Positions 1 through 64,000 of a stretch of DNA of 64,000 bases are shown one piece after another. Position 1 is the first letter of the stretch. The number at the start of each line of letters is the position of its first letter. Location of the stretch: positions 1 to 64,000 of the forward strand of contig MKVQ01000020.1 in assembly GCA_001899635.1 (NCBI GenBank). Direction: 5' to 3'. The position numbers and the translations under genes were made by a program. This stretch comes from Myxococcales bacterium 68-20 (lineage in GTDB: Bacteria > Myxococcota_A > Polyangia > Polyangiales > Polyangiaceae). The notes beneath the pieces are model-generated. The model saw only the letters and a program-made list of their open reading frames with translations. It was not told the DNA's origin and ran no database searches.

Positions 1-120
1 GGCGCTCTCGTCGATCGCTTCGCCCAGCACTGCCACGTCATCGACATCGACACCGACTCCTGGCGTCACAAGGAAGCGCTCAAGCGCGGCAAGGGCCGCA
101 AACCGAAGAGCGACGACTGA
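1..120 (+). CDS. istB: IS21-type transposition helper IstB, C-terminal end (partial)
   Basis: The window opens inside a reading frame that ends at a TGA at 118-120, giving 39 residues. They include DRFAQHCHVIDI followed by DSWRHKEALK, which matches the end of the AAA+ domain of IstB proteins (typically DRLxHHCxxI then DSWRxK). IstB is the ATP-binding helper of IS21-family transposases. The basic tail GKGRKPKSDD is also usual. The rest of the gene and the istA transposase would lie upstream of the window. A strong hairpin follows directly, so this is the right-hand end of the element or very near it. The terminal inverted repeat could not be identified. Confidence 0.7.
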   Translation, partial: GALVDRFAQHCHVIDIDTDSWRHKEALKRGKGRKPKSDD

Positions 121-125
121 CCGAT

Positions 126-167
126 CGCGACCTCGAGACGGCGCTGCCGCGCCGCCCCGAGGTCGCG
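126..167 (+). terminator. Hairpin after istB, likely terminator
   Basis: A perfect 10-bp inverted repeat (CGCGACCTCG at 126-135, CGAGGTCGCG at 158-167) encloses a 22-nt GC-rich loop, 6 bp after the istB stop codon. A T-rich stretch (TTCTTCCGTTTT) follows. Position and structure fit a rho-independent terminator, although the T tract is interrupted. Confidence 0.55.
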
Positions 168-326
168 TCCGATTCTTCCGTTTTGATGTGGCCGGCTACA
201 CGAGGTCTCTCCGCTCGACAAGCAAGCCGTCGCGCTCACGCCGACGCAGCTCGGACAGTGCCTCGAGCGAAGGGACCGACGAGCCAACGTTCGCCAGGAC
301 GGTATAAACGTTGCGCTGCGGAGCAC

Positions 327-1526
327 ATGGCCGAAGGGGTCGCGACAGCTCATCTCTCGCGACCGAGCACGAGCATAATCGGCCTGAACGCTGCCAACTT
401 CTTCCTCGCAGAGGTCGTCGGCGTCGTCCTCCCGTTCTTGAACGCCCTGCTGCGCGAGCGAGGCTGGCGTTACGACACGATTGGAGTCGCGACATCGACC
501 GTCGGACTCGGCGTCTTCCTGTTCCAGACGCCAGCAGGAATGATCGTCGATCGTGTTCGAGCGCGCCGCCTATTGCTCGCGTTGGCCTCTATCGTGCTCG
601 GCTTTTGCTTCGGCCTCATCCCCATCGCCGCGACATTCCGAGCGGTCATCTTCCCGCTGCTGTTCGTTGCTGGCCTAAGCCAAGCTTTCTTCCAGCCGCT
701 TCTTGGGGCACTGGCGCTCGCGCTCGCCGAACACGACGGCATGAGCCGCATGATGGGCCAGAATCAGGCGTGGAATCACGCTGGGAACATCGCCGCCGCA
801 CTTGGGGCGATGGTGCTCGCCACGACTTTCGGCATCGAATCGATCTTCCTGGCGATCCTGGCCGCGTCGCTCCTAGCCGCCACTTCGACGCAACTCATCC
901 AGCAGAAGCGCATGGTCGCCGACGCATCCGCAGAGGCACGACCAGCATCTCGCGGCTTCGTGCTCCGCGACAGGCGAGCCGTGCTCCTGCTGGTATCGAC
1001 CGCGCTCTTCCATCTGGCGAACGCTCCCGTGATGCCGATGGTGGCGCTCGACATCAAGCGCCTGCACGGCACGGACGCGCAGGTGGCGGCCGTAGTCCTC
1101 ATCGCGCAGACCGTGATGGTGCCCGTCGCGTACCTCGCCGGAAGACTCGGTGATCGATTCGGACGAAAGCCGGTCACGCTCGTCGGCTTCGCGGCGCTCC
1201 CTGTTCGGATCTTTCTGTACTCGCTCACCGACAAGCCAGCCGTGCTTCTTGCACTCCAATCGCTCGACGGAATCGGCGCAGGGCTCTACGGCGTCCTCGT
1301 CCCCTCGATGTGCGCCGACATCACGGAGGGGAAGGGCCGCTTCAACACACTGCTCGGGATGGTCGCGACGGCGCAGGCGCTCGGAGGCGTGCTCGGTCCG
1401 CTGGGGTCGGGCCTCGTTCTCCAACATCTCGGGTTCAAGGCCGCATTCGACACCTACGCCCTCGTCGCCCTCTTGGGGGCGGTCCTCTTCTTCTGGAAGA
1501 TGCCGGAGACGAGATGCCCGCGCTGA
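327..1526 (+). CDS. Major facilitator superfamily (MFS) transporter
   Basis: Inner-membrane secondary transporter of about 399 residues with roughly 12 hydrophobic segments. The start at ATG 327 is chosen because hydrophobic sequence begins soon after it (SIIGLNAANFFLAEVVGVVL); the frame is open further upstream but that part looks non-coding. MFS signatures are visible: GxxxDRxRxRR between helices 2 and 3 (MIVDRVRARR) and the equivalent AGRLGDRFGRKP in the second half. The substrate cannot be told. The stop lies inside the next gene (13-bp overlap), so the two are probably translationally coupled. The C-terminal half resembles the convergent MFS gene at 2901-4127 (shared FHxANAP, AGRLGDRxGR and QxLDG motifs), so the two are related. 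Confidence 0.85.
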   Translation: MAEGVATAHLSRPSTSIIGLNAANFFLAEVVGVVLPFLNALLRERGWRYDTIGVATSTVGLGVFLFQTPAGMIVDRVRARRLLLALASIVLGFCFGLIPIAATFRAVIFPLLFVAGLSQAFFQPLLGALALALAEHDGMSRMMGQNQAWNHAGNIAAALGAMVLATTFGIESIFLAILAASLLAATSTQLIQQKRMVADASAEARPASRGFVLRDRRAVLLLVSTALFHLANAPVMPMVALDIKRLHGTDAQVAAVVLIAQTVMVPVAYLAGRLGDRFGRKPVTLVGFAALPVRIFLYSLTDKPAVLLALQSLDGIGAGLYGVLVPSMCADITEGKGRFNTLLGMVATAQALGGVLGPLGSGLVLQHLGFKAAFDTYALVALLGAVLFFWKMPETRCPR

Positions 1527-2782
1527 GCACCATCGGCACCGTCGCTATCTTCATCGTCACGCTGACGCTGATCCTCGCGCCGCCACGAGGATGGCATGAG
1601 GGGTGGTGGGCTGCGCTCGGTGCGGTCGCGATGATCGCGCTAGGACTCGTGACACCAGCGCAGGCACTCGAAATGGTGTGGCTGTCGCGGAACGTGATGC
1701 TGTTTCTAGTTGCCTTGCTCCTTCTCTCCGCGCTGGTCGAATCGAGCGGGTTCTTCGAGTGGGCTGCCCTCCACGCGAGTCGCCGCGCTGGAGGCGACGG
1801 CATGCGACTCTTCCGCAACGTTTTCGTCCTTGGTGCCTTCGTGACGACGGTGCTCTCGCTCGACACGACGGCGGTGATGCTGACCCCCATTGTCGTGGCA
1901 TTCGTCCAACGACTTCGGTTACCGGCACGGCCGTACATCATCGCGACGGCGTTCGTGTCGAATGTCGCCTCGCTGACGCTCCCCATCAGCAACCTGACGA
2001 ACCTTCTCTTCGCGGACGCGTTCCATATTCCCTTCGGGCGATTCGCGCTGCGCATGGTGGGGCCGCAGCTCGTCGCCGCGGCTGCGACCTATCTCCTCTT
2101 GCGGTGGCGTTTTCGCAACGAGCTTCACGCGTCGTTCGACGCGCAAGGTCTCGCGGAGCCATCGTCCGTCGTGGCCGATCCGCGGTACTTTCGAGCCGCC
2201 GCGCTCGTGCTCGTGCTCGTGCTCGGCGGGTACTTCGTGACGCCGCTCTTCGGCGTCGAACCGTACGTCGTCGCGTTCGGCGGGGCTCTCGTGCTTGCGT
2301 TCCTCGGTGTCCGGCGTCGTCGCGTCGGGCTTCGGACGCTCCGGGCGATCTCGTGGGGCCTCTTCCCGCTCGTGCTCGGACTCTTCGTGGTCGTCAGGGG
2401 TCTCGAAAACCTCGGCGTCGTCACGGCCGCGTCCCTCTGGTTCTCGGGCATGGCTGGGCACTCGATGGGCCGTATCCTCATCGCGTCCGGGGCCGCGGCG
2501 GCTGCATCGAACGTGATGAACAATCTCCCGGCTGCGCTCCTAGCCCGCGACGTCCTTCAGGCTCCGGGAGTCGATCATGCCGGCGTCTTTGGCGCGCTCC
2601 TCGGTCTCAACATTGGTCCGACGATCATGCCCACGGGTTCGCTGGCGACGTTGCTCGTGCTCGACATCGCGCGAAAGAAGGGCGAAGGCGTACGTGGCTT
2701 CGAGATGATCAAGACGGGCTGGTGGGTCACCCCGCTCGTCCTCCTGCTGGCGTCGCTCACGCTCGCAGCGCTCGACGGCTGA
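1514..2782 (+). CDS. ArsB-like arsenite/anion efflux permease
   Basis: About 422 residues and about 10-11 hydrophobic segments. The start at ATG 1514 lies inside the end of the MFS gene. Features typical of the ArsB/ion-transporter superfamily are the LSLDTTAVMLTPIV motif, LPISNLTNLLFADAF, and the late SNVMNNLPAALLA motif followed by GLNIGPTIMPTGSLATLL. ArsB proteins extrude arsenite from the cytoplasm. No arsR or arsC lies in the window, so the arsenic role is a family inference; other anions are possible. The overlap with the upstream MFS gene suggests a two-gene transport operon. Confidence 0.8.
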   Translation: MPALSTIGTVAIFIVTLTLILAPPRGWHEGWWAALGAVAMIALGLVTPAQALEMVWLSRNVMLFLVALLLLSALVESSGFFEWAALHASRRAGGDGMRLFRNVFVLGAFVTTVLSLDTTAVMLTPIVVAFVQRLRLPARPYIIATAFVSNVASLTLPISNLTNLLFADAFHIPFGRFALRMVGPQLVAAAATYLLLRWRFRNELHASFDAQGLAEPSSVVADPRYFRAAALVLVLVLGGYFVTPLFGVEPYVVAFGGALVLAFLGVRRRRVGLRTLRAISWGLFPLVLGLFVVVRGLENLGVVTAASLWFSGMAGHSMGRILIASGAAAAASNVMNNLPAALLARDVLQAPGVDHAGVFGALLGLNIGPTIMPTGSLATLLVLDIARKKGEGVRGFEMIKTGWWVTPLVLLLASLTLAALDG

Positions 2783-2900
2783 GGGCTCCGCCAGTGGGAT
2801 GGCTCACCGACGCATCGTTCCGATGCGCAAGCATGCAGCGTGCGCGGACGCGCCAGCCTCGGGCGAGCCCGTGGACGTGTGACAGCTACATCATGACCGG

Positions 2901-4127
2901 TCAGACACCGCGCGGATCGGTGGGCGCCAACGCATCGCGGGGCTGACCTCGCGAGGCCGGCGCGAGGGTCTCGGGGATGAAGAGCGCCACGAGCAACGTA
3001 GCGGCTGCGCCGGTCGCGGCCAGGATGGCGAACATCTGCCGATATCCGAGCCAGGCCACGAGCACGCTCGCCACCGCCGGTCCCACCGCTGACCCCGTCA
3101 CGAGGGACGAGCCGACGAGGACCTGCGCGGTACCCGTGCGCGTGGGGTCGGCGATGCGGTCGGTGACCCACGCTGCGGCCATGACGGCAAACAGCGCCTG
3201 CGCAAGGCCGTCGAGGACCTGGATGAACAGCACCTGACGATGGGAACTGGCGATCGCGACGAGCGCCATACGTACCGTCATCGCGAGCCATCCAACGACG
3301 AGTACGGGATGACGACCGATTCGATCTCCCAATCGACCAGCCGGCCAGACTGCCAGCATCCAGACGATGTTGCTGATGACGAATGCGTAGGACAGGTGGC
3401 GTTCGCTCGCGGCGAGGTGGTCCTTCATGAAGAGACCGAGGTAGACACCACCTGGAGCGTTCGCGACGTGGAACAGGACCATGGCGGCGACGAAGAGCCA
3501 GATCGTTCGGTCTCGCCACCAATCCCGCGAGGTCGCGCGAGGTCGTTCGCTCGAGACGACAGAGGGGAGTCCTCGAGGCTCGTGGACGAGCAACGCGAGC
3601 GCCACTGCGCCAGCTTGACAGAACGCCACGAGCACCAGAACTGCGTCGAGGCCCCTCCACTCTGCGATAGCACCCCCAGTCAAGGCCATGAGCACCACCC
3701 CGACGGGCTTCCAGAGGCGCAGGGCGCCGAGCGCAGAACCGGTCCGGCCACCGCCCGAGAGCCGGGTCGCTTCGGCACCGGCAAGGCTTTCGACGGTGGC
3801 TCGACATGCGCCGTTCTCGGCGAAGAGGGCCACCAAGAACGCCAACCAGAAGAGGTCTCGCGCCGTCCGCAGGGCGACGGACGCGATAGCCAGTACGGCG
3901 AGCGCGACGAGCAGGAACGGTTTGCGCCGATTCACCCGGTCGGACACCAACCCGACCGGGAACTGAGCCAAGCCTGCGAGGGCGGCCAACGTCGAGATCA
4001 GGCCGACCGAGCTGGGCGAAAGACCTCGCTGCGTGAGGTACAGCGGTAGATAGGGCAGCGTGAAGCCGATGCCGGCCATACCGAAGAGGTACGAACCGTA
4101 AAGCCCGATTCGATTGCGCAGGCTCAT
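2901..4127 (-). CDS. MFS transporter, convergent with the ArsB-like gene
   Basis: About 408 residues starting MSLRNRIGLYGSYLFG at the CAT at 4125-4127; upstream in-frame sequence is Arg/Ser-rich and not membrane-like. Twelve hydrophobic segments are expected, with the MFS loop GLVSDRVNRRKP after helix 2 and the second-half equivalent AGRLGDRIGRHP. It resembles multidrug or sugar efflux MFS proteins, and more closely the MFS protein encoded at 327-1526. The gene points toward the ArsB-like gene, with 118 bp between the two stop codons. Substrate unknown. Confidence 0.85.
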   Translation of the reverse strand: MSLRNRIGLYGSYLFGMAGIGFTLPYLPLYLTQRGLSPSSVGLISTLAALAGLAQFPVGLVSDRVNRRKPFLLVALAVLAIASVALRTARDLFWLAFLVALFAENGACRATVESLAGAEATRLSGGGRTGSALGALRLWKPVGVVLMALTGGAIAEWRGLDAVLVLVAFCQAGAVALALLVHEPRGLPSVVSSERPRATSRDWWRDRTIWLFVAAMVLFHVANAPGGVYLGLFMKDHLAASERHLSYAFVISNIVWMLAVWPAGRLGDRIGRHPVLVVGWLAMTVRMALVAIASSHRQVLFIQVLDGLAQALFAVMAAAWVTDRIADPTRTGTAQVLVGSSLVTGSAVGPAVASVLVAWLGYRQMFAILAATGAAATLLVALFIPETLAPASRGQPRDALAPTDPRGV

Positions 4128-4308
4128 GGCACGACTCCGATGGATCGAGCCCGAGTGTGCCGTCAGGGTGGGCGACGACCTCGGCCTTCGACAACGGCCC
4201 CCATCGTTTCGGCACCTACAAGCCACATACCATTCCGCTGACGCGTGTGACTCGCGGTGCGAGGCTTGCAAGCTGCAAGCAAGGGGGGGGGCGTTTGGAG
4301 AAACCACC

Positions 4309-5037
4309 ATGAGCCCCGCATCTCGGCTATCTCACCATCTCTGTAGCTGGCTCGTAGGTTCTGCCGCCGCAGGGTTGGTCATCATCACGGCTCCGCTAGT
4401 GCACGCTCAGCCGCCTCTTCCGCCTGCTGTCGGAGGTCCAGGCCAGCCGCCGCCTCAACAGCAACCCACGAGCGTCCGGGGAGTCGTCGGTCAGTATCTC
4501 GTGACCCCCAACGGTAACGTGGACGGACTGTTGTTGTCCGACAACACCATCGTTCGGTTTCCGCCTCATCTCGGCGCGCAGCTTGCCAAGATCGTGAAGC
4601 CCCGCGACCGCGTGACGGTAACTGGGTACACCTGGATTCCTAAGTCCATACAGGCAAGCACGATCACCAACGAGACGACTCGCCGCTCGATCACCGATAC
4701 TCCGCCGGCCCCCGGGACTCCACCGCCCATTCCGCCCGCACGGGTTGAACAGCAGCAGATGAGCGCGCGCGGAACGATCAGAGCGCTCACGCATGCTCCT
4801 GCTGGCGAGGTCGATGGTGCGGTTCTCACCGACGGCACGATCGTCCACTTCCCGCCTCACGTCGGCAGCCAGTTCGCGAACCTGCTGCGGGAAGGCCAGC
4901 AACTCGCCGCGACGGGCTACGGCGTAGCGAACTCTTATGGGCGGGGCATGGACGCCAACGCGCTCGGACCGGCCCTGGACCGGTTGCAACCTGTCAATCC
5001 GCCAGTGCCGGCACCGGGAATGCCGCCGCCTAGGTAG
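4309..5037 (+). CDS. Secreted protein with two OB-fold-like repeats
   Basis: About 242 residues. The start at ATG 4309 follows a TTGGAG ribosome-binding site at 4295-4300. Residues 1-35 form a signal peptide (hydrophobic LVGSAAAGLVIITAPLV, cleavage near VHAQ). Two similar repeats of about 55 residues follow, each with RGxxxxL, G-x-VDG, a short strand ending TIVxFPPHxGxQ/SxA, and a closing VTGY/AATGYG. They sit at about residues 49-105 and 149-205, joined by Pro-rich linkers. The arrangement suggests tandem small beta-barrels, with a Pro-rich tail. The export signal points to the periplasm or cell surface. Biochemical role unknown. Confidence 0.75.
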   Translation: MSPASRLSHHLCSWLVGSAAAGLVIITAPLVHAQPPLPPAVGGPGQPPPQQQPTSVRGVVGQYLVTPNGNVDGLLLSDNTIVRFPPHLGAQLAKIVKPRDRVTVTGYTWIPKSIQASTITNETTRRSITDTPPAPGTPPPIPPARVEQQQMSARGTIRALTHAPAGEVDGAVLTDGTIVHFPPHVGSQFANLLREGQQLAATGYGVANSYGRGMDANALGPALDRLQPVNPPVPAPGMPPPR

Positions 5038-5323
5038 AGTAGACCTCGAGCCCCTGCACGTCGCTCCCCGGAACTGGCGCGAGAACGCGAGCACGAGAAC
5101 CGGATCCCCGGCGCGGTGGTGTCCATTCGAGCCTTCCGGCCTGGCTTTTCCGCACTCCAGGCACCGGCTCTCGCCAGCGACGAGCCACGCGAGGTCGGTC
5201 AAGACCGGGTTGGCGCTCGTCTTCGCTCAACTCGACAGCGCGGTTGAAGGCGAACGAATTGCTACCGAGCGAGGGCCGTTGCCTCATGAGGTTTGCTACC
5301 GACGTAGCGGCCGAGGAGGTGCG

Positions 5324-6636
5324 ATGGCGATCACTGCAGCGGCGCGACGGGAGCTCATCGAGGCGGTGGGTGTGCGATACAGAGCAGCGAGCTCCCCGGA
5401 CAGGAGCCGCATCCTTGAAGAATTCGTGGCCTTGACGGGGTTCCACCGGAAGCACGCCATCAGGGTTCTGAACACCAATTCGGCGACGCTGGCAGAGCGA
5501 CCGTCGGCTGACAGATTGCGGCCTCGACTCTACGACGAGGCCGTTCGTCAACGCGTGATCGTCCTGTGGGAGGCGTCCGACCGAATCTGCGGGAAACGAC
5601 AGCGGGCGCTCATCCCGATTCTGCTTCCCGCGCTCGAGAAGCATGGCCACCTGAAGCTGGACGAAGCCGTCCGCACGCGCGTGCTTGCCGCTAGCGCATC
5701 GACACTCGATAGGCTGCTGCGCGAGCCCCGAGCCACATCCGGAAGGAAGAGACGTCGGGCCGCGGCCGCCGGAGGTGTCCGCAAAAGCGTGCCCGTGCGT
5801 ACGTTCGCGGATTGGAAGGACCCACCGCCAGGATTCCTGGGGGCGGACCTCGACGCCCAATGCGGGGATGTCTCCGCCGGAAGCTTCGCTCACACGCTCG
5901 TCCTCACCGATGTCGCAAGCGGTTGGACGGGATGCGTCGCCCTGATCGTTCGAGAGGGCGCCCTCGTGGCGGACGCGATCGAGCGCCCTCGCGAGACGAT
6001 GCCGTTCCCGCTGCGTGGGATAGACACAGACAACGGCAGCGAGTTCGTGAACGAGGTGCTGCTCGCGTATTGCAGCGACCGAGGCATTGAGTTCACACTA
6101 GCGCGTCCGTATCGAAAGAACGACCAGGCTTGGGTCGAGCAGAAGAACGGAGCAGTCGTCCGACGACTGGTCGGGTACGGGCGGCTCGAAGGCGTTGCGG
6201 CCGGGCACGCGCTCGCCCGCTCGCCCGGCTGTATTCGGGGTCGCGGCTGTTCGTGAACTTCTTCCAGCCGTCGTTCAAGCTGGCCGAGAAGAAGCGTGTC
6301 GGCGCTCGCGTCAGCAAGCGATACCACGCCCCCGAGACACCGAGTGCCCGGCTGCTCGGGAGCAACGTCATCGAGCCGGTGATGAAGGAGCGCCTTCGCG
6401 CCGTACTCGCCACACTTGATCCGCTCCGCCTGCTCGACGAGATCCGAACCGTTCAGCAGCATCTTGCGAGTCTGGCTGCCGGCGAGACCACCCACGTGCT
6501 CCCGCACCGAGACGCCGATCTCGAACGCTTCCTGAAGAGTCTCGGAGAGGCGTGGCGAGGCGGCGAGATCCGACCGACACATCGAGCTCCAGAGAAGCCC
6601 CTCCGCCACTGGTTCCGATGCTCGCCATCGACGTGA
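5324..6636 (+). pseudogene. DDE transposase/integrase-core gene, frameshifted
   Basis: The start at ATG 5324 is preceded by a strong GAGGAGGT site (5313-5320). The first frame encodes an N-terminal helix-turn-helix region and an integrase-core domain with a plausible catalytic triad: D175 (GADLDAQ; D177 is the alternative), D236 (GIDTDNGSEF) and E272 (WVEQKN). D236 and E272 are 35 residues apart, as in DD35E enzymes. The frame breaks near 6195-6215. The next frame continues with LFVNFFQPSFKLAEKK, RLRAVLATLDPLRLLDEI and ETTHVLPHRDADL, typical of the C-terminal half of the same family. The end (HWFRCSPST) departs from what the family usually shows, suggesting 3' truncation too. An inactive IS remnant. 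Confidence 0.8.
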
Positions 6637-6899
6637 AGGGAGATTTGCCGAACGACGGACGCATTCAACGCTCCGTTGTCGCCGCGCTCTCCGAGCGTGA
6701 CGGAGATCGGAGCGTGACAGAGAGAGACGAGGGCGGGCCGATACATTCAGCATGTCTTTCGCACGGACGGAAACGCCCGCTGGCATTTTGCCCTCTTGGG
6801 CCGTTCACGCCAGTGCCGATTTCGAGAGCTGGCTCGCGGCCAGTCCGAGCTGACTCTGGCCCACCTTGTGTACGCAACGTGATCTCGCAGCGTAGAACA

Positions 6900-7005
6900 C
6901 GCAGTAGGCGGAGTTGCGGAAGCGATCGACGGCGCTTTGCGCGAGCAGGACGTCGTCGAACATCGCGAGCCACTCGGCGGTGTCACGGTTGGATGTGACG
7001 ATCAT
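6900..7005 (-). pseudogene. Fragment of an IstB-like ATPase
   Basis: Reading leftward from 7005, about 34 residues (MIVTSNRDTAEWLAM, then LLAQSAVDRFRNSAY) match the sensor/C-terminal region of IstB-like helpers (IVTSNRDxxEW and the xxSAxDRLxNxAY segment). The frame then degenerates; a shifted frame may continue the tail. No Walker A or B region precedes it. It differs in sequence from the istB end at 1-120, so it comes from a different element. Together with the broken transposase upstream it marks a mobile-DNA scar. Confidence 0.6.
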
Positions 7006-7327
7006 CGAGCCGCAGCCGGCCTGGCTCGGATCCGGCCACGCGATCTCGGTAAGCAGCGGCCGACCCGAACAATGGGCGGAGGCGGTTTCCCTGCTCTCCG
7101 CTCCCGAGAACTCTCGGAGTGAGCAGCTTCGGTCGAAGGCTTCGGAGCCGCTTCGCCGAGAAGCTCGGTGCGGTCGCGCCCTGAGCTAGGTAGGGTTCGG
7201 GAGCTCGCGAGCGCGCCCCCTGCCGGTACACACGCCCAATGCGCGGGGCTTCGGGACGTCGGAGCCATGGCGCGATGGGTCAGCTGGGTGGCGCGTGGCG
7301 TGATCCGTCAGCACGGGGCGCCGGCAG
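7006..7327. other. Stretch without recognisable gene
   Basis: No frame here has recognisable motifs or convincing codon bias on either strand. It lies between the istB fragment and a truncated host gene, and is probably decayed insertion-site DNA. Confidence 0.5.
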
Positions 7328-7441
7328 TCAGCCCGCGTCGCCGCCTTCGTAAAGCACCACGATGGCCTTGCCGAACCCGCGCAAGAGCGCGGCGCGATCG
7401 ACTACGCCGTACAGATCGACGTCCACGTTCAAGAACCGCAC
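7328..7441 (-). pseudogene. N-terminal stub of a gene paired with the next upstream CDS
   Basis: A GTG at 7439-7441 opens a 37-codon frame (RFLNVDVDLYGVVDR, then GKAIVVLYEGG) ending at a TGA at 7328-7330. Codon bias is strong up to the stop and absent after it. It lies 40 bp downstream of the 181-residue CDS on the same strand. From memory, related small myxobacterial proteins beginning RxLNVDxxLxS are longer and follow such a gene, so this looks like the surviving 5' end of a gene cut by the mobile-element scar on its left. A genuine 37-residue protein cannot be excluded. Confidence 0.5.
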
Positions 7442-7481
7442 GGCGGCTCGTCCTGCGGATCGACGGCGCCCGCCCGATCGC

Positions 7482-8027
7482 TCACGATGCCTCCGTCGGA
7501 CCGGTGTACAGATCGAACGCGGACCTCGTACCCATCACGTCGAGCCGCACGAGACCGTTCTCGACCCGGTACTCCCACGGCGGCTCGACGAATCTCGACC
7601 AGAGTTTCCGCCCTTCGAGATTCCAGGCCGCGATCTCCAGCTCGGCAGATATCACGACCACGTCATCGTGTCGTGCCCACGACCAGAAGCCCATCTCGGC
7701 GGCGTCTTCCCACAGCCTCTTCGGCGTTCGCAGGTCGTAAGCGAGGAGGCGTTCCCCCGCGCCGAGGAACAGGCGCCCGGTCTCGGGCACGACGAGGACG
7801 CCGGGGCAAAAGCCGGCGTCCAATCCGGGCGCATACCTCTGGACGACGACGAGGAACGGCCAGTCGTTGCCGGACCGCCTGACCTCGATCCAAGAGAGTG
7901 AGCTGTCGGGCCTGGTGACGCCGAGCTCGTCCACGAGCCCTGCGTGCTGCTTGGCGACGCCGAACGAGGCGGAAGGCAGGCCGCAACCGACCTTGAGCGA
8001 GTACCCACCGACGGAGACCTGGAACAT
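7482..8027 (-). CDS. Conserved hypothetical protein, beta-propeller-blade-like
   Basis: 181 residues from ATG 8027 (MFQVSVGGYSLKVGCG). The frame stays open through the tRNA-Ser on its right, but that part is tRNA antisense and is excluded. The protein has repeated strands with Trp/Tyr-rich turns (GVLVVPETGRLFLGAGERLL, RLWEDAAEMGFWSW, AAWNLEGRKLWSR) resembling PQQ/WD-type blades. No signal peptide or membrane segment is seen. The stub of a partner gene follows 40 bp downstream. Function unknown. Confidence 0.65.
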   Translation of the reverse strand: MFQVSVGGYSLKVGCGLPSASFGVAKQHAGLVDELGVTRPDSSLSWIEVRRSGNDWPFLVVVQRYAPGLDAGFCPGVLVVPETGRLFLGAGERLLAYDLRTPKRLWEDAAEMGFWSWARHDDVVVISAELEIAAWNLEGRKLWSRFVEPPWEYRVENGLVRLDVMGTRSAFDLYTGPTEAS

Positions 8028-8083
8028 CGGACGGGGTAGTTTGGCGCGAAGTTTGGCGCGACGCCAAAGTCGGCTCGTAAGTA

Positions 8084-8171
8084 TGGCGGAGGAGGAGAGA
8101 TTCGAACTCCCGGTGGGTTGCCCCACGGCGGTTTTCAAAACCGCTGCCTTAGACCACTCGGCCACTCCTCC
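8084..8171 (-). tRNA. tRNA-Ser (anticodon UGA)
   Basis: Read on the minus strand, a complete class II cloverleaf: acceptor GGAGGAG (from 8171) pairing with CTCCTCC; anticodon stem GCGGT/ACCGC with loop TTTGAAA (anticodon TGA); a long variable arm; T arm GGGAG-TTCGAAT-CTCTC; discriminator G at 8087. The 3' CCA is encoded (8084-8086). It decodes UCA and probably other UCN serine codons. Confidence 0.95.
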
Positions 8172-8386
8172 AAGTACGGGTGCCTACTCTACTTCGTCTG
8201 GCCCCGTCCTCCAGAGGTTTCGTCAAGGTCGAGCTCCACCGACTTCACTTGGCCTTCCTGACGGGCTCCAAGCCGACGACGCCGCGCGCTCTGGCGGGGC
8301 TGCAGCGGGGCCACCGTCGGCGTACTCCACGGCGCCGACATGCGAGCCCGAGCTCGAGCTCGGCTCGCGAAGCCCTGGCGGTTGGG

Positions 8387-8869
8387 TCAGTAGGGTATGC
8401 GGCAGCCGATGACCACGTCGACGCGCCCGGACGGCGCGCCGGTGGTCGCCGAGCACGCGGTCCCACGGAGGATGACCTTCGTCAGGGCTTGCGGGTCGTC
8501 GAACGACCAGCCGTTCTCGTCCTCGTTCGGGATGGGGAGCTCGTTGACGTTGCGGTCCGTGATCGAGAGCTTCATGGAAACTCGGTCGCCGAGCTCGACG
8601 AGGTCGGCGACGGTGAGGACGGCGGCGACGAGTGAGCGTGTTCCGAGAAGGGCAGTTTCGTGCGCGGTCCCTTGTCGACTTGGGCGAGCCCACGCTTCAG
8701 CTCGAGAAGGCACGCATCGCGTCCCTGGCCGAATGAGCCTGGGCGCGTCGCGATCGGGGCGGCCGTTCTCGAGGGACTCGAGGCGCAGCGTTCCTTTTTG
8801 GTGCAGACCTTTGTAAGGAAACGGCGGCGCGCTCGTCCATCGGCGCGTGCGGGCACGTCGCTCTCGCAC
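8387..8869 (-). pseudogene. C-terminal region of a VWA-type surface protein, probably a fragment
   Basis: The last 80 or so residues (from about 8630 down to the TGA at 8387) are well coded and similar in layout to the end of the VWA lipoprotein at 48025-49416. A short strand (PIPNEDENGWSFDDP) is followed by TKVILRGTACS and then VDVVIGC, against VPFDAPGAPDEGW, SRIELVGSACE and LTARFPC there. The upstream half of the frame has weak coding character, and another frame (RDACLLELKRGLAQVDKG) looks more protein-like at 8640-8740, suggesting a frameshift. No VWA domain remains. The gene faces ompA across about 70 bp. A small intact protein is the alternative. Confidence 0.4.
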
Positions 8870-8940
8870 GCCTGAGGTTCATCACGGTTACGGACACGGC
8901 GGCCGCACCTCGAAGCGCGGTCTCCTTCGGAGGATTTTCG

Positions 8941-9480
8941 ATGGTTCGACAGTTCGCGGTATTGGCGATCACGCTCGGTGCGTTCGCCGTGACGGGCTGC
9001 ACCAGCTCGGTGAGGTTTGGCGGCGGCACTGTGCTCACGTCTTCGGTGGTGACGCCCGCGAAGGCGGCGGAGGCTCCCGTCAAGCGCGCCAAGGTGGCGA
9101 ACGGGCACATCGAGATCGACGAAAAGGTGCAGTTCGCAACCAATTCGGATGCGATTCTCCCGGCCTCCGATCCGCTCCTCGACGACATCGTGGACGCGTT
9201 CAAGGAGAACCCTCAAATCAAGAAGGTGGAGATCCAGGGGCACGCCAGCTCCGAGGGTGATGCGAATCGGAACAAGACCTTGTCGAATCTCCGCGCGAAA
9301 GCCGTCATGGCAGCGCTCGCCGCGAAGGGAGTGGAGCCCTCGAGGATGACGGCAAAGGGTTACGGAATCGAAAAGCCCATCGCGGACAACAAGACCGAAG
9401 AGGGGCGGGAGAAGAACCGACGTGTCGAGTTCCTCATCATCGATCCCGCTCCGAGCGCGGAAGCCGCTGCGAAGAACTAA
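8941..9480 (+). CDS. OmpA-family peptidoglycan-binding lipoprotein
   Basis: 179 residues with a GGAGGA site at about 8931-8936. A lipoprotein signal ends at VTGC with Cys20. Residues ~60-170 form an OmpA C-terminal domain: the VQFATNSDAILPAS strand, VEIQGHASSEG (the GHTDxxG loop), NLRAKAVMAALAAKGV and the terminal NRRVEFLI. Such domains bind diaminopimelate in peptidoglycan, so this is a Pal-like outer-membrane lipoprotein tethered to the cell wall. Another lipoprotein gene follows after 12 bp, probably in the same operon. Confidence 0.9.
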   Translation: MVRQFAVLAITLGAFAVTGCTSSVRFGGGTVLTSSVVTPAKAAEAPVKRAKVANGHIEIDEKVQFATNSDAILPASDPLLDDIVDAFKENPQIKKVEIQGHASSEGDANRNKTLSNLRAKAVMAALAAKGVEPSRMTAKGYGIEKPIADNKTEEGREKNRRVEFLIIDPAPSAEAAAKN

Positions 9481-9492
9481 GGGAAGGTCGTC

Positions 9493-9960
9493 ATGAAATC
9501 CATCAAGCTGCTCGCCGTCTCGTCGGCTCTCGTCGCTCTCACCGCCTGTTCGAGTGCGTCCCGCACTCCTGCTCAATACGCCGAGGACACGAAAAAGGCC
9601 TTCGCTGAGCATCAGGCCGAGCTTCAGGCTTGTTATGACGAGGTCGTCAAGACCACGCCGGACGCCAAGGGGACGGTCACGGTGAAGTTCTTCTGGAGCG
9701 ATTCTAGCTCCGAGAAGGATGCGCGCTTCCCCACGAAGCAGGTCAGCATCCGAATCAACGTCGAAGACAAGGGTGAGGTCAACGTCGTCGCCGCGGAGAC
9801 CACCGCCCCAGAACAGCTGCAGAAGTGCGTCACGGATACCGTGGTGAAGGCGCGCCTGAGGCCTGCCGGCAAGGGGATCGGCGACGGCAAGTGGACGTTC
9901 ACGTTTACGCCAAAGAGCGCTCCGGATGGGACCGCCGAGGTGGACGCGACGAAGTCCTGA
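9493..9960 (+). CDS. Lipoprotein with AgmX/PglI-like Cys-pair domain
   Basis: 155 residues, 12 bp after the OmpA-type gene. The signal peptide ends at LTAC with Cys19. The mature part has two conserved-looking cysteines, C47 (LQACYDEV) and C112 (LQKCVTDTV), bracketing strands VTVKFFW and VSIRINVEDKGEV. It ends with an ARLRPA strand and WTFTFTP. This TonB-C-like layout, with a Cys at the start of each half, occurs in myxobacterial AgmX/PglI C-terminal-type domains. It is presumably at the outer membrane with its neighbour. Precise function unknown. Confidence 0.75.
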   Translation: MKSIKLLAVSSALVALTACSSASRTPAQYAEDTKKAFAEHQAELQACYDEVVKTTPDAKGTVTVKFFWSDSSSEKDARFPTKQVSIRINVEDKGEVNVVAAETTAPEQLQKCVTDTVVKARLRPAGKGIGDGKWTFTFTPKSAPDGTAEVDATKS

Positions 9961-10150
9961 ACCGAAACTGCTGCAGCCCAATACCTTGGGCGACGGAGCC
10001 TGACCCCGACTCGCCGGGATGGCTCCGTCGCGCCCAACATGTCGAACGCCCCCCGACGGTCGGCTCGACGTATCCGCGATGCGGTGCTGGGCGTGAGCTC
10101 CGGGTCGATGGGGAGCGTCGCTGGACTCGCGTGACAACCGACGTGCGACG

Positions 10151-10570
10151 TCAGCTTGGCGGGGGCGTCGGCGTGGGCGATCGCTCTCCGCCGAACGGCG
10201 TCCGGACGGAGAGATTGACGATGGCCGGGTATGTGAGTTGGCCGGGGTCGGCGCCGGGATCGTGTGAGGTCCGGATGAAGTGCTGATAGACCGGCCCCCG
10301 GCACCCGCACCGAGAGTGACGCCGTGACGCTTCCGAAGCCGTAGCTCACGTTCCCGCCCGCCAAGCGATTCATGCGCCCGACGTTGCCGTCCTGCTGGAT
10401 GGCGCCGCTCCAACGCTCGGGTTGCCCGCTGAGGACGTCCTCGCCAACACCGGCGCGGAGGTTCTTCGCGACCTCGAAGTCACCCGAGAGGCCGCCCATG
10501 AAGCGGTTGCCAGCCTGGTAGCCGTACCCGTTCTCGTACTGGAACAGGAGATCTCCCGCTCGAACCTCGC
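10151..10570 (-). pseudogene. Decayed outer-membrane beta-barrel protein, C-terminal part
   Basis: Reading leftward, one frame encodes alternating strands and turns (AGDLLFQYENGYGYQ, FMGGLSGDFEVAKNLRAGVG, LAGGNVSYGFGSVTASLSV) typical of an outer-membrane barrel. A +1/-1 shift at a GGGGCC run near 10296 is needed to continue with GPVYQHFIRTSHDPG, TYPAIVNLSVRTPFGG and a Pro/Thr tail ending at the TGA at 10151-10153. The upstream part is in other frames (next entry). At least three shifts in under 900 bp indicate a dead gene or poor local sequence. Confidence 0.55.
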
Positions 10571-11005
10571 GCGGCGGCGGCCGTCGAGCAGACCTCGACG
10601 TCGCGCTGCGCGGGTGAACCACGGCACCACGCCTCGACCTTCGCTCCGGTCGCCTTGCGGATTCTCCCGGTCTCGGCGCAGATCTTCTCCATCATCGCTC
10701 CGTGCAGCTCGGGCTCTCGGCCGCGTACATGAAGCGCATTTGCGTGATCCCGTCGCCCGGCTCCCAGGCGGCCTCGACCTTCAGCTCGCCCGGAGCGAAG
10801 AGGTCGGGATCTTCTTCATGCGCGCCATCGCCGCCTCGGAGTCGTGACCGAAGTCGCCTCCAAATAGCGTGTCGCGCGCCGGCAAGAAGACGAGCGTCAC
10901 GATCAAGCAAGGACCGAAGCGGCGCGCCACCTCGGCGAGCGTGACACGCGCGGCGCTCGACGTTCCAGGGGCCGGTGCGAGCGTGGTCGGCACGCGCAGG
11001 CGCAA
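10571..11005 (-). pseudogene. Decayed exported-protein remnant upstream of the barrel fragment
   Basis: Three overlapping frames give protein-like pieces in the right order: DTLFGGDFGHDSEAAMARMK (ending near 10804), DLFAPGELKVEAAWEPGDG and TQMRFMYAAESPSCTE (to 10695), then MMEKICAETGRIRKATG and VEAWCRGSP. The junctions need single-base shifts near 10804 and 10695. It may be the N-terminal half of the same barrel protein or a separate neighbouring gene. No family recognised. Confidence 0.4.
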
Positions 11006-11044
11006 GTCGCACGTGCAGACGCGTGTGCACGCGGACCGTGGAGC

Positions 11045-11509
11045 TCAGAGACCGAGATCGCTCAGCCCCGGGTGATCGTCGGGGCGTCGGCCGAGTGGCC
11101 AGTGATACTTCCGCTCGCTCTCCTTGATCGGCAAGTCGTTGATGCTGGCGATGCGAAGGCGCATCAGCCCGTGCTCGTCGAACTCCCAGTTCTCGTTGCC
11201 GTAGCTGCGAAACCAGTTGCCGCTGTCGTCGTGGCATTCGTAGGCAAAGCGCACGGCGATGCGGTTCTCGTGAAAGGCCCAGACTTCTTTGATGAGGCGG
11301 TAAGCGAGCTCGCGTCGCCACTTGCGTGTGAGGAACGCCTCGATCTCCGCGCGTCCCTGGAGGAACTCGGCGCGGTTCCGCCAGCGGCTGTCGGTCGTGT
11401 ATCCGAGTGCGACCTTCGCCGGGTCGCGGCTGTTCCACGCGTCTTCGGCCATGCGCGCCTTCTGCGCCGCGCTCTCGGGGGTGAACGGGGGAAGCGGCGG
11501 TCGGCTCAT
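11045..11509 (-). CDS. NTF2-like protein of the DUF1348 type
   Basis: 154 residues from ATG 11509, with GGAGGA seven bases upstream. The sequence [68 protein letters not shown] and [14 protein letters not shown] matches a widespread family of single-domain NTF2/SnoaL-fold proteins, close to full length. The fold often binds small hydrophobic ligands or catalyses isomerisation; no reaction can be assigned. No signal peptide. Confidence 0.85.
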
Positions 11510-11871
11510 GGCGATCCTCCTCGAGACGGCAGACGATGGCTGCACGCGCTCGCTATCGCACGGCACGCGTGGGGGCAACGCTCGGCCCGCGCTTTGAGCC
11601 TCTCCGCCGCACGACCGGCATCGCGATCGCTTCGCTCCTCCGTCAGCGTCGTGCGCGTGCTCCTCGGAGGCGGAGGTCTCTTCCGCAGTCGATTACTCGC
11701 TGAACGACCCCGTGGAGCGGCCCCCACCTTCCTCGCGCGCGACGGAAGGGCGACCATCTCGATCGCTTGCGCCTCTGACGACTGGCGGCATCGTGCGCGG
11801 GGCGAGCACGAACGCAACGCGAGCCGCCGCCTCGAAGGCGACGGCTCGTCGTGTTCGAGCGTCCAGAGCGG
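11510..11871. other. Intergenic stretch, nothing recognised
   Basis: Between the divergent-side start of the NTF2-like gene and the end of the pirin gene. Open frames here are Arg/Ser-rich and lack motifs. It probably carries the promoter of the NTF2-like gene. Confidence 0.5.
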
Positions 11872-12771
11872 TCAGAACTTGCCGGCCTGGAAGTCGCGGA
11901 CCGCTTGCTCGAGCTCCTCCGGGGTCGTCATCACGAAGGGGCCGTACTGCACGATGGGCTCGCCGATCGGCTTGCCCGCGATCACGAGCGCGCGCGCGCG
12001 GCCGTCCTTCGCGCGGAGACGGACGCCGTCGCCCTTCGCGAGGACGCCGAGCTCTCCGCGGGCGAGCGTGCGCTCGCGGCCGGGAGCACCGACGATGACG
12101 TCGCCGTCGAAGGGATAGACGAAGCCGTCGTGGGTCGCCGGCACCGGCAGCTCCGCGACGCCGCCGGGCTCGAGCTCGACGTCGAGGTAGATCGGCTCCG
12201 TCTCACGCCCGGCGATCGGTCCGGTCACGTCGCCGATCTTGCCCGCGAGGACGCGGACGACTCCAGAGGCACCGTCGAGCGCGACCCGCGGGATGTCCTC
12301 CGACTGGAGATCGCGATAGCTCGGCTCACACATCTTGTCCTTGCGCGGGAGGTTCAGCCAGAGCTGGAAGCCGTGCACGAGGCCCTCTTCCTGCTCGGGC
12401 ATCTCCGAGTGGATGATGCCGCGACCAGCCGTCATCCATTGCGCGCCGCCGGCGGCGAGGATGCCCTCGTGACCCTTGTTGTCACGATGGCGGAAGCGAC
12501 CCGCGATCATGTACGTCACCGTCTCGAAGCCGCGATGCGGGTGATCCGGGAAGCCCGCGAGGTAGTCCTGCGGCTCGTCGGAACGGAACTCGTCGAGCAT
12601 GAGGAACGGATCGAGCCGGCGAAGGACCTGCGTTCCGAGGACGCGCGTGAGCTTCACGCCCGCGCCGTCGCTCGTCCTCATTCCACGGACGCTCCTCTCG
12701 ACCGTGCGATCGAACACGAGCGCGACCGACGACGACGACGTGGTGGATGCCGAGAGCGCTGCCTGAGCCAT
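11872..12771 (-). CDS. Pirin family protein
   Basis: 299 residues from ATG 12771 (MAQAALSAS). Two cupin-like barrels are expected. The N-terminal metal site is clear: DHPHRGFETVTYMIAG (two His), HRDNKGHEG, then GAQWMTAGRGIIHSEMPE with the third His and Glu. The C-terminal half (LDVELEPGG, HDGFVYPFDGDVIVG, IGEPIVQYGPFVM) is typical of bacterial pirins of the YhhW/quercetinase-like type. Some members have quercetin 2,3-dioxygenase activity, others regulate; the role here is not known. No signal peptide, so cytoplasmic. Confidence 0.9.
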   Translation of the reverse strand: MAQAALSASTTSSSSVALVFDRTVERSVRGMRTSDGAGVKLTRVLGTQVLRRLDPFLMLDEFRSDEPQDYLAGFPDHPHRGFETVTYMIAGRFRHRDNKGHEGILAAGGAQWMTAGRGIIHSEMPEQEEGLVHGFQLWLNLPRKDKMCEPSYRDLQSEDIPRVALDGASGVVRVLAGKIGDVTGPIAGRETEPIYLDVELEPGGVAELPVPATHDGFVYPFDGDVIVGAPGRERTLARGELGVLAKGDGVRLRAKDGRARALVIAGKPIGEPIVQYGPFVMTTPEELEQAVRDFQAGKF

Positions 12772-12916
12772 GATCTGCCTTCCTTCCGTGAACGCCTCTA
12801 CCGTAAGGCGTTCGGGCGCGAGGCCAAGGCGGGCATCGGACAACCCGCTGTTGTCGCCAGCAGAACAATCGTCCGTCCGCGCGATCCAGTGAGGACCGCG
12901 CGTCGAGCCACGACGA

Positions 12917-15016
12917 TCAGCGAAGCACGGTGCGGGTGAGCACGGGTACGGGGCGGCCGAAGATCTCTCGATACGTGCGCGCGGCGGCGGCACGGATCTC
13001 CTCGGGCGACTTCTCGAGCGCGGCGGCGGCGGAGACGAGGAAGGCGTCGTCGACACCGAGCTTCTTCCACGAGCCGAGACCGAGCTGACCGAAGAGCTCG
13101 CCGAGGACGAGCGCCGTCGCACCGCTCTCGGAGCGCGAGCGCGCGGACATCGCGGTCGCTCGACGCACGAGGAGCCAGAGCGCCAGCCGCGGCGAAGATC
13201 GGTCACGCGCAAGCGTCGCGAGCTCTCCCGCTGCGATCGCGCGATCGCGGATCGAGTCCGAGAAATAGAGAAGCTTCGGAGCGCCCGGAGCCGGATCCAC
13301 GAGATCGCGATCGGCCCCGCCCGCCGCGACGCCGATCCCGCCGACGCCTGCGAGACCCGCGAGGTCGGCCGGGTCGCCGTCATCGGTGACCACGACGGCG
13401 CCTTCTTCGACGACGGCGCCGTCGCCCTCTGCTTCGTCGTCGGTGGCGAGGGCACCGGCTTCGATCGCCGCTGCGAGGGCGATGCGATGGCGCGCGGCCG
13501 CCGCGGCCCGTCGTGCGTCCTCCGCGGCACGGTACGCCTCGTCCGCGGCGCGACGCTCTTCCCTGAGCCGCTTCTCCTCTGCGAGCCGTCCGAGGAACTG
13601 CTCCTCTTCGATCTTCGTGAGCTCCGCGATCGCCGGCAGGATCGGCTTCGCGTAGAGCTTCATCCGATCGTTCGTCTGGAGCGCCTCTCCAGCGAGCTTC
13701 GCCTCGTATCCGCCCTGCCCCTTCGCGCGCGTGAGGCCGCGCACCGTCGCGGGCGACAGCCAGATGCGCGAGGTCGCGGAGATCGCGTATCCGCTCTTCG
13801 CAAGACCGACGAGCGCGTCGTTCCGAGATGCGATCGCGCTCTGGAGCTGCTGCGCATCGGCTGCCGTCACGCGCGTCGTGGTCGTGAGCTCCGTCGTGAC
13901 GACGGCCGTGGCACGGCGTGCGAGATCGACGCGCGCGCCCTGGTCGGCCGCCGTGTACTCATCCGGCGCCATGGGCTTCTGGTGCGCGAGCGGCGCGAGG
14001 AGCTCCTCGACGAACTCCTCGTCCATGTGAGAGAGCGAGACGATCGTCCAGTCCTCTTGCTCACCCTTGTAGAGGGCGCTGTCGGCGAGGTTCAGGTCGT
14101 CGATGCGTCGCCCCCACGCGACGCGAAAGGGCTGGTCGTCGACCATGACGTCGGCACGCTGCTCGACCCAGTAGCTCGTCACCCAGACGCTGCGGCGACC
14201 GTTGGCGTAGGCGTGGAGCAGCGCCGGGACACGCGCATCGGCGAGACGGCGATCGAGATCGTTCAGTGCGACGACGAGCGGTCCGATCGCCTCGTCGGTG
14301 GTCGCTGCCTTGGAGCGGCTCGCGGCCGGCACCGCATCGAGGACGAGCGCGAGAGACGCGGCGCCCTCCTTCCCGATCTGCTTCTCCACCTTCTTCGAGG
14401 TGAGCTTCTCGCGGGCGGCGGCGCGAGCCTTCGCGTTGCCCTTCTGCCCGCCGTTCGCGACGAAGTCGGTGAGCGGCTCGCCGAGGGCGCTGCCGAGCGG
14501 GGTATGCGTGAAGCGCTCGTACGGCGTCGGGATGAACGACGGCGCCACGACCGCGCCGCCGACGCCGAGCACCGCGGCGAGCGTGGTCGCGACGAGCGAG
14601 GTCGTGACGGGCCAGAGCTTCCGCTTCGGACGTGGCGGCGGGACGTAGTCCTCCGGCGCTCCACGATCGACCGCAACTGCACGGTAGGCTCCCCCTCCGC
14701 GCTCGGGCGCCGGCGCCGGGGGCGGCGGGAGGAAGGGCGCCGCGAGCGCGTCGAAGGCGGCGATGACGGCGCGCTCGTCGTCGAGATCGAGCGTCGCCAG
14801 CGCGTCGGGATGGATCGAGAGGAACGCCACGCGGAGAACGTGATCGCCCGCGTTCTTCCGCGTCCGCGTGGCGGCGGCAGCCAACGCACGACGGACTCTC
14901 TTCTTGATGACGGGACGGAAGAACGGATCGTAGGCAGCGGCCGGCACCGTCGCGGCTTCGGGCAGCCCGATCTCCGCGGCACGGGCGAGGACGTCCAAGG
15001 TCGCGCGTTCGAGCAT
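12917..15016 (-). CDS. Large membrane-anchored protein of unknown function
   Basis: 699 residues, no family recognised. Residues ~1-100 form a helical domain (PFFRPVIKKRVRRALA, HVLRVAFLSIHPDALATLDL). A Pro-rich linker and a single membrane segment follow (WPVTTSLVATTLAAVLGVGG, about residues 134-160). The part beyond is probably periplasmic and mixed alpha/beta, including VWVTSYWVEQRADVMVDDQP. A charged, Ala/Arg/Glu-rich likely coiled coil (EKRLREERRAADEAYRAAED) lies at about residues 455-495, then an Asp/Gly-rich linker and a final helical domain. Codon bias is consistent throughout, so the gene looks intact. It lies alone, 156 bp from the next gene. Confidence 0.75.
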   Translation of the reverse strand: MLERATLDVLARAAEIGLPEAATVPAAAYDPFFRPVIKKRVRRALAAAATRTRKNAGDHVLRVAFLSIHPDALATLDLDDERAVIAAFDALAAPFLPPPPAPAPERGGGAYRAVAVDRGAPEDYVPPPRPKRKLWPVTTSLVATTLAAVLGVGGAVVAPSFIPTPYERFTHTPLGSALGEPLTDFVANGGQKGNAKARAAAREKLTSKKVEKQIGKEGAASLALVLDAVPAASRSKAATTDEAIGPLVVALNDLDRRLADARVPALLHAYANGRRSVWVTSYWVEQRADVMVDDQPFRVAWGRRIDDLNLADSALYKGEQEDWTIVSLSHMDEEFVEELLAPLAHQKPMAPDEYTAADQGARVDLARRATAVVTTELTTTTRVTAADAQQLQSAIASRNDALVGLAKSGYAISATSRIWLSPATVRGLTRAKGQGGYEAKLAGEALQTNDRMKLYAKPILPAIAELTKIEEEQFLGRLAEEKRLREERRAADEAYRAAEDARRAAAAARHRIALAAAIEAGALATDDEAEGDGAVVEEGAVVVTDDGDPADLAGLAGVGGIGVAAGGADRDLVDPAPGAPKLLYFSDSIRDRAIAAGELATLARDRSSPRLALWLLVRRATAMSARSRSESGATALVLGELFGQLGLGSWKKLGVDDAFLVSAAAALEKSPEEIRAAAARTYREIFGRPVPVLTRTVLR

Positions 15017-15172
15017 GGGAGCAGCCGCAAATGCTAGCGCGCAACCGACCTACGGCAACCCGCGAGGCCGGCTGAATCGAGAACCGAGACCAGCGGCCTG
15101 CCTGGCCTGCTCACTCACGCCCTCGAGGACGATCGCTCGACGGCTCCGTCCGGCGTCGGACACGCGACGGCG

Positions 15173-16165
15173 TCAGGGGCACTGCAGCGGCATCTTGCAG
15201 TTGGCCTTCGTCGGGACGCACTCCCCCGCATCGCAGCAGAGATACGAATCGCTCTTCTCGCAGTGCGCGGCGCAGCGTCCGCCGTCGCAGCTCACGCCGT
15301 CCTTGCACGCGCTGTCGCCGAGGCAACGGACACCGCTGTCGCCCGCGGACGCGTACACCTTGCCCTGACAGCTGGTCTTCCCGGCGCACGTGATGTCGAC
15401 GGTGTCGCCGGCGGCGGCCACGACCGAGCCGTTCTTGCAGGTGTTCTCGGCATTGCAGCGGATGTCACAGCTCTTCGCGGCCTGACACTCCACCGACGAG
15501 AGGCAGGCGTTCTGGCCGTTCTTGCCCGAGACACCGCACTCGATGGTGCAGACGTCTGCGTTGCAGACGACCCTGCCGTTCTTGCACGTATCACTCCCGG
15601 TGCAACGCAACGCGCAGGTGCCGGCGTCACATTCGACACCGGACGCGCAGGCGTTCACCCCCGAGCACGAGACCTCGCAGGCGGCGCCTTTGCACGTGAC
15701 CTTCTCGTTCGCGCAGGACGATGGCCCGTCGCACGCAACGTTGCACGCCGAGGCAGCGGCGCAGTCGACGCCGGAGGCGCATGCACTGGCCCCCTTGCAT
15801 TGGACGTCGCACGGTATGCCGGGCGGGCAGGTCACGCGAGCATTCGCGCACGCCGACGGCCCGTCGCACGCGATCACGCACCAGCCGGCGTCACACGTGC
15901 CAGCGTCTCCACACGCGGCCAGGCAGTTCGCCTGCGATGCGTCGATCCCTCCATCGGACGAATCCGGAGCCGTCGCGTCGGAGATTGGCTCGTCGGCGTC
16001 GCGGGTGGTGCCGTCCACGACGTTGCTGCCCGCACCATCGCGAACACCACACTCCGCCGCGCCCTCGTTCGCGTCGACGCCATCCTCGGCGCCGATGACG
16101 GAGAGGCCGCATGCAATGGCGCTTGCCGCGACGAGACCGATACAGATGACGCCACGGAGCCTCAC
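15173..16165 (-). CDS. Cys-rich repeat lipoprotein
   Basis: 330 residues. The signal peptide runs MRLRGVICIGLVAASAIAC with Cys19 as probable lipidation site. A low-complexity Asp/Ala/Ser linker follows. From about residue 80 there are irregular 20-26-residue repeats of the form C-x-G-x3-C-x3-x-V-x-C-x4-C-x-V-x-C, giving a very high Cys content, probably disulphide-rich and extracellular. Such lipoproteins are common in myxobacteria but have no assigned role. It lies about 100 bp downstream of the sigma-like gene on the same strand, possibly with its own promoter. Confidence 0.75.
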   Translation of the reverse strand: MRLRGVICIGLVAASAIACGLSVIGAEDGVDANEGAAECGVRDGAGSNVVDGTTRDADEPISDATAPDSSDGGIDASQANCLAACGDAGTCDAGWCVIACDGPSACANARVTCPPGIPCDVQCKGASACASGVDCAAASACNVACDGPSSCANEKVTCKGAACEVSCSGVNACASGVECDAGTCALRCTGSDTCKNGRVVCNADVCTIECGVSGKNGQNACLSSVECQAAKSCDIRCNAENTCKNGSVVAAAGDTVDITCAGKTSCQGKVYASAGDSGVRCLGDSACKDGVSCDGGRCAAHCEKSDSYLCCDAGECVPTKANCKMPLQCP

Positions 16166-16266
16166 TCGTCCAGGCTATCACGAGCCTCGAAAGGTGCACC
16201 CGCGCGTCGCTGCCCTCGAGATCGCCGGCGTCGTCCTACATGAGGGGCGCTCCGCCCGCTCCGTGC

Positions 16267-16617
16267 TCAGCGCTGCATGATCCGCGCGAGCGCGAGCGCG
16301 TGCTGCACCTCGGCGGTCGTGAGTCCGGCGCGCGCGGCGATCTCGTCGGGACGAGGCGGCCTTCCGAGCTCCGTGCGGAGCTCGCGAGCCGCGGCGACGA
16401 CGCTCTTCAAGTGGAGCTCGCCTCGTCCGCCTTCGGCGGAGACGACACGTCGGCCGCGAGCCTCGATCGCCGACAACATCGCGTCGATCTCGGGAGGGGC
16501 GATCGCACGCGTGCCGATCGCCTCGCCGACCGCGTCGAGCGTGATCGAGTCTCCCTTCGCCGTGCCGCGGACGAGGTCCTCGACGAGCGCGGCGAGCTCC
16601 GGACGCAGCCCGCTCAC
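16267..16617 (-). CDS. Stand-alone sigma-factor-like protein (regions 1.1 and 3 type)
   Basis: 116 residues from GTG 16617, whose GTGA overlaps the stop of the upstream gene by 4 bp; this overlap decides the start. The first ~65 residues (LVEDLVRGTAKGDSITLDAV, PPEIDAMLSAIEARGRRVV) resemble sigma-70 region 1.1. The rest (KSVVAAARELRTELGR, PPRPDEIAARAGLTTAEVQ) resembles the region-3 pattern GRxPTxxEIAxxxGxxxxxV. The core-binding region 2 and the -35-reading region 4 are absent, so it cannot be a normal sigma factor. A DNA-binding or RNA-polymerase-associated role is inferred. Third gene of the helicase operon. Confidence 0.65.
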   Translation of the reverse strand: MSGLRPELAALVEDLVRGTAKGDSITLDAVGEAIGTRAIAPPEIDAMLSAIEARGRRVVSAEGGRGELHLKSVVAAARELRTELGRPPRPDEIAARAGLTTAEVQHALALARIMQR

Positions 16618-17171
16618 GCCGATGCGCCCGTCGGCGACGGCCAGAGCTTGCGGAAACCGACCGCGACCACCGCGCCGTCCTCGCGTAGGACGAGCGCACC
16701 CCAGCGGCACTTCTCCACGACCTTGCCATTCACGAGGCCGCCCGAGTCGTCGGCGTAGCGGACCGACTGCCCCTCGACGAGCTGACCGAAGAGCCGCGCG
16801 TCGCCCGCGATCTTCTCGAGCTCGATCGCGACCTCACCGCCCTCGTGGATCGTGACGTCGGACGGCGGGAGACGACGGAGACGAACTCCGTCGAGAAGCA
16901 CGTGCACCTCGTTCTGCGAAGCGAAGACGACCACGCCGTGCATTCGCCGATCGTCGCCCGCTGCGCGCGCAGCTGGGCTTCCGACCGGGAACGTGACGAG
17001 CACCCCGGGCGCGAAGCCCGCAGGCGGCGTGTCGATCTCGTTGACGCGTCCGCCGAGGCGCGCGCGGGCGGCGTCGATCGACGGCTTCTTGCGCACCTCC
17101 TTGGTCGGCGTGGCAACGATGGCCGGATCGGAGAAGAGCGGCAGGTTCAGCTTCTTGCTCACGCCTTTCAT
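16614..17171 (-). CDS. Protein with two SH3/Tudor-like beta modules
   Basis: 185 residues, starting 9 bp after the helicase stop codon and overlapping the next gene by 4 bp, so clearly in one operon. After a basic N-terminus two similar modules appear: PGVLVTFPVG with HGVVVFASQNEVHVLLDGV (residues ~55-105), and EGQSVRYADDSGGLVNGKVV with WGALVLREDGAVVAVGF (residues ~128-178). They resemble KOW/CarD/Tudor-type barrels that bind nucleic acid or RNA polymerase. No family name could be assigned. A nucleic-acid-related role is inferred from fold type and operon. Confidence 0.65.
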   Translation of the reverse strand: MKGVSKKLNLPLFSDPAIVATPTKEVRKKPSIDAARARLGGRVNEIDTPPAGFAPGVLVTFPVGSPAARAAGDDRRMHGVVVFASQNEVHVLLDGVRLRRLPPSDVTIHEGGEVAIELEKIAGDARLFGQLVEGQSVRYADDSGGLVNGKVVEKCRWGALVLREDGAVVAVGFRKLWPSPTGASA

Positions 17172-17180
17172 CGTAGCTCG

Positions 17181-19742
17181 TCAGGTGCCGATGCGCTCGA
17201 GGGTGAGGACAGGTCTTGCTGCCTCACGCGAGCGGACGAGGTCGATCGACGCATCGAAGAACCAGTCGTTGTCCTCCTCCGAGTCGAGAAGGATCTGCCG
17301 CACGCGCCAGGTCTCCGCCGTCTCCGCGGAGCTGCGGTCGATCGTCGTGTGCTTCGGGCTTCGCGCCTCGGGATCGACGCGAATGAGCTGGTGCGCCTCG
17401 AAGAACGGCGCGAGTGTCTTCTCGATCTCGATCGCCTTGCTTGCCTCGAGCTCGGGTGCCGGTGCGACGATGCGCGCCGCCTCGAGCCAGTCGCGGCGCG
17501 AGAGCGCACGGACGAGCCGGAAGATCTCGTTGCGCACCAGGACGGTGAACGCCTTCTCGTCCTTCGTGACGTCGTGCGAGCCGGCCGGCTCGAGCTCCTC
17601 GCGCACGGGCGTCGGCTCGAAGAGCTCGTGCGGGTTCTTCAGGCGCTCCCACTCGTCGAGCAGGCTCGAGTCGACCTGACGGACGACGGCGCCGAACGTC
17701 GTGATGATGTCGTCGACGTCCTCGTCCTTCGCCCACGCCGGGACGGTCTGGACGAGCGTCTTGTAGACGTCCGAGAGGTAGCGGAGGAGGAGCCCCTCGA
17801 CGCGCTCGAGCCCGTACTCGCGCACGTACTCCTGGAAGGACATCACCGACTCGACCATCTCGCGCGCGATCGACTTCGGCCTGATGTTCTCGGCCTTCAC
17901 CCACGGATGCTTCCGCGCGAAGGCATTGAAGCTGTCGTAGACGACGTCGCGATTCGGCTTCGGGTACTCGAGCTTCTCCAGCTCCGCCATGCGCTCGTCG
18001 TATTCGACGCCGGCGGCCTTGAGCTCGGCGACCTTCTCGCCCTTCAGCTTGTCGAGCTGGCGGCGGAGGATCTGATCCGGATCCTCGAGGATCGACTCGA
18101 CGAACGTGAGCACGTCGAGCGCGTAGGTTCCCGAGTCTTCCGGTGACCACTCGTCTCGACGGCCGAGGATGTCGAGGAGGTAGAGCGAGAGCGCGTGGTG
18201 GAGCGAGAAGTCCTCGCCGAGATCCGCGTTCACCACCGGGTAGCGACGCCCGTCGTCGTCGTACTCCCACTCGAGGATGCCGGCCTCGCGGAGCGTCTTC
18301 ACCATCTCGATCGCCTGGCGGCCGAGGATGCGCTGCTGCGCCTTCCGCTCGTGCGACGCCTTGATGAGGCGCGCGAGCCCCATGCATCCCCCGCCCTCCT
18401 CGCGGGAGAGGACGTTGACGACCATCCCGTGCGAGAGCGAGAAGCGCGAGACGAGCGCCTCGGGGAGCGAGGTCACGAGCCGATCGAACGTCGACTTGTC
18501 CCAGTGGACGTAGCCCCACTCCGGGGGCTTCTTTCGCACGAGCTTCCGCTTCTTGCCCGGATCGTTGCCGGCCTTCGCCTCGAGACGGAGGTTCTCGATC
18601 ACGTGCTCGGGCGCCTGCGCGACGACGCTGCCCGCGGTGTCGAAGCCCTTTCGCCCGGCGCGGCCGCTGATCTGCTGGAAGTCGCGCACGCTCAGGATCG
18701 ACGTCTTCTCGCCGTCGAACTTGCAGAGCCGCGTGAAGAGGACGCTGCGGATCGGGACGTTCACGCCGACGCCGAGCGTGTCGGTGCCGCTGATGATCTT
18801 GAGAAGGCCGCGCTGCGCGAGCTTCTCGACGATGAGACGGTACTTGGGGAGGAGACCCGCGTGGTGGACGCCGATGCCGTGACGGAGGAAGCGCTGGATC
18901 TCCCGGCCGTAGGGGCTGTCGAAGCGCGCGCCCTTCAGCGCCTCCACGATCGCCTTCTTCTCCTCCTTCGTGCAGTAGTCCACGCTCATCAGGTTCTGCG
19001 CTTCCTCCGCGCAGGCCCGCTGGGTGAAGTTGACGAGGTAGACCGGCGCCTTCCCCTTCGCGATGAGCTCGTGGACCGTCTCGTGGAGGGGTGTATCGCG
19101 GTACTCGAAGTCGAGCGGCACCGGGCGATCGTTCGAGCGCACCACCGCGGTCCGCTGGCCGTTCGCGGCGGTGAGGTGCTTCTGGAACGGTTCGGGATCG
19201 CCGAACGTCGCGCTCATGAGGAGGAAGCGCGCGTTCGGGAGCGCGAGCAGGGGCACCTGCCAGGCGACGCCGCGATCGCGATCGGCGTAGTAGTGGAACT
19301 CGTCGATGATCACGACGTCGACGTCGGCGCGCGGCCCTTCGGCGAGCGCCATGTTCGCGAGCACCTCCGCGGTCGCGCACACGATCGGAGCGTCGCGGTT
19401 GACCGTCGCGTCGCCCGTCATGAGGCCGACGTTCTCCGCGCCGAACGCGCGCACGAGCGCGAAGAACTTCTCGTTCGCGAGCGCCTTGATCGGGCACGTA
19501 TAGAAGGAGCGCTCGCCGCGCACGAGCGCGTAGTAGTGGGCGGCCTCCGCGACGAGCGACTTGCCCGAGCCGGTCGGCGTGTTGAGGATGACGTTCGCGC
19601 CCTCGAAGATCTCGAGGATGGCCTCTTCCTGCGCGGGGTAGAGGTCGAGCCCGCGGGAGCCGACGTACGCGAGGAACGCGCTCAGGATGGCGTCGCTCGG
19701 TGCGTCGCTGGGAGGCAGGTCTCTGAGCGTGGCTTCGGCCAT
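17181..19742 (-). CDS. Ski2-like DEAD/DEAH-box helicase with DUF3516-type C-terminus
   Basis: 853 residues from ATG 19742 (an in-frame ATG at 19757 is possible). Superfamily 2 motifs in order: Q-like YPAQEEAI; Walker A TPTGSGKS (55-62, K61); DEFH Walker B (147-150); SAT (177-179); GVHHAGLLPKYR; SGTDTLGVGVNVP; and motif VI QQISGRAGRKG (357-366). This is the Ski2/Mtr4 arrangement. The remaining ~480 residues match the long C-terminal region of bacterial DUF3516 helicases. Such enzymes unwind RNA or DNA with ATP; the substrate is unknown. First gene of a three-gene operon with the SH3-like and sigma-like proteins. Confidence 0.9.
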   Translation of the reverse strand: MAEATLRDLPPSDAPSDAILSAFLAYVGSRGLDLYPAQEEAILEIFEGANVILNTPTGSGKSLVAEAAHYYALVRGERSFYTCPIKALANEKFFALVRAFGAENVGLMTGDATVNRDAPIVCATAEVLANMALAEGPRADVDVVIIDEFHYYADRDRGVAWQVPLLALPNARFLLMSATFGDPEPFQKHLTAANGQRTAVVRSNDRPVPLDFEYRDTPLHETVHELIAKGKAPVYLVNFTQRACAEEAQNLMSVDYCTKEEKKAIVEALKGARFDSPYGREIQRFLRHGIGVHHAGLLPKYRLIVEKLAQRGLLKIISGTDTLGVGVNVPIRSVLFTRLCKFDGEKTSILSVRDFQQISGRAGRKGFDTAGSVVAQAPEHVIENLRLEAKAGNDPGKKRKLVRKKPPEWGYVHWDKSTFDRLVTSLPEALVSRFSLSHGMVVNVLSREEGGGCMGLARLIKASHERKAQQRILGRQAIEMVKTLREAGILEWEYDDDGRRYPVVNADLGEDFSLHHALSLYLLDILGRRDEWSPEDSGTYALDVLTFVESILEDPDQILRRQLDKLKGEKVAELKAAGVEYDERMAELEKLEYPKPNRDVVYDSFNAFARKHPWVKAENIRPKSIAREMVESVMSFQEYVREYGLERVEGLLLRYLSDVYKTLVQTVPAWAKDEDVDDIITTFGAVVRQVDSSLLDEWERLKNPHELFEPTPVREELEPAGSHDVTKDEKAFTVLVRNEIFRLVRALSRRDWLEAARIVAPAPELEASKAIEIEKTLAPFFEAHQLIRVDPEARSPKHTTIDRSSAETAETWRVRQILLDSEEDNDWFFDASIDLVRSREAARPVLTLERIGT

Positions 19743-20132
19743 AGGACCGCTCACCATACTCGATCGAGCGCGCCGATCACCGCACCGCCGCCGGTTTCGC
19801 GAGGAAACACCGTCCCGTAGCGCTCGGCGACCAAACCTCGACCGCAAGCGCTCACCCCCACGGCCTCCATTCCACCCGACTCACCACTCGGGATACCGGC
19901 CGCGGTGACCAACCACGACCGACGCCGCGGCGACGATGGGCCACTCAGGCCCTCAGGCCAGGCCAGATCCGGATGCGCGGCCCGGCGCCCTGAGGGACGG
20001 AACCGGCAGCTGGGCTTCGTCGGATCCATGATCACTCCGCAGGCGCGGGCCCCGATCCGCGTGCCGACGGCGAGATCGACGATGCGTGTACTTCTCATGC
20101 GCCGGCACCTCGCTTGCTATCCAGCTCTGTCG
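19743..20132. other. Divergent intergenic region
   Basis: 390 bp between the helicase start (minus) and the Cys-pair protein start (plus). Frames across it lack motifs and codon bias. It should carry promoters for both genes; no convincing sigma-70 boxes or hairpins were picked out by eye. Confidence 0.5.
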
Positions 20133-20531
20133 ATGAGCCGCCTGAGTCAATGGGTCTCGATTGGGGTGCTCGCCTGCATCGCCGCGGTCGCCGCGAGCGC
20201 AGAGGCCGCTCCGAAGAAGAAGAAACGCCCGACCCAGGCCAAGGTCGCGAAGACCGAAGAAGCGGCGCCCGAGTTCGACAAGCAGGCCGCCATCAGCGCC
20301 ATCGGCGAGATCAATCTCCAGAAGTGCAAGGCGACGAACGCCGCGAAGGGCGAAGGCCACGTGACAATCACGTTCGCTCCCGCGGGCTTCGCCGAGAGCG
20401 CTCTCGTCGACAAGGGCCCGTGGCTCGGCACCCCAGTGGCCAAGTGCATGGCGCGAGAGTTCAAGAAGGCGAAGGTCCCCGCCTTCAAAGGCGACCCCGT
20501 AACCGTGGGCAAGTCGTTCCAGTTCGAGTGA
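20133..20531 (+). CDS. Small exported Cys-pair protein, AgmX/PglI-like
   Basis: 132 residues from ATG 20133 (MSRLSQWVSIGVLACIAAVA), with a signal peptide cleaved near AEAA. A basic linker (KKKKRPTQAKVAK) follows. The core has C65 (NLQKCKATN), the strand GHVTITFAPAGF, GTPVAKCMAREF with C105, then VPAFKGDPVTVGKSF. This is the same two-Cys pattern as the lipoprotein at 9493-9960 but without a lipobox, so a soluble periplasmic version. Function unknown. Three palindromic repeats follow downstream. Confidence 0.7.
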   Translation: MSRLSQWVSIGVLACIAAVAASAEAAPKKKKRPTQAKVAKTEEAAPEFDKQAAISAIGEINLQKCKATNAAKGEGHVTITFAPAGFAESALVDKGPWLGTPVAKCMAREFKKAKVPAFKGDPVTVGKSFQFE

Positions 20532-20556
20532 CCCGACGCGCCGGTGCGCCTCCGCC

Positions 20557-20748
20557 AGGTCGTTAACCCCACTTAACGACCTCGCGAAGCATGGACACCC
20601 GCGCCGACGAAGGGCCGCGCCGGTTGCTCCTCCGCAAGGTCGCTAACCCCACTAACGACCTCGTGAAGCATGGACGACGTGCCGACGAGGAGCGCGCCTG
20701 ACGCGCCGGTGCTCCTCCGCGAGGTCGTTAACCCCACTTAACGACCTC
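20557..20748. repeat. Three tandem ~80-85-bp units with a TTAA-containing hairpin
   Basis: Three copies of a unit (roughly GCGCCGGTG-CTCCTCCGC, then a palindrome, then GCGAAGCATGGAC). The palindrome arms are AGGTCGTTAA and TTAACGACCT around the loop CCCCAC at 20557-20582 (copy 1) and 20722-20747 (copy 3, one base pair longer on each side). Copy 2 at 20637-20661 has one substitution and one deletion. Spacing is 80 and 85 bp. No T tract follows, so these are not ordinary terminators; they look like a REP/BIME-type intergenic palindrome array. The stretch 20532-20882 holds no gene. Confidence 0.8.
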
Positions 20749-20882
20749 GCGAAGCGTGGACGACGCGCGTATCGAGCTCGGACCGGCGGCGAGGCTGGAC
20801 CGGTCATCGCGTGAAGCGAGCGCTCGTAGTCGTGTGCCAACTCTCTCGTCGGGCGCGCCGATCCCAATGGTAGAGTTCGACC

Positions 20883-21641
20883 GTGAAGCAGCGGCGCCGC
20901 ACGCCTATCCTCGTCGGCCTCATCGCGATCAGCTTCGCCTTCGTGTCGTCGGCCGGCGAGCGCGAGGCGCGCGCGGAGGACGACCCAGACCGTGACCCGG
21001 ATCGCGAGACGGCAGACGGCTCGGACGAGTGCAGAGAGTTCTACGACGAGAACACGCGGCAGCTCCTCGCGTGGGAGAAGAAGCAGCCGGCGGTGCCGTA
21101 CCGGTACCCGCGCGAGCAGACGGTCGGCCACGCACCATGGGGGCAGTTCTTCTCGAGCGTGGGCCACTCCGGCGAGCTGCTACTCGCCACGCTCCTCCCG
21201 CACGTCGGCGCGCAGTTCCGAGGTGACTCGCCCGCGGCGCACGTCGCCTGGCCATGGACGGTGCTCGTGTTCGGTCCGATGTACTCGTGCACGCGCAAGA
21301 AGGAGACGTTCGTCGTCCACGGACACCGCGCGCACCGTCTCCTCGTCGAGCCCGCGGTCGTCTCGAGCAATCGCGGCGTCGGGTTCTCGGTGCGACCCGG
21401 CTATCGGTTCATCTGGCACCCGACCTCGTGGGTCGTCGGCCCGGGCATCGGCCTCGGTTCCACGATCGAGATCAAGGGCAACCGGGAGCCCTTCCGCTAC
21501 TCGATCGGTCCCGAGCTCGTCGCGCACTTCGGCACGTGCTGCCGATCGTCGTACTTCACGCTCGCGATCCGCTACGACCACTTCTTCAAGGGCACGAACC
21601 GCGACATCGTCGGCGCGAGCCTCGGCTACACCTTCTTCTGA
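20883..21641 (+). CDS. Outer-membrane beta-barrel protein
   Basis: 252 residues from GTG 20883. The signal peptide is MKQRRRTPILVGLIAISFAF with cleavage near ARAED. An acidic Asp/Arg segment and a Cys-containing segment follow, then amphipathic strands (VEPAVVSSNRGVGFSVRPGY, VVGPGIGLGSTIEIKG, RYSIGPELVAHFG, YFTLAIRYDHFF). It ends VGASLGYTFF, the C-terminal Phe typical of outer-membrane barrels recognised by Bam. Function unknown. Its end overlaps the convergent tetR-type gene by 16 bp. Confidence 0.7.
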   Translation: MKQRRRTPILVGLIAISFAFVSSAGEREARAEDDPDRDPDRETADGSDECREFYDENTRQLLAWEKKQPAVPYRYPREQTVGHAPWGQFFSSVGHSGELLLATLLPHVGAQFRGDSPAAHVAWPWTVLVFGPMYSCTRKKETFVVHGHRAHRLLVEPAVVSSNRGVGFSVRPGYRFIWHPTSWVVGPGIGLGSTIEIKGNREPFRYSIGPELVAHFGTCCRSSYFTLAIRYDHFFKGTNRDIVGASLGYTFF

Positions 21642-22378
21642 CTCGGACGCTTGTCGACGGCCCTGTCGCTCGGCTTGTCGGACTTGTCGAGCACGCGCGT
21701 GCTGCTCTCTTCCTTCGCGCGGCTGCCCGGCACGTCCTCGTGCTGCGCGAGCCACTCGTCGTCGACGAGGTAGCGCAACAGTAGGTCGACGAGCTCTTCC
21801 ACGAGCGCCTTGTCGTTCAGCCCCGCGGGGCTCTCGAGGAGCATCGCAAGCATCGTCGCCCGGACGCTCTGGAACGCGACGAACGCGGCTGCGTCGACGT
21901 TCTTGCGCCGGATCGGCGCGCCCGTCGCGGTGAGGAAGTGACGGACGAGCGCGATCACGCGGAGGTCGAACGAGTGAATCCGATCGGCCTTCGTCGAGCG
22001 GAGGCCCTCCATCGCGAGCACACGGTGCATCCCCGGTGATGCCTGGTAGAGCGCGAGCATTCCTTGAACACAGCCGGCGACGGTCTCGCGCGGGGACCTC
22101 GCGAGGTTGTTGTCGCTCAGCACTTCCTGCATGAGGACGATCGCTCGCTCGAACTCGCGCTCCTGCAGCGCGTCGAAGATCGCGTCGCGGTGCGAGAAGT
22201 ATTGGTAGAGCGTTCCGACGCTCACGCCTGCGACTTCCGCGATGCGGGTCGTGGTCGCAGAATCCGGTCCCTCACGCTCCAGAACCTGAACGGTGGCCTC
22301 CAGGATGGCGTGGACCGTCGTCTGCGAACGCGCTTGTTGCGGTCGTTTTCGAGGCTCCTTCGTCTTCTTCGTGGCCAT
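21626..22378 (-). CDS. TetR/AcrR-family transcriptional regulator
   Basis: 250 residues from ATG 22378. After the basic leader KKTKEPRKRPQQARS comes the TetR helix-turn-helix: VHAILEATVQVLEREG, TTTRIAEVAGVSVGTLYQYF and the following HRDAIFDAL (residues ~18-66). The ligand-binding part has a TetR_C-like pattern (VAGCVQGMLALYQASPGMHR). The tail (SSTRVLDKSDKPSDRAVDK) is charged and unusual. It is divergent from the ketosynthase gene with 65 bp between the starts and a small palindrome touching its own start, so it probably represses itself and its neighbour. Confidence 0.9.
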   Translation of the reverse strand: MATKKTKEPRKRPQQARSQTTVHAILEATVQVLEREGPDSATTTRIAEVAGVSVGTLYQYFSHRDAIFDALQEREFERAIVLMQEVLSDNNLARSPRETVAGCVQGMLALYQASPGMHRVLAMEGLRSTKADRIHSFDLRVIALVRHFLTATGAPIRRKNVDAAAFVAFQSVRATMLAMLLESPAGLNDKALVEELVDLLLRYLVDDEWLAQHEDVPGSRAKEESSTRVLDKSDKPSDRAVDKRPSQKKV

Positions 22379-22379
22379 G

Positions 22380-22392
22380 TTCAGAAACTGAA
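22380..22392. promoter_or_regulatory. Candidate TetR-type operator
   Basis: Perfect inverted repeat TTCAG-AAA-CTGAA directly upstream of the tetR-type start codon, in the 65-bp divergent region shared with the ketosynthase gene. Position suits autorepression, but the arms are only 5 bp, so binding is inferred. Confidence 0.4.
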
Positions 22393-22443
22393 ACGAATGC
22401 GAATGGACCGTCGTCGGGCGGACATGGATACTCCAGCGCTGTC

Positions 22444-24087
22444 GTGCATGAAAGCCGGACAAGACAAGGGCGTCGCATCGGCGTCTACGGTTGGGGAATC
22501 GTAGCCCCAGGCGCGAGGAACATTGCTGCCCTCGAAGCGCTCCTCCGCAATGGAAAGACCGCGCTCGAGACAGCCTCGAGGGCCGAGCTGGGCGAAGGGC
22601 TCTTCGCAGTCGGCGAACCAGAGTTCGCAATCGACGACTACGTCGGCTGGATCGCCGAGCGTAAGGGCGAAGCGTTCGCCACGCGGCTGAAGAAGAAGAT
22701 GGGCGACAACGTCCTCTTCGCGCTCGGAGCCACGGTTCAGGCGATGCAGTGCAACGCCAAGCTCGAGGGTATCGCGCGAGAGCTCGATGAGGCCTGCCAC
22801 GTCTACGTCGGCTCTGGCGTCGGTGATCTCCCGCAGAGCTACGACGCTGCGCGCTCGCTCGACAAGGCGACCCGCGCCTGGAACCAGTTCTGGGCCGACC
22901 CGAGCCGCTGCGCTGCGCTCAGAGCGTTCATGGAGACCGGCACGGCCGCCGGCGCGCCCCCTCCGGCCGATCCGAAGACCTTCCCGGTCGACAGCGAAGA
23001 GCGCCTCGAAGCACGCCTCGCGTGGGACGCGTACTGGGCGGAGCGCTCGTCGAGCCTGAAGGACTTCCTCCGTCGCATGATGGAAATCGAGGCGATCGGA
23101 AGCACCGACGAAGGTCCCGAGAGCCAGCCCGGCTCGCGACCGAAGCCGCTCTCCGACAAGGCTCATCTCGACGCCATTCGCCGGCGCGTGCGCGCGCTCC
23201 GTGCGCTGCTCGACGAGATCGGCTGCCCGCCGCCTCCGTGGACGGCGGTGAGCCCCGATCTGATCTGGAACATCCAGAACGCTCCGGCCGCGCAGATCAC
23301 GATGCTGCTCGACGTGCACGGCGCCGCGTGGGCGCCCGTCGGCGCGTGCTCGACGTTCGGCGTCGCGCTGAAGTGCGGGCGCGACGCGATCCTCCGCGGC
23401 GAAGCGAAGATGGCGATCGTCGGGACGACCGATCCGCGCCCCGATCCGGCGCTCGTCGGCGCGTTCCACGAGGCGCGCGTGATGGCGGGCACCGGCGAGG
23501 TGAACGCGCCCTTCACGACGCTGCGCGGGACGCACCTCTCCGGAGGCTCCTGCATCTGGATCATCGGCGACGAGGAGTACTTCAGCGCGCGCGGGCTCAC
23601 GCCGGTGGGCGGCTGGGTCGACGGCATCGCGCTCTCCTCCGACGCCGAGCACATCATCACGCCGTCGGTCTCCGGACCGAAGCGCGCGATGACGAGGGCG
23701 TTCGCAGAGGCCGGCGTCGGGCCGAAGGACATCGCGATCGCCGACCTCCACGCGACCGGAACGCCGGGCGATCTCAACGAGCTCTCGCTCGTCGAGAGCT
23801 TCGTCGGCGACCACACGCGCATCACCGCGCGCAAGGGTCAGCTCGGCCACGGGATGGCCAACTCGGGCGGCTGGGAGCTCACGGCGCTCGCGCTCGGCCT
23901 TGGCGCCGGCGAGGCCGTCTCGACCGGGATCGAAGCGAGCCAGCTCCACCCGAACATCCGCCGGCCCCAGGCGATCGTGGGCACGACCGCCCCCATCGGC
24001 GCCGAGGGCCAGGAAAAGGTCGGCTTCAAGCTGATGCTCGGCATCGGCGGCATCACGTGCTGCGTCGTGATGAGCGCGGCCAAGTAG
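22444..24087 (+). CDS. Beta-ketoacyl synthase family protein
   Basis: 547 residues from GTG 22444. The thiolase-fold ketosynthase triad is present: C302 in VGACSTFG, H436 in LHATGTPGD (the HGTGT motif) and H469 in LGHGMANSGG (the GHxxxxxG motif). These enzymes condense acyl thioesters with malonyl units. It is longer than FabF (about 410 residues) because of an extra charged segment at about residues 145-260, so it is not ordinary fatty-acid FabF. No acyl carrier protein or other biosynthesis genes adjoin. Probably controlled by the divergent TetR protein. The specific substrate is unknown. Confidence 0.8.
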   Translation: MHESRTRQGRRIGVYGWGIVAPGARNIAALEALLRNGKTALETASRAELGEGLFAVGEPEFAIDDYVGWIAERKGEAFATRLKKKMGDNVLFALGATVQAMQCNAKLEGIARELDEACHVYVGSGVGDLPQSYDAARSLDKATRAWNQFWADPSRCAALRAFMETGTAAGAPPPADPKTFPVDSEERLEARLAWDAYWAERSSSLKDFLRRMMEIEAIGSTDEGPESQPGSRPKPLSDKAHLDAIRRRVRALRALLDEIGCPPPPWTAVSPDLIWNIQNAPAAQITMLLDVHGAAWAPVGACSTFGVALKCGRDAILRGEAKMAIVGTTDPRPDPALVGAFHEARVMAGTGEVNAPFTTLRGTHLSGGSCIWIIGDEEYFSARGLTPVGGWVDGIALSSDAEHIITPSVSGPKRAMTRAFAEAGVGPKDIAIADLHATGTPGDLNELSLVESFVGDHTRITARKGQLGHGMANSGGWELTALALGLGAGEAVSTGIEASQLHPNIRRPQAIVGTTAPIGAEGQEKVGFKLMLGIGGITCCVVMSAAK

Positions 24088-24123
24088 CCGCGTCGACGAC
24101 CAAGCGCGAGCGGAGCGCCGCAC

Positions 24124-24147
24124 CGGGCCCGGGATTTTGAGGGCCCG
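24124..24147 (+). terminator. Hairpin after the ketosynthase gene
   Basis: Perfect 7-bp inverted repeat CGGGCCC (24124-24130) and GGGCCCG (24141-24147) with a 10-nt loop, 37 bp past the ketosynthase stop. There is no clear T tract, so a terminator role is likely rather than certain. Confidence 0.45.
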
Positions 24148-24213
24148 AGCCAAAGGAAGCGCCGCCGATGTTGCGCGCCAGAGAAAGGCGCTGTAGATCG
24201 TCCGTGCCCACTC

Positions 24214-24302
24214 AGGAGAGGTGACCGAGTGGCCGAAGGTACCCGCTTGCTAAGCGGGCGTCGGTCAAAAGCCGACCGCGGGTTCGAATCCCGCCCTCTC
24301 CG
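24214..24302 (+). tRNA. tRNA-Ser (anticodon GCU)
   Basis: Class II cloverleaf: acceptor GGAGAGG (24214-24220) pairs with CCTCTCC (24295-24301), discriminator G24302. The anticodon stem is CCCGC/GCGGG with loop TTGCTAA, anticodon GCT. There is a long variable arm, and the T arm contains GGTTCGAATC. The 3' CCA is not encoded. It reads AGC/AGU serine codons. A tyrosine-recombinase remnant begins immediately downstream, as expected for a tRNA used as an integration site. Confidence 0.95.
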
Positions 24303-24572
24303 CAAAGATTCGCTGACATAGCTGCTGGGTGGACCCGGAAGGTGGCCCGCAGCGGGATTCACGAGGGACTCGGGGAGCTGCGCGAAGGGCTTACCGAGGG
24401 TCCCTGCGCTGAGGTCCTCGGCGCGCTTCACGTAGCCCAGCGTCGTCTGGAGCGCATCGTGGCCCGCACGACTCATGATCGCCTGCATCGGCACGCCGCT
24501 CATGGCGAGCCAGGTGATCCCGCTGTCGCGCCAGGATCGGAAGCTGGCTTGGACGGTCGTCGCGGTGTCCAT
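24303..24572 (-). pseudogene. C-terminal fragment of a tyrosine recombinase (integrase)
   Basis: Reading leftward from 24572, the frame encodes SFRSWRDSGITWLAMSGVPM and then IMSRAGHDALQTTLGYVKRA. This is the end of a phage/ICE integrase catalytic domain with the second catalytic Arg (in WRDSG), the His of AGHD and the nucleophilic Tyr of LGYVK. The N-terminal four-fifths of the protein is missing, and the frame runs into the tRNA without its own stop, so the gene is dead. Its position abutting the tRNA-Ser 3' end is the normal place for int genes of integrated elements. Confidence 0.75.
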
Positions 24573-24716
24573 AAAGAGGGCGGTGCGCGTGATTGATCCT
24601 CACCCGCTTCCGTGGACACCCCGAGTAGCGCGAGTATCCGCGAGGCTAGTTGGAAGAGGACGTCACCACGGTTGCGCCTCCCTCGACCGTCGCTTCAAGC
24701 TGTGGGAAGAAGACGC

Positions 24717-25391
24717 GTGCTCAGCGTCCACCCCTATCGAACCAGCGAAAGCGGGCGTGAGCACGATTGTCCGCTTTGCCATCGCCCTCTTGAGCGCCTT
24801 CCGTCTGCAACCTGCGCGACCTGCGGTCTACGGTGGCGGGTGCTCGGCAGCGAGGAAGAGATCGCCCCACGAGACCTTGTCTCGGACGAACCACGGCTAC
24901 CCTTTCGACTCCTTCTACGAGATTCAGGCGGATTCTCGTGGGTCGCCGTCCTTCTCTTCTTCGTGAGCGTTGGCTACGGCGGATCTTGGATCATCTGGTT
25001 CCTCCGCCATGGCACGTCAGGGCTTCTCGCGTGGGCCGCGCTTCTCGTTAGTCTCCCCTTGGGCCTTTTTTGGGGGACCTACTGCCTCGCTGCTCTCCTA
25101 CAACACCTGTTCCGTCGGTTCTTGCCGTCGCGGCTTGAAGCCGACCAGTCCACTCTGCATGTGAGGGTCTGGAACACGTGGGAAGGTCTCGTGTCCGGTT
25201 TTCGTCGTACGGACGCGACAGTGCCTCGTGACCAGATTGTGGGGGTCACGTTCCACACGGATCAAGGCGGGAACTCGCAACTGTTCATTGCCCATGCTTC
25301 CGGCCTGGCCTTCGGAACAGGTTGGAGTGGCACGAGAGAGGAAGCAACGCGGTTGGCCCAACCGATCTTGTGCTGGGCTTGCGTCACGTAG
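24717..25391 (+). CDS. Zinc-ribbon membrane protein, probably C-terminally altered
   Basis: 224 residues from GTG 24717, chosen for its GGGAAG site and because the zinc ribbon begins soon after; the frame is open back to 24612. A ribbon with CPLC and CATC (residues ~19-38) precedes two membrane segments (SWVAVLLFFVSVGYGGSWII and LLAWAALLVSLPLGLFWGTY). A cytoplasmic beta-rich domain follows (STLHVRVWNTW, DQIVGVTFHTDQGG, QLFIAHASGLAFGTGW). GC and codon bias look lower than in the flanks. The last residues (CWACVT) overlap a second integrase remnant, so the natural C-terminus may have been replaced. It lies between two integrase fragments, suggesting acquired cargo. Function unknown. Confidence 0.55.
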   Translation: MLSVHPYRTSESGREHDCPLCHRPLERLPSATCATCGLRWRVLGSEEEIAPRDLVSDEPRLPFRLLLRDSGGFSWVAVLLFFVSVGYGGSWIIWFLRHGTSGLLAWAALLVSLPLGLFWGTYCLAALLQHLFRRFLPSRLEADQSTLHVRVWNTWEGLVSGFRRTDATVPRDQIVGVTFHTDQGGNSQLFIAHASGLAFGTGWSGTREEATRLAQPILCWACVT

Positions 25392-25432
25392 CCGGGAGTC
25401 GCCTGTATCGCATCGTGACCTGCGATCAAGGC
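25376..25432 (-). pseudogene. Second, short tyrosine-recombinase remnant
   Basis: Nineteen codons on the minus strand read ALIAGHDAIQATPGYVTQA. They align with RAGHDALQTTLGYVKRA of the fragment at 24303-24572, including the His and Tyr positions; the DNA is roughly 70% alike by eye. No other recombinase motif survives here. It overlaps the ends of both neighbouring genes. Confidence 0.5.
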
Positions 25433-26838
25433 GGGTCGATCCAACGCACAAGAACGAGATCGTCGTGCGACCAAGCGACCAGTGCTCTCCCCGATGGCGT
25501 GAGCGCGAGGGTGGCCTGGCTGCCGCCCGAGTCCAGGAGCATCGGCGGCAACCATGCTCCTTCCGGCGAGAGCCAGGACAGGTAGGCACCGTCGCTGACG
25601 CACCAGACGCCGCTCGAGGGCTTTTGCTCCTCCCACACCACCAAGCCGTGACCGCTGTGGGAAAGCGCGATCTCCCCGATTGCCGTCCTGCCGGGCGGTG
25701 CGCCCGGGATGGACTCGGAGGCTCCCCACTTGCCGCTCGCGTCCCGACGCATGACTCCGCTGTTGTAGATGCATCCGGGTGACCAGCTACTCCCTGCCAC
25801 CATCGTGCGACCGAGGTCGTCGCTCGCGATCCGTGCATGCGACGCAGGGAAACCAGTGAGCTCGGTAAACGCACTCCAGCCACCGTCGCGCGCGCGCATC
25901 GCCGTTTGGACGAGAGCTCCGCCATCCATCAAGTACTCAATCGCGAGCACGCTCATCGAACCGTCGCGTTCGGGGCTGACGCCCAGCCTGACCGCTCCCC
26001 CGAGGCCAAGCGGTTCGGTGGGGCTCCAGCCTGCGTCCGGCGAGAACGCTGCCGCCTTCACCGATTCGGGCCCACGACCCTCCCATAACGCAAGAGCCTC
26101 GCCGTTCGCGTCCACCGCGAGCTCAAAACCATCCAGCCAATCCGGTGTGAGCGGAGATGGCTCGCCGAAGCGCCCCCCGGCGGGCGCTCGAAACGCGAGA
26201 AGGCCACCATTCAATGGTTCGGTATCAACCAGAGCGGTGATGTTGCCCGCCCCATCCGCAGCGAGCTTGAATTCCGGCGGCGAAGGCTCCTGCCACCAAC
26301 CGATACCCGTGACCGCAAGGGTCGAGACGATCGACCAAGTGCCATCCGAGCTTCGCTCTCGCGTACAGACAACATTGTGAGAGTGACTCGCCGACTCGTA
26401 ATAGGCAGCGACAACGGTGCCATCCGGCCGCATGGCAACCTTCGGTGTCTGGCCCAAACGTCTGGACGGGTCGTCCAGCGCCGTGATCGTCTCCACATCG
26501 AGCCACTGCGAGTCGCGATACAGCCGGATCCGAACATGGCCTGGACTATCCCAGCCGACCACGGCATCGCCGTTTGGGGTCACCGCGACGACCGGTCGCG
26601 TGCCTTGTACAGCGAAGTCGGCCGTCACGCCCGGCGGTATCGATACCGGCACAGCGGATGCGATTGCGTCGGGCGCAGGGCGGCAGTCACTTCGAGGCTC
26701 GGGCCTGACGGGCGCTGGCGCTTGGCCGGCCCCCGAATCGGCGGAGGCGTACGGTCCAGGCGTCAGCTCCGACGGCGGGTCGACGGCGATTGCGCCACAC
26801 GCACAGACAACCACGCTGACAAGGGCGACCCGACGCAC
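25426..26838 (-). CDS. Exported, probably lipid-anchored beta-propeller-like protein
   Basis: 470 residues from GTG 26838 (RRVALVSVVVCACGAIA), a signal peptide with a possible lipidated Cys14. A Pro/Ala/Ser linker follows. About eight repeats of roughly 45-55 residues then occur, each with a strand such as VAVTPNGDAVVGWDS, VAMRPDGTVVAAYYE, LAVDANGEALALWEG, IALSHSGHGLVVWEE or LALTPSGRALVAWSH. The x-x-x-P/D-x-G-x-A-x-x-x-W pattern fits a six- to eight-bladed propeller. Similar secreted proteins occur in myxobacteria without known function. No catalytic residues recognised. Confidence 0.75.
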   Translation of the reverse strand: MRRVALVSVVVCACGAIAVDPPSELTPGPYASADSGAGQAPAPVRPEPRSDCRPAPDAIASAVPVSIPPGVTADFAVQGTRPVVAVTPNGDAVVGWDSPGHVRIRLYRDSQWLDVETITALDDPSRRLGQTPKVAMRPDGTVVAAYYESASHSHNVVCTRERSSDGTWSIVSTLAVTGIGWWQEPSPPEFKLAADGAGNITALVDTEPLNGGLLAFRAPAGGRFGEPSPLTPDWLDGFELAVDANGEALALWEGRGPESVKAAAFSPDAGWSPTEPLGLGGAVRLGVSPERDGSMSVLAIEYLMDGGALVQTAMRARDGGWSAFTELTGFPASHARIASDDLGRTMVAGSSWSPGCIYNSGVMRRDASGKWGASESIPGAPPGRTAIGEIALSHSGHGLVVWEEQKPSSGVWCVSDGAYLSWLSPEGAWLPPMLLDSGGSQATLALTPSGRALVAWSHDDLVLVRWIDPP

Positions 26839-27235
26839 GCATCCATCTCTACACCGAAGCTCGCTCGTCGGCTCGTCGCTGGTGCCGCCTAGCCCCGCGA
26901 ACGCGAACGCGGACGCGCCGGGAACGACGCGACAACCGGGCCGGCTGCTCCCATCGAGCTCGAAGTCCCTCCACCAGGGTTGCCTTCGGTTCCTGCTCCG
27001 CAGCGCCGCACTACGGGTCTCTTCTCGACCGGCGCCACGACCGTCGTTCAAACATCGCCGCACGATCCCGCCGTCTTCCTGGTGGCTCGTCGCGCGAACG
27101 CTCGCGTGTCCCCCGTCGCCGAGGCCGGATTCTGCGAGCAATCCTCCGGGAACGTGCCGTTTTCGGATCGATGCCCTTGCCCGATACTGTCTCCCGCGGT
27201 TGCAGCCCCCATCAGTGGCGGTATAGAGCGACTCC
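26839..27235. other. Divergent intergenic region
   Basis: 397 bp between the propeller-like gene (minus) and the serine hydrolase gene (plus). Open frames lack motifs. Presumably holds both promoters; no repeats or hairpins stand out. Confidence 0.5.
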
Positions 27236-28378
27236 ATGAGAGCTCGTTGGTTCGTCGCCCTCGCCGCAGCGTCCTCCGTAGCTTCTTGCGGCGGGCATGT
27301 GCCAGAGGGGAACGTCGCAGCCAAGGAGGCGGACGGAGGAAGCGTCGTGTCCACCGATGAACAGCAACGACTTCATGATCGGCTGGCGAATGCGGTCGCG
27401 CCGCTCGTCGAATCGCCCTTCGGGACGGCTGCTGCGGTTACGGGCACAGTCGGCACCGTCGAAAGCACCGTTGCGCTCGGGACGCTTTGGGAAGGCGGAC
27501 CGTCTGCAACGAACGACTCACGATTCAACGTGGCGAGCGTGAGCAAGGTTCTCACGGCCGCACGCATCGTCAGCCTTGCACACGCCAAAGCGATCGGGCT
27601 CGACGATCCGATCTCGAAGCATCTCCCCGGCGTGAGGCTCATCGACAAGGGCGGCGTCGATCGCGCGGGAACGATCACGGTCCGCCAGCTCGTGCAGCAC
27701 CGAAGCGGACTTCCGCAGGTGCCAAGGGATCTCGAGCAGAAGGTCGCGAATCGGTGGTCATCGCCGGACCTGCTTCGCGTTCTCACGGATTCCTGGGACC
27801 TCGCACTCGACGGGATCCCCGGCCAGTACAAGTACTCGAACACCGGCTACGCGCTTCTCGGAGCGATCATCGAACGCACGCGCAACTGTTCCTACGCCGA
27901 CTGCATGTCCACCTACCTGAGCGAGCTCGGGATGATGCACTCGACGTTCTGGCCAACGACGCTCGGCGACGATGCTGCTCGCGGTCGCGTCGTCGTCCAG
28001 GGGACCGTCAAGTTCAACGAATCTGGTTGGTACGCGAGCCGCTACGCCCTTCCGTTTACTGGTCTCTGGACGTCGATGCCAGACCTCGCCCGGTTCGGAT
28101 CGGTCGTCGTGGCGGCATCAAAGGACCTTGCGTCGCCCCTTCACGAGATGACCGCGCCGGATGGGAAACCACTCGGGCTCTTCCTCGACACGAGACTCGA
28201 CGCGACGAGCCTGGAACACGATGGAAGTGGACCAGGCTTCCGCGCGGCCCTCATCGTCATTCCGAGCAAGAGCGTCGTACTGGCAATGGCTACGAACGGC
28301 GGCAACGAGACCAAGGACGAGGGAACCGCCTTCGCCAACGTCGTCCGCAGCACGTTGAACGCGGTGCCTGCACCGTAG
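27236..28378 (+). CDS. Serine beta-lactamase-like hydrolase, lipoprotein
   Basis: 380 residues from ATG 27236. The lipoprotein signal ends at VASC with Cys18. The penicillin-binding/class C fold motifs are intact: S101-V-S-K104 (nucleophile and Lys), Y200-S-N202 (YxN, in YKYSNTGYALLG) and H328-D-G330 (HxG, replacing KTG). This pattern is typical of esterase/D-aminopeptidase/beta-lactamase-family proteins (Pfam Beta-lactamase) rather than true antibiotic-resistance enzymes. Substrate unknown; location outer membrane or periplasm. No operon partner. Confidence 0.85.
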   Translation: MRARWFVALAAASSVASCGGHVPEGNVAAKEADGGSVVSTDEQQRLHDRLANAVAPLVESPFGTAAAVTGTVGTVESTVALGTLWEGGPSATNDSRFNVASVSKVLTAARIVSLAHAKAIGLDDPISKHLPGVRLIDKGGVDRAGTITVRQLVQHRSGLPQVPRDLEQKVANRWSSPDLLRVLTDSWDLALDGIPGQYKYSNTGYALLGAIIERTRNCSYADCMSTYLSELGMMHSTFWPTTLGDDAARGRVVVQGTVKFNESGWYASRYALPFTGLWTSMPDLARFGSVVVAASKDLASPLHEMTAPDGKPLGLFLDTRLDATSLEHDGSGPGFRAALIVIPSKSVVLAMATNGGNETKDEGTAFANVVRSTLNAVPAP

Positions 28379-28841
28379 CTTCTTGCTCCATGTACCGCTG
28401 ACGTCGTGGAAGGGATGAATAGAATCACTTCTGAACGTCATGCCGACGTGAGTCCGTTCATTCCTCTCCATCAAGCAATAGACACACGTATCCCATACAA
28501 GAGAGACATGACGCCGAACACGCTGTGTCGAGTGTGGGGAGCCAGGCTCGTTCCACGTCGCACGACGATCTGAGATGAACCGATTCACCAGGCGAATGGA
28601 TCGACGACGCGAGATCGCTCGCCCACTCCTTCAGCAGCGAGGGGCGAACGTGGCACTCACGACGTCCTTGAAGGTGAGCGTCGCCTACCAATCCCAAGGG
28701 CGGTACGACTGAACGAGATCGCCGTCGCTTTGCCCCGGTTTGCGCTCCCATGTCGCGCAATGGACCGGGAAGAGCTCAGCGAACTCGCTCGGTGTGAGGT
28801 GACGCGTCGACGTTCTTCGCGCCTTCGCCTTCGCCTTCGGA
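28379..28841. other. Convergent intergenic region, possible frameshifted gene end
   Basis: The left part (28379-28680) shows nothing gene-like. In 28685-28860 a minus-strand frame reads RTSTRHLTPSEFAELFPVHC and ends VQSYRPWDW at a TAG at 28685-28687, with moderate codon bias. It could be the true C-terminus of the neighbouring 422-residue protein if a base is missing or inserted near 28860-28890. Confidence 0.35.
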
Positions 28842-30110
28842 TCAGCGCGCCCGGCGACGTGCCGTGCGCGAGTGTGCGGTGAACCACGGAAAGACGGGCC
28901 CGTATGGCGTTCCGAGCTTCCAATCGGACAGACGGTCGATTCCATGCCACCCTCGCGCGCCCGCCTGCATCGCCAGGATGCCGAATGGAGCACTCAACAG
29001 CGTCGCGTCGATCGCGTCGTCACGGAACCCGTGGGCGCGAAACCAGAGGTGCTCCTTCGGCAGCGCCGGAAGCTCGCTGTCGTACGCGAGCTTGACGAAC
29101 ACGTCGGCGTCACCCCGTAGCGCGTCGAACGTCGCTCGCAGGAGCGGAAAGGAAGCGCGCGCGCGCCGGGCCATGAAATCGCTCACCGCCTTGCTCGCCT
29201 GCAGAATCATCCCCTCCGGCTCCGGCGCCGAGAGGAAGATCGACGGGGTGGGTCGGCCCGCGAGCATCGCGAACGGTGAGGATTCAGGCTCGCAGACGAC
29301 GGCGCGGTTCACGAGATGGGCTTCGTCCGTCGCGGCGTCGCTGTCTCGGAGCGCGACGTGCTCGGGCGCGGCGGCGCGCATGAACTGCTCCGCAGGCACG
29401 AACGCGATCGTCCCTTCCGGTTCAGCGAGCTCGAGCTCTTCGCCCATCTGCGCTCTTCGTTCGAGGATGGTGAACGCGATCGCGCGCACCGTATCCAATC
29501 GCAGGTCGGAAAAAGCCACGTCGGGGTTGAGAATGTCGAGGTCGAACGCGCCGATCTCGCCGAGGCCGTGCGTATGCAGCCACTCGGGCGCCGGTCCGCT
29601 GTTCGAGATCATGTGTCGGATGTAGAGCCCCTCCACGTCGAGCTCCGCGTCGATGGACAGCTCATCGACGATCGCGCCGCGCGACCAGATACGCTGCGAG
29701 AGGAGATCGACGACCCCGACGCTCGCCGTCCCCATGACGGCGAAGGCGAAGCGCAGAAAGCGCTTTCGCGCGACGATGGGAGATTCGCCGAGCGCGTCGA
29801 CGGTGAGCGTGACTCCGGAGCGCGCGCGAGTGACCGTCTCGCGCTCCGTCCTCGTCAGATGCCCGTCGGCGCTCGCCGACGCTGCGACGAGCTTCGCAAC
29901 CTTCGCGATCGGACCGTTCAGTGTCGCCCGGCCCCATGTGGGATGACCGATCCGAAGCGTCCAGTCGCCCGGAGTCGCGTTCGCATCGGCCACGACGTCA
30001 AAACCGCGATCGCGGAGGCCACCGAACGCATCCATACCGGGGGGCTCGATCGACGCGAACAACACGACACCGCACGAGGGAACGGGTTGAGGCCAGTCGA
30101 GGAGCGGCAT
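28842..30110 (-). CDS. Conserved hypothetical protein
   Basis: 422 residues from ATG 30110 (MPLLDWPQPVPSCGVVLFAS). No signal peptide. The sequence is mixed alpha/beta with WTLRIGHPTWGRATLNGPIA, SNSGPAPEWLHTHGLGEIGA and HLWFRAHGFRDDAIDATLL. It weakly recalls DUF4026/DUF2314-type cytoplasmic proteins, but this is a guess from layout only. The C-terminus is Arg-rich (SRTARRRAR) and unlike the rest, which may reflect a frameshift. Divergent from the membrane TPR-like gene, with 121 bp between starts. Confidence 0.65.
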   Translation of the reverse strand: MPLLDWPQPVPSCGVVLFASIEPPGMDAFGGLRDRGFDVVADANATPGDWTLRIGHPTWGRATLNGPIAKVAKLVAASASADGHLTRTERETVTRARSGVTLTVDALGESPIVARKRFLRFAFAVMGTASVGVVDLLSQRIWSRGAIVDELSIDAELDVEGLYIRHMISNSGPAPEWLHTHGLGEIGAFDLDILNPDVAFSDLRLDTVRAIAFTILERRAQMGEELELAEPEGTIAFVPAEQFMRAAAPEHVALRDSDAATDEAHLVNRAVVCEPESSPFAMLAGRPTPSIFLSAPEPEGMILQASKAVSDFMARRARASFPLLRATFDALRGDADVFVKLAYDSELPALPKEHLWFRAHGFRDDAIDATLLSAPFGILAMQAGARGWHGIDRLSDWKLGTPYGPVFPWFTAHSRTARRRAR

Positions 30111-30231
30111 CTATGGAGAGAGCGACCATAGCCGAGAATCGATGGGCCCATAGGCCGTAACCAGCGCTTCTTCGCCCTCTCGCGATCCGCCCACCGGGTG
30201 CCGTCCCCCCGAGTGCTAGGCTCTGCACCCC

Positions 30232-32013
30232 ATGGCTCCACACCTCGGCAAGCATCCCTATCGCAAGACGGCTACGGGGATGCTCGTGGCCGGAATCGCG
30301 CTTTCGGTCATCGGAATCGCGCCGATCCTCGTCGGATCGTTCAGCGGCCTCAGCGTGTTGTTCTTCGTCCTCGGGGCTTGCCTCGCTTACACCGCGGTGC
30401 GCACCCATCGTCAACTCGACGCCGTCCTCCTCAACAACGCCGCGTTCGACCTCGTGGGCCGCGGTCGAATCTCCGAGGCAGAGGCGTTGCTCGATGCCGT
30501 CTCCCCGAAGGGCGGCCATGTTCGCAGGGCGGTCACGGCGCAGCGCGCGCAGATCGCCCTTCGTCGCGCAGACGCACGCGCGGCCGAAGAGCACGCGAAC
30601 GCGCTCCTAGCGACCCCAGTACGTCTCCTTACGCGTGACATGGAGCGCACACAGAACGTGACGGCGCTCGGCATTCGAGCCGTGGCGCGCGCCTCGCTCG
30701 GGAAGTCGGCCGAAGCGCTCGAAGACATCTGCACCGTGCGCGCGTCGGAGATGGCGCCCGGCCAGGCGCTCGCCCAGGCGACAGTCGCAGAAGCCATTCT
30801 CCTGGCGAAGAGCGACGACCGCCCAGCGCTCGCGCGTCTCCTCCAGACGGCAACGCCGCTCTTCGACGATATGGCACCGCGCGAGCGCGCGCTCCTCCGA
30901 GCGCTTCGCCGGATGATCGAGGTACGCCAGCGCTCCGTGTACCGTGAGCCTGCACGCCCCTCCGAGATGGATCGCGAAGAGCCTCTCGTCGGAGAGTGGG
31001 TGTCGAAGATCGTTCCCGAGGCAGCGGCGTTCGTTCCCGAGGCGGAGAGGGTGACGGAGAGTAAGGCGCTCGCCACCGCCCTCGCCCAGACGCCCCCCAC
31101 CGCCCCAGCAGGCTCGGAGGCCATCACGCGACAGTCGTCGCGCCGCCTCGGAGGGGGCCGGCTCAGCTACACGCTGAGCCTGTGGATCGTGGTCATCGTT
31201 TTGTTTCTCACCGTCTGGCAGTTCCTGACGCCGGCAGCGACCGCACCAGAGCCAGCTGCAGCGCCGGAGCCCGCAGAGGGTTGGTTGCCCCTGGTGTTCT
31301 CATTCCTCTTCGCCGTCGTCGCGGCGGGCTTCATCGGGCTGGCTTTCGGTCCGCTCGCGAAGGCACGGCGAGGGACCGCGGCGCTGCGCGAAGCCATGCG
31401 CGCGCTCCTCGCTGGAGACACGCAAGGCGCCTCACGAACGCTGTCGGAGCTCGTCTCACGCGGGCCCGACGCCGTCGCGGCGGCGGCGCAGCTGCAGCTG
31501 AGCGTGCTCGCCGAGAGAGCCTGCAGCATGAGCGACGCGCTCGCGCTCTGCGACTCGGCGCTCGCGCGAGTGTCTCGACAACCCGCTATCCGTGCCCTCA
31601 ATAGCGACATTCTCGTCCCGGAGCTGATCGCGGAGCGTGCGTTGTTGCTGGCCGCGCTCGGCGACGAGCCCCAGTCGAGCGCCGAGCTCGCCACCCTCGC
31701 GCGCGAACATCCGACCTTCGCTTTCATGACGCGCTCCGTCTTTCGCGTTCGGCTCGTGCAATCGCTTCGAAGACTCGATCACCAGGGCGCGGTGCAGATC
31801 GCACGCGACCGGACGCCGGAGCTCCCGCTCAGCCGACGCGACGAGATGCTCGCCGACATCGTCCTTCTTCTCTCCGGTGGCAAGATCGTCGAGGGCGAAG
31901 TCGAGCGCATCGCAGCGGAGCTCTCGGAGGACCGCGAGCTCGCCGCTTGGATCGACTTCATGGCGCCGAACGCGCGCGCACAGCTCGCGACCCATAGCCA
32001 GATGGCTCGTTGA
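30232..32013 (+). CDS. Helical-repeat membrane protein
   Basis: 593 residues. Two membrane helices near the start (GMLVAGIALSVIGIAPILVG, LSVLFFVLGACLAYTAVRT; ~16-58), an Ala-rich helical-repeat domain of TPR/SEL1 type (~60-235), and a second pair of membrane helices (YTLSLWIVVIVLFLTVWQFL and LPLVFSFLFAVVAAGFIGLA; ~302-370) separated by a Pro/Ala linker. A second helical-repeat domain ends the protein. The internal duplication (membrane pair plus helical repeats, twice) is notable. Probably an inner-membrane scaffold; no enzyme motif seen. Confidence 0.7.
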   Translation: MAPHLGKHPYRKTATGMLVAGIALSVIGIAPILVGSFSGLSVLFFVLGACLAYTAVRTHRQLDAVLLNNAAFDLVGRGRISEAEALLDAVSPKGGHVRRAVTAQRAQIALRRADARAAEEHANALLATPVRLLTRDMERTQNVTALGIRAVARASLGKSAEALEDICTVRASEMAPGQALAQATVAEAILLAKSDDRPALARLLQTATPLFDDMAPRERALLRALRRMIEVRQRSVYREPARPSEMDREEPLVGEWVSKIVPEAAAFVPEAERVTESKALATALAQTPPTAPAGSEAITRQSSRRLGGGRLSYTLSLWIVVIVLFLTVWQFLTPAATAPEPAAAPEPAEGWLPLVFSFLFAVVAAGFIGLAFGPLAKARRGTAALREAMRALLAGDTQGASRTLSELVSRGPDAVAAAAQLQLSVLAERACSMSDALALCDSALARVSRQPAIRALNSDILVPELIAERALLLAALGDEPQSSAELATLAREHPTFAFMTRSVFRVRLVQSLRRLDHQGAVQIARDRTPELPLSRRDEMLADIVLLLSGGKIVEGEVERIAAELSEDRELAAWIDFMAPNARAQLATHSQMAR

Positions 32014-32103
32014 TGAGTCCTCGACGCGCTCGCCTCCGATTCTTGAACCAAAGTACAAGGTGGAGCCACACCGGCTGGAACGACTCGAAGGGATCCTGAC
32101 CTC

Positions 32104-32652
32104 ATGAGAACCGCACTGATCATCGGTGACATCCAGCGTGGCATCACCGGCGCCTACCCCTTCGCGCGGCAGGTCGTTCCACCGCTGACCGAGCTGCTCC
32201 CACGTGCGAGAGCCGCCGGCGTGCTGGTGGTGTTCGTACGCATCGCGTTCCGCGCCAACCGGGCAGATCTTCCGCCGGGCAACCCACTGTTCTCCGCGTT
32301 CTTCGAAGCGCGGGAGATCTTCCACGAGGGGATGGCCGGAACCGAGATCGACCTACCGGTGCACGACGAGGACGTCGTCGTACTGAAACGCCGGGCAAGC
32401 GCCTTCGCCGGGACGGATCTGGATCTCGTGCTGCGTGCCCACGCCGTCGACACTATCGCCGTCTCCGGAGTGGCCACCGGCACGATGGTCGCCGCAACCT
32501 GCTACGACGCGGCCGATCGGGGCTATCGGGTCACCGTGCTCCGCGATGGCTGCGCGGATAGCGACCCCACCGTCCATGAATTCTTCATGGACAAGGTGTT
32601 TCCCAGCCGGGCACACGATGTCGTGTCGTGCGCCAAGTGGCTTGCCGACTAA
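32104..32652 (+). CDS. Isochorismatase-like cysteine hydrolase fold, catalytic Cys replaced
   Basis: 182 residues, full length for the family. The first catalytic Asp is present (D9 in IIGDIQRG), as is the Lys (K95 in VVLKRRASAF). The position normally holding the nucleophilic Cys (GxATxxCV) reads GVATGTMV with Met128; a Cys at 133 is five residues on. Many isochorismatase-like proteins with SGVATSG-type motifs also lack this Cys. Hydrolysis by the usual Cys mechanism is therefore unlikely; the true role is unknown. Cytoplasmic, no clear partner gene. Confidence 0.8.
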   Translation: MRTALIIGDIQRGITGAYPFARQVVPPLTELLPRARAAGVLVVFVRIAFRANRADLPPGNPLFSAFFEAREIFHEGMAGTEIDLPVHDEDVVVLKRRASAFAGTDLDLVLRAHAVDTIAVSGVATGTMVAATCYDAADRGYRVTVLRDGCADSDPTVHEFFMDKVFPSRAHDVVSCAKWLAD

Positions 32653-32689
32653 GGGGACGGCTCGCGATGCGCGGCGGGCCGAGCGCAAC

Positions 32690-33709
32690 TCAATCGTCGT
32701 CGGAGTCGTAGGACCGTTCGAGCTGGGTTGGCTCACCGCGCTCGATCGCGGTGCGCCATGTCTCGAGAAGGGCTTCGTTTCCCTCCCAGAACCGCGCGCA
32801 GTCGGCGAGGTACGTCAGAACGGCGGTGCGCTCGCCGCGCTCGAGCAGCGCGCGGGCCAGATCGCGGTCGGGGCCAAAGCTATTCAGTTGGGGGGAGCCA
32901 GGCGTCTTCCCGGCACGCACGAGATACTCCGATGCGGCCGCGAGCCGATCGCGGGCGAGCGCGGCTTGGCCGAGCGCGATGTTCGCCCAGTGGATCGCGT
33001 TGCCGTACTGGAAAGTACGCGTGCTGGTTTCGTTGTCGACAAGCACGCGTTCGGCCGTCTCACGAGCGCGATCCCAGTCCTCTGCCAGGACGGCAGCCTC
33101 CGTAAGGTCGATGCGAACGCCGAGCGCGATCCAGTCCTCACGCGCAAGGATCAGCGCGATCTCGAGCTCCTCGACCGCCGCGCGAGCGTAGCGTCGCCGC
33201 TCTTCGGGGTCGTCCGCCCACTCGGCGCGCTTCGTCAGGGTTCGCGCGATGCACGTTCGCCATTCGCCGTGCATGGGTTCCAGCGCCGCCGCGCGGCGGA
33301 AGAGCGGTTCCGCCTCCTCCGGACGGTAGAAACCGAGAAAGGACGCGGCATTTTCGAGAACTCGGACGTCGGCGTCGCCCTGCGCCGCGGCCGCGACCCA
33401 CGCCCGTCGTGTCGCCTCATGACCTTCGGGTGCCTGCTCTTCCGCGATGTAGCCGTACCCGCCGAGCCCGATGTCGGGACGATGCTGCGCGAGCCACGCG
33501 AGATGCTCCGCGCGACGACGATGATTCTCCGGCGAGAACCGAAGAAAGTAGAAGCCGACGAGACGGACGCGCGCGTCCACGTCCTTTTCATCTGCGATGA
33601 GGCGTCCCTCGAGCGCCGCGCCGTCCTCTTCGGAAAGCCCGCCTTCCTCGATGGGGAGTGCGGACTCGTACGCGATCAGCTGCCAGTCCGTCCGTCTCGT
33701 CTTCGTCAC
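32690..33709 (-). CDS. TPR-type repeat protein
   Basis: 339 residues, no signal peptide. Helical repeats with TPR-like spacing fill residues ~35-310, for example RYARAAVEELEIALILARED, DLTEAAVLAEDWDRARETAE and IALGQAALARDRLAAASEYL. The C-terminus is acidic (SYDSDDD). TPR proteins mediate protein interactions; no partner can be named. Convergent with the isochorismatase-like gene (37 bp between stops). Confidence 0.7.
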   Translation of the reverse strand: MTKTRRTDWQLIAYESALPIEEGGLSEEDGAALEGRLIADEKDVDARVRLVGFYFLRFSPENHRRRAEHLAWLAQHRPDIGLGGYGYIAEEQAPEGHEATRRAWVAAAAQGDADVRVLENAASFLGFYRPEEAEPLFRRAAALEPMHGEWRTCIARTLTKRAEWADDPEERRRYARAAVEELEIALILAREDWIALGVRIDLTEAAVLAEDWDRARETAERVLVDNETSTRTFQYGNAIHWANIALGQAALARDRLAAASEYLVRAGKTPGSPQLNSFGPDRDLARALLERGERTAVLTYLADCARFWEGNEALLETWRTAIERGEPTQLERSYDSDDD

Positions 33710-33799
33710 GACGTGATCATAGTCGCACTACGAGGACGGCACCCGCGACCTTCGCGATCGGCTCGGGTCGCAGGTCGACGCCGATCGCCTTCGCGAGGC

Positions 33800-34180
33800 T
33801 CACCCGCCGTCGCCGCCGTCGCCGCCATCGGAGTCGGCATCGTCCGTCGCGTCGGAGCTCGCATCGCGCGACGCATCCTCGTTCGCGTCTCCGACACGGA
33901 CGTCGGGAAGCGTGGCGTCACGAGCTGCGTCGTTCAGGTCGCCGGCGTCGTCGTCGTAAGGGTAGTCCTCGCAACCGCCCTGGGCACACGCGCCCCCGTA
34001 GCAAGCCATCAGCGTGAATGCCATCGCGCCAGTGCCGAGCACTCCGGCAACGGCGGACACCGTCCGAAGGGCCCCGAACCGGGAGCGAACGCTCGCCTTG
34101 CAATGGACGCACGACGCTGCGCCCGACGGGAGGAAGCCACCACACGAACCACACACACCGAGCTTTGATCGCGAAGGCAT
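33800..34180 (-). CDS. Small zinc-ribbon protein with membrane helix and Asp/Gly-rich tail
   Basis: 126 residues from ATG 34180. A zinc ribbon CGSCGGFLPSGAASCVHC (~10-27) is followed by one membrane segment (TVSAVAGVLGTGAMAFTLMA) ending in CYGGACAQGGCED. An acidic low-complexity tail follows, with DA/DD runs closing in GGDGGDGG. Myxobacterial genomes have many such ribbon-plus-helix-plus-acidic-tail proteins of unknown role. It is divergent from the radical SAM gene (225 bp between starts), which could be coincidence or a functional pairing. Confidence 0.65.
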   Translation of the reverse strand: MPSRSKLGVCGSCGGFLPSGAASCVHCKASVRSRFGALRTVSAVAGVLGTGAMAFTLMACYGGACAQGGCEDYPYDDDAGDLNDAARDATLPDVRVGDANEDASRDASSDATDDADSDGGDGGDGG

Positions 34181-34405
34181 TTGCCTGTCCCTCCTGCAAC
34201 CAGGATGCCGCACACGGCTCGAGAGAATCCAGCGAAACCGTGGGGACCGAGGCGGATCCGAGAGCTCGAATCAGGACAGCGTTGTCATATCCGCGGCTCG
34301 CTCTCGGAGCTCCTCGCTCTGCCATCCTGCTGTCGAGCGCGTGATTCACGCCGGCAGCACATGCCGTATCCTCGATGGAGCACCGCGTGCACCAGTCAGA
34401 GTGAG

Positions 34406-35719
34406 ATGACCAACCGGCGTCGTATCGAGCTCCCGATCGTCGAAGCGAACGGCCACCACCGTGTGGTGCACGACTATCGTCCTGCGTACGTCGTCTGGGA
34501 GCTGACGTTGCGCTGCGATCAACCGTGCACGCATTGTGGCTCCCGCGCCGGCGACGCTCGACCAAGCGAGCTCTCGACGGCCGAGGCTCTTCGCGTCGTC
34601 GCCGAGCTCGCCGAGATGCGCGCGAGGGAGGTCGTCCTGATCGGCGGCGAGGCGTACCTCCATCCGGGCTTCCTCGAGGTCATCGCGGCGCTCTCGGCGC
34701 GCGGCGTGAGCGTGATCACGACGACCGGCGGGCGCGGCATCGACGCGACGCTCGCGCGGGCGATGGCGAAGGCTGGCCTCAGGCGGGCGAGCGTGAGCAT
34801 CGACGGCCTCGAAGCGACTCATGATCTGATGCGTGCCGCGCGCGGGAGCTTTGCCTCGGCGTCCGCCGCGATCCGCCATCTCGCGGATGCAGGCATCGTC
34901 GCGATGGCCAACACGAACGTCAATCGGCTGAACGAGCAGGATCTCGAGCCGCTCTACGAGCATCTCGCGCGGCTAGGCATCAAGTCGTGGCAGGTACAGC
35001 TGACCACGCCGCTCGGTCGTGCCGCCGATCGACCCGACATGGTTCTCCAGCCATGGGACCTGCTCTCGATCGTTCCGCGGGTCGCCGCGTTGAAGGAGCG
35101 CGCGCGGAAGGACGGCATCCTCGTGATGCCCGGCAACAACCTCGGCTACTTCGGTCCCGAGGAGGCGACGCTTCGGTCGCTTCGCGAAGGCGACGCCGAG
35201 CACTGGGTCGGCTGTCAGGCCGGCAAGTACGTCATGGGCATCGAGTCCGACGGCGCAGTGAAGGGCTGTCCCTCGCTGCAGACCGCGAGCTACGTCGGCG
35301 GCACGCTGAAGGATCCTTCGAGGACCACGCAGAAGACGCTGAAGGAGATCTGGGAGACGGCACCCGAGCTCGCGTTCACGCGTGAACGGACGAAGGACGA
35401 TCCGAAGACCGGACTCTGGGGCTACTGCGCATCGTGCGACTTCGGAGAGGTCTGCCTCGGCGGATGCACGTTCACCGCGCACGCGTTCTTCGGGCGTCCA
35501 GGAAACAATCCGTACTGCCACTACCGTGCGCGCGTGATGAAGGAGCGCGGCGTGCGCGAGCGCATCGTCCTCCGCGAGTCCGCACCGGGAACGCCGTTCG
35601 ACCACGCCCAGTTCGACCTCGTCGAGGAGCCGTTCGACGCCCCCGACGAGCGCCCAGCGCGCCGAATCGATCTCGTGAGGCTTCGACGCAAGCCGCGCCC
35701 GTTCGCGAAGGGCGGCTAG
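34406..35719 (+). CDS. Radical SAM/SPASM-domain enzyme
   Basis: 437 residues from ATG 34406. The radical SAM cluster motif is C37-x3-C41-x2-C44 (LTLRCDQPCTHC), followed by IGGEAYLHPGF (the SAM-binding GGE region). The C-terminal third has the Cys set expected of a SPASM/twitch domain carrying extra Fe-S clusters: C270, C288, C341, C344, C350, C354 and C371. SPASM enzymes often modify ribosomal peptides or build cofactors such as haem derivatives or PQQ. No precursor peptide gene is obvious; the only close neighbour is the divergent zinc-ribbon protein. The reaction is unknown. Confidence 0.85.
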   Translation: MTNRRRIELPIVEANGHHRVVHDYRPAYVVWELTLRCDQPCTHCGSRAGDARPSELSTAEALRVVAELAEMRAREVVLIGGEAYLHPGFLEVIAALSARGVSVITTTGGRGIDATLARAMAKAGLRRASVSIDGLEATHDLMRAARGSFASASAAIRHLADAGIVAMANTNVNRLNEQDLEPLYEHLARLGIKSWQVQLTTPLGRAADRPDMVLQPWDLLSIVPRVAALKERARKDGILVMPGNNLGYFGPEEATLRSLREGDAEHWVGCQAGKYVMGIESDGAVKGCPSLQTASYVGGTLKDPSRTTQKTLKEIWETAPELAFTRERTKDDPKTGLWGYCASCDFGEVCLGGCTFTAHAFFGRPGNNPYCHYRARVMKERGVRERIVLRESAPGTPFDHAQFDLVEEPFDAPDERPARRIDLVRLRRKPRPFAKGG

Positions 35720-35753
35720 CGCTTCACGGTACGCGGAGCCCGCGCACGCCTGC

Positions 35754-36110
35754 TCATGAAATCGCCTCGTGCGCCAGCTGGGCATCGGCGTGGAGCTGTG
35801 CGCGCGTCCTGGAGAGAAACCGCTTCGGCATCGCGCGCCACGAGAAGAGGGCGCTCGCGACGCCTCCGACGAGGAGCCCCCATCCCAGGATGCGGGCGCT
35901 ACGCGGGTGCTCGACGGCCATCACCTGCAAGAGAATGCCGGCACCGATCGCGGCGGCGAGCGCACCGCCCGCACAGGCGAGCGCGGGCGGGCGGAGCCGG
36001 GCGAGGTCGTCTCGAAGCTCCCGGCTCGCGAGGGCGAGCTCGTCACGGAGCAGCTCGGCGATGTCGGACGCAGCGGCCCGTGCCACGGAGACGGTCGACG
36101 GTTCGCTCAT
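35754..36110 (-). CDS. Phage-holin-family (DUF1469-type) small membrane protein
   Basis: 118 residues: an amphipathic N-terminal helix (DIAELLRDELALASRELRDD), two membrane helices (LACAGGALAAAIGAGILLQV and ILGWGLLVGGVASALFSW), and a charged C-terminus. This layout is the Holin-X/DUF1469 family, common in bacterial chromosomes and usually not of phage origin; members are linked to membrane or cell-envelope stress. No lysis genes nearby. Convergent with the radical SAM gene, 34 bp apart. Confidence 0.75.
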   Translation of the reverse strand: MSEPSTVSVARAAASDIAELLRDELALASRELRDDLARLRPPALACAGGALAAAIGAGILLQVMAVEHPRSARILGWGLLVGGVASALFSWRAMPKRFLSRTRAQLHADAQLAHEAIS

Positions 36111-36313
36111 GCGCTTCGACGATGCAACGCGCGGACCCGCGAAGCCATGGCCACGTCAGCGCTGATGACGAGTCAGCTCTCACGCTGCGGCACGCCGCGC
36201 GCATGACGTCGACGTTCTCCATGCTGCCCATCCTTTCCGGATGGCCGTCGAACGTCTGCGCTGCGTCGGGTCCATTGCACGTTCCAGGCGACGGGCGCAG
36301 ACGAGCGTTCGAC

Positions 36314-36625
36314 TCACGGATCAGCGGGCTTCGGCTTCGGGTCCTCGATGCGCTTTGGTGTTTCTCGGGGCCCGCGTGGCGGCGGGTCACGCCGCGTGGG
36401 CTCGGGCGGAGTCGGATCGGCGACCGGCGCTTTTCTGATGGACGGATCCTCGACGGGCGGTGGCGCTTTGCGCGGCTCCGGTACGGATGCGAAGGATGTG
36501 AATGCGCTTGGCATGACGGACTTCCGTGCAAGCGGCGCGCGCGGGGCGCTTCTCGTATGCGCGTTCGGGCTTGAGCTTGCTCCGGGAGGCATCGCACCAG
36601 CTCCGCGCTCGAGCGTGTGACTCAT
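36314..36625 (-). CDS. Small proline-rich protein, unknown
   Basis: 103 residues if started at ATG 36625. After a Ser/Ala/Arg-rich first half the sequence becomes a Pro/Arg/Lys/Asp-rich tail (PPPVEDPSIRKAPVADPTPP and PKRIEDPKPKPADP). No domain or signal peptide. Coding status rests on consistent composition up to the stop and on fitting the gap before the alcohol dehydrogenase. It could be a chance frame. Confidence 0.4.
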   Translation of the reverse strand: MSHTLERGAGAMPPGASSSPNAHTRSAPRAPLARKSVMPSAFTSFASVPEPRKAPPPVEDPSIRKAPVADPTPPEPTRRDPPPRGPRETPKRIEDPKPKPADP

Positions 36626-36710
36626 CACGGGTGCCCGTCCGTGGAACGCCTGCGGTCGAGAGACTTCGTGGCGCCTTGCTTGCACCGGCGAGAGCAGCAG
36701 GAGGAGAGAC

Positions 36711-37955
36711 ATGAAGGCTGTGGTCTTCCACGCGGTCGGCGACGTCCGGCTAGACGACGTACCCGAGCCCAAGCTCGAGGCAGCCACCGACGCGATCGTG
36801 CGGATCACGGCGAGCGCGATCTGTGGGACGGATTTGCACATGATCCGCGGAAGCCTCCCGGACATGAAGCCCGGCTCGGTCCTCGGCCATGAGGGCGTCG
36901 GCGTGGTCGAGTCGTTCGGCAACGGCGTGCGCAACCTCGTCGAAGGCGATCGCGTCGTGATCTGCTCGACGATCGGGTGTGGAGCATGCGTGTACTGCCG
37001 AGCGGGCTACTACTCCCAGTGCGACCGGGCCAACCCCAACGGCCCCGACGCGGGCACCGCGTTCTTCGGCGGGCCGGCGAGCTCCGGCCCCTTCCACGGC
37101 CTCCAGGCAGAGAAGGCACGCATACCGTTCGCCCACGTCACCTGCGTCAAGCTCCCGGACGAGGTGACCGACGAGCAGGCGATTCTCCTTTCGGACATCT
37201 TCCCGACGGCCTACTTCGGCGCGCAGCTCGCCGAGATCCGCCCCGGAGACTGCGTGGCGGTATTCGGCTGCGGACCGGTCGGACTCTTCGCGATCGCGAG
37301 CGCACACATGCTCGGAGCAGGCCGGGTTCTGGCGATCGACGACGTCCAGTCGCGGCTCGAGATGGCGCGCGCGCAGGGCGCGGAGGTGGTGAACTTCGAC
37401 GAGGAGGATCCCCTCGCGGCGATACGAGAGCTGACGGGCGGTAGCGGCGTCGATCGCGCGATCGACGCCGTCGGAGTCGATGCGCGGCGCGCTCATCACG
37501 GCCCGGCCGCGAGGCAGGTGAACGTCGCCGAGCTCGAGCGCGAGCGGGCAGCAGTTGCGCCGGAAACGCACCCGGACGGCGACAACTGGCAACCCGGGGA
37601 CGCCCCCTCGCAGGCGCTGAGCTGGGCCGTCGACGCCCTCGCGAAGGCCGGAACACTCTCGATCATCGGCCTCTATCCGGACGCCGCAAGGACGTTCCCG
37701 ATCGGGAAGGCGATGAACCGGAACCTCACGGTCAACATGGGAATCTGCGACCATCGTCGCTATGTCCCCGAGCTGGTGGAGATGACGCGCTCCGGTCGTG
37801 TCGACCCGGTCGTGATCCTCACCCAGCGAGAGCCGCTCGCGAGCGCGATCGACGCCTACAAGGCGTTCGATCGCCGGGCCTCCGGCTGGACGAAGGTGGA
37901 GCTCCGATCTCCGGGCACGAATGGCCAACAACCCTCGGCCTCACACCCGGTCTGA
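36711..37955 (+). CDS. Zinc-dependent alcohol/formaldehyde dehydrogenase-like protein
   Basis: 414 residues with an excellent AGGAGGAG site just upstream. Medium-chain dehydrogenase features: catalytic zinc ligands C38 (ICGTDLH) and H60-E61 (LGHEGVG), a structural-zinc set C90, C93, C96, C104, and a Rossmann motif VAVFGCGPVGLFA. The insertion and C-terminal region with DNWQPGDAPSQAL match glutathione-independent formaldehyde dehydrogenase-like proteins. It would oxidise an alcohol or aldehyde with NAD(P); the substrate is uncertain. The antiporter operon follows after 147 bp on the same strand. Confidence 0.85.
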   Translation: MKAVVFHAVGDVRLDDVPEPKLEAATDAIVRITASAICGTDLHMIRGSLPDMKPGSVLGHEGVGVVESFGNGVRNLVEGDRVVICSTIGCGACVYCRAGYYSQCDRANPNGPDAGTAFFGGPASSGPFHGLQAEKARIPFAHVTCVKLPDEVTDEQAILLSDIFPTAYFGAQLAEIRPGDCVAVFGCGPVGLFAIASAHMLGAGRVLAIDDVQSRLEMARAQGAEVVNFDEEDPLAAIRELTGGSGVDRAIDAVGVDARRAHHGPAARQVNVAELERERAAVAPETHPDGDNWQPGDAPSQALSWAVDALAKAGTLSIIGLYPDAARTFPIGKAMNRNLTVNMGICDHRRYVPELVEMTRSGRVDPVVILTQREPLASAIDAYKAFDRRASGWTKVELRSPGTNGQQPSASHPV

Positions 37956-38102
37956 CGCCCGTCTCGTCCTGAGCCACGTCGAACACCGCCCATCGCGCGC
38001 TCGAGCGGCGCGCGCATGCGCGGACGGCTTCGCCGCACCATGATCGCCGGCGAACAATGGCTGCGAAGTCCGTGGTGCGTGCGTTGCACCGCTCGAGACA
38101 TC

Positions 38103-38612
38103 GTGAGGACGAGCTGGACCAGAGCACCGCTGCGGCTCGTGTGGAATGCGCTCGAGGGCGCCGCCTACGTCGGTGCGTGGTGGCTCTTCACCGGTAGCTC
38201 GAGCGGCAGCGAGATCGTGGTCGGCGCCGCGGCCGTCACGCTCGCGCTGATAGCGTCGCACCTCGTCAGCACTCGGCTCGGCGCGCGGCTCCAGGGCAAC
38301 CTGGGGGCGATCGCCCAGGTGTGGCGAGTTCCCGCCCTGATCGTGTCGGGCACCTTCGACCTACTGAAGGTGCTCGCGAAGCATCTCCTGGGTCGCGAGA
38401 AAGCCAAGTCGCTCCTGCGCGCCGTTCGCTTCGTCCACTACGGGTCGACAACATCGGATCAGACGTTCCAGGCGCTCGCGACGGCCTACACGACCATCTC
38501 GCCGAACTTCGTCGTCATCGACGTCGATCCGCACGCGCGCGTCCTCCTCTTTCACCAGCTCGCTCCCACGGCCGTGCCGAAGGTCACGGTGAAGCTTGGA
38601 GCTTCGCCATGA
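38103..38612 (+). CDS. mrpE: Na+/H+ antiporter subunit E (MrpE/MnhE, MbhA-like)
   Basis: 169 residues from GTG 38103; ATGs at 38016 and 38040 would add an N-terminus of poor codon bias, and MrpE is usually about 160 residues. Membrane helices NALEGAAYVGAWWLF and IVVGAAAVTLALIASHL come first. The domain ends with YTTISPNFVVIDVD-x-(H)ARVLLFHQL, the family's typical TLTPGT-vxvd-like region. A membrane subunit of multi-subunit Mrp-type antiporters. The stop overlaps the next start as ATGA (38609-38612). Confidence 0.8.
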   Translation: MRTSWTRAPLRLVWNALEGAAYVGAWWLFTGSSSGSEIVVGAAAVTLALIASHLVSTRLGARLQGNLGAIAQVWRVPALIVSGTFDLLKVLAKHLLGREKAKSLLRAVRFVHYGSTTSDQTFQALATAYTTISPNFVVIDVDPHARVLLFHQLAPTAVPKVTVKLGASP

Positions 38613-38866
38613 GCCCCACTCCGTGGTTCGTCTCGGCAGCGGTTCTGCTCGTCGCGCTCGTCCCGTGCGGGCTCGTCGCTCTGCGCGGCGACGCAACCAA
38701 CCGACTCGTCGGCCTCCAGATGGGCACGGTCGTCACCACCATGCTCCTCGCAGTGCTTGCACAGGCCTTCCGTCGTCCGGCCTTCCACGATTTGCCGCTG
38801 ACGCTCGCGTTGCTCGCGTTCGGAGCGACGATCGTGTTCACCCGCTTCCTCGAGAGATGGCTCTGA
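38609..38866 (+). CDS. mrpF: Na+/H+ antiporter subunit F (MrpF/MnhF, MbhB-like)
   Basis: 85 residues, three membrane helices (SAAVLLVALVPCGLVALRG, NRLVGLQMGTVVTTMLLAVL, LPLTLALLAFGATIVFTRFL). The RGDATNRLVGLQ segment is the conserved cytoplasmic loop of MrpF, which normally reads RGPxxxDRVxxLD. The start overlaps mrpE by 4 bp. Confidence 0.85.
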   Translation: MSPTPWFVSAAVLLVALVPCGLVALRGDATNRLVGLQMGTVVTTMLLAVLAQAFRRPAFHDLPLTLALLAFGATIVFTRFLERWL

Positions 38867-39225
38867 TGCACGCTCTCGCCGCGGTACTCCTGCTCGTCTC
38901 GTCGTCGCTCACCCTCGTCTGCTCGGTCGGACTCGCGGTGATGCGCGACCCACTCCAGCGGCTCCACTTCCTCTCCCCACCGACGGCAATCTCGGCGCCG
39001 CTCCTCGCCGTCGTCGTCTTTCTCGATGGTCAGGGCGTGCAGGCGGGTCTCAAGGTCTCGCTCGTCGCGCTCCTGCTCGTACTGATGAACGCCGTGGGCT
39101 CGCACGCGACGGCCCGCGCGGTGCGCGTCCATCAACGCGGGCACTGGGAGCCGACGATCGACGACCACGTCGCCATCGTTCGCGAGGACGAGCCCTCACG
39201 CCGGAGCGAGCGAGATACGTCATGA
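38866..39225 (+). CDS. mrpG: Na+/H+ antiporter subunit G (MrpG/MnhG, MbhC-like)
   Basis: 119 residues from ATG 38866, in the TGATG overlap with mrpF; an in-frame ATG at 38857 would add three residues. Three helices, with VCSVGLAVMRDPLQRLHFLS matching the family motif GxxRxPDxYxRLHxxt. The C-terminus is longer and charged. Overlaps the next gene as ATGA (39222-39225). Confidence 0.85.
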   Translation: MHALAAVLLLVSSSLTLVCSVGLAVMRDPLQRLHFLSPPTAISAPLLAVVVFLDGQGVQAGLKVSLVALLLVLMNAVGSHATARAVRVHQRGHWEPTIDDHVAIVREDEPSRRSERDTS

Positions 39226-39515
39226 CCTCGAACGACGCCATCTCCGCGACCCTGCGCATTGCGGTCCTCCTGCTCGTCGCGGTCGGAGCGACGGGGGTGG
39301 TGTGCACGCGCGAACCGCTCTCGCAGGCGGTCACGCTCAGCTTCTACGGGCTCTTGCTCACGACGATGTTCTTCGTGTTCCAGGCCCCCGACGTCGCGCT
39401 CTCGCAGATCGTCGTCGGCGCAGTGGTTTCGCCGTTGATGATTCTGCTGACGCTCTCGCGAATCAGGCGCGGGAAGGCGCGCGAGACGAACCCCTCGCAA
39501 CCGGAGCGGTCGTGA
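39222..39515 (+). CDS. MbhD-like subunit (DUF4040, MrpA C-terminal piece)
   Basis: 97 residues, three helices. LSFYGLLLTTMFFVFQAPDVALSQ is the diagnostic MbhD/DUF4040 sequence, which in MrpA is part of the C-terminal region and in archaeal Mbh hydrogenases is the separate subunit MbhD. The start overlaps mrpG by 4 bp and the stop overlaps the next gene as GTGA (39512-39515). Confidence 0.85.
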   Translation: MTSNDAISATLRIAVLLLVAVGATGVVCTREPLSQAVTLSFYGLLLTTMFFVFQAPDVALSQIVVGAVVSPLMILLTLSRIRRGKARETNPSQPERS

Positions 39516-40288
39516 GCCCGCGGACACGACGCATCCTCTTCTATTTCGGGGCCGCCGGCCTGGTCACGATTCTCGCGTGGGGTGTGCTCGGACTGCCCGC
39601 GTACGGCCAATACCAGGGCCCATACGGAGACCTCGTGTCATATGCGGCCGTCCAGTCGCGCCACGCAACGGACGTCGTGAGCGCGGTGAACTTCGACATC
39701 CGCGCGATCGACACGCTCGGCGAGGAGTTCATCCTGTTCACGTCCGTGATGGGCGTCGTGCTCCTCTTGCGCAAGAGGGTCGAACCGAAGGACGTGGACG
39801 AGGCCGCGGCCGACGTCGCAACCGGACGCGAGAAAGAGCCACCGAGCAACGCCGTGCGCCTCCTCTGCCTCGGCCTGGTCGGTGTGAGCGTCCTCTTCGG
39901 ACTGTACATCGTGACGCACGGGCAACTCACACCGGGAGGCGGCTTCCAAGGTGGGGTCGTCCTCGCCACCGTGCCGCTGCTCGTCTACCTGGCGGCTGAC
40001 GTTCGAGTCCTCCACCAGATCGCCCCGCGAAAGCTCGTCGACGCGGGCGAGGCGCTCGCGGCGGGCGCGTTCATCGGCCTCGGCTTGGTCGCGGTCGCGC
40101 TCCAGGAGCCCTTCCTGACGAACTTCTTGCCGCTCGGAACGACGGGTCGAATCGACTCGAGCGGGACGATCATGGCGATCAGCATCGTCACCGGGATCGA
40201 AGTCGGCGGTGCGTTCGTCGTTCTTCTCTCGTCGTTCCTGGCCGAGACGCTCGAGCGGATACCCGAGGAGCACCGAGGCGAGCCGTGA
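39512..40288 (+). CDS. mrpB: MbhE-MrpB fusion subunit
   Basis: 258 residues from GTG 39512. The first ~85 residues carry VVSAVNFDIRAIDTLGEEFI, the MbhE-type segment that in MrpA forms the extreme C-terminus. After a charged linker (~86-115) an MrpB domain follows: VLFGLYIVTHGQLTPGGGFQ, GGVVLATVPLLVYLAADVRV and a C-terminal GxEVGGAFVVLLSSF. In Pyrococcus Mbh these are separate proteins MbhE and MbhF; here they are fused. Overlaps mrpC by 4 bp. Confidence 0.8.
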   Translation: MSPRTRRILFYFGAAGLVTILAWGVLGLPAYGQYQGPYGDLVSYAAVQSRHATDVVSAVNFDIRAIDTLGEEFILFTSVMGVVLLLRKRVEPKDVDEAAADVATGREKEPPSNAVRLLCLGLVGVSVLFGLYIVTHGQLTPGGGFQGGVVLATVPLLVYLAADVRVLHQIAPRKLVDAGEALAAGAFIGLGLVAVALQEPFLTNFLPLGTTGRIDSSGTIMAISIVTGIEVGGAFVVLLSSFLAETLERIPEEHRGEP

Positions 40289-40641
40289 CCGCGCTCGTGA
40301 CGCACCTACCGTTCTTCGTCGCGATCTGGGTGCTCGCGTGTGGCCTGTACGGGATCATCACGAGCAAGAACCTCGTGCATCTCGTCGTCTGCGTGGCGGT
40401 CCTCCAGAGCTCCACGTACGTGCTCTTGGTCCTCGTAGGTTTCCGCGAGGGAGGCGCGGCGCCCGTGTTCTACGATCTCCCGCTCGGCACGCTGGTCGTC
40501 GATCCGATCGTGCAAGCGCTCATGCTCACGGACGTCGTCGTGGAGGCGACCGTGATGGCGCTGCTCCTGGCGATGGTGGTCCGCGTCTACGAGCGGACGG
40601 GGGTGCTCGACCCCGATGCGCTGCTGAGGCTGCGCGGATGA
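40285..40641 (+). CDS. mrpC: Na+/H+ antiporter subunit C (MrpC/MnhC, MbhG-like)
   Basis: 118 residues from GTG 40285, homologous to NuoK. Three helices (FFVAIWVLACGLYGIITSKN, LVVCVAVLQSSTYVLLVLVG, DPIVQALMLTDVVVEATVMA). The VDPIVQALMLTDVVV-x-AT segment is the conserved MrpC motif (PxPQALVLTAIVI). Overlaps mrpD as ATGA (40638-40641). Confidence 0.85.
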   Translation: MTALVTHLPFFVAIWVLACGLYGIITSKNLVHLVVCVAVLQSSTYVLLVLVGFREGGAAPVFYDLPLGTLVVDPIVQALMLTDVVVEATVMALLLAMVVRVYERTGVLDPDALLRLRG

Positions 40642-42449
40642 CCGCGAGCGCCTGGACCCCCGCTCCGGTTGCCCTTCCGCTGCTCGCCGCTGCCGCCGTC
40701 GCGCTCTTCGGCCACAAGGTCCCGCGCTTCGTGCGAACGGTCATCGCGTTCGCGACCTCCGCCTTCACGGCGATCGTCACCGCGGGGCTCGCGTGGGCCT
40801 CGCTCGGCGATCCGATCGTCTACTGGTTCGGTGACTGGGCGCCACGCGGACAGATCCCGCTCGGAGTCTGTTTCGTCGTCGATCCGATCGGCGCAGGTCT
40901 CGCGGCGCTTGCGAGCGTGCTCGTCACCGCGGCGGTGACCTTCGCAGACAGGTACTTCGATGACGTCCAGGCCGTCTTCCACGTCTTGATGCTCGCATTC
41001 CTCGGCGCGATCGCCGGGTTCTGTCTGACCGGCGACCTCTTCAACCTGTTCGTCTTCTTCGAGCTGATGAGCGCGGCTGCATTTGCACTCTGCGGCTACA
41101 AGAGCCGAGAGCCCGGCCCGCTGCAGGGAGCGATCAACTTCGGCGTCACGAACACGATCGGCGGCTTCCTCGTCCTCGACGGTCTCACGCTGCTCTACGG
41201 TCGCACGGGCGCGCTCAACCTCGCGCAGATCGCACGCACGCTCGGCGGAGCACACGACGGCCTGGTGATCGCCGCGTTCGCGCTCATCACGTGCGGCTTC
41301 TTCGTGAAGGCCGCGGTCGTGCCCCTTCACTTCTGGCTCCCCGACGCGCACGCCGTCGCCCCTACTCCCGTCAGCGTCGTGTTCTCCGGCGTCATGGTCG
41401 AGTGCGGCGTCTACGCGGTGGCCCGGCTGTATGCGACCGTGTTCGCACCGTCGTTTGCCGGCTTCGTCCCGCATGCACGCGGCCTGATCATCGGGGCTGG
41501 CGTGATCACGGCGCTCGTCGGAGGAGTGATGTGCTTGGCGCAGCGCCATCTCAAACGCCTCCTCGCGTTCTCGACGGTCGCGCACGTCGGCGTGATGGTC
41601 TCCGGTATCGGATTGCTCGACGCGCGAGCCTTCGGCGGTGTGGCCACCTACGTGCTCGGTCACGGGCTGGTGAAGTCTTCTCTGTTCCTCACAGCCGGCA
41701 TGTATCTCCATCGCCTCCGGTCGGTGGACGAGCTCGAGCTCCGCGGGCGCGGTGGCGCGCTCCCGGGAGCGCTCTTTCTCGCAGGCGGCCTCGCGCTCGC
41801 GGGCGCGCCGCCGTTCGGGACGTTCGGCGGAGAGTCGGAGATCGAAGCCGCGGCCGATTCGCTCGGCTACGGGTGGCTCGGCATCGTGTTCACCATCGCC
41901 GCAATCCTCACCGCCGGAGCGGTGCTGCGCGCGGCCATGCGCATTTCGTTCGGCTGGGGCCCCTCCGACGGAGAAGAGGACCGCGGCGAGAGGAGCGAGG
42001 AGACCGAGACGCGGCCAGGACCCGGTCTCCCGCTCGCGATGTGGGTGCCGGCAGCAGTCCTCCTCGCGCTGGCCTTCGTGCTCGGCACTCTGACCGGGCT
42101 CGATCGGGCGCTGCGCGAGAGCGCATTGCGATTCCAGGACAGCTCGGCCTACGCAGCGCGCGTCCTCGATGGAGTCGTCTCTGCCGTGCCTTCGGCGGAA
42201 CCAAGCGCGGACGACGGATCGTCCCTGCCGCGCTCGCTTCTGGTGGTCGTGCTCTCGTGCGCGACCGCATTCGCCGCGCTGTTCCGGGAACGGATCCCCG
42301 CTGGTGTGCGCAAGCTTGCGGTGGCTCTGCTGGGCGGAGCGCTGCGCCGTCTGAGGGCTCTTCAGAGCGGGCACGTAGGTGACTACGTCACGTGGCTCGT
42401 TCTCGGCGTCGCTTGCTTCGGCGCACTCAGTGCGCTGCTCCTCCGGTGA
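40638..42449 (+). CDS. mrpD: Na+/H+ antiporter subunit D (MrpD/MnhD, MbhH-like)
   Basis: 603 residues, about 14 or more helices; homologous to NuoL/M/N proton-pumping subunits. Key residues visible: E142 in VFFELMS, K224 in FFVKAAVVPLHFWLPDAH with H231 and H238, and the SVVFSG region after APTP. The C-terminus is longer than usual (MrpD is about 500 residues), with a charged loop (EEDRGERSEETE) and two more helices. It is the only large antiporter-like subunit in the operon; there is no NuoL-like MrpA. Confidence 0.9.
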   Translation: MTASAWTPAPVALPLLAAAAVALFGHKVPRFVRTVIAFATSAFTAIVTAGLAWASLGDPIVYWFGDWAPRGQIPLGVCFVVDPIGAGLAALASVLVTAAVTFADRYFDDVQAVFHVLMLAFLGAIAGFCLTGDLFNLFVFFELMSAAAFALCGYKSREPGPLQGAINFGVTNTIGGFLVLDGLTLLYGRTGALNLAQIARTLGGAHDGLVIAAFALITCGFFVKAAVVPLHFWLPDAHAVAPTPVSVVFSGVMVECGVYAVARLYATVFAPSFAGFVPHARGLIIGAGVITALVGGVMCLAQRHLKRLLAFSTVAHVGVMVSGIGLLDARAFGGVATYVLGHGLVKSSLFLTAGMYLHRLRSVDELELRGRGGALPGALFLAGGLALAGAPPFGTFGGESEIEAAADSLGYGWLGIVFTIAAILTAGAVLRAAMRISFGWGPSDGEEDRGERSEETETRPGPGLPLAMWVPAAVLLALAFVLGTLTGLDRALRESALRFQDSSAYAARVLDGVVSAVPSAEPSADDGSSLPRSLLVVVLSCATAFAALFRERIPAGVRKLAVALLGGALRRLRALQSGHVGDYVTWLVLGVACFGALSALLLR

Positions 42450-42659
42450 CCCTGCCGAATCTCGTCATTCCGTTTCTCGACGTGAGATGGCAGCTGCAGC
42501 GGGGCGGACTGACACGAGACTCTCCGACTCGAGCAGCGCCGTTTGGCACCGCGGCGTGTCCCTTGCAATCGACGAACAGGAAAGAGATCGGCGGCGACGA
42601 ACGAACCCGCCGCTTCTGCACGAGATTCTCTACCTCCGCCCCTCGAGGAGAAGACCGTG

Positions 42660-42893
42660 ATGAGCATCAGCAAGCGCGCACGCGTCGACACGAAAGATAG
42701 CGCCGCCAAGCACGCCGCGGCCCGAGCTCCCGGCAAGGACGACGTTCACGAGCAACGAGAGGACGAGCAGCGCGCCGAAGGGATCATTGAGGCACCTGGC
42801 GGCGTCGATCGGCCGGCTCCGGCGCGTCCGACCACGAGCTCCCGTCCGGCCGATGCGCATTCCGACCGTTCGAAGCGTCGTTCGACGAAGTGA
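42660..42893 (+). CDS. Small, charged, probably disordered protein
   Basis: 77 residues from ATG 42660, with a GAGGAGAAG site about ten bases upstream. Composition is Lys/Arg/Glu/Ala/Asp-rich with almost no hydrophobic residues (SKRARVDTKDSAAKH, REDEQRAEGI). No domain recognised. The good ribosome site argues that it is translated. Convergent with the next small gene, 24 bp between stops. Confidence 0.5.
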   Translation: MSISKRARVDTKDSAAKHAAARAPGKDDVHEQREDEQRAEGIIEAPGGVDRPAPARPTTSSRPADAHSDRSKRRSTK

Positions 42894-42917
42894 TCGATCA
42901 CGAGCACGACGCTCCCG

Positions 42918-43145
42918 CTACTTCTTGCGGTCCTCTTCCTCGGAGACCTGACGGTTGTGCTCGGCGAAGCGCTTCCGCCATACCGGGTCGATGGCCTTTC
43001 CGTGGGCGAGCTCGGTTCGTTGCCCCTCGCCGCCGAAGCCCGGCGCTTCATCACCGGGAGCGTCGTCGACCGGACGTGGGTGCACTCGCTCGTCGACCTT
43101 CGGCGCATGCTCTTGCTTCTTGTCTTCAAGACGCTTCGTGACCAT
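42918..43145 (-). CDS. Small hydrophilic protein, unknown
   Basis: 75 residues from ATG 43145: charged throughout (RLEDKKQEHAPKVDERVHPR), ending AIDPVWRKRFAEHNRQVSEE. The last part looks like an amphipathic helix. No ribosome site is obvious, and a plus-strand frame overlaps the same DNA, so coding status is uncertain. Confidence 0.4.
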   Translation of the reverse strand: MVTKRLEDKKQEHAPKVDERVHPRPVDDAPGDEAPGFGGEGQRTELAHGKAIDPVWRKRFAEHNRQVSEEEDRKK

Positions 43146-43286
43146 GCATGTCGCGGCTGCAATCGACGTACCGTGGCTCGTCGAGCGTATCCTCAGCTGG
43201 TCGTTCCGCCGCCTCACGCCCGAGTCTGCCAGTCAGCGACCGCTCGAGTCGATGCACGCCACCGTGGAGCGGAAGCCCATGCCGTC

Positions 43287-43807
43287 TCAATCGCCGCCGT
43301 CGGCTGCTCCACTGGAGGAGTCAGCGGCTCCATCCGAGGCGCCCGCGTCGAGCCCGCTCGTGAGGTCGCGGCACAGGCATGCGGAGGCGCCTCGTAGGCC
43401 GGCGTAGCAGCGCCAATTGCCGTCCTCGCAGCGGCAAGCGTAAGGCGTGAGCGAGCAGGATACCGTCGAGCGGTCGGACACTCACGCGTGTGGACGGCCG
43501 TCATCGAGCAGACCTCACCGTCGTACGAGCAGGCTCCGCTCGGAAGGGCGGCGACCGACCAGCTCGTGCCGTAGTTGAAGAAGGCGCCCCCCTTCTCGCC
43601 GCAGCGCGGGACGCACTTGGGCGCATCCAGCGCGTCCGGCGCATCGAGGTCGGGGAAATGAGTCTCGAGGTCGTATGGCGCACCCGTCGAGCAGGGGCTG
43701 CGAGGACCGTCGTACGACCAGTCGTCGTCCCTGCACGAGCACGCGAAGACCAGGACGCCCACGGCGGTGACCGCGACGATACGCTGGCGGGCTCGCATGA
43801 GGTGCAC
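43287..43807 (-). pseudogene. Cys-rich lipoprotein gene with a frameshift
   Basis: Starts MHLMRARQRIVAVTAVGVLV with a lipobox-like FACSC. The mature part is Cys-rich (PKCVPRCGEKGGAFFNYG, GACSYDGEVCSMTA). Near 43455-43482 the frame must shift by one base to continue with CSLTPYACRCEDGNWRCYAG and the Asp/Ala/Ser/Gly tail ending at 43287. In the unshifted frame the protein becomes an Ala/Arg/Thr-rich run to 43214. Both halves have the style of one secreted myxobacterial protein. A sequencing error is possible. Confidence 0.55.
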
Positions 43808-43861
43808 CAGCTGAGGGTAGCAGCATCCGACAGGAGGGCACGCCGGACACCGAGCGTCTCG

Positions 43862-44293
43862 TCACGCGAGGGTGTCCTGCCGGTACTTCGCGACGAGCTC
43901 CTCGCGCGTCGTCACACCGAGCTTCGCGCTTGCGCGTGCCACGAGCACGCGGACCGTCGAGTGCGCGAGACCGAGCTCGTAGGCCGCTTCCTTGTTCGTC
44001 TGGCCCATCGACAGACAGGCGACGACCTGTCGCTCGCGCTCGGAGAGCTTGGCGGTCGGCTTCGTCGCCATCGCGTTCACGCGCGCGACGACGTAGTGCG
44101 AGCCGTCTCTCTGGAACTCGTCCACGAGCGTCCAGCGAGCGCGCACCAGCGCCTTCCACGACGGGAGCGCACGCTCGGGTGCGCCGCGAAGGTCGGTCCG
44201 CGCCCGGAGGATGCCGACCGCCGCGTCCCGCAGCGCCTCGCGTTCGGGCTCTGCGGTGCGCTCGAGGTGCTTCACCTCCCCAGCGGGGGTCAT
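43862..44293 (-). CDS. LuxR-type helix-turn-helix regulator
   Basis: 143 residues from ATG 44293 (MTPAGEVKHLER). The last ~65 residues are a LuxR/GerE DNA-binding domain: LSERERQVVACLSMGQTNKE, AAYELGLAHSTVRVLVARAS and AKLGVTTREELV. The N-terminal ~75 residues (LPSWKALVRARWTLVDEFQR) may be a small sensory or dimerisation part; no receiver domain. The start codon overlaps that of the divergent serine hydrolase gene (CATG), so the two probably share a control region inside each other's 5' ends. Confidence 0.8.
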   Translation of the reverse strand: MTPAGEVKHLERTAEPEREALRDAAVGILRARTDLRGAPERALPSWKALVRARWTLVDEFQRDGSHYVVARVNAMATKPTAKLSERERQVVACLSMGQTNKEAAYELGLAHSTVRVLVARASAKLGVTTREELVAKYRQDTLA

Positions 44294-45371
44294 GATCGCT
44301 TCGGCGTCGGCGATGCCGTCGGTCCCGGACGTCGCGCGCGTCCCGCCTGCATCACCGAAGGTCGATCTCGGGAAGCTCAACGTGAACATCCAGAATGCGC
44401 TCGTAGATACGACGTTCGGCTACGCGATGCAGATCCGCAAGAACGGCCAGCCGGTCGGGACGCGCATCTGGAAGAAGGCGCGTGGCTCCAATGACGGGAA
44501 CAGCGCCTGGAACCTGGACACGCGCATGCACGTCGCGAGCGTGAGCAAGTTCATCACCGCGGTCGCGATGGTGAAGATGCTCGACGCCAAGGGCGTGAGC
44601 GTCGACGCCAAGATCTTGCCGTACCTTCCGAGCTTCTGGCCCAAGGGCTCGAACGTCGACAAGATCACGTTCCGTCAGCTTCTCCGTCACACCTCCGGCT
44701 TCGTCACGGGCGGCTCCGCGTCGGACTACACCACGATGAAGTACTGGACGGCGCTCGGCGTCGGCAACAACAACGGCGAGCCGCACTACGAGAACATGAA
44801 CTTCGGCTTGTGCCGGATCCTGATCTCGACGCTCGGCGGCCTGCCCCCGGTGCTGCTCGTCAACGAGCCGACGTACGACTACGTCACGATCGCGTTCTTC
44901 CGGAGATACACCCAGGACAACGTCTTCACGCCCTCGAACGTCGCCGCCGTGAGCTTCGCACCGGTACCCTTCAAGGTCGACGCGCTCGCGTATTCGTCGA
45001 ACATCGATGCAAGCGGCTGGAGCTCGGGAGATCTGTCGTCGATGGCGGGTGGCGCCGCGTTTCGTCTGAGCGTCAACGAGCTGCTCGACTTCATGGGCAC
45101 GTTCCGCCGGAAGGGCACGATCGTCTCCGTCAACCGCGCGCAGGAGATCCTCGATCAGGGTCTCGGCCTCGACGTCATCGACGATACGCCGGCCGGTCGC
45201 ATCTACGACAAGAACGGACGCTGGCGGAACAACGGCAACACCGAGCAGAGCCTCGCGATGTTCCTACCCGACAACGTGGAGCTCGCCGTCTTCGTCAACT
45301 CGCCCATCGGCCCCTCGGCGGCGGACCTGAGGAAGACGATCCGCGCGGCGTACGACGCGTCGATCAAGTGA
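44292..45371 (+). CDS. Serine beta-lactamase-like hydrolase without signal peptide
   Basis: 359 residues if started at ATG 44292; ATG 44313 is also in frame. Motifs S83-V-S-K86 (VASVSKFITAV) and Y166-E-N168 are present. HTSGF at ~133-137 is the usual family sequence after the first helix. The C-terminal third-motif region is less clear (KNGRWRNNGNTEQS). No signal peptide precedes the domain, unlike the related gene at 27236-28378, so the 5' end may be misread or truncated into the regulator. Substrate unknown. Confidence 0.75.
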   Translation: MIASASAMPSVPDVARVPPASPKVDLGKLNVNIQNALVDTTFGYAMQIRKNGQPVGTRIWKKARGSNDGNSAWNLDTRMHVASVSKFITAVAMVKMLDAKGVSVDAKILPYLPSFWPKGSNVDKITFRQLLRHTSGFVTGGSASDYTTMKYWTALGVGNNNGEPHYENMNFGLCRILISTLGGLPPVLLVNEPTYDYVTIAFFRRYTQDNVFTPSNVAAVSFAPVPFKVDALAYSSNIDASGWSSGDLSSMAGGAAFRLSVNELLDFMGTFRRKGTIVSVNRAQEILDQGLGLDVIDDTPAGRIYDKNGRWRNNGNTEQSLAMFLPDNVELAVFVNSPIGPSAADLRKTIRAAYDASIK

Positions 45372-45410
45372 TCGCTCCCTAGTCGTCACCCCCGCCCACG
45401 CGCCCGGGGG

Positions 45411-45459
45411 GAGGAGCCCGGCCGCGCGGACGATCCACGACGACGACGTCGGGCTCCTC
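45411..45459. terminator. Bidirectional hairpin between convergent genes
   Basis: Perfect 10-bp inverted repeat GAGGAGCCCG (45411-45420) and CGGGCTCCTC (45450-45459) with a 29-nt spacer, between the stop codons of the serine hydrolase and the next minus-strand gene. Probably terminates both; no T tract is evident. Confidence 0.45.
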
Positions 45460-45477
45460 GAAGAGCCCTGGCCCATG

Positions 45478-46569
45478 TCACTCGTACATCACGTATTCGG
45501 GCACCGGCGTCAGCGCGAGGACCTCGCCCGGAGACATCAGCTTGCCGCCGTTCTTCGTGTCCTCGTCGAAGAAGAGCTTGAAGCCCGCGTGGACGTGCGC
45601 GGGCATGTTCTTCACGAGATAGTTGTACGTCTTGATCTTCGGGCCCTTCGGACCGAGACCGTCAACGCCCTTGATGAGCGCCACGCCCGGGTGCGCGACG
45701 ATCACCGACTCCTCCTTCAAGACGTGATCGTTCACCTGGTGGAAGATGAGCGCCTTCTCGGGCAGGTCACCCTCCTGGACGATGCCGGAGAGGTACGCCG
45801 CCACATCGTTGATCACGGCGCCGGTCGTCTGTCCGTAGACCGCGCCCGGCTTCTGCTTGCCCTTCATCGCCCACTCGGGATCGAGCGCGACGCCGACGTC
45901 CGGCATGCGCAGATACTTCTCGTAGGCTTTGACCTCGGTCAGGAAGTCCGAGTGTCCGGGCTGGATGTTGAGGATGAGGAGGCCCTTCGAGGCCCGTGCA
46001 ACTTGCAAGTACTGGTCGACGACCGAGTCCGGAACGCGCCGACGCCACTTGCCGTCCTTGCCGGGTGCCCCCATCACGATGACCGTGATGAGCTCGAAGA
46101 CCGGAAGCACCTTGCGATCCCCCGTGTACTTGTCGGCGTAGGAGAGGAGCTGCTTCGTCTTCGTCTGCAGGTTGCCCGTGAGCCGCCCGAGCGCGGGCGC
46201 GCCAGGCGTCCCGCAGAAGCCTGCCAGCCGGTACGTGGGAAAGATCTCGCGGCCGCCGCGCGGGAGCTCGAGGCGCGGCTTCTCCTCGGGCGCGGCGGGC
46301 TCGGAGGACGGCTCCGCGGGCGCCGCCGATGCCGGGGTCGTCGTCGACGACGCCACGGCCGAATCGGCCGCCGCGGGCTCGGCGGCCTTCGCCTCGGGAG
46401 CCGCCGGAGCGGATTCCCGCGCGATCGGCGCCCGGGCGCCAGCCGGATCGGCAGCGCCCTGGCAATGTACGCCGCCAAGCATGATCGCGATCGCGCCCAG
46501 AAGGCCGCGAGCCCGATGCAGGTGATCCCCCTCACGGGTGTGGGCCGCTCTGGCCTCGATGCGAGTCAC
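45478..46569 (-). CDS. Conserved exported protein, probable TIM-barrel-like domain
   Basis: About 363 residues from GTG 46569; the start is uncertain (an ATG at 46482 is an alternative). A hydrophobic segment GLLGAIAIMLGGVHC and an Ala/Pro/Ser/Glu linker precede a domain of ~230 residues. It contains LPRGGREIFPTYRLAGFCGT, VFELITVIVMGAPGKDGKW, GLLILNIQPGHSDFL, PDVGVALDPEWAMK and ALIFHQV. The alternating strand/helix pattern with ALDPEW suggests a glycoside-hydrolase-like barrel. I do not recognise a named family. Likely periplasmic or surface. Confidence 0.65.
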   Translation of the reverse strand: MTRIEARAAHTREGDHLHRARGLLGAIAIMLGGVHCQGAADPAGARAPIARESAPAAPEAKAAEPAAADSAVASSTTTPASAAPAEPSSEPAAPEEKPRLELPRGGREIFPTYRLAGFCGTPGAPALGRLTGNLQTKTKQLLSYADKYTGDRKVLPVFELITVIVMGAPGKDGKWRRRVPDSVVDQYLQVARASKGLLILNIQPGHSDFLTEVKAYEKYLRMPDVGVALDPEWAMKGKQKPGAVYGQTTGAVINDVAAYLSGIVQEGDLPEKALIFHQVNDHVLKEESVIVAHPGVALIKGVDGLGPKGPKIKTYNYLVKNMPAHVHAGFKLFFDEDTKNGGKLMSPGEVLALTPVPEYVMYE

Positions 46570-46806
46570 GGCGCCGTTGGTAACCCGTGAGCGCGCGAAA
46601 ACCAAGCTGCACGGATGTGCCGCACGACTGCGATCGCCATCCCACACGTCGGCCCGGCCCTCGGAGACGTCTCGAACGGCCCCGACCGAACCGCGAGCCG
46701 CCGGTCACGAGTGCATCATGCAGGCTCTCCCAGAGTCCTTTGCAGCGCGCGCGATGCGACGATTGCCCGCCTTGTTCCGGCGGAGGAGGTGGGCGATAGG
46801 GTAGCG

Positions 46807-47568
46807 ATGGCCTCGAGGAACGGTTCGAACGGCGCCAACGGAATGAACGGAACCAACGGCGCGAAGGCCGAGTGGATCGTTCGCTCTCACGGCCGGCTCG
46901 AGAAGCTCGCCGAGAATCTCTGGTGGGCGTGGGGCTCGATCCCCGGGATGTCGCTCAAGCGGTCCATGGTCGTTGCGAAACGACGCGACGGAGACCTCGT
47001 CATCCACAACGCGATCGCGCTCGATCAGGCCGGGATGCGCGAGCTCGAAGCGATCGGCGAGCCGAGGTACCTCATCGTCCCCAACGCTGCACACCGCCTC
47101 GATGCGCCTGCCTTCAAGAAGCGCTATCCCGAGATCCAGGTATTCGCTCCGCGCGGAGGCCGTGACGCCGTCGCCAAGATGGTGAGCGTCGACGGCATCT
47201 ACGAGGACTTCCCCGCCGACGAGGACGTCCGCCTCGAGATGCTCGACGGCATCGGGGATGCCGAGGGCGCGATGATCGTCCGCTCGACCGACGGGATCAC
47301 GATCGTGCTGAACGACGCCGTCTTCAACATGGACAAGAAGCGCGACCCGCTCGGCTTCCTCTTCACGACGCTCCTCGGCTCGGCGCCGGGCCCACGCGTG
47401 TCTCGCCTCGTGAAGCTCCTCTTCGTGAAGGACAAGCGTGCGCTGCGCGAGCACCTCGAGCGCTTTGCGGAGCACCCGGACCTCGTCCGCCTCGTCGTCG
47501 CTCACGAGAAGGTCGCGAAGGGTGCGGACGCCGCGAGCGCGCTCAGGAAAGCCGCGACGTACCTCTGA
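46807..47568 (+). CDS. DUF4336-like protein, metallo-beta-lactamase-like fold without metal site
   Basis: 253 residues from ATG 46807. After an Asn/Gly-rich leader the protein has KRRDGDLVIHNAIALDQAGM, RYLIVPNAAHRLDAPAFKKR and FAPRGGRDAV. This resembles DUF4336 proteins, a degenerate metallo-beta-lactamase fold; the HxHxDH motif is missing. Later TDGITIVLNDAVFNMD matches the second half. Cytoplasmic; function unknown. Divergent from the preceding gene. Confidence 0.65.
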   Translation: MASRNGSNGANGMNGTNGAKAEWIVRSHGRLEKLAENLWWAWGSIPGMSLKRSMVVAKRRDGDLVIHNAIALDQAGMRELEAIGEPRYLIVPNAAHRLDAPAFKKRYPEIQVFAPRGGRDAVAKMVSVDGIYEDFPADEDVRLEMLDGIGDAEGAMIVRSTDGITIVLNDAVFNMDKKRDPLGFLFTTLLGSAPGPRVSRLVKLLFVKDKRALREHLERFAEHPDLVRLVVAHEKVAKGADAASALRKAATYL

Positions 47569-47822
47569 TCCCTGACCAGGTCATACGTGCGCTCGGCCTT
47601 CGCGAGCGCGCAGAGCACGAGCTTGTCCGCCTTCGTGGACGCTACGGTCGCGCTATCACCGACCGCGCGGGCATGTTCGACGTCGGCCGAGACCCGAGTG
47701 ACGCGCTGCGACGACACAGTAGGCATGAACGCGATGCCGGAGACACGCCCCTCGCCCCACGAGGTCGTCTACGCCCATCGCCGGACGGAAGCGATCCACG
47801 AGCTGCTCGAGGAGCAACGAGG

Positions 47823-48074
47823 ATGACCGCCGTCGATCTGCACCCGGAGGATCTCGTCGACAAGGAGCTCCTCGGCGAGCTCACGGACTCCGAGCGAGCC
47901 CGCCTCGACGCGCACCTCGAGCGATGCTCGACATGCCGCTTCGAGCGCGCGGTCCGCGCCGACTTCGCCGATGAGCTCGCGCGCGAGATTGGGGCTCGCG
48001 CCCCAACCACCCGCGGAGGAGGCTTCACTTCGGGACGTTCGGTGAGATCGCGCCGCACGGGAAACGCGCGGTGA
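47823..48074 (+). pseudogene. Truncated anti-sigma-type zinc-finger protein
   Basis: From ATG 47823 the frame encodes HPEDLVDKELLGELTDSERA then LDAHLERCSTCRFERAVR, a zf-HC2 domain with the HxxxCxxC zinc ligands of anti-sigma factors. The membrane helix and sensor domain expected next are absent: the frame becomes basic and runs into the end of the convergent VWA gene. The start forms ATGA with the stop of an upstream frame ending RTEAIHELLEEQRG, which may be what is left of the cognate ECF sigma gene (about 47700-47826). A decayed sigma/anti-sigma pair is inferred. Confidence 0.5.
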
Positions 48075-49416
48075 GCTGCGCGTCCGGGGACGACTTGAGC
48101 GTCTCGCACGCCGAACCGACGAGCTCGATGCGCGAAGGGGTCACGAGGCGCCAGCCCTCGTCGGGCGCGCCCGGGGCGTCGAACGGCACCGGCGCTCCGT
48201 TGAGCGTGACAGTACCGAGCTTCTCCATCCCGGCCTGCACCTGACCGTTCAGATCGAAGGTGCAGGTCCGCGCATCGAGGACGATGTGCTTCAGCGCGTC
48301 CACGAGCTGCTGCGGGGTGTTCGGCCGGATCGCTCCCGCGTCGCCCGTCACCGGGTCGAGGCCCTTCCCTGCGTTTGCGACGGCGTTGAAGTGCCGCTCG
48401 GCCTGCGCGCTCGTGTCGCCGATCGCGATGACGAACGTGCGGATGTCGTGCGTGTACGTCTGCTGGACGGCGTTGATGACGGCCGCCCGGCCGGGCTCGC
48501 TGGCGAAGTTGTCACCGCAGAGGCCCGGTTCGCCGTCGGTGACGAGCACCAGCACCTTCGGCGCCTTCGAGGCGAGCGCGGCGAAGCCCTTCGGATCGCC
48601 GACGCCGCCGTCATCGGCGAGCCCGACGACGGTGCGGATCGCAGGGCCCGTCGGCGTGTCGTCGTCGACGCTCGCGGGACGAAGCATCGCGTCGACGGTC
48701 GGGAACGCATTGAGCTCGAAGGTGAGCCCGTCGAACGCCTTGCCGTTGAAGCGCGGACAGACTTTGTCGGTCGGCTCGGGGAGGAACGAGTTGTCGTTGT
48801 CGTTCGGATTGCCGTCGGTCGCGGAGTACATCTTCACCCCGATCTCCGCCTCACCTTCCAGCTGCTTCAGGAGCCCACCCGGGTTCGCCGCGGGTCCGAT
48901 GAGGACGTCCTTGAGGACCGTCCAACGACAATCCGGATTGCAGTTGTTGCTGTCGCCGGTCGGGAACCGGTAGTGGCGCATGCTCGACGACTGATCGAGG
49001 AGGAAGAGCACCTTGGGCTGGACCTTCGTGAGCGCGACGTCGGTATCCGCGCAGACCGCGTCCGTCACGATGCCGCCGTCGTCATCACCTGCATCGGGGA
49101 AGCCCGGGCCAGTCAGGTCGCCTCCGCAGCGCCCGCGGTTCGTGCACATGAGCCCGCTCAAGCACGGCTGCTCCGGCGCGCAGTCCGCGCTGCACTTGTC
49201 GTCGAGCCCGCAATAGAGCCCATCCGCACACTCGGTGTCGGTCGCACACGGCTTACCGCAGAGCCCTCGATAGACCGTGTCGCACGGGCTTCCGCCGGCG
49301 GCGGGGAACGTGCTCTCGGATGCCGTGCCGCAATGAAGCACAGCCGCGAGGACAGCGATCGAGCCCAGCCCCCAGGCGGCCCGGCGGCCCGCGCGATCGA
49401 AAGAAGCGCCGCTCAT
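48025..49416 (-). CDS. VWA-domain cell-surface protein
   Basis: 463 residues from ATG 49416 with an N-terminal signal (WGLGSIAVLAAVLHCG, possible lipid Cys29). A Cys-rich EGF-like segment (~45-97: CGKPCATDTECADGLYCG) comes first. A von Willebrand A domain follows, with the MIDAS motif D141-Q-S143-S-S145 (VLFLLDQSSSM), then VLVLVTDGEPG and TFVIAIGDTSAQ. A C-terminal beta domain (~390-463) has RTCTFDLNG, DEGWRLVTPSRIELVG and two Cys. VWA domains bind ligands through a metal ion. A similar C-terminal domain is found alone at 8387-8869. Confidence 0.8.
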   Translation of the reverse strand: MSGASFDRAGRRAAWGLGSIAVLAAVLHCGTASESTFPAAGGSPCDTVYRGLCGKPCATDTECADGLYCGLDDKCSADCAPEQPCLSGLMCTNRGRCGGDLTGPGFPDAGDDDGGIVTDAVCADTDVALTKVQPKVLFLLDQSSSMRHYRFPTGDSNNCNPDCRWTVLKDVLIGPAANPGGLLKQLEGEAEIGVKMYSATDGNPNDNDNSFLPEPTDKVCPRFNGKAFDGLTFELNAFPTVDAMLRPASVDDDTPTGPAIRTVVGLADDGGVGDPKGFAALASKAPKVLVLVTDGEPGLCGDNFASEPGRAAVINAVQQTYTHDIRTFVIAIGDTSAQAERHFNAVANAGKGLDPVTGDAGAIRPNTPQQLVDALKHIVLDARTCTFDLNGQVQAGMEKLGTVTLNGAPVPFDAPGAPDEGWRLVTPSRIELVGSACETLKSSPDAQLTARFPCGAISPNVPK

Positions 49417-49672
49417 ATCTCCACTACCTCCACAAGCAAGTCACCGTGTGAGAGCACGCGGCGTATGGCTCACTTTACGATCTTTCCACCGCGGTGCAGA
49501 GGCGAACACAGCCACCAGGTCGGGCAAGGCCGTCACCCGTTTGTGGACGCCAACCTGAGCCGTACGTTTGCGTACCGAGTCGCCTGGATCGGATCCGCCC
49601 CACCAAGCGGGTCGTGGCGTTACGCGCTCGGCGGAGTAACCTGAAGCATTCCCAGTTCGACGAGGAAGGCGC

Positions 49673-51388
49673 GTGCACGTGCTCTCTGCGACTCCTTTCA
49701 AGCTCTCGCTCCTCACGCTCCTCGCGCTCGGCATCGTCGGAAGCGCGTGCACGACAGGCAGCGAGGATCCCGCACACTCTCCTCCGCCGGTCGGCGATCC
49801 GAATCCGAACGGCAAGCCTCCCGGTGACGGCTGCACGACGGGCAACGAATGCCGTACGGGCGTCTGCACCGGCGCGATGTGCCAGGCGTCGACCAACACC
49901 GACGGAGTGAGGAACGGCGACGAGACCGACGTCGACTGCGGAGGCGCGAGCGGTCCGTCGTGCGGTCTCGGCAAGAGCTGCACGACGAACGAGAACTGCG
50001 CGAGCGGGCTCTGCACCGACTTCAAGTGTGCTGCTGGTGGTTCGAGCGCCGATTGCGGCGGCGCTCTTCCGAAGTGCGCCGACGGCAAGCCGTGCGGAGC
50101 AGGCAGCGACTGCGAGAGCGGCGTCTGCGAGGGCGGCACGTGCAAGGCGCCCGGCCCGAACGACGGTGTGAAGAACGGCGGGGAGACCGGCGTCGACTGC
50201 GGCGGCACGCACCCCGACAAGTGCGGCGTCGGCCAGGGCTGCCTTTCGGGCGACGACTGCCAGAGCCTCGTCTGTGACGACGCCAAGAAGTGCGCCGCGC
50301 CCAGCTACGACGACAAGGTCAAGAACGGCAACGAGACCGACGTCGACTGCGGCGGCCCCGGCGCTCCGAAGAAGTGCGCCACCGGACTCACGTGCGCCGA
50401 CCACGACGACTGCGAGAGCAACGGCTGCACCTACGAGAAGAAATGCGCGGCGGGTGCATCCTGCACGCAGCTCGAAGGCGGCCAGACCTGCGGGGCGAAC
50501 GAGGGACTGGCGAAGCAAGCCGACTGCTGCGAGCGCGCCATGGTCGGCAACTACACGATCGACAAGTACCTCATCACCGCAGGCCGCATGCGGGCCTTCC
50601 TCACGCGCCACAACGGCAAGATCCGTGACTGGGCCGCGACGCTCCCCGCGAACAAGTGGAACCAGGCGTGGACCGCGCAGCTGCCGAACAGCATCGCTGG
50701 TACGCCGGGTGACGGAAGCAACGCCAACACGCAGCTCGGCCCGTATTACGGCAAGCGCTCCTGCGAGACGGGCTATCACACCGGGCACACGTTCTGGACG
50801 CCGCCCGAGTACGGCGACACCAAGGACTTCCCGCAGAACGTCCTCGACACCAAGGCGCTCAACTGCGTGCCGTGGTGGATGATGGCGGCGCTCTGCGTGT
50901 TCGACGGCGGTCACCTCCTCAAGGAGGCCGAGCTCCGCGCCGCGTACACGAACAACGGCGTGACCGCTTTTCCGTGGGGCGCGCGCGGTACGTACACGAC
51001 CACGGCGCAGAACGGCTACGCGATCGGGGAGTTCAGCTATGCGACCCCGAATCCGCCGCCAGGCGCCGGGGTGGACAACGACGGCTACCTGGACGCCGCC
51101 TTCTACATCGCGCCTCCCGGGCGGCGGCCAGACGGCTACAACACGACCGGACACGCGGACCTCGTCGGCAACCTGCTCGAGTGGGTGAGCGACAGCGAGC
51201 GGCAGTTCGTCTGGAAGGGCTCGTTCGAGCGTCACGCGCGCGAGGCCGACGGCTACACCCCGGGCGCCAATGATCCGTACATGTCGATGAACCCGACGAG
51301 GAACCCGACGGTCCCGTGGCGCTGGCACGACATCGACTCGGTCAACGCGAACGGCTACTACGGCATCGGCGGCCGTTGCGCCTACTGA
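49673..51388 (+). CDS. Cys-rich repeat protein with sulfatase-modifying-factor (FGE/SUMF1)-like domain
   Basis: 571 residues from GTG 49673; a lipoprotein-type signal ends at VGSAC (Cys26). Residues ~50-265 hold Cys-rich repeats of the form NGDETDVDCGG-x-C-x2-G-x2-C-x4-DC-x-SG-x-C, repeated about four times. From ~290 a formylglycine-generating-enzyme-like fold follows: YTIDKYLITAGRMRAFL, PWWMMAALCVFDGGHLLKEA, GHADLVGNLLEWVSD and a closing YYGIGGRCAY. In secreted bacterial proteins this fold often serves as a binding module rather than an enzyme. Function unknown; surface location. Confidence 0.8.
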   Translation: MHVLSATPFKLSLLTLLALGIVGSACTTGSEDPAHSPPPVGDPNPNGKPPGDGCTTGNECRTGVCTGAMCQASTNTDGVRNGDETDVDCGGASGPSCGLGKSCTTNENCASGLCTDFKCAAGGSSADCGGALPKCADGKPCGAGSDCESGVCEGGTCKAPGPNDGVKNGGETGVDCGGTHPDKCGVGQGCLSGDDCQSLVCDDAKKCAAPSYDDKVKNGNETDVDCGGPGAPKKCATGLTCADHDDCESNGCTYEKKCAAGASCTQLEGGQTCGANEGLAKQADCCERAMVGNYTIDKYLITAGRMRAFLTRHNGKIRDWAATLPANKWNQAWTAQLPNSIAGTPGDGSNANTQLGPYYGKRSCETGYHTGHTFWTPPEYGDTKDFPQNVLDTKALNCVPWWMMAALCVFDGGHLLKEAELRAAYTNNGVTAFPWGARGTYTTTAQNGYAIGEFSYATPNPPPGAGVDNDGYLDAAFYIAPPGRRPDGYNTTGHADLVGNLLEWVSDSERQFVWKGSFERHAREADGYTPGANDPYMSMNPTRNPTVPWRWHDIDSVNANGYYGIGGRCAY

Positions 51389-51446
51389 AGGCCTTGTCGA
51401 CCTCTCGGCGGACGTCGCGGCGATGGCGCGTCCTCCGGCGCTCGCC

Positions 51447-53975
51447 TCACGAGATCACGCGGAGCGAGCCCTTCACGACGCCGTAGCCACCTTCGGTGCG
51501 GAGCTCCTTCCACACGCCGGCCGAGCGTGCGGGGTCGTCGATCGCCCGCCGGTAGGCCTCGACGAGGCGACCGACGTCGGCGGCGGTCTCGCGTACGAGC
51601 TCGACCCGGAAGCGCCGCACGCCCGCGCGCGCGAGCTCGGGGAGGAGCTGCACCGCGCTCTGCGGTCGGGCGTGGAAGACCGTGTTGCGGCAGCCGACGT
51701 CGGCCTCGACCGGATGCTCCATCCCGGCGCGATCACGCAGCGAGACGCGGTGCTTCTCGCAGGGACGACCGCACGTCTTGTAGTCGCGCCCCTCGGAGAG
51801 GAGCGCGGCGATCACGCAGTGCTCCATGTGGAAGAGCGCCATCGGATGATGGAGCACGGTCTCCATCCACGGGCCGAACGGCGTGCGTGCGAGGGCGAGG
51901 AGCTGAGCGGCGTCGAGATCGAACGACGGCGTGAATGCGTGCAGGCCGCGCGCGAGCACCTCGGCGGCGGTGACGCGGTTGGTGACGTTGAGGGAGAAGT
52001 CACCGATCGCCTGCCTCGCCGTGGAGCCGGCATCGCTTCCCTCCGCCCGACCCAGCTCGCGGAGCGCGCCGAGGCCGCGGACGAGGAGGGCGTCCGGCGC
52101 GAGCGACGCGATGTAGCGATCGATCTTCTCCTCGCCGGGCTTTCGGATGCGCGGCGGCGCCACGCCGACGAACGCGCCGGCATGACGTGCGCGGAGCGCT
52201 CGCAGCGCCTCACCGGTGCCCGTCAGCTCGAGGAAGTCGAGGTAGACGCCAGCAGCGCCGGCATCGAGCGCGCTCGTCGCCTGCTCGAGCGTTCGACAGA
52301 GGACGAAGAGGCCCGCATCGGGCGGCGCGCGGTCCGGCACCTTCGCCGACGCGACGAGGTCCGAGCAATGGGCGTCGGTCGTCGCATGCGCCGCGTGCGG
52401 CGGAGCAGCCTCGACGAGCGCCGCCACGAGCGCCCGCCGCGCACGGTTGAGCGAAGAGAGCGGGATGATCGTGCCGGGCGGAAGACCGACGTCGAGCGCA
52501 CCGAGCTCGAACGGCGAATCGCCGAGCCTGCCGAGCTTGTCCCGAAGCGTGGCCTCGTCGATCGGCGCCGAGCGCGCCTCTTCGACGGCCGCGTCGCCGG
52601 TCACCCGCGCATAGGCGCCGGCGCTCGTCTTACCTTCGAGGACGAAAGGCTCACCCGCGCGACCGGCGATGCGGATCGAGACGGGCGTCTTCCGCTCGTG
52701 ACCGGCATCGCGCGCGAGGATCCGCTTCTCGACGCCGGGCGCGCTCGTCTTGTGGACCCGACGCGACACCCCCTGGGTGACGTCGGTCACCGCCGTGTCG
52801 GGACCGAGCCACAGGCGCGCGGTCGACCCGGCCGGCGCGCGCTCGACGTCCTTGCCGGCGATCTCGATCGCCCATACGCGTCCGCCGAGCTCGCCCGCGC
52901 CCGCGAAGCCGCCCTCGACGAGGAGACCATCGCCGCGCGCGACCTCGGCTTCGAGCTTCACGACGAGCCAGGCTCGCCCGCGCGCGCGCTCCACTTGACG
53001 AAGCGCACCGACGAGCAAGCCGCGGTGATCGCACGACCTTCCCTCGACGAGGCGCTGGTGATCGACGCCGGGGAAGAACCCGGGCCCCGAGCCCCGCGTG
53101 AAGGTCTGGAGCGCATCGCGACGTTCCTCGTCGGTCGGTCCCTCGCCTGCGCCGATGGCCGCGTCGATCGCCTTGCGGTAGAGGCGCGTCGTCGCCGCGA
53201 CGTACTCGGGTCCCTTGAGACGGCCTTCGATTTTGAGCGATGCGACCCCGAGCTTCACGAGATCGGGGACGAGCTTCGAAGACTCGAGGTCCTCGGGGGA
53301 GAGCAGGTACGCGGCGTCATCGGTGTCGACGCGCTCGCCGTCGACGACGAGCTCGTACGGAAGCCGGCACGCCTGCGCGCACGCGCCTCGGTTGGCGCTT
53401 CGCCCGCCGATGGCCTCGCTCGTGAGGCACTGGCCCGAATACGAGATGCAGAGCGCACCGTGGACGAAGACCTCGACCTCGACGTCGGTCCCTGCCCGGA
53501 TCTTCGCAATGTCGTCGAGGGAGAGCTCGCGCGCGAGGATCACGCGGGTCGCGCCGAGCTCCTTCGCGAGCTCGACCGACGACGCATCCGTGCAGGTCAT
53601 CTGGGTGGAGGCATGCACCGGCAGCTCGGGCGCGATCGCTCGAGCGAGCATCGCGACGCCGAGGTCCTGGACGATCACCGCGTCGACGCCCGCCGCAGCG
53701 CATGCACGGACGGCGCGCTCGACGGCCTCGAGCTCCTCGTCGAACACGAGTGTGTTCAACGTCACGTAGCCGCGAGCGCCGTGCTCGTGGAGCCAGCGCA
53801 TCGTGCGGCCGAGCTCTTCGACGTCGAAGTTCGTCGCACGCGCGCGGGCGTTGAAGCCCTGGAGGCCGAAGTAGACCGCGTCGGCACCGGCGCGTACGGC
53901 GGCCTCGAGCGCGGCGCGATCGCCGGCAGGCGCGAGGACCTCGGGTCGCCAGGACGCCGGCGTGGAGCGGGACAT
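51447..53975 (-). CDS. U32 family peptidase-like protein (RlhA/TrhP type)
   Basis: 842 residues from ATG 53975. The N-terminal barrel (PEVLAPAGDRAALEAAVRAG) carries the U32 signature CISYSGQCLTSEAIGGRSAN then RGACAQACR, with C176, C183, C199 and C203. A central DUF3656-type region and a second U32-like half follow, with MEHCVIAALLSEGRDY and TCGRPCEKHRVSL. E. coli relatives RlhA and TrhP hydroxylate 23S rRNA or tRNA wobble uridines using an iron-sulphur centre, so RNA modification is more likely than proteolysis. Cytoplasmic; solitary. Confidence 0.85.
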   Translation of the reverse strand: MSRSTPASWRPEVLAPAGDRAALEAAVRAGADAVYFGLQGFNARARATNFDVEELGRTMRWLHEHGARGYVTLNTLVFDEELEAVERAVRACAAAGVDAVIVQDLGVAMLARAIAPELPVHASTQMTCTDASSVELAKELGATRVILARELSLDDIAKIRAGTDVEVEVFVHGALCISYSGQCLTSEAIGGRSANRGACAQACRLPYELVVDGERVDTDDAAYLLSPEDLESSKLVPDLVKLGVASLKIEGRLKGPEYVAATTRLYRKAIDAAIGAGEGPTDEERRDALQTFTRGSGPGFFPGVDHQRLVEGRSCDHRGLLVGALRQVERARGRAWLVVKLEAEVARGDGLLVEGGFAGAGELGGRVWAIEIAGKDVERAPAGSTARLWLGPDTAVTDVTQGVSRRVHKTSAPGVEKRILARDAGHERKTPVSIRIAGRAGEPFVLEGKTSAGAYARVTGDAAVEEARSAPIDEATLRDKLGRLGDSPFELGALDVGLPPGTIIPLSSLNRARRALVAALVEAAPPHAAHATTDAHCSDLVASAKVPDRAPPDAGLFVLCRTLEQATSALDAGAAGVYLDFLELTGTGEALRALRARHAGAFVGVAPPRIRKPGEEKIDRYIASLAPDALLVRGLGALRELGRAEGSDAGSTARQAIGDFSLNVTNRVTAAEVLARGLHAFTPSFDLDAAQLLALARTPFGPWMETVLHHPMALFHMEHCVIAALLSEGRDYKTCGRPCEKHRVSLRDRAGMEHPVEADVGCRNTVFHARPQSAVQLLPELARAGVRRFRVELVRETAADVGRLVEAYRRAIDDPARSAGVWKELRTEGGYGVVKGSLRVIS

Positions 53976-54070
53976 GGCAGCCGTCTTTAGCGCAAACGGG
54001 AAGGAAATCACGCCTCGCCGTGCAGTACCGCTCCGGGCCTCGGTGCTGTGCTCTACGATGCAGGCCCTCG

Positions 54071-55000
54071 ATGCCCGTATCGGTCGTGCTCCTCGTCGTC
54101 GCGTCCGCGCTCGCGCATGCGTCCTGGAACGCGATCCTGAAGCGATGCCGCGATCCCGAGAACGCGATCGCGAGCATGATGTCCGTCGCGGCGGTGTGCG
54201 GGGTGATCTTCGCCGCCATCCTGCGCATGCCGATGCCGTCGGCAACGAGCCTCGGGTGGTGTCTCACCGCGGGTGTGCTCGAGGTGGGTTACTTCGTGAC
54301 GCTCGCGCGGGCGCTCTCGCGGGCGCCGCTCGGGAGCGTATACACCGTCGTGCGCGGCGGAGCGCTCCTGATGGTGTGGCCCCTCTCCGTGCTGCTCCTC
54401 GGCGAGCCGCTCAGCATCACGCGCATGGGAGGCACGCTCCTCGTCGTGCTCGGCCTCGCGGCGACGGGGGCGAGCGAGCGGATGCCCGCGCGCGCCCCAG
54501 CGCAGCCCGACCCGCCTTCATCGGATGATGTCGCGCGCCCCGACGACGCGGAGGCCGGCGGCGACAGCGCCGAGCCGAATGCGACGCTGCGCTCGGGCAT
54601 CGCCGTGGCGGCGCTCTGCGCGGTCTTCGTCGGCGGCTATCATCTCGCGTACAAGCTGGCTCTGGAGAACGGCGGCCGCCCCGAGGCGGTCGTGTCGATC
54701 TCGCTCTCGACCGCCTCGATCCTCAACGTCGCGGCGCTCGGAGCTCGTCGCAAGCTCGCGCTCGACGCGCTTCGGGCGCAGCCGATGCGCATCGTCACCG
54801 GTGGGCTGCTCGCAAGCCTCGGCTTCCTCGTCGTCCTGTCGGCGATGAAGGACGAAGGCGCCGGCGTGATCCTCACGCTGCGCAATACGTCGATCCTCTT
54901 CGCACAGGTGCTGGCGTTCGCGCTCGGCGAGCGACCGCGCCGCCTCGGCATCGTCGGCGCGGTCCTCGTGACGGTAGGCGCGGTCCTGCTCGCTCTCTGA
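54071..55000 (+). CDS. EamA/DMT-superfamily transporter
   Basis: 309 residues from ATG 54071, about 10 membrane helices in two EamA repeats (SVVLLVVASALAHASWNAIL at the start; GIAVAALCAVFVGGYHLAYK after a Pro/Asp-rich loop at ~140-175). Typical repeat ends are LLLGEPLSITRMGGTLLVVL and FALGERPRRLGIVGAVLVTV. A drug/metabolite exporter; substrate unknown. The start lies 95 bp from the divergent U32 gene. Confidence 0.85.
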   Translation: MPVSVVLLVVASALAHASWNAILKRCRDPENAIASMMSVAAVCGVIFAAILRMPMPSATSLGWCLTAGVLEVGYFVTLARALSRAPLGSVYTVVRGGALLMVWPLSVLLLGEPLSITRMGGTLLVVLGLAATGASERMPARAPAQPDPPSSDDVARPDDAEAGGDSAEPNATLRSGIAVAALCAVFVGGYHLAYKLALENGGRPEAVVSISLSTASILNVAALGARRKLALDALRAQPMRIVTGGLLASLGFLVVLSAMKDEGAGVILTLRNTSILFAQVLAFALGERPRRLGIVGAVLVTVGAVLLAL

Positions 55001-55032
55001 GAGCTCCAGCCCGGACTAAGCTCGAGCGCCCC

Positions 55033-57066
55033 TCACTCCGTCACGCAGGGCGCATCCACCGCGGCAGGCGCGGAGACCACGGCCGTCCCGGTGGTGCGGA
55101 ACGTCTCGTGGAAGCAGCCGTACTGGTGCATGACGGCTTCGAGCTTCCGGTAGATCTGGTGACCGTCGTTGCCTGCGTTGTCGTACTGGACGACGACGCT
55201 GGTGAACGGAGTGCCGGTCGACGCCTGCATGTTCGTCTTCACCGGATAGGAGAGCGGCGCGTCGATGCCGATCAGCGAGAGCGCCTGATCCATCGTCGGC
55301 CACACGGAGTCGCCGACGCGCGGATGGTGGTACGCGAGGGCCATCGCATCGAAGACGGTCTCGGGGAAGTACGAGTCGGCCTTCCCGACGGGCACGTAGA
55401 GCGAACGCGACGGATGCCCGGGGAGCGGATCGTGCGCGATGCGCGGGACGCTGACCATCGGATCGACCGGCTCGAGCGCCGTCTCGGCGACGTGCACCGC
55501 GGGATGGAGGAACGTGAGCTTCTCGGTCGTCTTCATCACCAACGACAGGAGTCCCGCCACACCCGGGATCGTGTTCGTCCGCAGGATGAAGTACGTCCAG
55601 TAGCCGCCGGCACCCGTGGGCACCGCGAGCTTGATCCGCTCGTCGGACGCCGTGACGAGGTTCGTGTACATGCCGCCCATCGACTGTCCCTGCGCATGCG
55701 GCGAGGGCGCGAAGCGGAAGGCGTCCTCGCCCGCGGGGAGCGTCGGCCCGGTACAGGCCGCGACCACCGACGCCGGGATCCGCACGCGCTCGAGCGCAGA
55801 GATGAAGAGACGCGACTCGATGACTCCCTGCCGGAACGTGTCGCGCGTCGCGACCATGTTGTTGACGTTCACGTAGTCGAAGTCTTTCGCGCCCGGGACG
55901 CGCTCGGGGCTCATCGGCAGCGCAGCGCCGGCGACCGCGAAATGCCGTTTCGCGAGCACGGTCGCCGGCCATCGATCGTTGCTCGCGTTGTTGTCGCCGC
56001 CATCGATGACCTGGCGCGAGACGCCACCGGAGCCGTGGAAGTAAACGACGAGCGGATAGCCGCCGGCCGGCATCGGCTCCTTCGGCAGCGCGAGCGACAC
56101 GCCGATCGCCTCGTCCCGCTGCTTCACGGGCGCACCGTCGGGCCCGACGTCGAAGAGGCCCTCGGTGTTGAAGGGAGGGACTCCACGCTGGAACTGCGGG
56201 AGCGTGATCGTCGCGCGCACGTGACAGAACGGCGAATCGTCTCCGCTGGTCTCGGCCTCCAGCGCGTAGCCTGAGACGTCCGCGGTGTACTGCGCGAGCA
56301 CCTTCGTCCCGATCGCGTTCGTGTCGGCGACGACGTCGCCCGTCGTGAACACGGTCGCGCCTACGACATCCGCGCGCGCGATGCTCAGCTTGTCGAGCGT
56401 CTCCCAGAGCGGAGCGTAGAGGTCACGCATCGCGGCACCTCGCTCACCCGCGGGGGTCTCGCCGCGCGCGAGAGCTGCGAGCATCGCCGGCGCCTCCGGC
56501 GTGGCCCCGGACTCGAGGCCGACCCCGCGCGTGACGACGAACGCGTACTTGCGCTTCGGCGCGAGGATGAACCCGGGACGCGCTGCGATCGCGATCAGGT
56601 TCTCGGGAACGTACGGGTCCGCGTTCGGCGTGTGCGCGACCACGGGCACCGCCGTCCCGCGCGCCGGTGATGCGGGGTCGACGTCGAGCAGGAGCAACGG
56701 AGCATGCGCCCCACCTTCGACGACGACCTCGGGGTCACGCGGCGCAGGCTTGGCGGTCAGCTTGAAGTACCCGACCGGGACGACGGGGAACGCCTTCCGC
56801 TGCGTTGCTCCGAGCTTCAGCCCCGCGAGGATCGGAACGCCGGGATCGGGGAACGACGCGAGGTCGGGCGTCCCGTCGGTCGTGAGCCGGAGATCGGACG
56901 GGTACGGGAAGTCGAAGAAGGCGCCCTCCGCATCGAGCTTCGCGTTCGGATCGAAGGCGATCGTCGCCGGCGAAGCGCCGCCGGACTTTTCATCGTCCGA
57001 GCACGCCGGTCCGGAGACGGCCAGGAGCAGGAGCGCTGAGACGGAGAGGACGGCTCGGAGTCGCAT
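55033..57066 (-). CDS. Large alpha/beta-hydrolase lipoprotein
   Basis: 677 residues from ATG 57066; the signal ends VSGPACSDDE with a lipidated Cys. The N-terminal domain (FFDFPYPSDLRLTTDGTPDL, RKYAFVVTRGV) resembles the Lipase_bact_N region of bacterial extracellular lipases. The C-terminal alpha/beta hydrolase part has PLVVYFHGSGGVSR (oxyanion region) and the nucleophile elbow GQSMGG with Ser462. The family includes surface lipases/esterases; the substrate is unknown. Convergent with the EamA gene (32 bp between stops). Confidence 0.75.
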   Translation of the reverse strand: MRLRAVLSVSALLLLAVSGPACSDDEKSGGASPATIAFDPNAKLDAEGAFFDFPYPSDLRLTTDGTPDLASFPDPGVPILAGLKLGATQRKAFPVVPVGYFKLTAKPAPRDPEVVVEGGAHAPLLLLDVDPASPARGTAVPVVAHTPNADPYVPENLIAIAARPGFILAPKRKYAFVVTRGVGLESGATPEAPAMLAALARGETPAGERGAAMRDLYAPLWETLDKLSIARADVVGATVFTTGDVVADTNAIGTKVLAQYTADVSGYALEAETSGDDSPFCHVRATITLPQFQRGVPPFNTEGLFDVGPDGAPVKQRDEAIGVSLALPKEPMPAGGYPLVVYFHGSGGVSRQVIDGGDNNASNDRWPATVLAKRHFAVAGAALPMSPERVPGAKDFDYVNVNNMVATRDTFRQGVIESRLFISALERVRIPASVVAACTGPTLPAGEDAFRFAPSPHAQGQSMGGMYTNLVTASDERIKLAVPTGAGGYWTYFILRTNTIPGVAGLLSLVMKTTEKLTFLHPAVHVAETALEPVDPMVSVPRIAHDPLPGHPSRSLYVPVGKADSYFPETVFDAMALAYHHPRVGDSVWPTMDQALSLIGIDAPLSYPVKTNMQASTGTPFTSVVVQYDNAGNDGHQIYRKLEAVMHQYGCFHETFRTTGTAVVSAPAAVDAPCVTE

Positions 57067-57178
57067 GATCGATGCAGGGCGTAGCATTTTACGTCGTAAA
57101 GGCAATCGGCCCGCGGGATGCGGCCCGACTGCGAAGCATACGTCGAGTCGCCGGAGCCCGCGGTAGGATCGCCGGCCG

Positions 57179-58189
57179 ATGATCGACGATGAGACGCCCG
57201 ACGCCACCTTGACCGAAGCCGATCTCGACGGCGTCTTCCCCGAGGGTTTCTACGCGACGACGAACTTCCAGACGGACGTGCGCGTCGACGGTGCCTGGCT
57301 CGAGGTCGCACGACCGGAGATGGATGTCGGCGTCCGCGTCGTCCGCGAGCCGTCCGGCGTGCGTGCCGAGGCCTGCCCGATGCATCGCGTGAAGAAGGGC
57401 GACCTCCTCGTGGTCGGCGACCGGGGCGTCCGTGTCCGGCTACCACCCCGGAGCTCGACGGAGGGCGAAGCATTCCGCTTCATGTCCTCCGGCGTCTCCA
57501 CCGAGCGGCCGAAGGCGCGACTCATCCGCGATGTGGCGCTCGCGATGAAGGAAGCCCACGCGGCGAAGAAGAAGGTCCTCCTCGTCGGCGGTCCGGCGAT
57601 CGTCCACAGCGGGAGCGCCCCGCTCCTCGCGGCCCTCATCCGCGATGGCTGGATCGACGTCCTCTTCGCCGGCAACGCCCTCGCCGCCCACGACATCGAG
57701 GCGGCGATGTTCGGCACGTCGCTCGGGATCGAGCTCTCGCGCGGAGAGAACGTGCCTCACGGGCACCAGCATCACCTTCGCGCGATCAACCGGGTACGGC
57801 GCGCAGGCTCGATCGCCGCCGCCGTCCGCGAGGGGCTCGTGACGAGCGGCGTGATGCACGCGTGCGTGACCAAGCCGATCCCGTTCGTCCTCTGCGGATC
57901 GATCCGCGACGACGGCCCGCTTCCGGACGTCGTGACCGACTCCGTCGCCGCCGCCGATGCGATGCGCGCCCAGGTCGAAGGCGTCGGCGTCGCGATCGTC
58001 GTCGCAACGACGCTCCACGGGGTGGCCACCGGGAACATGTTGCCGGCGAGCGTCTTCACGTTCTCCGTCGACACGAGCGCCGACAGCGTGATCAAGCTGG
58101 TCGATCGCGGCACCCATCAGGCGGTCGGGATCGTCACCGACTGCGAGTACTTCCTGAGCGAGCTCGGGAGAGCCCTGAAGGAGACCTGA
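57179..58189 (+). CDS. TIGR00300/LOR-SDH-domain protein (ornithine cyclodeaminase type)
   Basis: 336 residues from ATG 57179. The N-terminal LOR/SDH domain shows FPEGFYATTNFQTDVRVDG then WLEVARPEMDVGVRVV. The C-terminal domain has VLLVGGPAIVHSGSAPLLAA, WIDVLFAGNALAAHDIEAAM and GHQHHLRAINRV, the TIGR00300 pattern. Relatives (the C-terminal half of cyanobacterial AgrE/ArgZ and archaeal stand-alone forms) convert ornithine to proline and ammonia using NAD. That reaction is inferred from the family. The spermidine-synthase-like pair follows 69 bp downstream on the same strand. Confidence 0.8.
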   Translation: MIDDETPDATLTEADLDGVFPEGFYATTNFQTDVRVDGAWLEVARPEMDVGVRVVREPSGVRAEACPMHRVKKGDLLVVGDRGVRVRLPPRSSTEGEAFRFMSSGVSTERPKARLIRDVALAMKEAHAAKKKVLLVGGPAIVHSGSAPLLAALIRDGWIDVLFAGNALAAHDIEAAMFGTSLGIELSRGENVPHGHQHHLRAINRVRRAGSIAAAVREGLVTSGVMHACVTKPIPFVLCGSIRDDGPLPDVVTDSVAAADAMRAQVEGVGVAIVVATTLHGVATGNMLPASVFTFSVDTSADSVIKLVDRGTHQAVGIVTDCEYFLSELGRALKET

Positions 58190-58258
58190 AGCAGCCACGG
58201 GAAGACCGAGCCCCCGAACGGACCATCGCCAGTTGGCAGTTGTAGTAGCGTTCCGGCC

Positions 58259-58975
58259 ATGCCGGGTCGCCTCTGGATCTACGCTGTCTTCCTTCTATCG
58301 GGCTTTGCGGCGCTGCTCTACCAGGTCGTCTGGCAACGGGCGCTCTACACGATCTACGGGATCAACATCGAGAGCGTCACCATGGTGGTGACCGCGTTCA
58401 TGCTCGGCCTCGGCGTGGGAAGCCTCGCAGGCGGCATCGTCTCGAAGGACGCGAAGCGCCCCGTCCTCCTCTACTTCTCGCTCGTCGAGCTCGGGATCGG
58501 CCTCTTCGGTCTCGTCTCGCTCTCCGTGTTCCACGCCGTGGGCAACGTGACCCTCGGGATGAGCGCCGTGCCGACCTTCATCGTCACGTTCCTCCTCGTG
58601 CTCGTCCCCACGATGCTGATGGGAAGCACGCTCCCGCTGCTCGTCGCGCACCTCGTCCGCGAGAACAAGAACGTCGGCAAGAGCGTCGGCACGCTCTACT
58701 TCGTGAACACGCTCGGCTCGGCGTTCGCGTCGGCTGCCTCGGTGCTCTTCATCCTCGGCAAGGCGGGGCAGTCGGGCTCGATCCGGATCGCGGCGCTCCT
58801 CAACATCACCGTGAGCCTCCTCGCCTACGTGGCGCACCGGCGCGCGATGCGGCCGGGAGAGGTCGCTCGGACACTCGCGGCGGCGATGACGACGGACGAG
58901 AACGCCGGTGACGGCGGAGCTCGTGACGGAACAGCGGCCTCGGCGGAGCAGCCGAAGGCGATGGAGTCGGTCTGA
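58259..58975 (+). CDS. Membrane half of a split spermidine-synthase-like protein (N-terminal part)
   Basis: 238 residues, about six membrane helices. It opens LWIYAVFLLSGFAALLYQVV then WQRALYTIYG, the standard start of bacterial fused MFS/spermidine-synthase proteins. LVELGIGLFGLVSLSVF and PTMLMGSTLPLLVAHLV are typical of helices 3-5. It ends in a charged tail where the fused protein would continue. The stop overlaps the next start as TGATG (58973-58977). Inner membrane; probably forms one unit with its neighbour. Confidence 0.8.
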   Translation: MPGRLWIYAVFLLSGFAALLYQVVWQRALYTIYGINIESVTMVVTAFMLGLGVGSLAGGIVSKDAKRPVLLYFSLVELGIGLFGLVSLSVFHAVGNVTLGMSAVPTFIVTFLLVLVPTMLMGSTLPLLVAHLVRENKNVGKSVGTLYFVNTLGSAFASAASVLFILGKAGQSGSIRIAALLNITVSLLAYVAHRRAMRPGEVARTLAAAMTTDENAGDGGARDGTAASAEQPKAMESV

Positions 58976-60549
58976 TGGGATTCGCCGTTGCTCTCGCCGT
59001 CGCCGCCGTCGCCGGCTTCATCGCGCTCTCGTACGAGATCCTCTGGTACCGCGTCATCTCGTACGCGAGCTGGGGTCTCCCCGGTGCGTTCGGTCTCCTC
59101 CTCGCCGCCTACCTGTTCGGCCTCGCGATCGGCTCGCGCATCGCAGGCGCGTTCTGCAAGGACAAGACGCAGGCCGGCGACACGAAGCAGCTCCGTGCCC
59201 TCGCCGTCTTCACCTTCGTCGCGAACCTGGTCGCCTGGCTCGTCGTCCCCGCCTTCGGCCTCAGCGCGAAGAAGTACGACTGGCCGCCTGCGCTCGCCGC
59301 GGTCGCCGTCGCCGCCGCGCTGCTCGGGGCGATCCTCCCGCTCGTCGCCCACTTCGGCATCAAGCCCGACGAAAAGGCTGGCGCGAACCTCAGCTACATC
59401 TACCTCTCGAACATCATCGGCTCCGCCGCCGGGAGCCTCGTCACCGGCTTCGTGTTCCTCGACCAGTGGTCGCTCCCGACCATCGGAGCGGTCATCGCGT
59501 GCATCGGGATGGTGCTCGTCGCGGCCCTGCTCTTCCTCGCGGAGCTGCCGAGCACCGGCCGCCTCGCGAGCCTCGCCTCGCTCGCCCTCGTATCCGTCCT
59601 CCTCTTGAAGGCGACCCCCGCGGTCTACGACCGGATCTGGGAGCGCCTCCTCTACAAGCGGAACTTCGACGAGACGAGCACGCGCTTCCTCGACATCGTC
59701 GAGACCAAGAGCGGCGTCATCACGGTCACGCAGGACGGCACCGTCTACGGCGGCGGCGCGTACGACGGGCGCGTGAGCACGTCGATCCAGCACGACCGCA
59801 ACGGCATCTTCCGCGCGCATGCCCTGGCGGCGATGCACCCGTCGCCGAAGCGCGTCCTCATGATCGGCCTCGCGACGGGCGCCTGGGCGCAGATCGTCGC
59901 GCACCTCCCGCACGTGGAGAAGCTCACCGTCGTCGAGATCAACCCGGGCTACCTCACGCTGATCTCGAAGTACGACCAGGTGAAGAGCCTGCTCTCGAAC
60001 CCGAAGGTCGAGATCGTCGTCGACGACGGCCGCCGCTGGCTGAACCGCCATACCGATCAGAAGTTCGACGCCGTGGTGATGAACACCACCTGGAACTGGC
60101 GCGGTCACAGCACGAACCTGCTCTCGGTCGAGTTCCTCGAGCTCGTACGATCGCGCCTTCTGCCGGGCGGCATGATGTACTTCAACACGACGTCTTCCGA
60201 CGACGTGAAGAAGACGGCGGCCACCGTCTTCCCGCATGCGCTTCGCGTTTACAACTTCATGGCCGTCAGCGACTCGCCCTTCTCGTTCGACAAGGAGCGC
60301 TGGCGCACCACGCTCACGACGATGACGATCGACGGCGAGCCGATCATCGAGGACTCCGCCGACGGAAAGGCGTTCCTCGACGAGCTCGTGAGCTACGCCG
60401 ACAGCGTGAACGGACCGCCGCGCGACGACGGCATCGAGAAGCGCGAGAGCGTGCTCGCTCGCGTGGACGCGGCCGGCGCGAAGATCATCACCGACGACAA
60501 CATGGTGACCGAGTGGCGCCAGGTCCTCCGCTTCCAGGAGCCGCCCTGA
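58975..60549 (+). CDS. Spermidine-synthase-like protein, second half, altered active site
   Basis: 524 residues. Helices fill residues ~1-215, starting FIALSYEILWYRVISYASWG, followed by a methyltransferase-fold domain: RVLMIGLATGAWAQIV (296-302 replaces the usual GGGDG), VVEINP (E321) and VVDDGRRWL (D350-D351). Where aminopropyltransferases have DSSDP-x-GP with the catalytic Asp, this one reads VVMNTTWNWRGHSTNLLSVE. SAM-type binding residues are partly kept but the catalytic acid is lost, so aminopropyl transfer is doubtful. Together the two genes make 762 residues, the size of fused family members. Confidence 0.8.
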   Translation: MGFAVALAVAAVAGFIALSYEILWYRVISYASWGLPGAFGLLLAAYLFGLAIGSRIAGAFCKDKTQAGDTKQLRALAVFTFVANLVAWLVVPAFGLSAKKYDWPPALAAVAVAAALLGAILPLVAHFGIKPDEKAGANLSYIYLSNIIGSAAGSLVTGFVFLDQWSLPTIGAVIACIGMVLVAALLFLAELPSTGRLASLASLALVSVLLLKATPAVYDRIWERLLYKRNFDETSTRFLDIVETKSGVITVTQDGTVYGGGAYDGRVSTSIQHDRNGIFRAHALAAMHPSPKRVLMIGLATGAWAQIVAHLPHVEKLTVVEINPGYLTLISKYDQVKSLLSNPKVEIVVDDGRRWLNRHTDQKFDAVVMNTTWNWRGHSTNLLSVEFLELVRSRLLPGGMMYFNTTSSDDVKKTAATVFPHALRVYNFMAVSDSPFSFDKERWRTTLTTMTIDGEPIIEDSADGKAFLDELVSYADSVNGPPRDDGIEKRESVLARVDAAGAKIITDDNMVTEWRQVLRFQEPP

Positions 60550-60569
60550 CACAGCGCCGCCCCGAGTCC

Positions 60570-60589
60570 CCGTTCGAAGGACCGAACGG
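60570..60589. terminator. Hairpin between convergent genes
   Basis: Perfect 7-bp inverted repeat CCGTTCG (60570-60576) and CGAACGG (60583-60589) with a 6-nt loop, 21 bp past the spermidine-synthase-like stop and before the end of the convergent lipoprotein gene. A likely terminator, without a T tract. Confidence 0.45.
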
Positions 60590-60657
60590 CTGAACGGGAA
60601 ATCGAGGCTCACGCATGAAGGACGTCTCGTCGCTTCATGCTGCGACCTCCTCCGCGC

Positions 60658-61305
60658 TCATTTACAGAGCTGCGTCTCCAGCTTCTGCTCGTCCACGATG
60701 CAGTCGAGCGCGAGCAGGCCCGAGCGCCGCTTGCAGCGAAGCCAGCTGCCTCGCTCGCCGCAAGCGACGGGCGAGGTGAAGCCGTAAATGTCACTGCAGC
60801 CGAGGCCCAGCGTGAGGCCGGCGCACGTCGCTTTCTCGTTCGTCCAGAGCTTCTCGACCTTGCCGCTGCAGTCCCAGTCGCCGTTGCGCGGGCTCTCCGC
60901 CCGGTCGAAGAGGAAGCCCTGGCGCGGGTGGACGCGTGAGTCGTTGTCGTCGCAGTCGTGCGGTCCCGGCGCGTCCTCGCAGCCGGGCTTGGTGAGGTCG
61001 TTGTAGTGGTCGCCGTCGCAGTCGCAGCTCATGCAACCCGCGGCATCGACCTTTCCACCCGCGTCGACCACGACGAGCTCTTCGACCGTGCTGCCGTCGA
61101 TCAAGATCGGCCCGCTGTCCTGCTCTTCGAGAGCATCGGAGCCGGCGTCTGCTACGGGCTGCGGGTCGGCGTCGACCTCGGCGCCAGCCTCGACCCCCGC
61201 TTCGAGATCCTCGGCAGGACCGAACGTCACATCGGGAAAGCTGCACGCCCACGACGCGCCGAGCGCGACGGTGAGCGGACCGAAAACGAAGAGAAGTCGC
61301 TTCAT
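60658..61305 (-). CDS. MopE-like metal-binding lipoprotein
   Basis: 215 residues from ATG 61305; the signal MKRLLFVFGPLTVALGASWA ends before Cys21. The mature start CSFPDVTFGPAEDLEAG is followed by an acidic Ala/Asp/Glu linker. Then comes a Cys-rich part with CDCDGDHYNDLTKPGCED and HDCDDNDSRVHPRQ, the DCDDxDxxxxP motif of MopE-type (PF11617) metal-binding repeats. Further Cys pairs follow to the C-terminus. Paralogue of the next gene upstream in the operon, separated by 4 bp. Surface protein; metal binding inferred. Confidence 0.75.
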   Translation of the reverse strand: MKRLLFVFGPLTVALGASWACSFPDVTFGPAEDLEAGVEAGAEVDADPQPVADAGSDALEEQDSGPILIDGSTVEELVVVDAGGKVDAAGCMSCDCDGDHYNDLTKPGCEDAPGPHDCDDNDSRVHPRQGFLFDRAESPRNGDWDCSGKVEKLWTNEKATCAGLTLGLGCSDIYGFTSPVACGERGSWLRCKRRSGLLALDCIVDEQKLETQLCK

Positions 61306-61309
61306 CGGA

Positions 61310-61939
61310 CTATTGGCAGAGCTGCGTGACCGTTCCCTTGGGCACAGCCTGGCAGGCAAAGATCCCCGACGCCTCACACGAATACGCGTCGGCCTTCGTC
61401 CCGCACGCCGGCTTGTTCAAGAACCCTGGCCCCCCCGTGCACCCCGTCAAGCCGGTGCCGGAGCACTTGATCTCGGCGGCAGGTGTACGCGTGACCACTC
61501 CATCACAGTTCCAGTCACCCTCGTGGCCCACGGGCACGGCATCCGTCGGCAACGCGCCCGGGTACCGGAGCGGATCGAGATCGTCGCAGTCCCCCGGCTG
61601 CTTGCCAGGGCCGGCCGCGTCGGGCCCCGCATCGCAGTGGATGTCGAGGTAGCCGTCCTCGTCGCAATCGCACACCGGCTTCGTCGCGCAGGCGTTCGCG
61701 TCGACGACCTGGTTGGCGTCGCCTCGAGTGGCGACGTCTCCGAAGTCGAAGACGTCGGCGAGGTCGGCGGCGTCGGTACCGCCGTCCGCGTCTCCTTCGG
61801 AGCCTGCCTCCTGCGCGGCGTCCTCGTCACCAGCAGCTGCTGCTGGTCCGAACGATACGTCCGGGAAGGTGCACGCGACACCGACGGCGACGAACGGCGC
61901 CGCGAACATCGAGACGACTACGAGCCGACGACGGTTCAC
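61310..61939 (-). CDS. MopE-like metal-binding lipoprotein, paralogue
   Basis: 209 residues from GTG 61939, one base after the stop of the TPR/PEGA-like gene. The signal NRRRLVVVSMFAAPFVAVGV precedes Cys23. The mature start CTFPDVSFGPAAAAGDED closely resembles the paralogue downstream. The Asp/Ala linker is followed by CDCDEDGYLDIHCDAG and GDCDDLDPLRYPGA (the DCDDxD motif), then GDWNCDGV and Cys pairs near the end. The shared N-terminus and domain order indicate tandem duplication. Confidence 0.75.
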   Translation of the reverse strand: MNRRRLVVVSMFAAPFVAVGVACTFPDVSFGPAAAAGDEDAAQEAGSEGDADGGTDAADLADVFDFGDVATRGDANQVVDANACATKPVCDCDEDGYLDIHCDAGPDAAGPGKQPGDCDDLDPLRYPGALPTDAVPVGHEGDWNCDGVVTRTPAAEIKCSGTGLTGCTGGPGFLNKPACGTKADAYSCEASGIFACQAVPKGTVTQLCQ

Positions 61940-61940
61940 C

Positions 61941-62957
61941 TCAGAACCTCCCCGATACGCTGAGCCCGCCGAGCGACGGCGCGACGCGGACCGATCCCGC
62001 CGACTTGCCGGACTCCGCGGATGAAGGTGACGACTTGCTCGTGAACACGAGCGCGAGTCCTGCGCCCACACCGACGACCCCGACCGGCAACAGCACGGAC
62101 GTGAGCGTGCTCATCGTCTTGCCCGTATCGACGGTGCCGCGGAGATCTTCGGGGCAGTTCCGGTGCGTGGAGCAGCGATCGTCGAGATCGCCGAGCGCGC
62201 CCTGCCGGAGGAGGAACGTGACGCCCGAGCCGACGAGCGCCGCCGCTCCGACGCCGGTGACGATCCAACCGACCGTCCGCCGCGTCGAGTGATCCTCCGC
62301 CGGCGGAGCCGCCTGCTTCGGCTTCGGCGTGACCGTGAGACGGATCGTGACGTGCGGGTTGTCGCCCGCCGAGAGGGTGACCGTCTGCTCGACCGGCTGC
62401 GCGTCCGTCGTCTGCGCGCGGATGCGATAGGTGCCCGGGTCGCGCTCGAGCGGGGTCCCTACGAGCGCCGTCCCGACGGACTCGCCGTTCACGAAGATCT
62501 CGACGCCGGTGCTCTCGTTCGCGAGCGCTTCGCCCTCGGGCGATTTCACGTACACGTCGACGACGAACGAGGCGACCTTCGGCTTGAGCCGCGCGGCGGA
62601 CTCCTCGGCGTCCTTGTCCCATCCGTCGTACTTCGGGTCGTTCGGCGCAGTGATGAGCGCGCGCTTCAGATCGAGCCACGCGCGCCGCGACGACGCGAAA
62701 TGCCCGAGCGCCTCCTCGCACTCCGCGAGGTTGCGGAGCGATCCGAGGCCTTGCGGGTAGATCTGCCAGGCCTTCCTGAAGAGCGGCGCGGCGCTTCCGC
62801 AATCGTTCGCATTGCGCAGATCCCGGCCTCGCGCGAAGAGGTCCTTCGCGTCCGATTCCGGAGAGGCGCTCGCCGGCGGCGCGACCGCGAGCGCGCCGAG
62901 GCCGAGAGCTGCCGACGCCACGAGCCGCCGAACGCGCAAGGATGGAAGCGTAGTCAC
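61941..62957 (-). CDS. TPR/PEGA-like exported protein
   Basis: About 338 residues from GTG 62957; a signal peptide (VRRLVASAALGLGALAVAPP, cleavage near SASPE). Residues ~35-100 are TPR-like (AKDLFARGRDLRNANDC, GSLRNLAECEEALGHF). A PEGA-like beta domain follows (~125-205: VEIFVNGESVGTALVG, GTYRIRAQTTDAQPVEQTVT). The C-terminal region has two membrane helices (VGWIVTGVGAAALVGSGVTF and LLPVGVVGVGAGLALVFT). Such proteins commonly sit beside myxobacterial Ser/Thr kinases, as here; role unknown. Same operon as the two lipoproteins downstream. Confidence 0.75.
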   Translation of the reverse strand: MTTLPSLRVRRLVASAALGLGALAVAPPASASPESDAKDLFARGRDLRNANDCGSAAPLFRKAWQIYPQGLGSLRNLAECEEALGHFASSRRAWLDLKRALITAPNDPKYDGWDKDAEESAARLKPKVASFVVDVYVKSPEGEALANESTGVEIFVNGESVGTALVGTPLERDPGTYRIRAQTTDAQPVEQTVTLSAGDNPHVTIRLTVTPKPKQAAPPAEDHSTRRTVGWIVTGVGAAALVGSGVTFLLRQGALGDLDDRCSTHRNCPEDLRGTVDTGKTMSTLTSVLLPVGVVGVGAGLALVFTSKSSPSSAESGKSAGSVRVAPSLGGLSVSGRF

Positions 62958-63071
62958 GTTGGAAGAATACAACGGAACGGGATAGTCGAGAAAGCCCCTC
63001 CACCCCGACGCTGCTTCGAGCACCACTCGAGGCGCTCATGACGAGCGATCGTCCGCACACACCCGGTTCGA

Positions 63072-64000
63072 TCAGAACACGTCGGCTTTGTTGACCGACT
63101 TCGCCGTCGGTGGCGTCGTCGCACGCGGCCCGCTCGTGGTGGCCGGCGGTGTCACCGCGTCCGCCCCGAGCTTCGAGCCGTTCGTCGGCTTGCGCCCGAC
63201 GGTCGCGGCGGTCTTCGACGGCGGTGGTGAAGACGGCGGATCGACCGGCATCGGCGGCTCGGGTGTCGCGATCGAGGTCGCAGGCGGCGCTGCCGTCACC
63301 GGTATGGGCGGCGCGTCGGAGATCGCCGACGTCGTTTCGTCGATCGACGGCTGCCCAGCCGCGGTCCGATTCGAGCCACGGAACGCGACCATCACGAGGA
63401 GGCCGATCCCGAGCAGCGCGAGGAGCCCCGCAATCGCGATGAGCCAGCCCACCGGTCCGTTATTGCGGCGGGTGACGAACGTCGGCTCGCCGAGCGCGAC
63501 GTTCTCGAAGTCGGGGGCCGAGCCGCGTCCGACGATCGGAGCGCTCGTGTGCCCGAGCTCCGGATGGCTCCCCATGTTCGGGCGAGTGAGGTCCGGATGG
63601 CTCCCCATGTTCGGGCGAGTGAGGTCCGGATGGCTCCCCATGTTCGGGCGAGTGAAGTCCGGATGGCTCCCGACGTTCGGACGGGCCGCGAGGTTCGGCT
63701 CGCTCCCGAAGCTCGGGGAGCTGCCGCGCGCGGCATCGAGACGGCGCGCGCTCGTCGGCGTCAGTGGAATGCCGAGCGCGGCCTCGAGCTCTTCGGGCGT
63801 GACGAGCCTCTCGAACCACGCAGTGAGCTCGGCGGCGCTGGAGAAGCGATCCTCGAGCTTCGACGCGAACGCCCGCGCGAAGAAGGCCTCGACTGCAGGC
63901 GGAAGATCGGGGCGACGCGCCAGCGCGGGGATGACGCGGAACGTGCAGATCGAGAGGAAGATATCCTCGACCGTCTCGCCCTCGAAGGGGATGCGCTTCG
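63072..64000 (-). CDS. Serine/threonine protein kinase, C-terminal part (5' end beyond window)
   Basis: The frame enters from the right edge with no start in the window and ends at 63072. Its first residues (KRIPFEGETVEDIF, PDLPPAVEAFFARAFASKLE, DRFSSAAELTAWFERL) match the last helices of eukaryotic-type kinase domains in myxobacteria. Next come an Ala/Ser linker, 11-residue GSHPDLTRPNM-type repeats (63559-63690), one membrane helix (VGWLIAIAGLLALLGIGLLV) and a Pro/Thr-rich outer tail ending SVNKADVF. The order kinase, repeat linker, membrane helix, outer tail fits a transmembrane signalling kinase. It lies 114 bp upstream of the TPR/PEGA-like gene. Confidence 0.75.
   Translation of the reverse strand, partial: KRIPFEGETVEDIFLSICTFRVIPALARRPDLPPAVEAFFARAFASKLEDRFSSAAELTAWFERLVTPEELEAALGIPLTPTSARRLDAARGSSPSFGSEPNLAARPNVGSHPDFTRPNMGSHPDLTRPNMGSHPDLTRPNMGSHPELGHTSAPIVGRGSAPDFENVALGEPTFVTRRNNGPVGWLIAIAGLLALLGIGLLVMVAFRGSNRTAAGQPSIDETTSAISDAPPIPVTAAPPATSIATPEPPMPVDPPSSPPPSKTAATVGRKPTNGSKLGADAVTPPATTSGPRATTPPTAKSVNKADVF
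63559..63690 (-). repeat. 33-bp tandem repeat in the kinase gene
   Basis: Four units of 33 bp begin at 63559, 63592, 63625 and 63658. The first two are identical, the third differs by one base and the fourth is diverged. In the kinase frame each unit encodes an 11-residue motif (GSHPDLTRPNM), in the juxtamembrane linker. Exact copies suggest recent slippage or expansion. Confidence 0.9.

Follow-up and report, generated by a model that had tools for sequence, protein, structure and literature searches.

The window, a 64,000-nucleotide stretch of contig MKVQ01000020.1 from Myxococcales bacterium 68-20, contains on its minus strand three adjacent genes that we have called, in their order of reading, HEL, BAR and SIG (Table 1). 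The gap from HEL to BAR is 9 bp and the GTG start of SIG overlaps the stop of BAR by 4 bp (GTGA), all as laid out in the original prediction. A codon-usage gene caller also gave the three genes as coding, with the same starts. In other genomes, relatives of SIG and of BAR were found with 27-62% and 33-61% identity, respectively, to the window copies, and therefore these reading frames are no chance product. A scan of positions 15900-20300 gave no sigma-70-type promoter-like site and three terminator-like ones (1.5 expected), all of them beyond the operon limits.

Table 1. Genes and domains of the HEL-BAR-SIG operon, in positions of the window.
Feature	Coordinates	Strand	Description	Evidence
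HEL	17181..19742	minus	DUF3516 Ski2/Mtr4-like SF2 helicase, 853 aa	Pfam, nearest solved structures
BAR	16614..17171	minus	185 aa, probably two SH3/Tudor/KOW-like barrels	20-row alignment, AF2, Foldseek
SIG	16267..16617	minus	116 aa, GTG start	
SIG residues 1-62	16432..16617	minus	acidic, sigma-1.1-like fold	charge, Foldseek, Pfam
SIG residues 63-116 + stop	16267..16431	minus	basic sigma-region-3 three-helix domain	Pfam, fold

The helicase and the probable barrel protein

HEL matched the Pfam family DUF3516 (PF12029) with 543 bits (8e-163) over positions 1-461 of the 464 in the profile, bearing out the Ski2-like helicase of this family that had been proposed. The DEAD and Helicase_C models matched as well (73 bits, 3e-20, and 25 bits), the Walker A motif reads TPTGSGKS and there is a DEFH box. 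The nearest solved structures were DOB1/Mtr4 (ca. 200 bits), Ski2 (ca. 190) and Hel308-type helicases (ca. 124), and judging by these matches HEL is a clear DUF3516 member with a core nearest to Mtr4 and Ski2. PADLOC matched helicase parts only, such as HamB, the operon has no exosome-like partner gene, and a literature search for 'DUF3516' found no paper using the term.

BAR had no match in Pfam and no significant one in other sequence searches (L24 KOW appeared at E 0.24). Its 20-row alignment contains EKCRYGALV-like and VGFRKLWP-like conserved motifs, and a conserved RLGGR segment precedes the barrels. The AF2 model, of low confidence (pLDDT 53), has two sets of strands and, used as a Foldseek query at this confidence, retrieved the tandem Tudor of SETDB1 (E 2e-4) and the KOW of Spt5. 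BAR would thus probably consist of two SH3/Tudor/KOW-like barrels, which makes the two small barrels originally suggested plausible. It had no PADLOC match. In several BAR loci of family f5 a small gene adjoins BAR, a PilZ in the copy tested.

Domains of the sigma-like protein

The C-terminal half of SIG matched Sigma70_r3 with 35.0 bits in the window copy (cut-off 25.3) and in 35 of the 37 members aligned, where this was by far the commonest family match. The SIG profile retrieved RpoD/SigA chains (best E 9e-9), and the predicted domain superposed on sigma region 3 with Z 7-9, most rows having an rmsd of 1.3-1.7 Å over 50-54 residues. The model shows this half as folded, and it carries a basic mean charge of +3.8 over the 37 rows; it ends at about the expected start of region 3.2. 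At the position aligned with E. coli 468, Arg is nearly invariant (35/37). Two other positions correspond to E. coli H455 and E458, which we take to be the extended -10 contact residues of sigma. His was absent at the former among the residues listed (S, G, R, D, K and I, making up 32 of the 37 rows), and Glu was present at the latter in 10 of 37, so from the alignment these contact residues appear not to be kept.

The N-terminal half is less distinct in sequence. The window copy reached 11.6 bits with Sigma70_r1_1, below the cut-off of 22.5, and this model matched 14 of the 37 members (best 8e-5). Its fold assignment comes from Foldseek, since VIA-align listed the C domain only: the N domain aligned to 5mww with an rmsd of 1.9 Å over 52 columns (prob 0.99), while the whole SIG model gave no match at E ≤ 0.001. 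The four sigma chains listed as alignments to the SIG profile also had an N-terminal match of 12-16 bits, in the right order. A profile of the N domain alone, on the other hand, searched against the PDB at E up to 10, brought up no sigma-70 chain, and region 1.1 of the RpoD of the same genome scored only 3.3 bits, which leaves room for a different winged helix in this half. All 37 rows have an acidic N domain (charge -11 to -3, mean -6.7; -3 in the window copy). We read the likeness to region 1.1 more from the predicted fold than from the sequence, which supports it weakly.

No Pfam match to Sigma70_r2 was found in the window SIG at E up to 10, nor was this family among the 25 listed for SIG members. 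Region 4 had no Pfam match in the window copy either, and each of its models matched only three of the 37 members at E up to 0.1. The two domains fill the 116 aa, and regions 2 and 4 are without a Pfam match in any of the three proteins of the operon. Region 2 is responsible for core binding and -10 recognition and region 4 for -35 recognition, so SIG would have no sigma-style core binding or recognition of these elements. The proposed likeness to regions 1.1 and 3, without 2 and 4, is upheld by Pfam, profile and fold comparisons, with structure prediction firm for region 3 and, for region 1.1, positive by Foldseek and weak in sequence. A primary sigma that had been split by moving region 1.1 out of RpoD was discarded, because the RpoD of this genome retains its own (53.7 bits).

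Distribution and gene neighbourhoods

Full-length SIG was present in 52 of the 289 genomes of the class (matches spanning >100 of 113 model positions; the raw tally was 75 at E ≤ 1e-6), in several families, and also in another lineage of the phylum; tblastn gave no match in L134. The 37 rows of the alignment (A1, without L137, whose start is unclear, and the near-copies L111 and L125) are intact frames of 104-130 aa. Sequence comparison indicates that SIG is a real, fast-evolving family, and next to the literature searched it is an apparently undescribed one of soil myxobacteria. That search, mostly by titles and the beginnings of abstracts, covered stand-alone sigma pieces, split sigma factors, HelD/delta and bacterial Ski2/Mtr4-like helicases, and found no description of SIG. 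The idea that SIG is the degenerate remnant of a sigma-factor gene would account for the loss of two essential regions, but it is barely credible in view of the intact frames, the nearly invariant residues and the retention of the gene across families and in another lineage; being conserved, SIG largely refutes it. A phage or plasmid origin was rejected on the empty searches, tblastn against phages and plasmids (E up to 0.01) and comparison with PHROGs, and a defence system was rejected because PADLOC gave no match for SIG.

Within the window's family, genomes with SIG have a median size of 9.0 Mb, against 6.6 Mb in those without it (47 and 51 genomes; p 2e-4, the genomes treated without phylogeny correction). 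The 47 of 98 were counted after removing partial or sigma-factor matches, including G061 (50 residues), from a raw 56 of 98 at E ≤ 0.01. At least 150 matches to sigma region 2 were counted in the genome from which the window comes. Over 60 genomes the co-occurrence of SIG with BAR was not significant (p 0.08) and with HEL, which is nearly universal, it was weak (p 0.03).

The complete triad is found in 7 of the 12 genomes of the window's genus, and HEL-BAR alone in two more, so that its conservation extends beyond one strain. A more general tie of SIG to the helicase across Polyangia did not hold: outside the genus a partner was present at none of 44 SIG loci and none of 40 BAR loci, in the stretches read. 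The helicase linkage is a genus-level trait and not a general role of the SIG family. Across families no conserved partner gene was found for SIG or BAR, and contexts vary by clade. Ten of 36 other SIG loci of the same family lie at lptA/lptB/hpf-ptsN-hprK-rapZ-npr, where, in one Polyangiaceae clade, SIG is the first gene (lptA/hpf-ptsN-hprK-rapZ-npr). A branch at 100/99 separates the eight of these ten that are in the SIG tree from the other rows; triad rows share an open fork with other rows, which does not place the age of the operon joining.

Three independent Polyangia families could have become neighbours in one genus by coincidence, with SIG having a general role unrelated to the helicase. 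We regard this as a serious candidate, if somewhat short of even odds, as it agrees with the lack of partners outside the genus, with the varied contexts of SIG and with G299, where SIG and HEL-BAR are on different contigs. Against it, linkage has persisted within the genus at only 48-62% BAR/SIG identity, with the 4-bp overlap in four of the seven triads (the window, L100, L148 and L150). The variable neighbourhoods would also suit a small DNA-binding regulator, a winged helix plus a basic HTH built of sigma-type domains and not binding polymerase. The basic C domain with its HTH-type fold and the weak matches of the N domain to MCM_WH_arc, MCM4_WHD, MarR_2 and HTH_47 point that way, but region 3 dominates the family matches, and a uniformly acidic N domain is unusual for DNA binding; we consider such a regulator rather unlikely.

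Possible role of SIG

We favour, with a probability of roughly 40%, SIG being a two-domain RNA polymerase accessory protein made of sigma-70-type domains, delta-like and without sigma-factor function, joined in this genus with HEL and BAR. An acidic domain similar to region 1.1 or the delta NTD would be fused directly to the basic three-helix domain of region 3, and the most likely target of SIG, acting in trans as Bacillus delta does, would be RNA polymerase or a promoter complex. The first domain might sit on or near the polymerase main channel or jaw and the second serve as another anchor, to polymerase or upstream DNA, with the effect of shifting sigma exchange or nucleic-acid release. Because SIG is translationally coupled to both in the genus, HEL, BAR and SIG probably share one process, for example the clearance of RNA or of stalled transcription complexes. 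The analysis establishes the genes, their operon layout, the family with its distribution and the folds predicted for it; polymerase binding, delta-like action and joint action with HEL are what we infer.

ECF sigma factors consist of regions 2 and 4 only, and SIG has just the 1.1 and 3 that they are without, in genomes with very many region-2 genes. It could be imagined as a shared trans complement of ECF holoenzymes, gating the main channel and making an upstream contact through region 3 in a modular holoenzyme put together from separate sigma pieces, which we think quite improbable.

Sigma regions are normally found on one chain; 1.1 domains of the delta type, SigO-RsoA as a pair and PhyR as a mimic are to our knowledge the breakaway pieces so far. 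A free-standing protein of regions 1.1 and 3, conserved in bacteria that have a great many alternative sigma factors, would be a new handle on how RNA polymerase is shared among competing sigmas. Eukaryotes couple transcription to helicase-driven RNA clearance, and a genus in which SIG is coupled to an Mtr4/Ski2-like helicase would offer a test of such a link in bacteria.

Comparison with known systems

With primary sigma-70 (RpoD/SigA) SIG shares the region-3 domain, in sequence and predicted fold, and a 1.1-like fold ahead of it, in the same order. In contrast to it, SIG is without regions 1.2, 2 and 4, stops short of region 3.2 and appears to have lost the extended -10 contacts. HEL resembles other DUF3516 and Mtr4-Ski2 helicases in this domain and in its core, and differs in having, in the window's genus, BAR and SIG downstream. 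PhyR is a response regulator acting by sigma mimicry, whereas SIG has no receiver domain; it is mentioned, as a sigma-like domain serving as regulator, in the available part of PMC8103513. Sigma regions are divided between small separate proteins in SigO-RsoA (excerpts of PMC8103513, PMC10141391), which carries regions 2 and 4, exactly those missing from SIG.

The delta subunit (Firmicutes RpoE) is a small accessory protein, which SIG would also be, and both have an N domain similar to sigma 1.1, in SIG by predicted fold. As far as the accessible part of PMC7749165 goes, the delta NTD resembles sigma 1.1, and delta acts together with HelD, a motor, and is favourable to alternative sigmas without 1.1. 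No HARE-HTH match was listed for SIG, and no delta chain was among the fold and profile matches listed. The partner of delta, HelD, is a helicase-like motor with a UvrD-type NTPase (same part of PMC7749165); HEL, in contrast, belongs to the Ski2-type SF2 helicases. Where delta has a long acidic disordered C-terminal tail, SIG has the basic folded domain of region 3.

Operon structure and linkage

In the window, the DUF3516 Ski2-like helicase (HEL), the putative barrel protein (BAR) and the sigma-fragment protein (SIG) form an operon, with a 9-bp gap between HEL and BAR and a 4-bp GTGA overlap between BAR and SIG. Gene calling by codon usage, with training on related loci, recovered the three genes with identical starts, together with a divergent neighbor upstream of the operon and a next gene ca. 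100 bp downstream of SIG. The genome containing the window is a draft of 11.9 Mb. In several further genomes of the genus, HEL adjoins relatives of the two divergent genes that lie upstream of it in the window (clusters c19 and c52).

Coordinates of the operon and of other features described here
Feature	Location	Coordinates	Strand	Length (aa)
HEL	Window	19742..17181	minus	853
BAR	Window	17171..16614	minus	185
SIG	Window	16617..16267	minus	116
Two divergent genes upstream of HEL	Window	20133-21641	plus	132 and 252
Protein with weak region 1.1 match	Locus L172, contig C4 of the window's genome	884-1240	minus	118
Stretch headed by SIG	Locus L127	8308-13776		

The three genes are adjacent in six of the 12 genus genomes, including that of the window, and in a seventh locus HEL and BAR are separated by one additional gene. 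Four of these seven share the BAR/SIG overlap of four bases. Among the other genomes, the contig of G295 ends after HEL-BAR, with no full-length SIG found elsewhere in that genome, and G299 has HEL-BAR on one contig and SIG on another. HEL is present in G004 and G050, where neither BAR nor full-length SIG was found, and none of the three was found in G096 (83% complete).

Domain composition of the three proteins

The original prediction, that SIG resembles sigma-70 regions 1.1 and 3, is established for region 3, which makes up the C-terminal half. This half matches Sigma70_r3 of Pfam at 35.0 bits (cut-off 25.3); a match at E up to 0.1 is seen in 35 of 37 family members, and the family profile reached PDB chains of RpoD, SigA and RpoS (best E 9e-9). 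In the predicted model (pLDDT 81, from five sequences), residues 63–116 can be superimposed on the region 3 domains of many sigma factors over 50–54 residues (Z 7–9), with an rmsd of 1.3–1.7 Å in most comparisons. The N-terminal half is likely region 1.1, as judged from its predicted fold: it fits the 1.1 domain of Bacillus subtilis sigma-A (5mww) with an rmsd of 1.9 Å over 52 columns (probability 0.99). The four best PDB chains align with the SIG profile by region 3 and by an N-terminal match of 12–16 bits, in order, and Pfam r1_1 matched 14 of the 37 members. Two results speak against region 1.1: the isolated N-domain profile, run on the PDB at E up to 10, matched no chain of the sigma-70 type, and region 1.1 of the genome's own RpoD gave 3.3 bits. 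The two halves differ in charge over 37 sequences, with means of −6.7 (acidic) for the N half and +3.8 (basic) for the C half. Of the Escherichia coli residues that read the extended −10 element, His455 is absent among the residues listed at this position and Glu458 is retained in 10 of 37 sequences; the arginine aligned with E. coli 468 is retained in 35.

Elsewhere in the same genome, the L172 protein has a weak region 1.1 match (17.6 bits, cut-off 22.5) followed by a long acidic tail, a layout like that of the Firmicutes RNA polymerase subunit delta, and neighbors a small gene of 99 aa.

The C-terminal part of HEL is DUF3516 throughout (543 bits), and DEAD and Helicase_C domains are also present. 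Its closest solved proteins are Mtr4/DOB1 (ca. 200 bits), Ski2 (ca. 190) and DNA helicases of the Hel308/Ski2 type (ca. 124). Since DUF3516 was found in 51 of the 60 family genomes searched, HEL is near-core in the family.

An alignment of 20 sequences of the BAR family shows an RLGGR segment and two conserved motifs, one EKCRYGALV-like and the other VGFRKLWP-like. The family is present in 50 of 289 class genomes, 34 within the window's family and 16 within two other families of the order. AlphaFold2, given two sequences, produced a poor model of BAR (pLDDT 53) in which two sets of strands are nonetheless visible. The top Foldseek matches of this model are the SETDB1 tandem Tudor domains (E 2e-4), with Spt5 KOW pairs ranking lower, and the sequence profile reached only ribosomal L24 (E 0.24). 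Two SH3-like barrels are thus predicted as likely. At six loci of one family (f5), BAR adjoins a small gene (cluster k3), one copy of which, in L209, encodes a PilZ-domain protein.

Distribution and other neighborhoods of SIG

Full-length SIG was found in 47 of 98 family genomes and in 52 of 289 class genomes (46 in the family, four in two families of the order and two in another family). It also occurs in one more family of the phylum, in two genomes, as found in a search where 21 of 377 matched at E ≤ 1e-12. Genomes with SIG are larger, with a median of 9.0 against 6.6 Mb, or, when completeness of at least 95% is required, 11.3 against 6.7 Mb, both raw comparisons that ignore relatedness.

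In 10 of 36 other family loci, SIG lies upstream of lptA and/or hpf-ptsN-hprK-rapZ-npr, hpf being included in seven. SIG heads an lptA-lptB-hpf-ptsN-hprK-rapZ-npr type locus in L127, where Pfam identified LptA, an ABC protein, S30AE, EIIA, HPr kinase, RapZ and HPr; six further loci have similar stretches, with enzyme I in L128. Many Proteobacteria carry rpoN (sigma-54) at this type of locus. In L127 no gene of rpoN size separates lptB from hpf, and in these loci a small sigma-70-like gene stands at the site where the sigma-54 gene often sits. Among the labelled sequences of the SIG tree, the eight lptA/hpf-type loci included are split from all the others by a branch at 100/99; in another clade SIG adjoins recA.

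Possible role of SIG

SIG cannot by itself be a sigma factor, because regions 2 and 4 are missing. This absence, and the fact that its closest working analogue is delta, favor an accessory protein on RNA polymerase whose partners within the genus are a Mtr4/Ski2-like helicase and the putative barrel protein, both coupled to it, a reading to which we give a probability of about 40%. Starting from the genes, the family, the predicted folds and the linkage as observed, SIG would bind and act on the polymerase, and in this genus HEL and BAR might act jointly with it. The main rival, also quite possible at somewhat under even odds, is that the three genes came together in the operon by local coincidence, SIG having its own general role. 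Linkage recurs in seven genus loci; outside the genus none of 44 SIG loci and none of 40 BAR loci had another member of the triad, in a survey part of which tested gene-caller genes only and may therefore have missed a small gene. The boldest reading, in which SIG would supply ECF sigma factors with the two domains that they lack, is very improbable. It is testable in this genome, whose matches to sigma region 2 number at least 150 (150 scored of 250 candidates, a lower bound), an unusually large sigma factor set.

No model in Pfam, NCBIfam, PHROGs or PADLOC spans the whole of SIG or BAR, and BAR has no match at all in these collections. The parts are known domains, and our literature searches found no description of either protein or of the combination. 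As for delta, one report (PMC7749165) describes an N domain resembling sigma 1.1 and binding to the polymerase, work together with the motor HelD, and a preference for alternative sigma factors without region 1.1.

Follow-up and report, generated by a model that had tools for sequence, protein, structure and literature searches.

The window analysed is a 64,000-nucleotide stretch of the genome of Myxococcales bacterium 68-20, a soil myxobacterium. Its forward strand carries a seven-gene operon that begins at 38016 or 38103, the start codon of mrpE being ambiguous, and ends at 42449. Neighbouring genes overlap by 1–4 bp in the order mrpE-F-G-mbhD-(mbhE+mrpB)-C-D; coordinates and Pfam matches bore out the original prediction of seven overlapping genes in an Mbh-like order. 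The first gene (38016 or 38103 to 38612) encodes an mrpE/mbhA-like subunit, assigned from an MNHE profile match below the cut-off (E = 2e-4) together with its equal position in homologous loci, where the gene at that place also matches the profile. The mrpF/mbhB-like gene (38609–38866; PF04066, MrpF, E = 1e-12) overlaps it by 4 bp, and its product aligns with MBS subunit B and Af MrpF. Next come an mrpG/mbhC-like gene (38866–39225; PF03334, MnhG, E = 2e-11; 1 bp overlap with mrpF) and an mbhD-like gene (39222–39515; PF13244, E = 1e-15; 4 bp overlap with mrpG), whose NuoJ-like product is the counterpart of part of MrpA TM17–21. The fifth gene (39512–40288; 4 bp overlap with mbhD) joins an MbhE-like part to an MrpB/MbhF-like part (PF04039, MnhB, E = 7e-19). 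Its MbhE match, N-terminal to MnhB, is below the cut-off (PF20501, E = 6e-4), and the MbhE part is supported by alignment of the whole protein, end to end, with MbsE (6u8y_E, E = 7e-17), the same MbhE+MbhF fusion in archaeal MBS; the predicted gene fusion holds. The operon closes with an mrpC/mbhG/NuoK-like gene (40285–40641; PF00420, E = 1e-15; 6u8y_G, E = 1e-16) and with mrpD, encoding the single large antiporter-like subunit (40638–42449; PF00361, Proton_antipo_M, E = 5e-53), each overlapping its predecessor by 4 bp.

A zinc-dependent alcohol/formaldehyde-dehydrogenase-like gene on the same strand (36711–37955; PF08240/PF00107; nearest NCBIfam TIGR02819, far under its cut-off) lies 60 bp upstream of the module, and a 60% identical gene lies upstream of the module at locus L082. 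It is possibly co-transcribed with the module, and its membership is uncertain. In the window, no gene for a hydrogenase, a 4Fe-4S protein or a second large subunit follows the operon, and the operon contains none of the docking subunits NuoH/MbhM or MbhI–N. The MbhI–N redox/hydrogenase half is not beside the operon in the window, nor is there a conserved neighbour of that kind in the 80 listed homologous loci.

Throughout the genome (98.4% complete), Proton_antipo_M matches were found only at the module, at complex I (C15), at a Hyf-like group-4 cluster (C16) and in an odd C19 gene, and MbhE/MnhB matches only at the module. The whole-genome search found no other MrpA able to act in trans, and an MrpA with the NuoL-like N-terminal domain typical of group 1/2 Mrp is absent; the predicted lack of a NuoL-type MrpA held for the whole genome, and that of a hydrogenase half for the operon surroundings. 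Docking of the module on the host's own complex I or Hyf-like cluster was rejected because each has its own large subunits. The NiFe cysteine pairs appear to be missing from the catalytic subunit of the Hyf-like cluster, which is therefore probably no hydrogenase. Viral contigs held no homologue of the module.

The same gene order recurred in 80 homologous loci, those listed out of 99 confirmed matches, from at least nine bacterial phyla, so the arrangement is no accident; none of the 80 has a second large subunit. The tree of the clade broadly follows phyla, which together with the shared single-large-subunit order argues for a maintained system rather than a remnant. The relative in Minicystis rosea has an identical layout at 48–52% identity. 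Loci L096 and L138 have E/F/G through C and no large subunit, and L131 is without C and most of D; some listed loci end at contig ends or look frameshifted. Because the loci were found via the MbhE motif, conservation within it is biased, while gene order and the residues of other subunits are free of that bias. SDR, GH15 and Zn-ADH genes recur as neighbours; a stress-island reading of them was dropped because these families are very common and none is common to all loci.

The large subunit is 603 aa long, compared with ~490 aa for a normal MrpD, and has a two-TM C-terminal extension. The original prediction had not mentioned this extension. An MrpD-type 14-TM core is followed by a NuoL-type end made of TM15, an amphipathic helix and TM16. 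The AlphaFold model (pLDDT 93.7, pTM 0.94) aligned by VIA-align with the MrpD core at Z 45 (rmsd 1.6–2.0) and with NuoL at Z 41, through residue 585; that the structure match lists did not name MbhI for the extension carries no evidential weight. Large subunits of this type form one clade (support 100/100) on the MrpD side of the tree, not the MrpA/NuoL side. They keep the TM5 glutamate (E142 here) in 68/68 cases and the TM7 lysine (K224) in 67/68, residues both required for Mrp antiport (PMC5703873). The TM8 lysine, present in every MrpA/MrpD and multi-D row of the reference set, occurs in 0/68; glutamate takes its place in 47, as E255 in this protein. The TM12 residue varies within the clade.

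Replacements extend to the small subunits. MrpC has Q-S-S-T-Y in place of two cation-binding histidines (H37c/H40c become S42/Y45), with Y45 in 77/77 sequences and, in TM3, a gained aspartate (D83) in 76/77 and E87 in 42/77; these histidines are not universal even among other Mrps and MBH/MBS. Where Mrp has D35f, the MrpF of this genome has Gln, and no MrpF of the clade has Asp (Glu in 39 and Gln in 22 of 75). In MbhD, Q62 stands at the Glu position of MBH and P71 is invariant. Conserved positions include E37, P134 and H151 of the mrpE product (numbered from 38103) and the invariant H34 of MrpG. In the fusion protein, the exit carboxylates D67/E71, which correspond by motif to Mrp D792a/E796a, are kept, as is the MnhB motif. 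With the TM8 lysine absent, TM12 variable, and MrpC H37/H40 and MrpF D35 replaced, canonical Na+/H+ antiport is doubtful. Given that the TM8 lysine and both MrpC histidines are replaced clade-wide while the TM5 glutamate, TM7 lysine and new MrpC aspartate persist, the clade probably departs from Na+/H+ Mrp in its ion or its coupling route.

The closest described system is the stand-alone group 3 Mrp of Pyrococcus furiosus (Pf1147–53, mrpEFGBB'CD; PMC8415708), which likewise has seven genes in the same order, one MrpD-type subunit, no mrpA and no energy-input module. Its coupling ion is Na+, and its deletion makes cells more sensitive to acidification (PMC8415708). Since it too lacks mrpA, an archaeal system of this architecture has already been studied; the predicted non-standard arrangement was right as to order and incomplete in that this Mrp and the MBS fusion had already set precedents. 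The fusion point differs, MbhD+MbhE there and MbhE+MrpB here. Several proposed H+/Na+ residues of the P. furiosus Mrp are conserved with MBH/MBS (PMC8415708), whereas here, as compared with that paper's description, the TM8 lysine and MrpC histidines are replaced and the large subunit has its two-TM extension. As in group 3 (mrpA-less) Mrp/CPA3, one operon holds an MrpD-type subunit, MrpB/C/E/F/G and MbhD/E, there is no mrpA gene, and the TM5 glutamate and TM7 lysine are present; the MrpD TM8 lysine, H37c/H40c and D35f are missing, these being residue features of described members, not formal Mrp/CPA3 criteria.

Subunit set and order also resemble MbhA–H of MBH (6cfw) and the equivalent MBS part (6u8y); among PDB sequences, the large subunit and MrpC matched these best. 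Unlike MBH/MBS, the module has no MbhI–N and no hydrogenase or sulfur-reductase half, and its single large subunit bears the NuoL-like end. Group 1/2 Mrp (MrpA–G; 6z16, 7qru, 7d3u) shares all the small subunits and the MrpD fold; its MrpA TM17–21 are represented here by separate MbhD and MbhE parts, whereas MrpA TM1–16 are missing, the gene order is different and the coupling residues are remodelled. EFG-MbhD/E/B-C-D-D-D operons in the same bacterial order (L043–L051) likewise begin with E-F-G, followed by the MbhD/E/B block and C, but have three large subunits, each of which retains the TM8 lysine, and these belong to different clades. The apparent novelty is a bacterial clade that consistently departs from described Mrp at the TM8 lysine, the MrpC site, the MrpC aspartate and the C-terminal end; a search of mostly open-access literature found the P. 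furiosus precedent and nothing on the bacterial clade.

A gene for FdhA of a selenocysteine formate dehydrogenase (FDH) adjoins the module in 11 of the 80 listed loci, which come from Actinomycetota, Acidobacteriota and Planctomycetota; 10 of the 11 were confirmed to have the in-frame TGA. FdhA is often divergent, with ~90–540 bp between it and mrpE. An FdhA of 50–65% identity was present in 13/21 module-bearing genomes (11/19 without two chosen for adjacency), against a baseline of 3/379 Myxococcota at E ≤ 1e-180. In an acidobacterial order it was found in 24/200 genomes and in 3/3 module carriers (Fisher p = 0.0015; 0.013 without the seed genome). MAG-rich sampling and shared ancestry inflate these FdhA counts. 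Mnh/Mrp modules are part of Thermococcus formate complexes. The association suggests that the module serves formate- or CO2-linked pH or energy metabolism in FDH-bearing relatives.

The reading that fits best is still the one originally proposed, an antiporter with one large subunit: the module is probably an autonomous H+-coupled antiporter of the mrpA-less group 3 type that has a single channel for protons and whose cation site is remodelled. MrpE/F/G/B, MbhD/MbhE and MrpC would assemble into the cation-handling and coupling part, and the one MrpD-like subunit would be the only proton channel. The outer face of that subunit may be closed by its own TM15–amphipathic helix–TM16, replacing MrpA-N or a redox module. 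Proton/cation exchange, whatever its direction and ion, would most likely be driven by ion gradients alone, as secondary transport in pH or ion homeostasis. Several points count against such an antiporter: the residue replacements described above; the L096 and L138 loci without a large subunit; the essential role of MrpA in B. subtilis Mrp, as cited from other work in PMC8415708; and the FDH link in relatives, which could mean a redox partner.

That partner is central to a rival that we consider unlikely, in which the module supplies the ion-translocating half of an electron-transfer complex whose genes lie elsewhere; in many relatives that complex would be a selenocysteine FDH (FdhA, Fe-S subunit, NrfD). 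The adjacency in three phyla and the co-occurrence counts speak for it. This genome, however, has no FdhA of the linked type (best match E = 2e-7) and no tRNA-Sec above cut-off, and close FdhA is absent in 8/21 carriers, including two Streptomycetaceae (L100, L124) and two Acetobacteraceae (L118, L134). Moreover, FDH and module are mostly unlinked or lie on opposite strands, the FDH has an NrfD subunit of its own in the cases seen, and the operon has no docking subunit. The originally suggested docking on a complex encoded elsewhere thus lacks support in this genome, whose complex I and Hyf-like cluster have large subunits of their own, and gains indirect support from relatives with FDH. A composite reading, tentative and on the whole improbable, makes the clade a bacterial ion pump in its own right, common among soil bacteria, with one antiporter-like subunit, a non-canonical proton path and a new cation site, coupled to FDH physically or via the quinone pool in many carriers and partner-free here.

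The replaced MrpC, MrpF and TM8 residues could also point to a device that moves only H+, its conductance gated by pH, or to one with a different substrate, for example a divalent cation; a Thermomicrobium group 1 Mrp was reported to exchange Ca2+/H+ and not monovalent cations (PMC5703873). We regard this as quite unlikely, given that the exit carboxylates, the MnhB motif, MrpG H34 and MrpE P134/H151 persist, which would fit a cation path that is still in place, and that a monovalent site could be re-formed by the new acidic residues. Decay of an ordinary Mrp operon after loss of mrpA is highly improbable: a standard fused MrpA of ~990 aa does occur in a congener (G120), yet the large subunits group in a deep clade of their own, and the conserved relatives, Minicystis rosea included, already refute this reading. 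No relative of the module type has a full mrpA upstream or a standard Mrp arrangement, the compact order being kept, and local loss of mrpA was rejected on the identical order in the 80 listed loci.

How proton flow is coupled to ion transport in complex I/Mrp-type subunits is debated, and so is whether a TM8 lysine, a second proton channel or an energy-input module is required. A natural seven-subunit set with one channel, no TM8 lysine or MrpA, and a replaced cation site offers a minimal test system in mesophiles, and the FDH association is a concrete physiological lead. Carriers of the module are partly cultured and include Minicystis, Streptomyces, Kitasatospora and Geomonas.

The original prediction of seven overlapping genes in the order mrpE-F-G-mbhD-(mbhE+mrpB)-C-D was borne out in gene count, order and overlaps when coordinates were re-examined (38016 or 38103 to 42449). 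Six of the seven were named by Pfam above cut-off; mrpE matched weakly, and it occupies the mrpE position of homologous loci. The fused gene (39512–40288) aligned end to end with MbsE of the archaeal sulfur-reductase-type complex, itself an MbhE+MbhF fusion (PMC8415708). The last gene (40638–42449) encodes the mrpD-like large subunit of 603 aa. A Zn-dependent dehydrogenase gene (36711–37955) lies 60 bp upstream on the same strand, and small, unrelated genes follow 3′. Farther on, two ORFs overlap head-to-head: a LuxR-type regulator (43862–44389, −) and a beta-lactamase-fold serine hydrolase (44211–45371, +), the latter with a true start probably farther downstream than 44211.

The window genome (11.9 Mb, 98.4% complete) was inventoried for possible partners. 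Besides the module large subunit, its Proton_antipo_M genes comprise L/M/N of complex I (contig C15), a pair within a Hyf-like cluster (C16) and a single odd gene (C19). NuoH- and 49-kDa-type genes occur only on C22 (complex I) and C16, plus a weak NuoH-like protein on C19; no second MnhB/MbhE homologue was found in the genome. This inventory leaves neither an MrpA in trans nor an orphan redox half for the module. The lack of MrpA held genome-wide, and the proposed docking on a complex encoded elsewhere found no candidate in this genome. Complex I is encoded on two contigs, with L, M and N on C15 and NuoH and the 49-kDa subunit on C22. The C16 cluster (L010, 6997–15200, +) is Hyf-like group 4, its catalytic subunit seemingly missing the NiFe CxxC pairs (ETIAGDTSIAHTW; SFDLSYCGSDL); it is probably an Ehr-type, non-hydrogenase complex. 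The C19 locus (L011, 6769–13196, −) is an odd complex I-like membrane cluster of three adjacent large proteins near MoxR/DUF58-like genes: one NuoM/L-like (PF00361), one of 754 aa with no Pfam match, and a third that combines a PDZ domain with a weak NuoH-like region.

Across the 184 genomes surveyed in the order, close module homologues were confined to the window genome and Minicystis rosea; other members lacked the module or had ordinary Mrp operons with a ∼990-aa MrpA, and other families had EFG-MbhD/E/B-C-D-D-D operons (L043–L051) whose three large subunits form three separate clades. An even draw of 379 Myxococcota scored only the window genome. Scanning 84,980 species genomes yielded at least 80 module loci, those listed spanning Acidobacteriota, Actinomycetota, Pseudomonadota, Planctomycetota, Verrucomicrobiota, Nitrospirota, Thermodesulfobacteriota, Vulcanimicrobiota and Myxococcota. 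The seven-gene order, upheld by this comparison, is common to the 80 listed loci, and none has a second large subunit. A few are broken. Two related loci from actinobacteria, L096 and L138, end at mrpC, and the DNA beyond it encodes no large subunit. A tree of three concatenated subunits mostly tracks phyla (9 changes for 9 groups, versus a shuffled mean of 31) and places the window beside Minicystis, inside a mainly myxobacterial group. Shared order and tree therefore indicate an old, sparse, maintained system.

Large subunits of the module form one clade (support 100/100) that groups with MrpD (92/80), set apart from MrpA/NuoL as well as from all three DDD-operon large subunits. Residues 2–512 of the AlphaFold model (pLDDT 93.7, pTM 0.94) superpose on MrpD (Z 45, rmsd 1.6–2.0), and its NuoL alignment extends to residue 585, across TM15 and a 21-residue amphipathic helix; the protein therefore joins an MrpD core to a NuoL-like end. 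That end would cap the face covered elsewhere by MrpA-N or a redox module.

Module architecture is that of the stand-alone Mrp of Pyrococcus furiosus. Deleting that Mrp raises acid sensitivity and its coupling ion is Na+; the study left open what drives it (PMC8415708). The module clade carries this type into many bacterial phyla, but with different coupling residues. TM5 Glu (68/68) and TM7 Lys (67/68) are kept in the large subunit. In TM8, the Lys that all MrpA, MrpD and multi-D reference rows share does not occur in the clade (E 47, Q 6, P 4, others), and the TM12 residue is variable. In Anoxybacillus Mrp, H37/H40 of MrpC coordinate K+ (PMC7419157); the matching stretch here is QSSTY, with Tyr in 77/77. 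An MrpC TM3 Asp (D83) is fixed (76/77) but absent from all other MrpC sequences in the comparison, and Glu occupies the S80 position in 42/77. At the MrpF D35 position Asp never occurs, and most sequences carry Glu or Gln; in MbhD, the site matching E69 of the archaeal membrane-bound hydrogenase is Gln or Glu, and Pro71 is invariant. The MbhE part retains D67/E71, equivalents by motif of the exit carboxylates D792/E796. In sum, the proton entrance is retained and the centre and cation site are rebuilt, and the transported ion may differ from that of known Mrp. On composition, the module is classed as a group 3 Mrp variant. Two traits that described Mrps show at residue level were sought in the clade and not found, so we make no claim of a Na+/H+ antiporter.

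A molybdopterin enzyme adjoins the module in 11 loci. Its gene is interrupted by one in-frame TGA in an ENQARI-(U)-HS motif (10/10 cases read) and scores above cut-off for NCBIfam NF041513, features that identify it from sequence as a selenocysteine formate dehydrogenase (FdhA). In several loci FdhA is divergent from mrpE, and in several it is followed by Fe-S and NrfD genes. A 50–65% identical FdhA occurs somewhere in the genome of 13/21 carriers of the module (11/19 without two picked for adjacency), including both of the other myxobacterial carriers that were examined, against a baseline of 3/379 for Myxococcota. In an acidobacterial order the figures are 3/3 carriers against a 24/200 baseline. 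Fisher p-values were 0.0015 for that order (0.013 when the seed genome is left out) and 0.0004 in a further comparison, treating genomes as independent and calculated after the pattern had been noticed; co-occurrence is thus a lead and does not amount to proof. The window genome has neither an FdhA of this type nor a tRNA-Sec above cut-off, so the link is not obligatory. Among other neighbors, L064, L082, L090, L097, L100 and 12 more loci have a recurrent short-chain dehydrogenase gene near the module or, in other cases, a GH15 trehalase-like gene, which may reflect stress islands.
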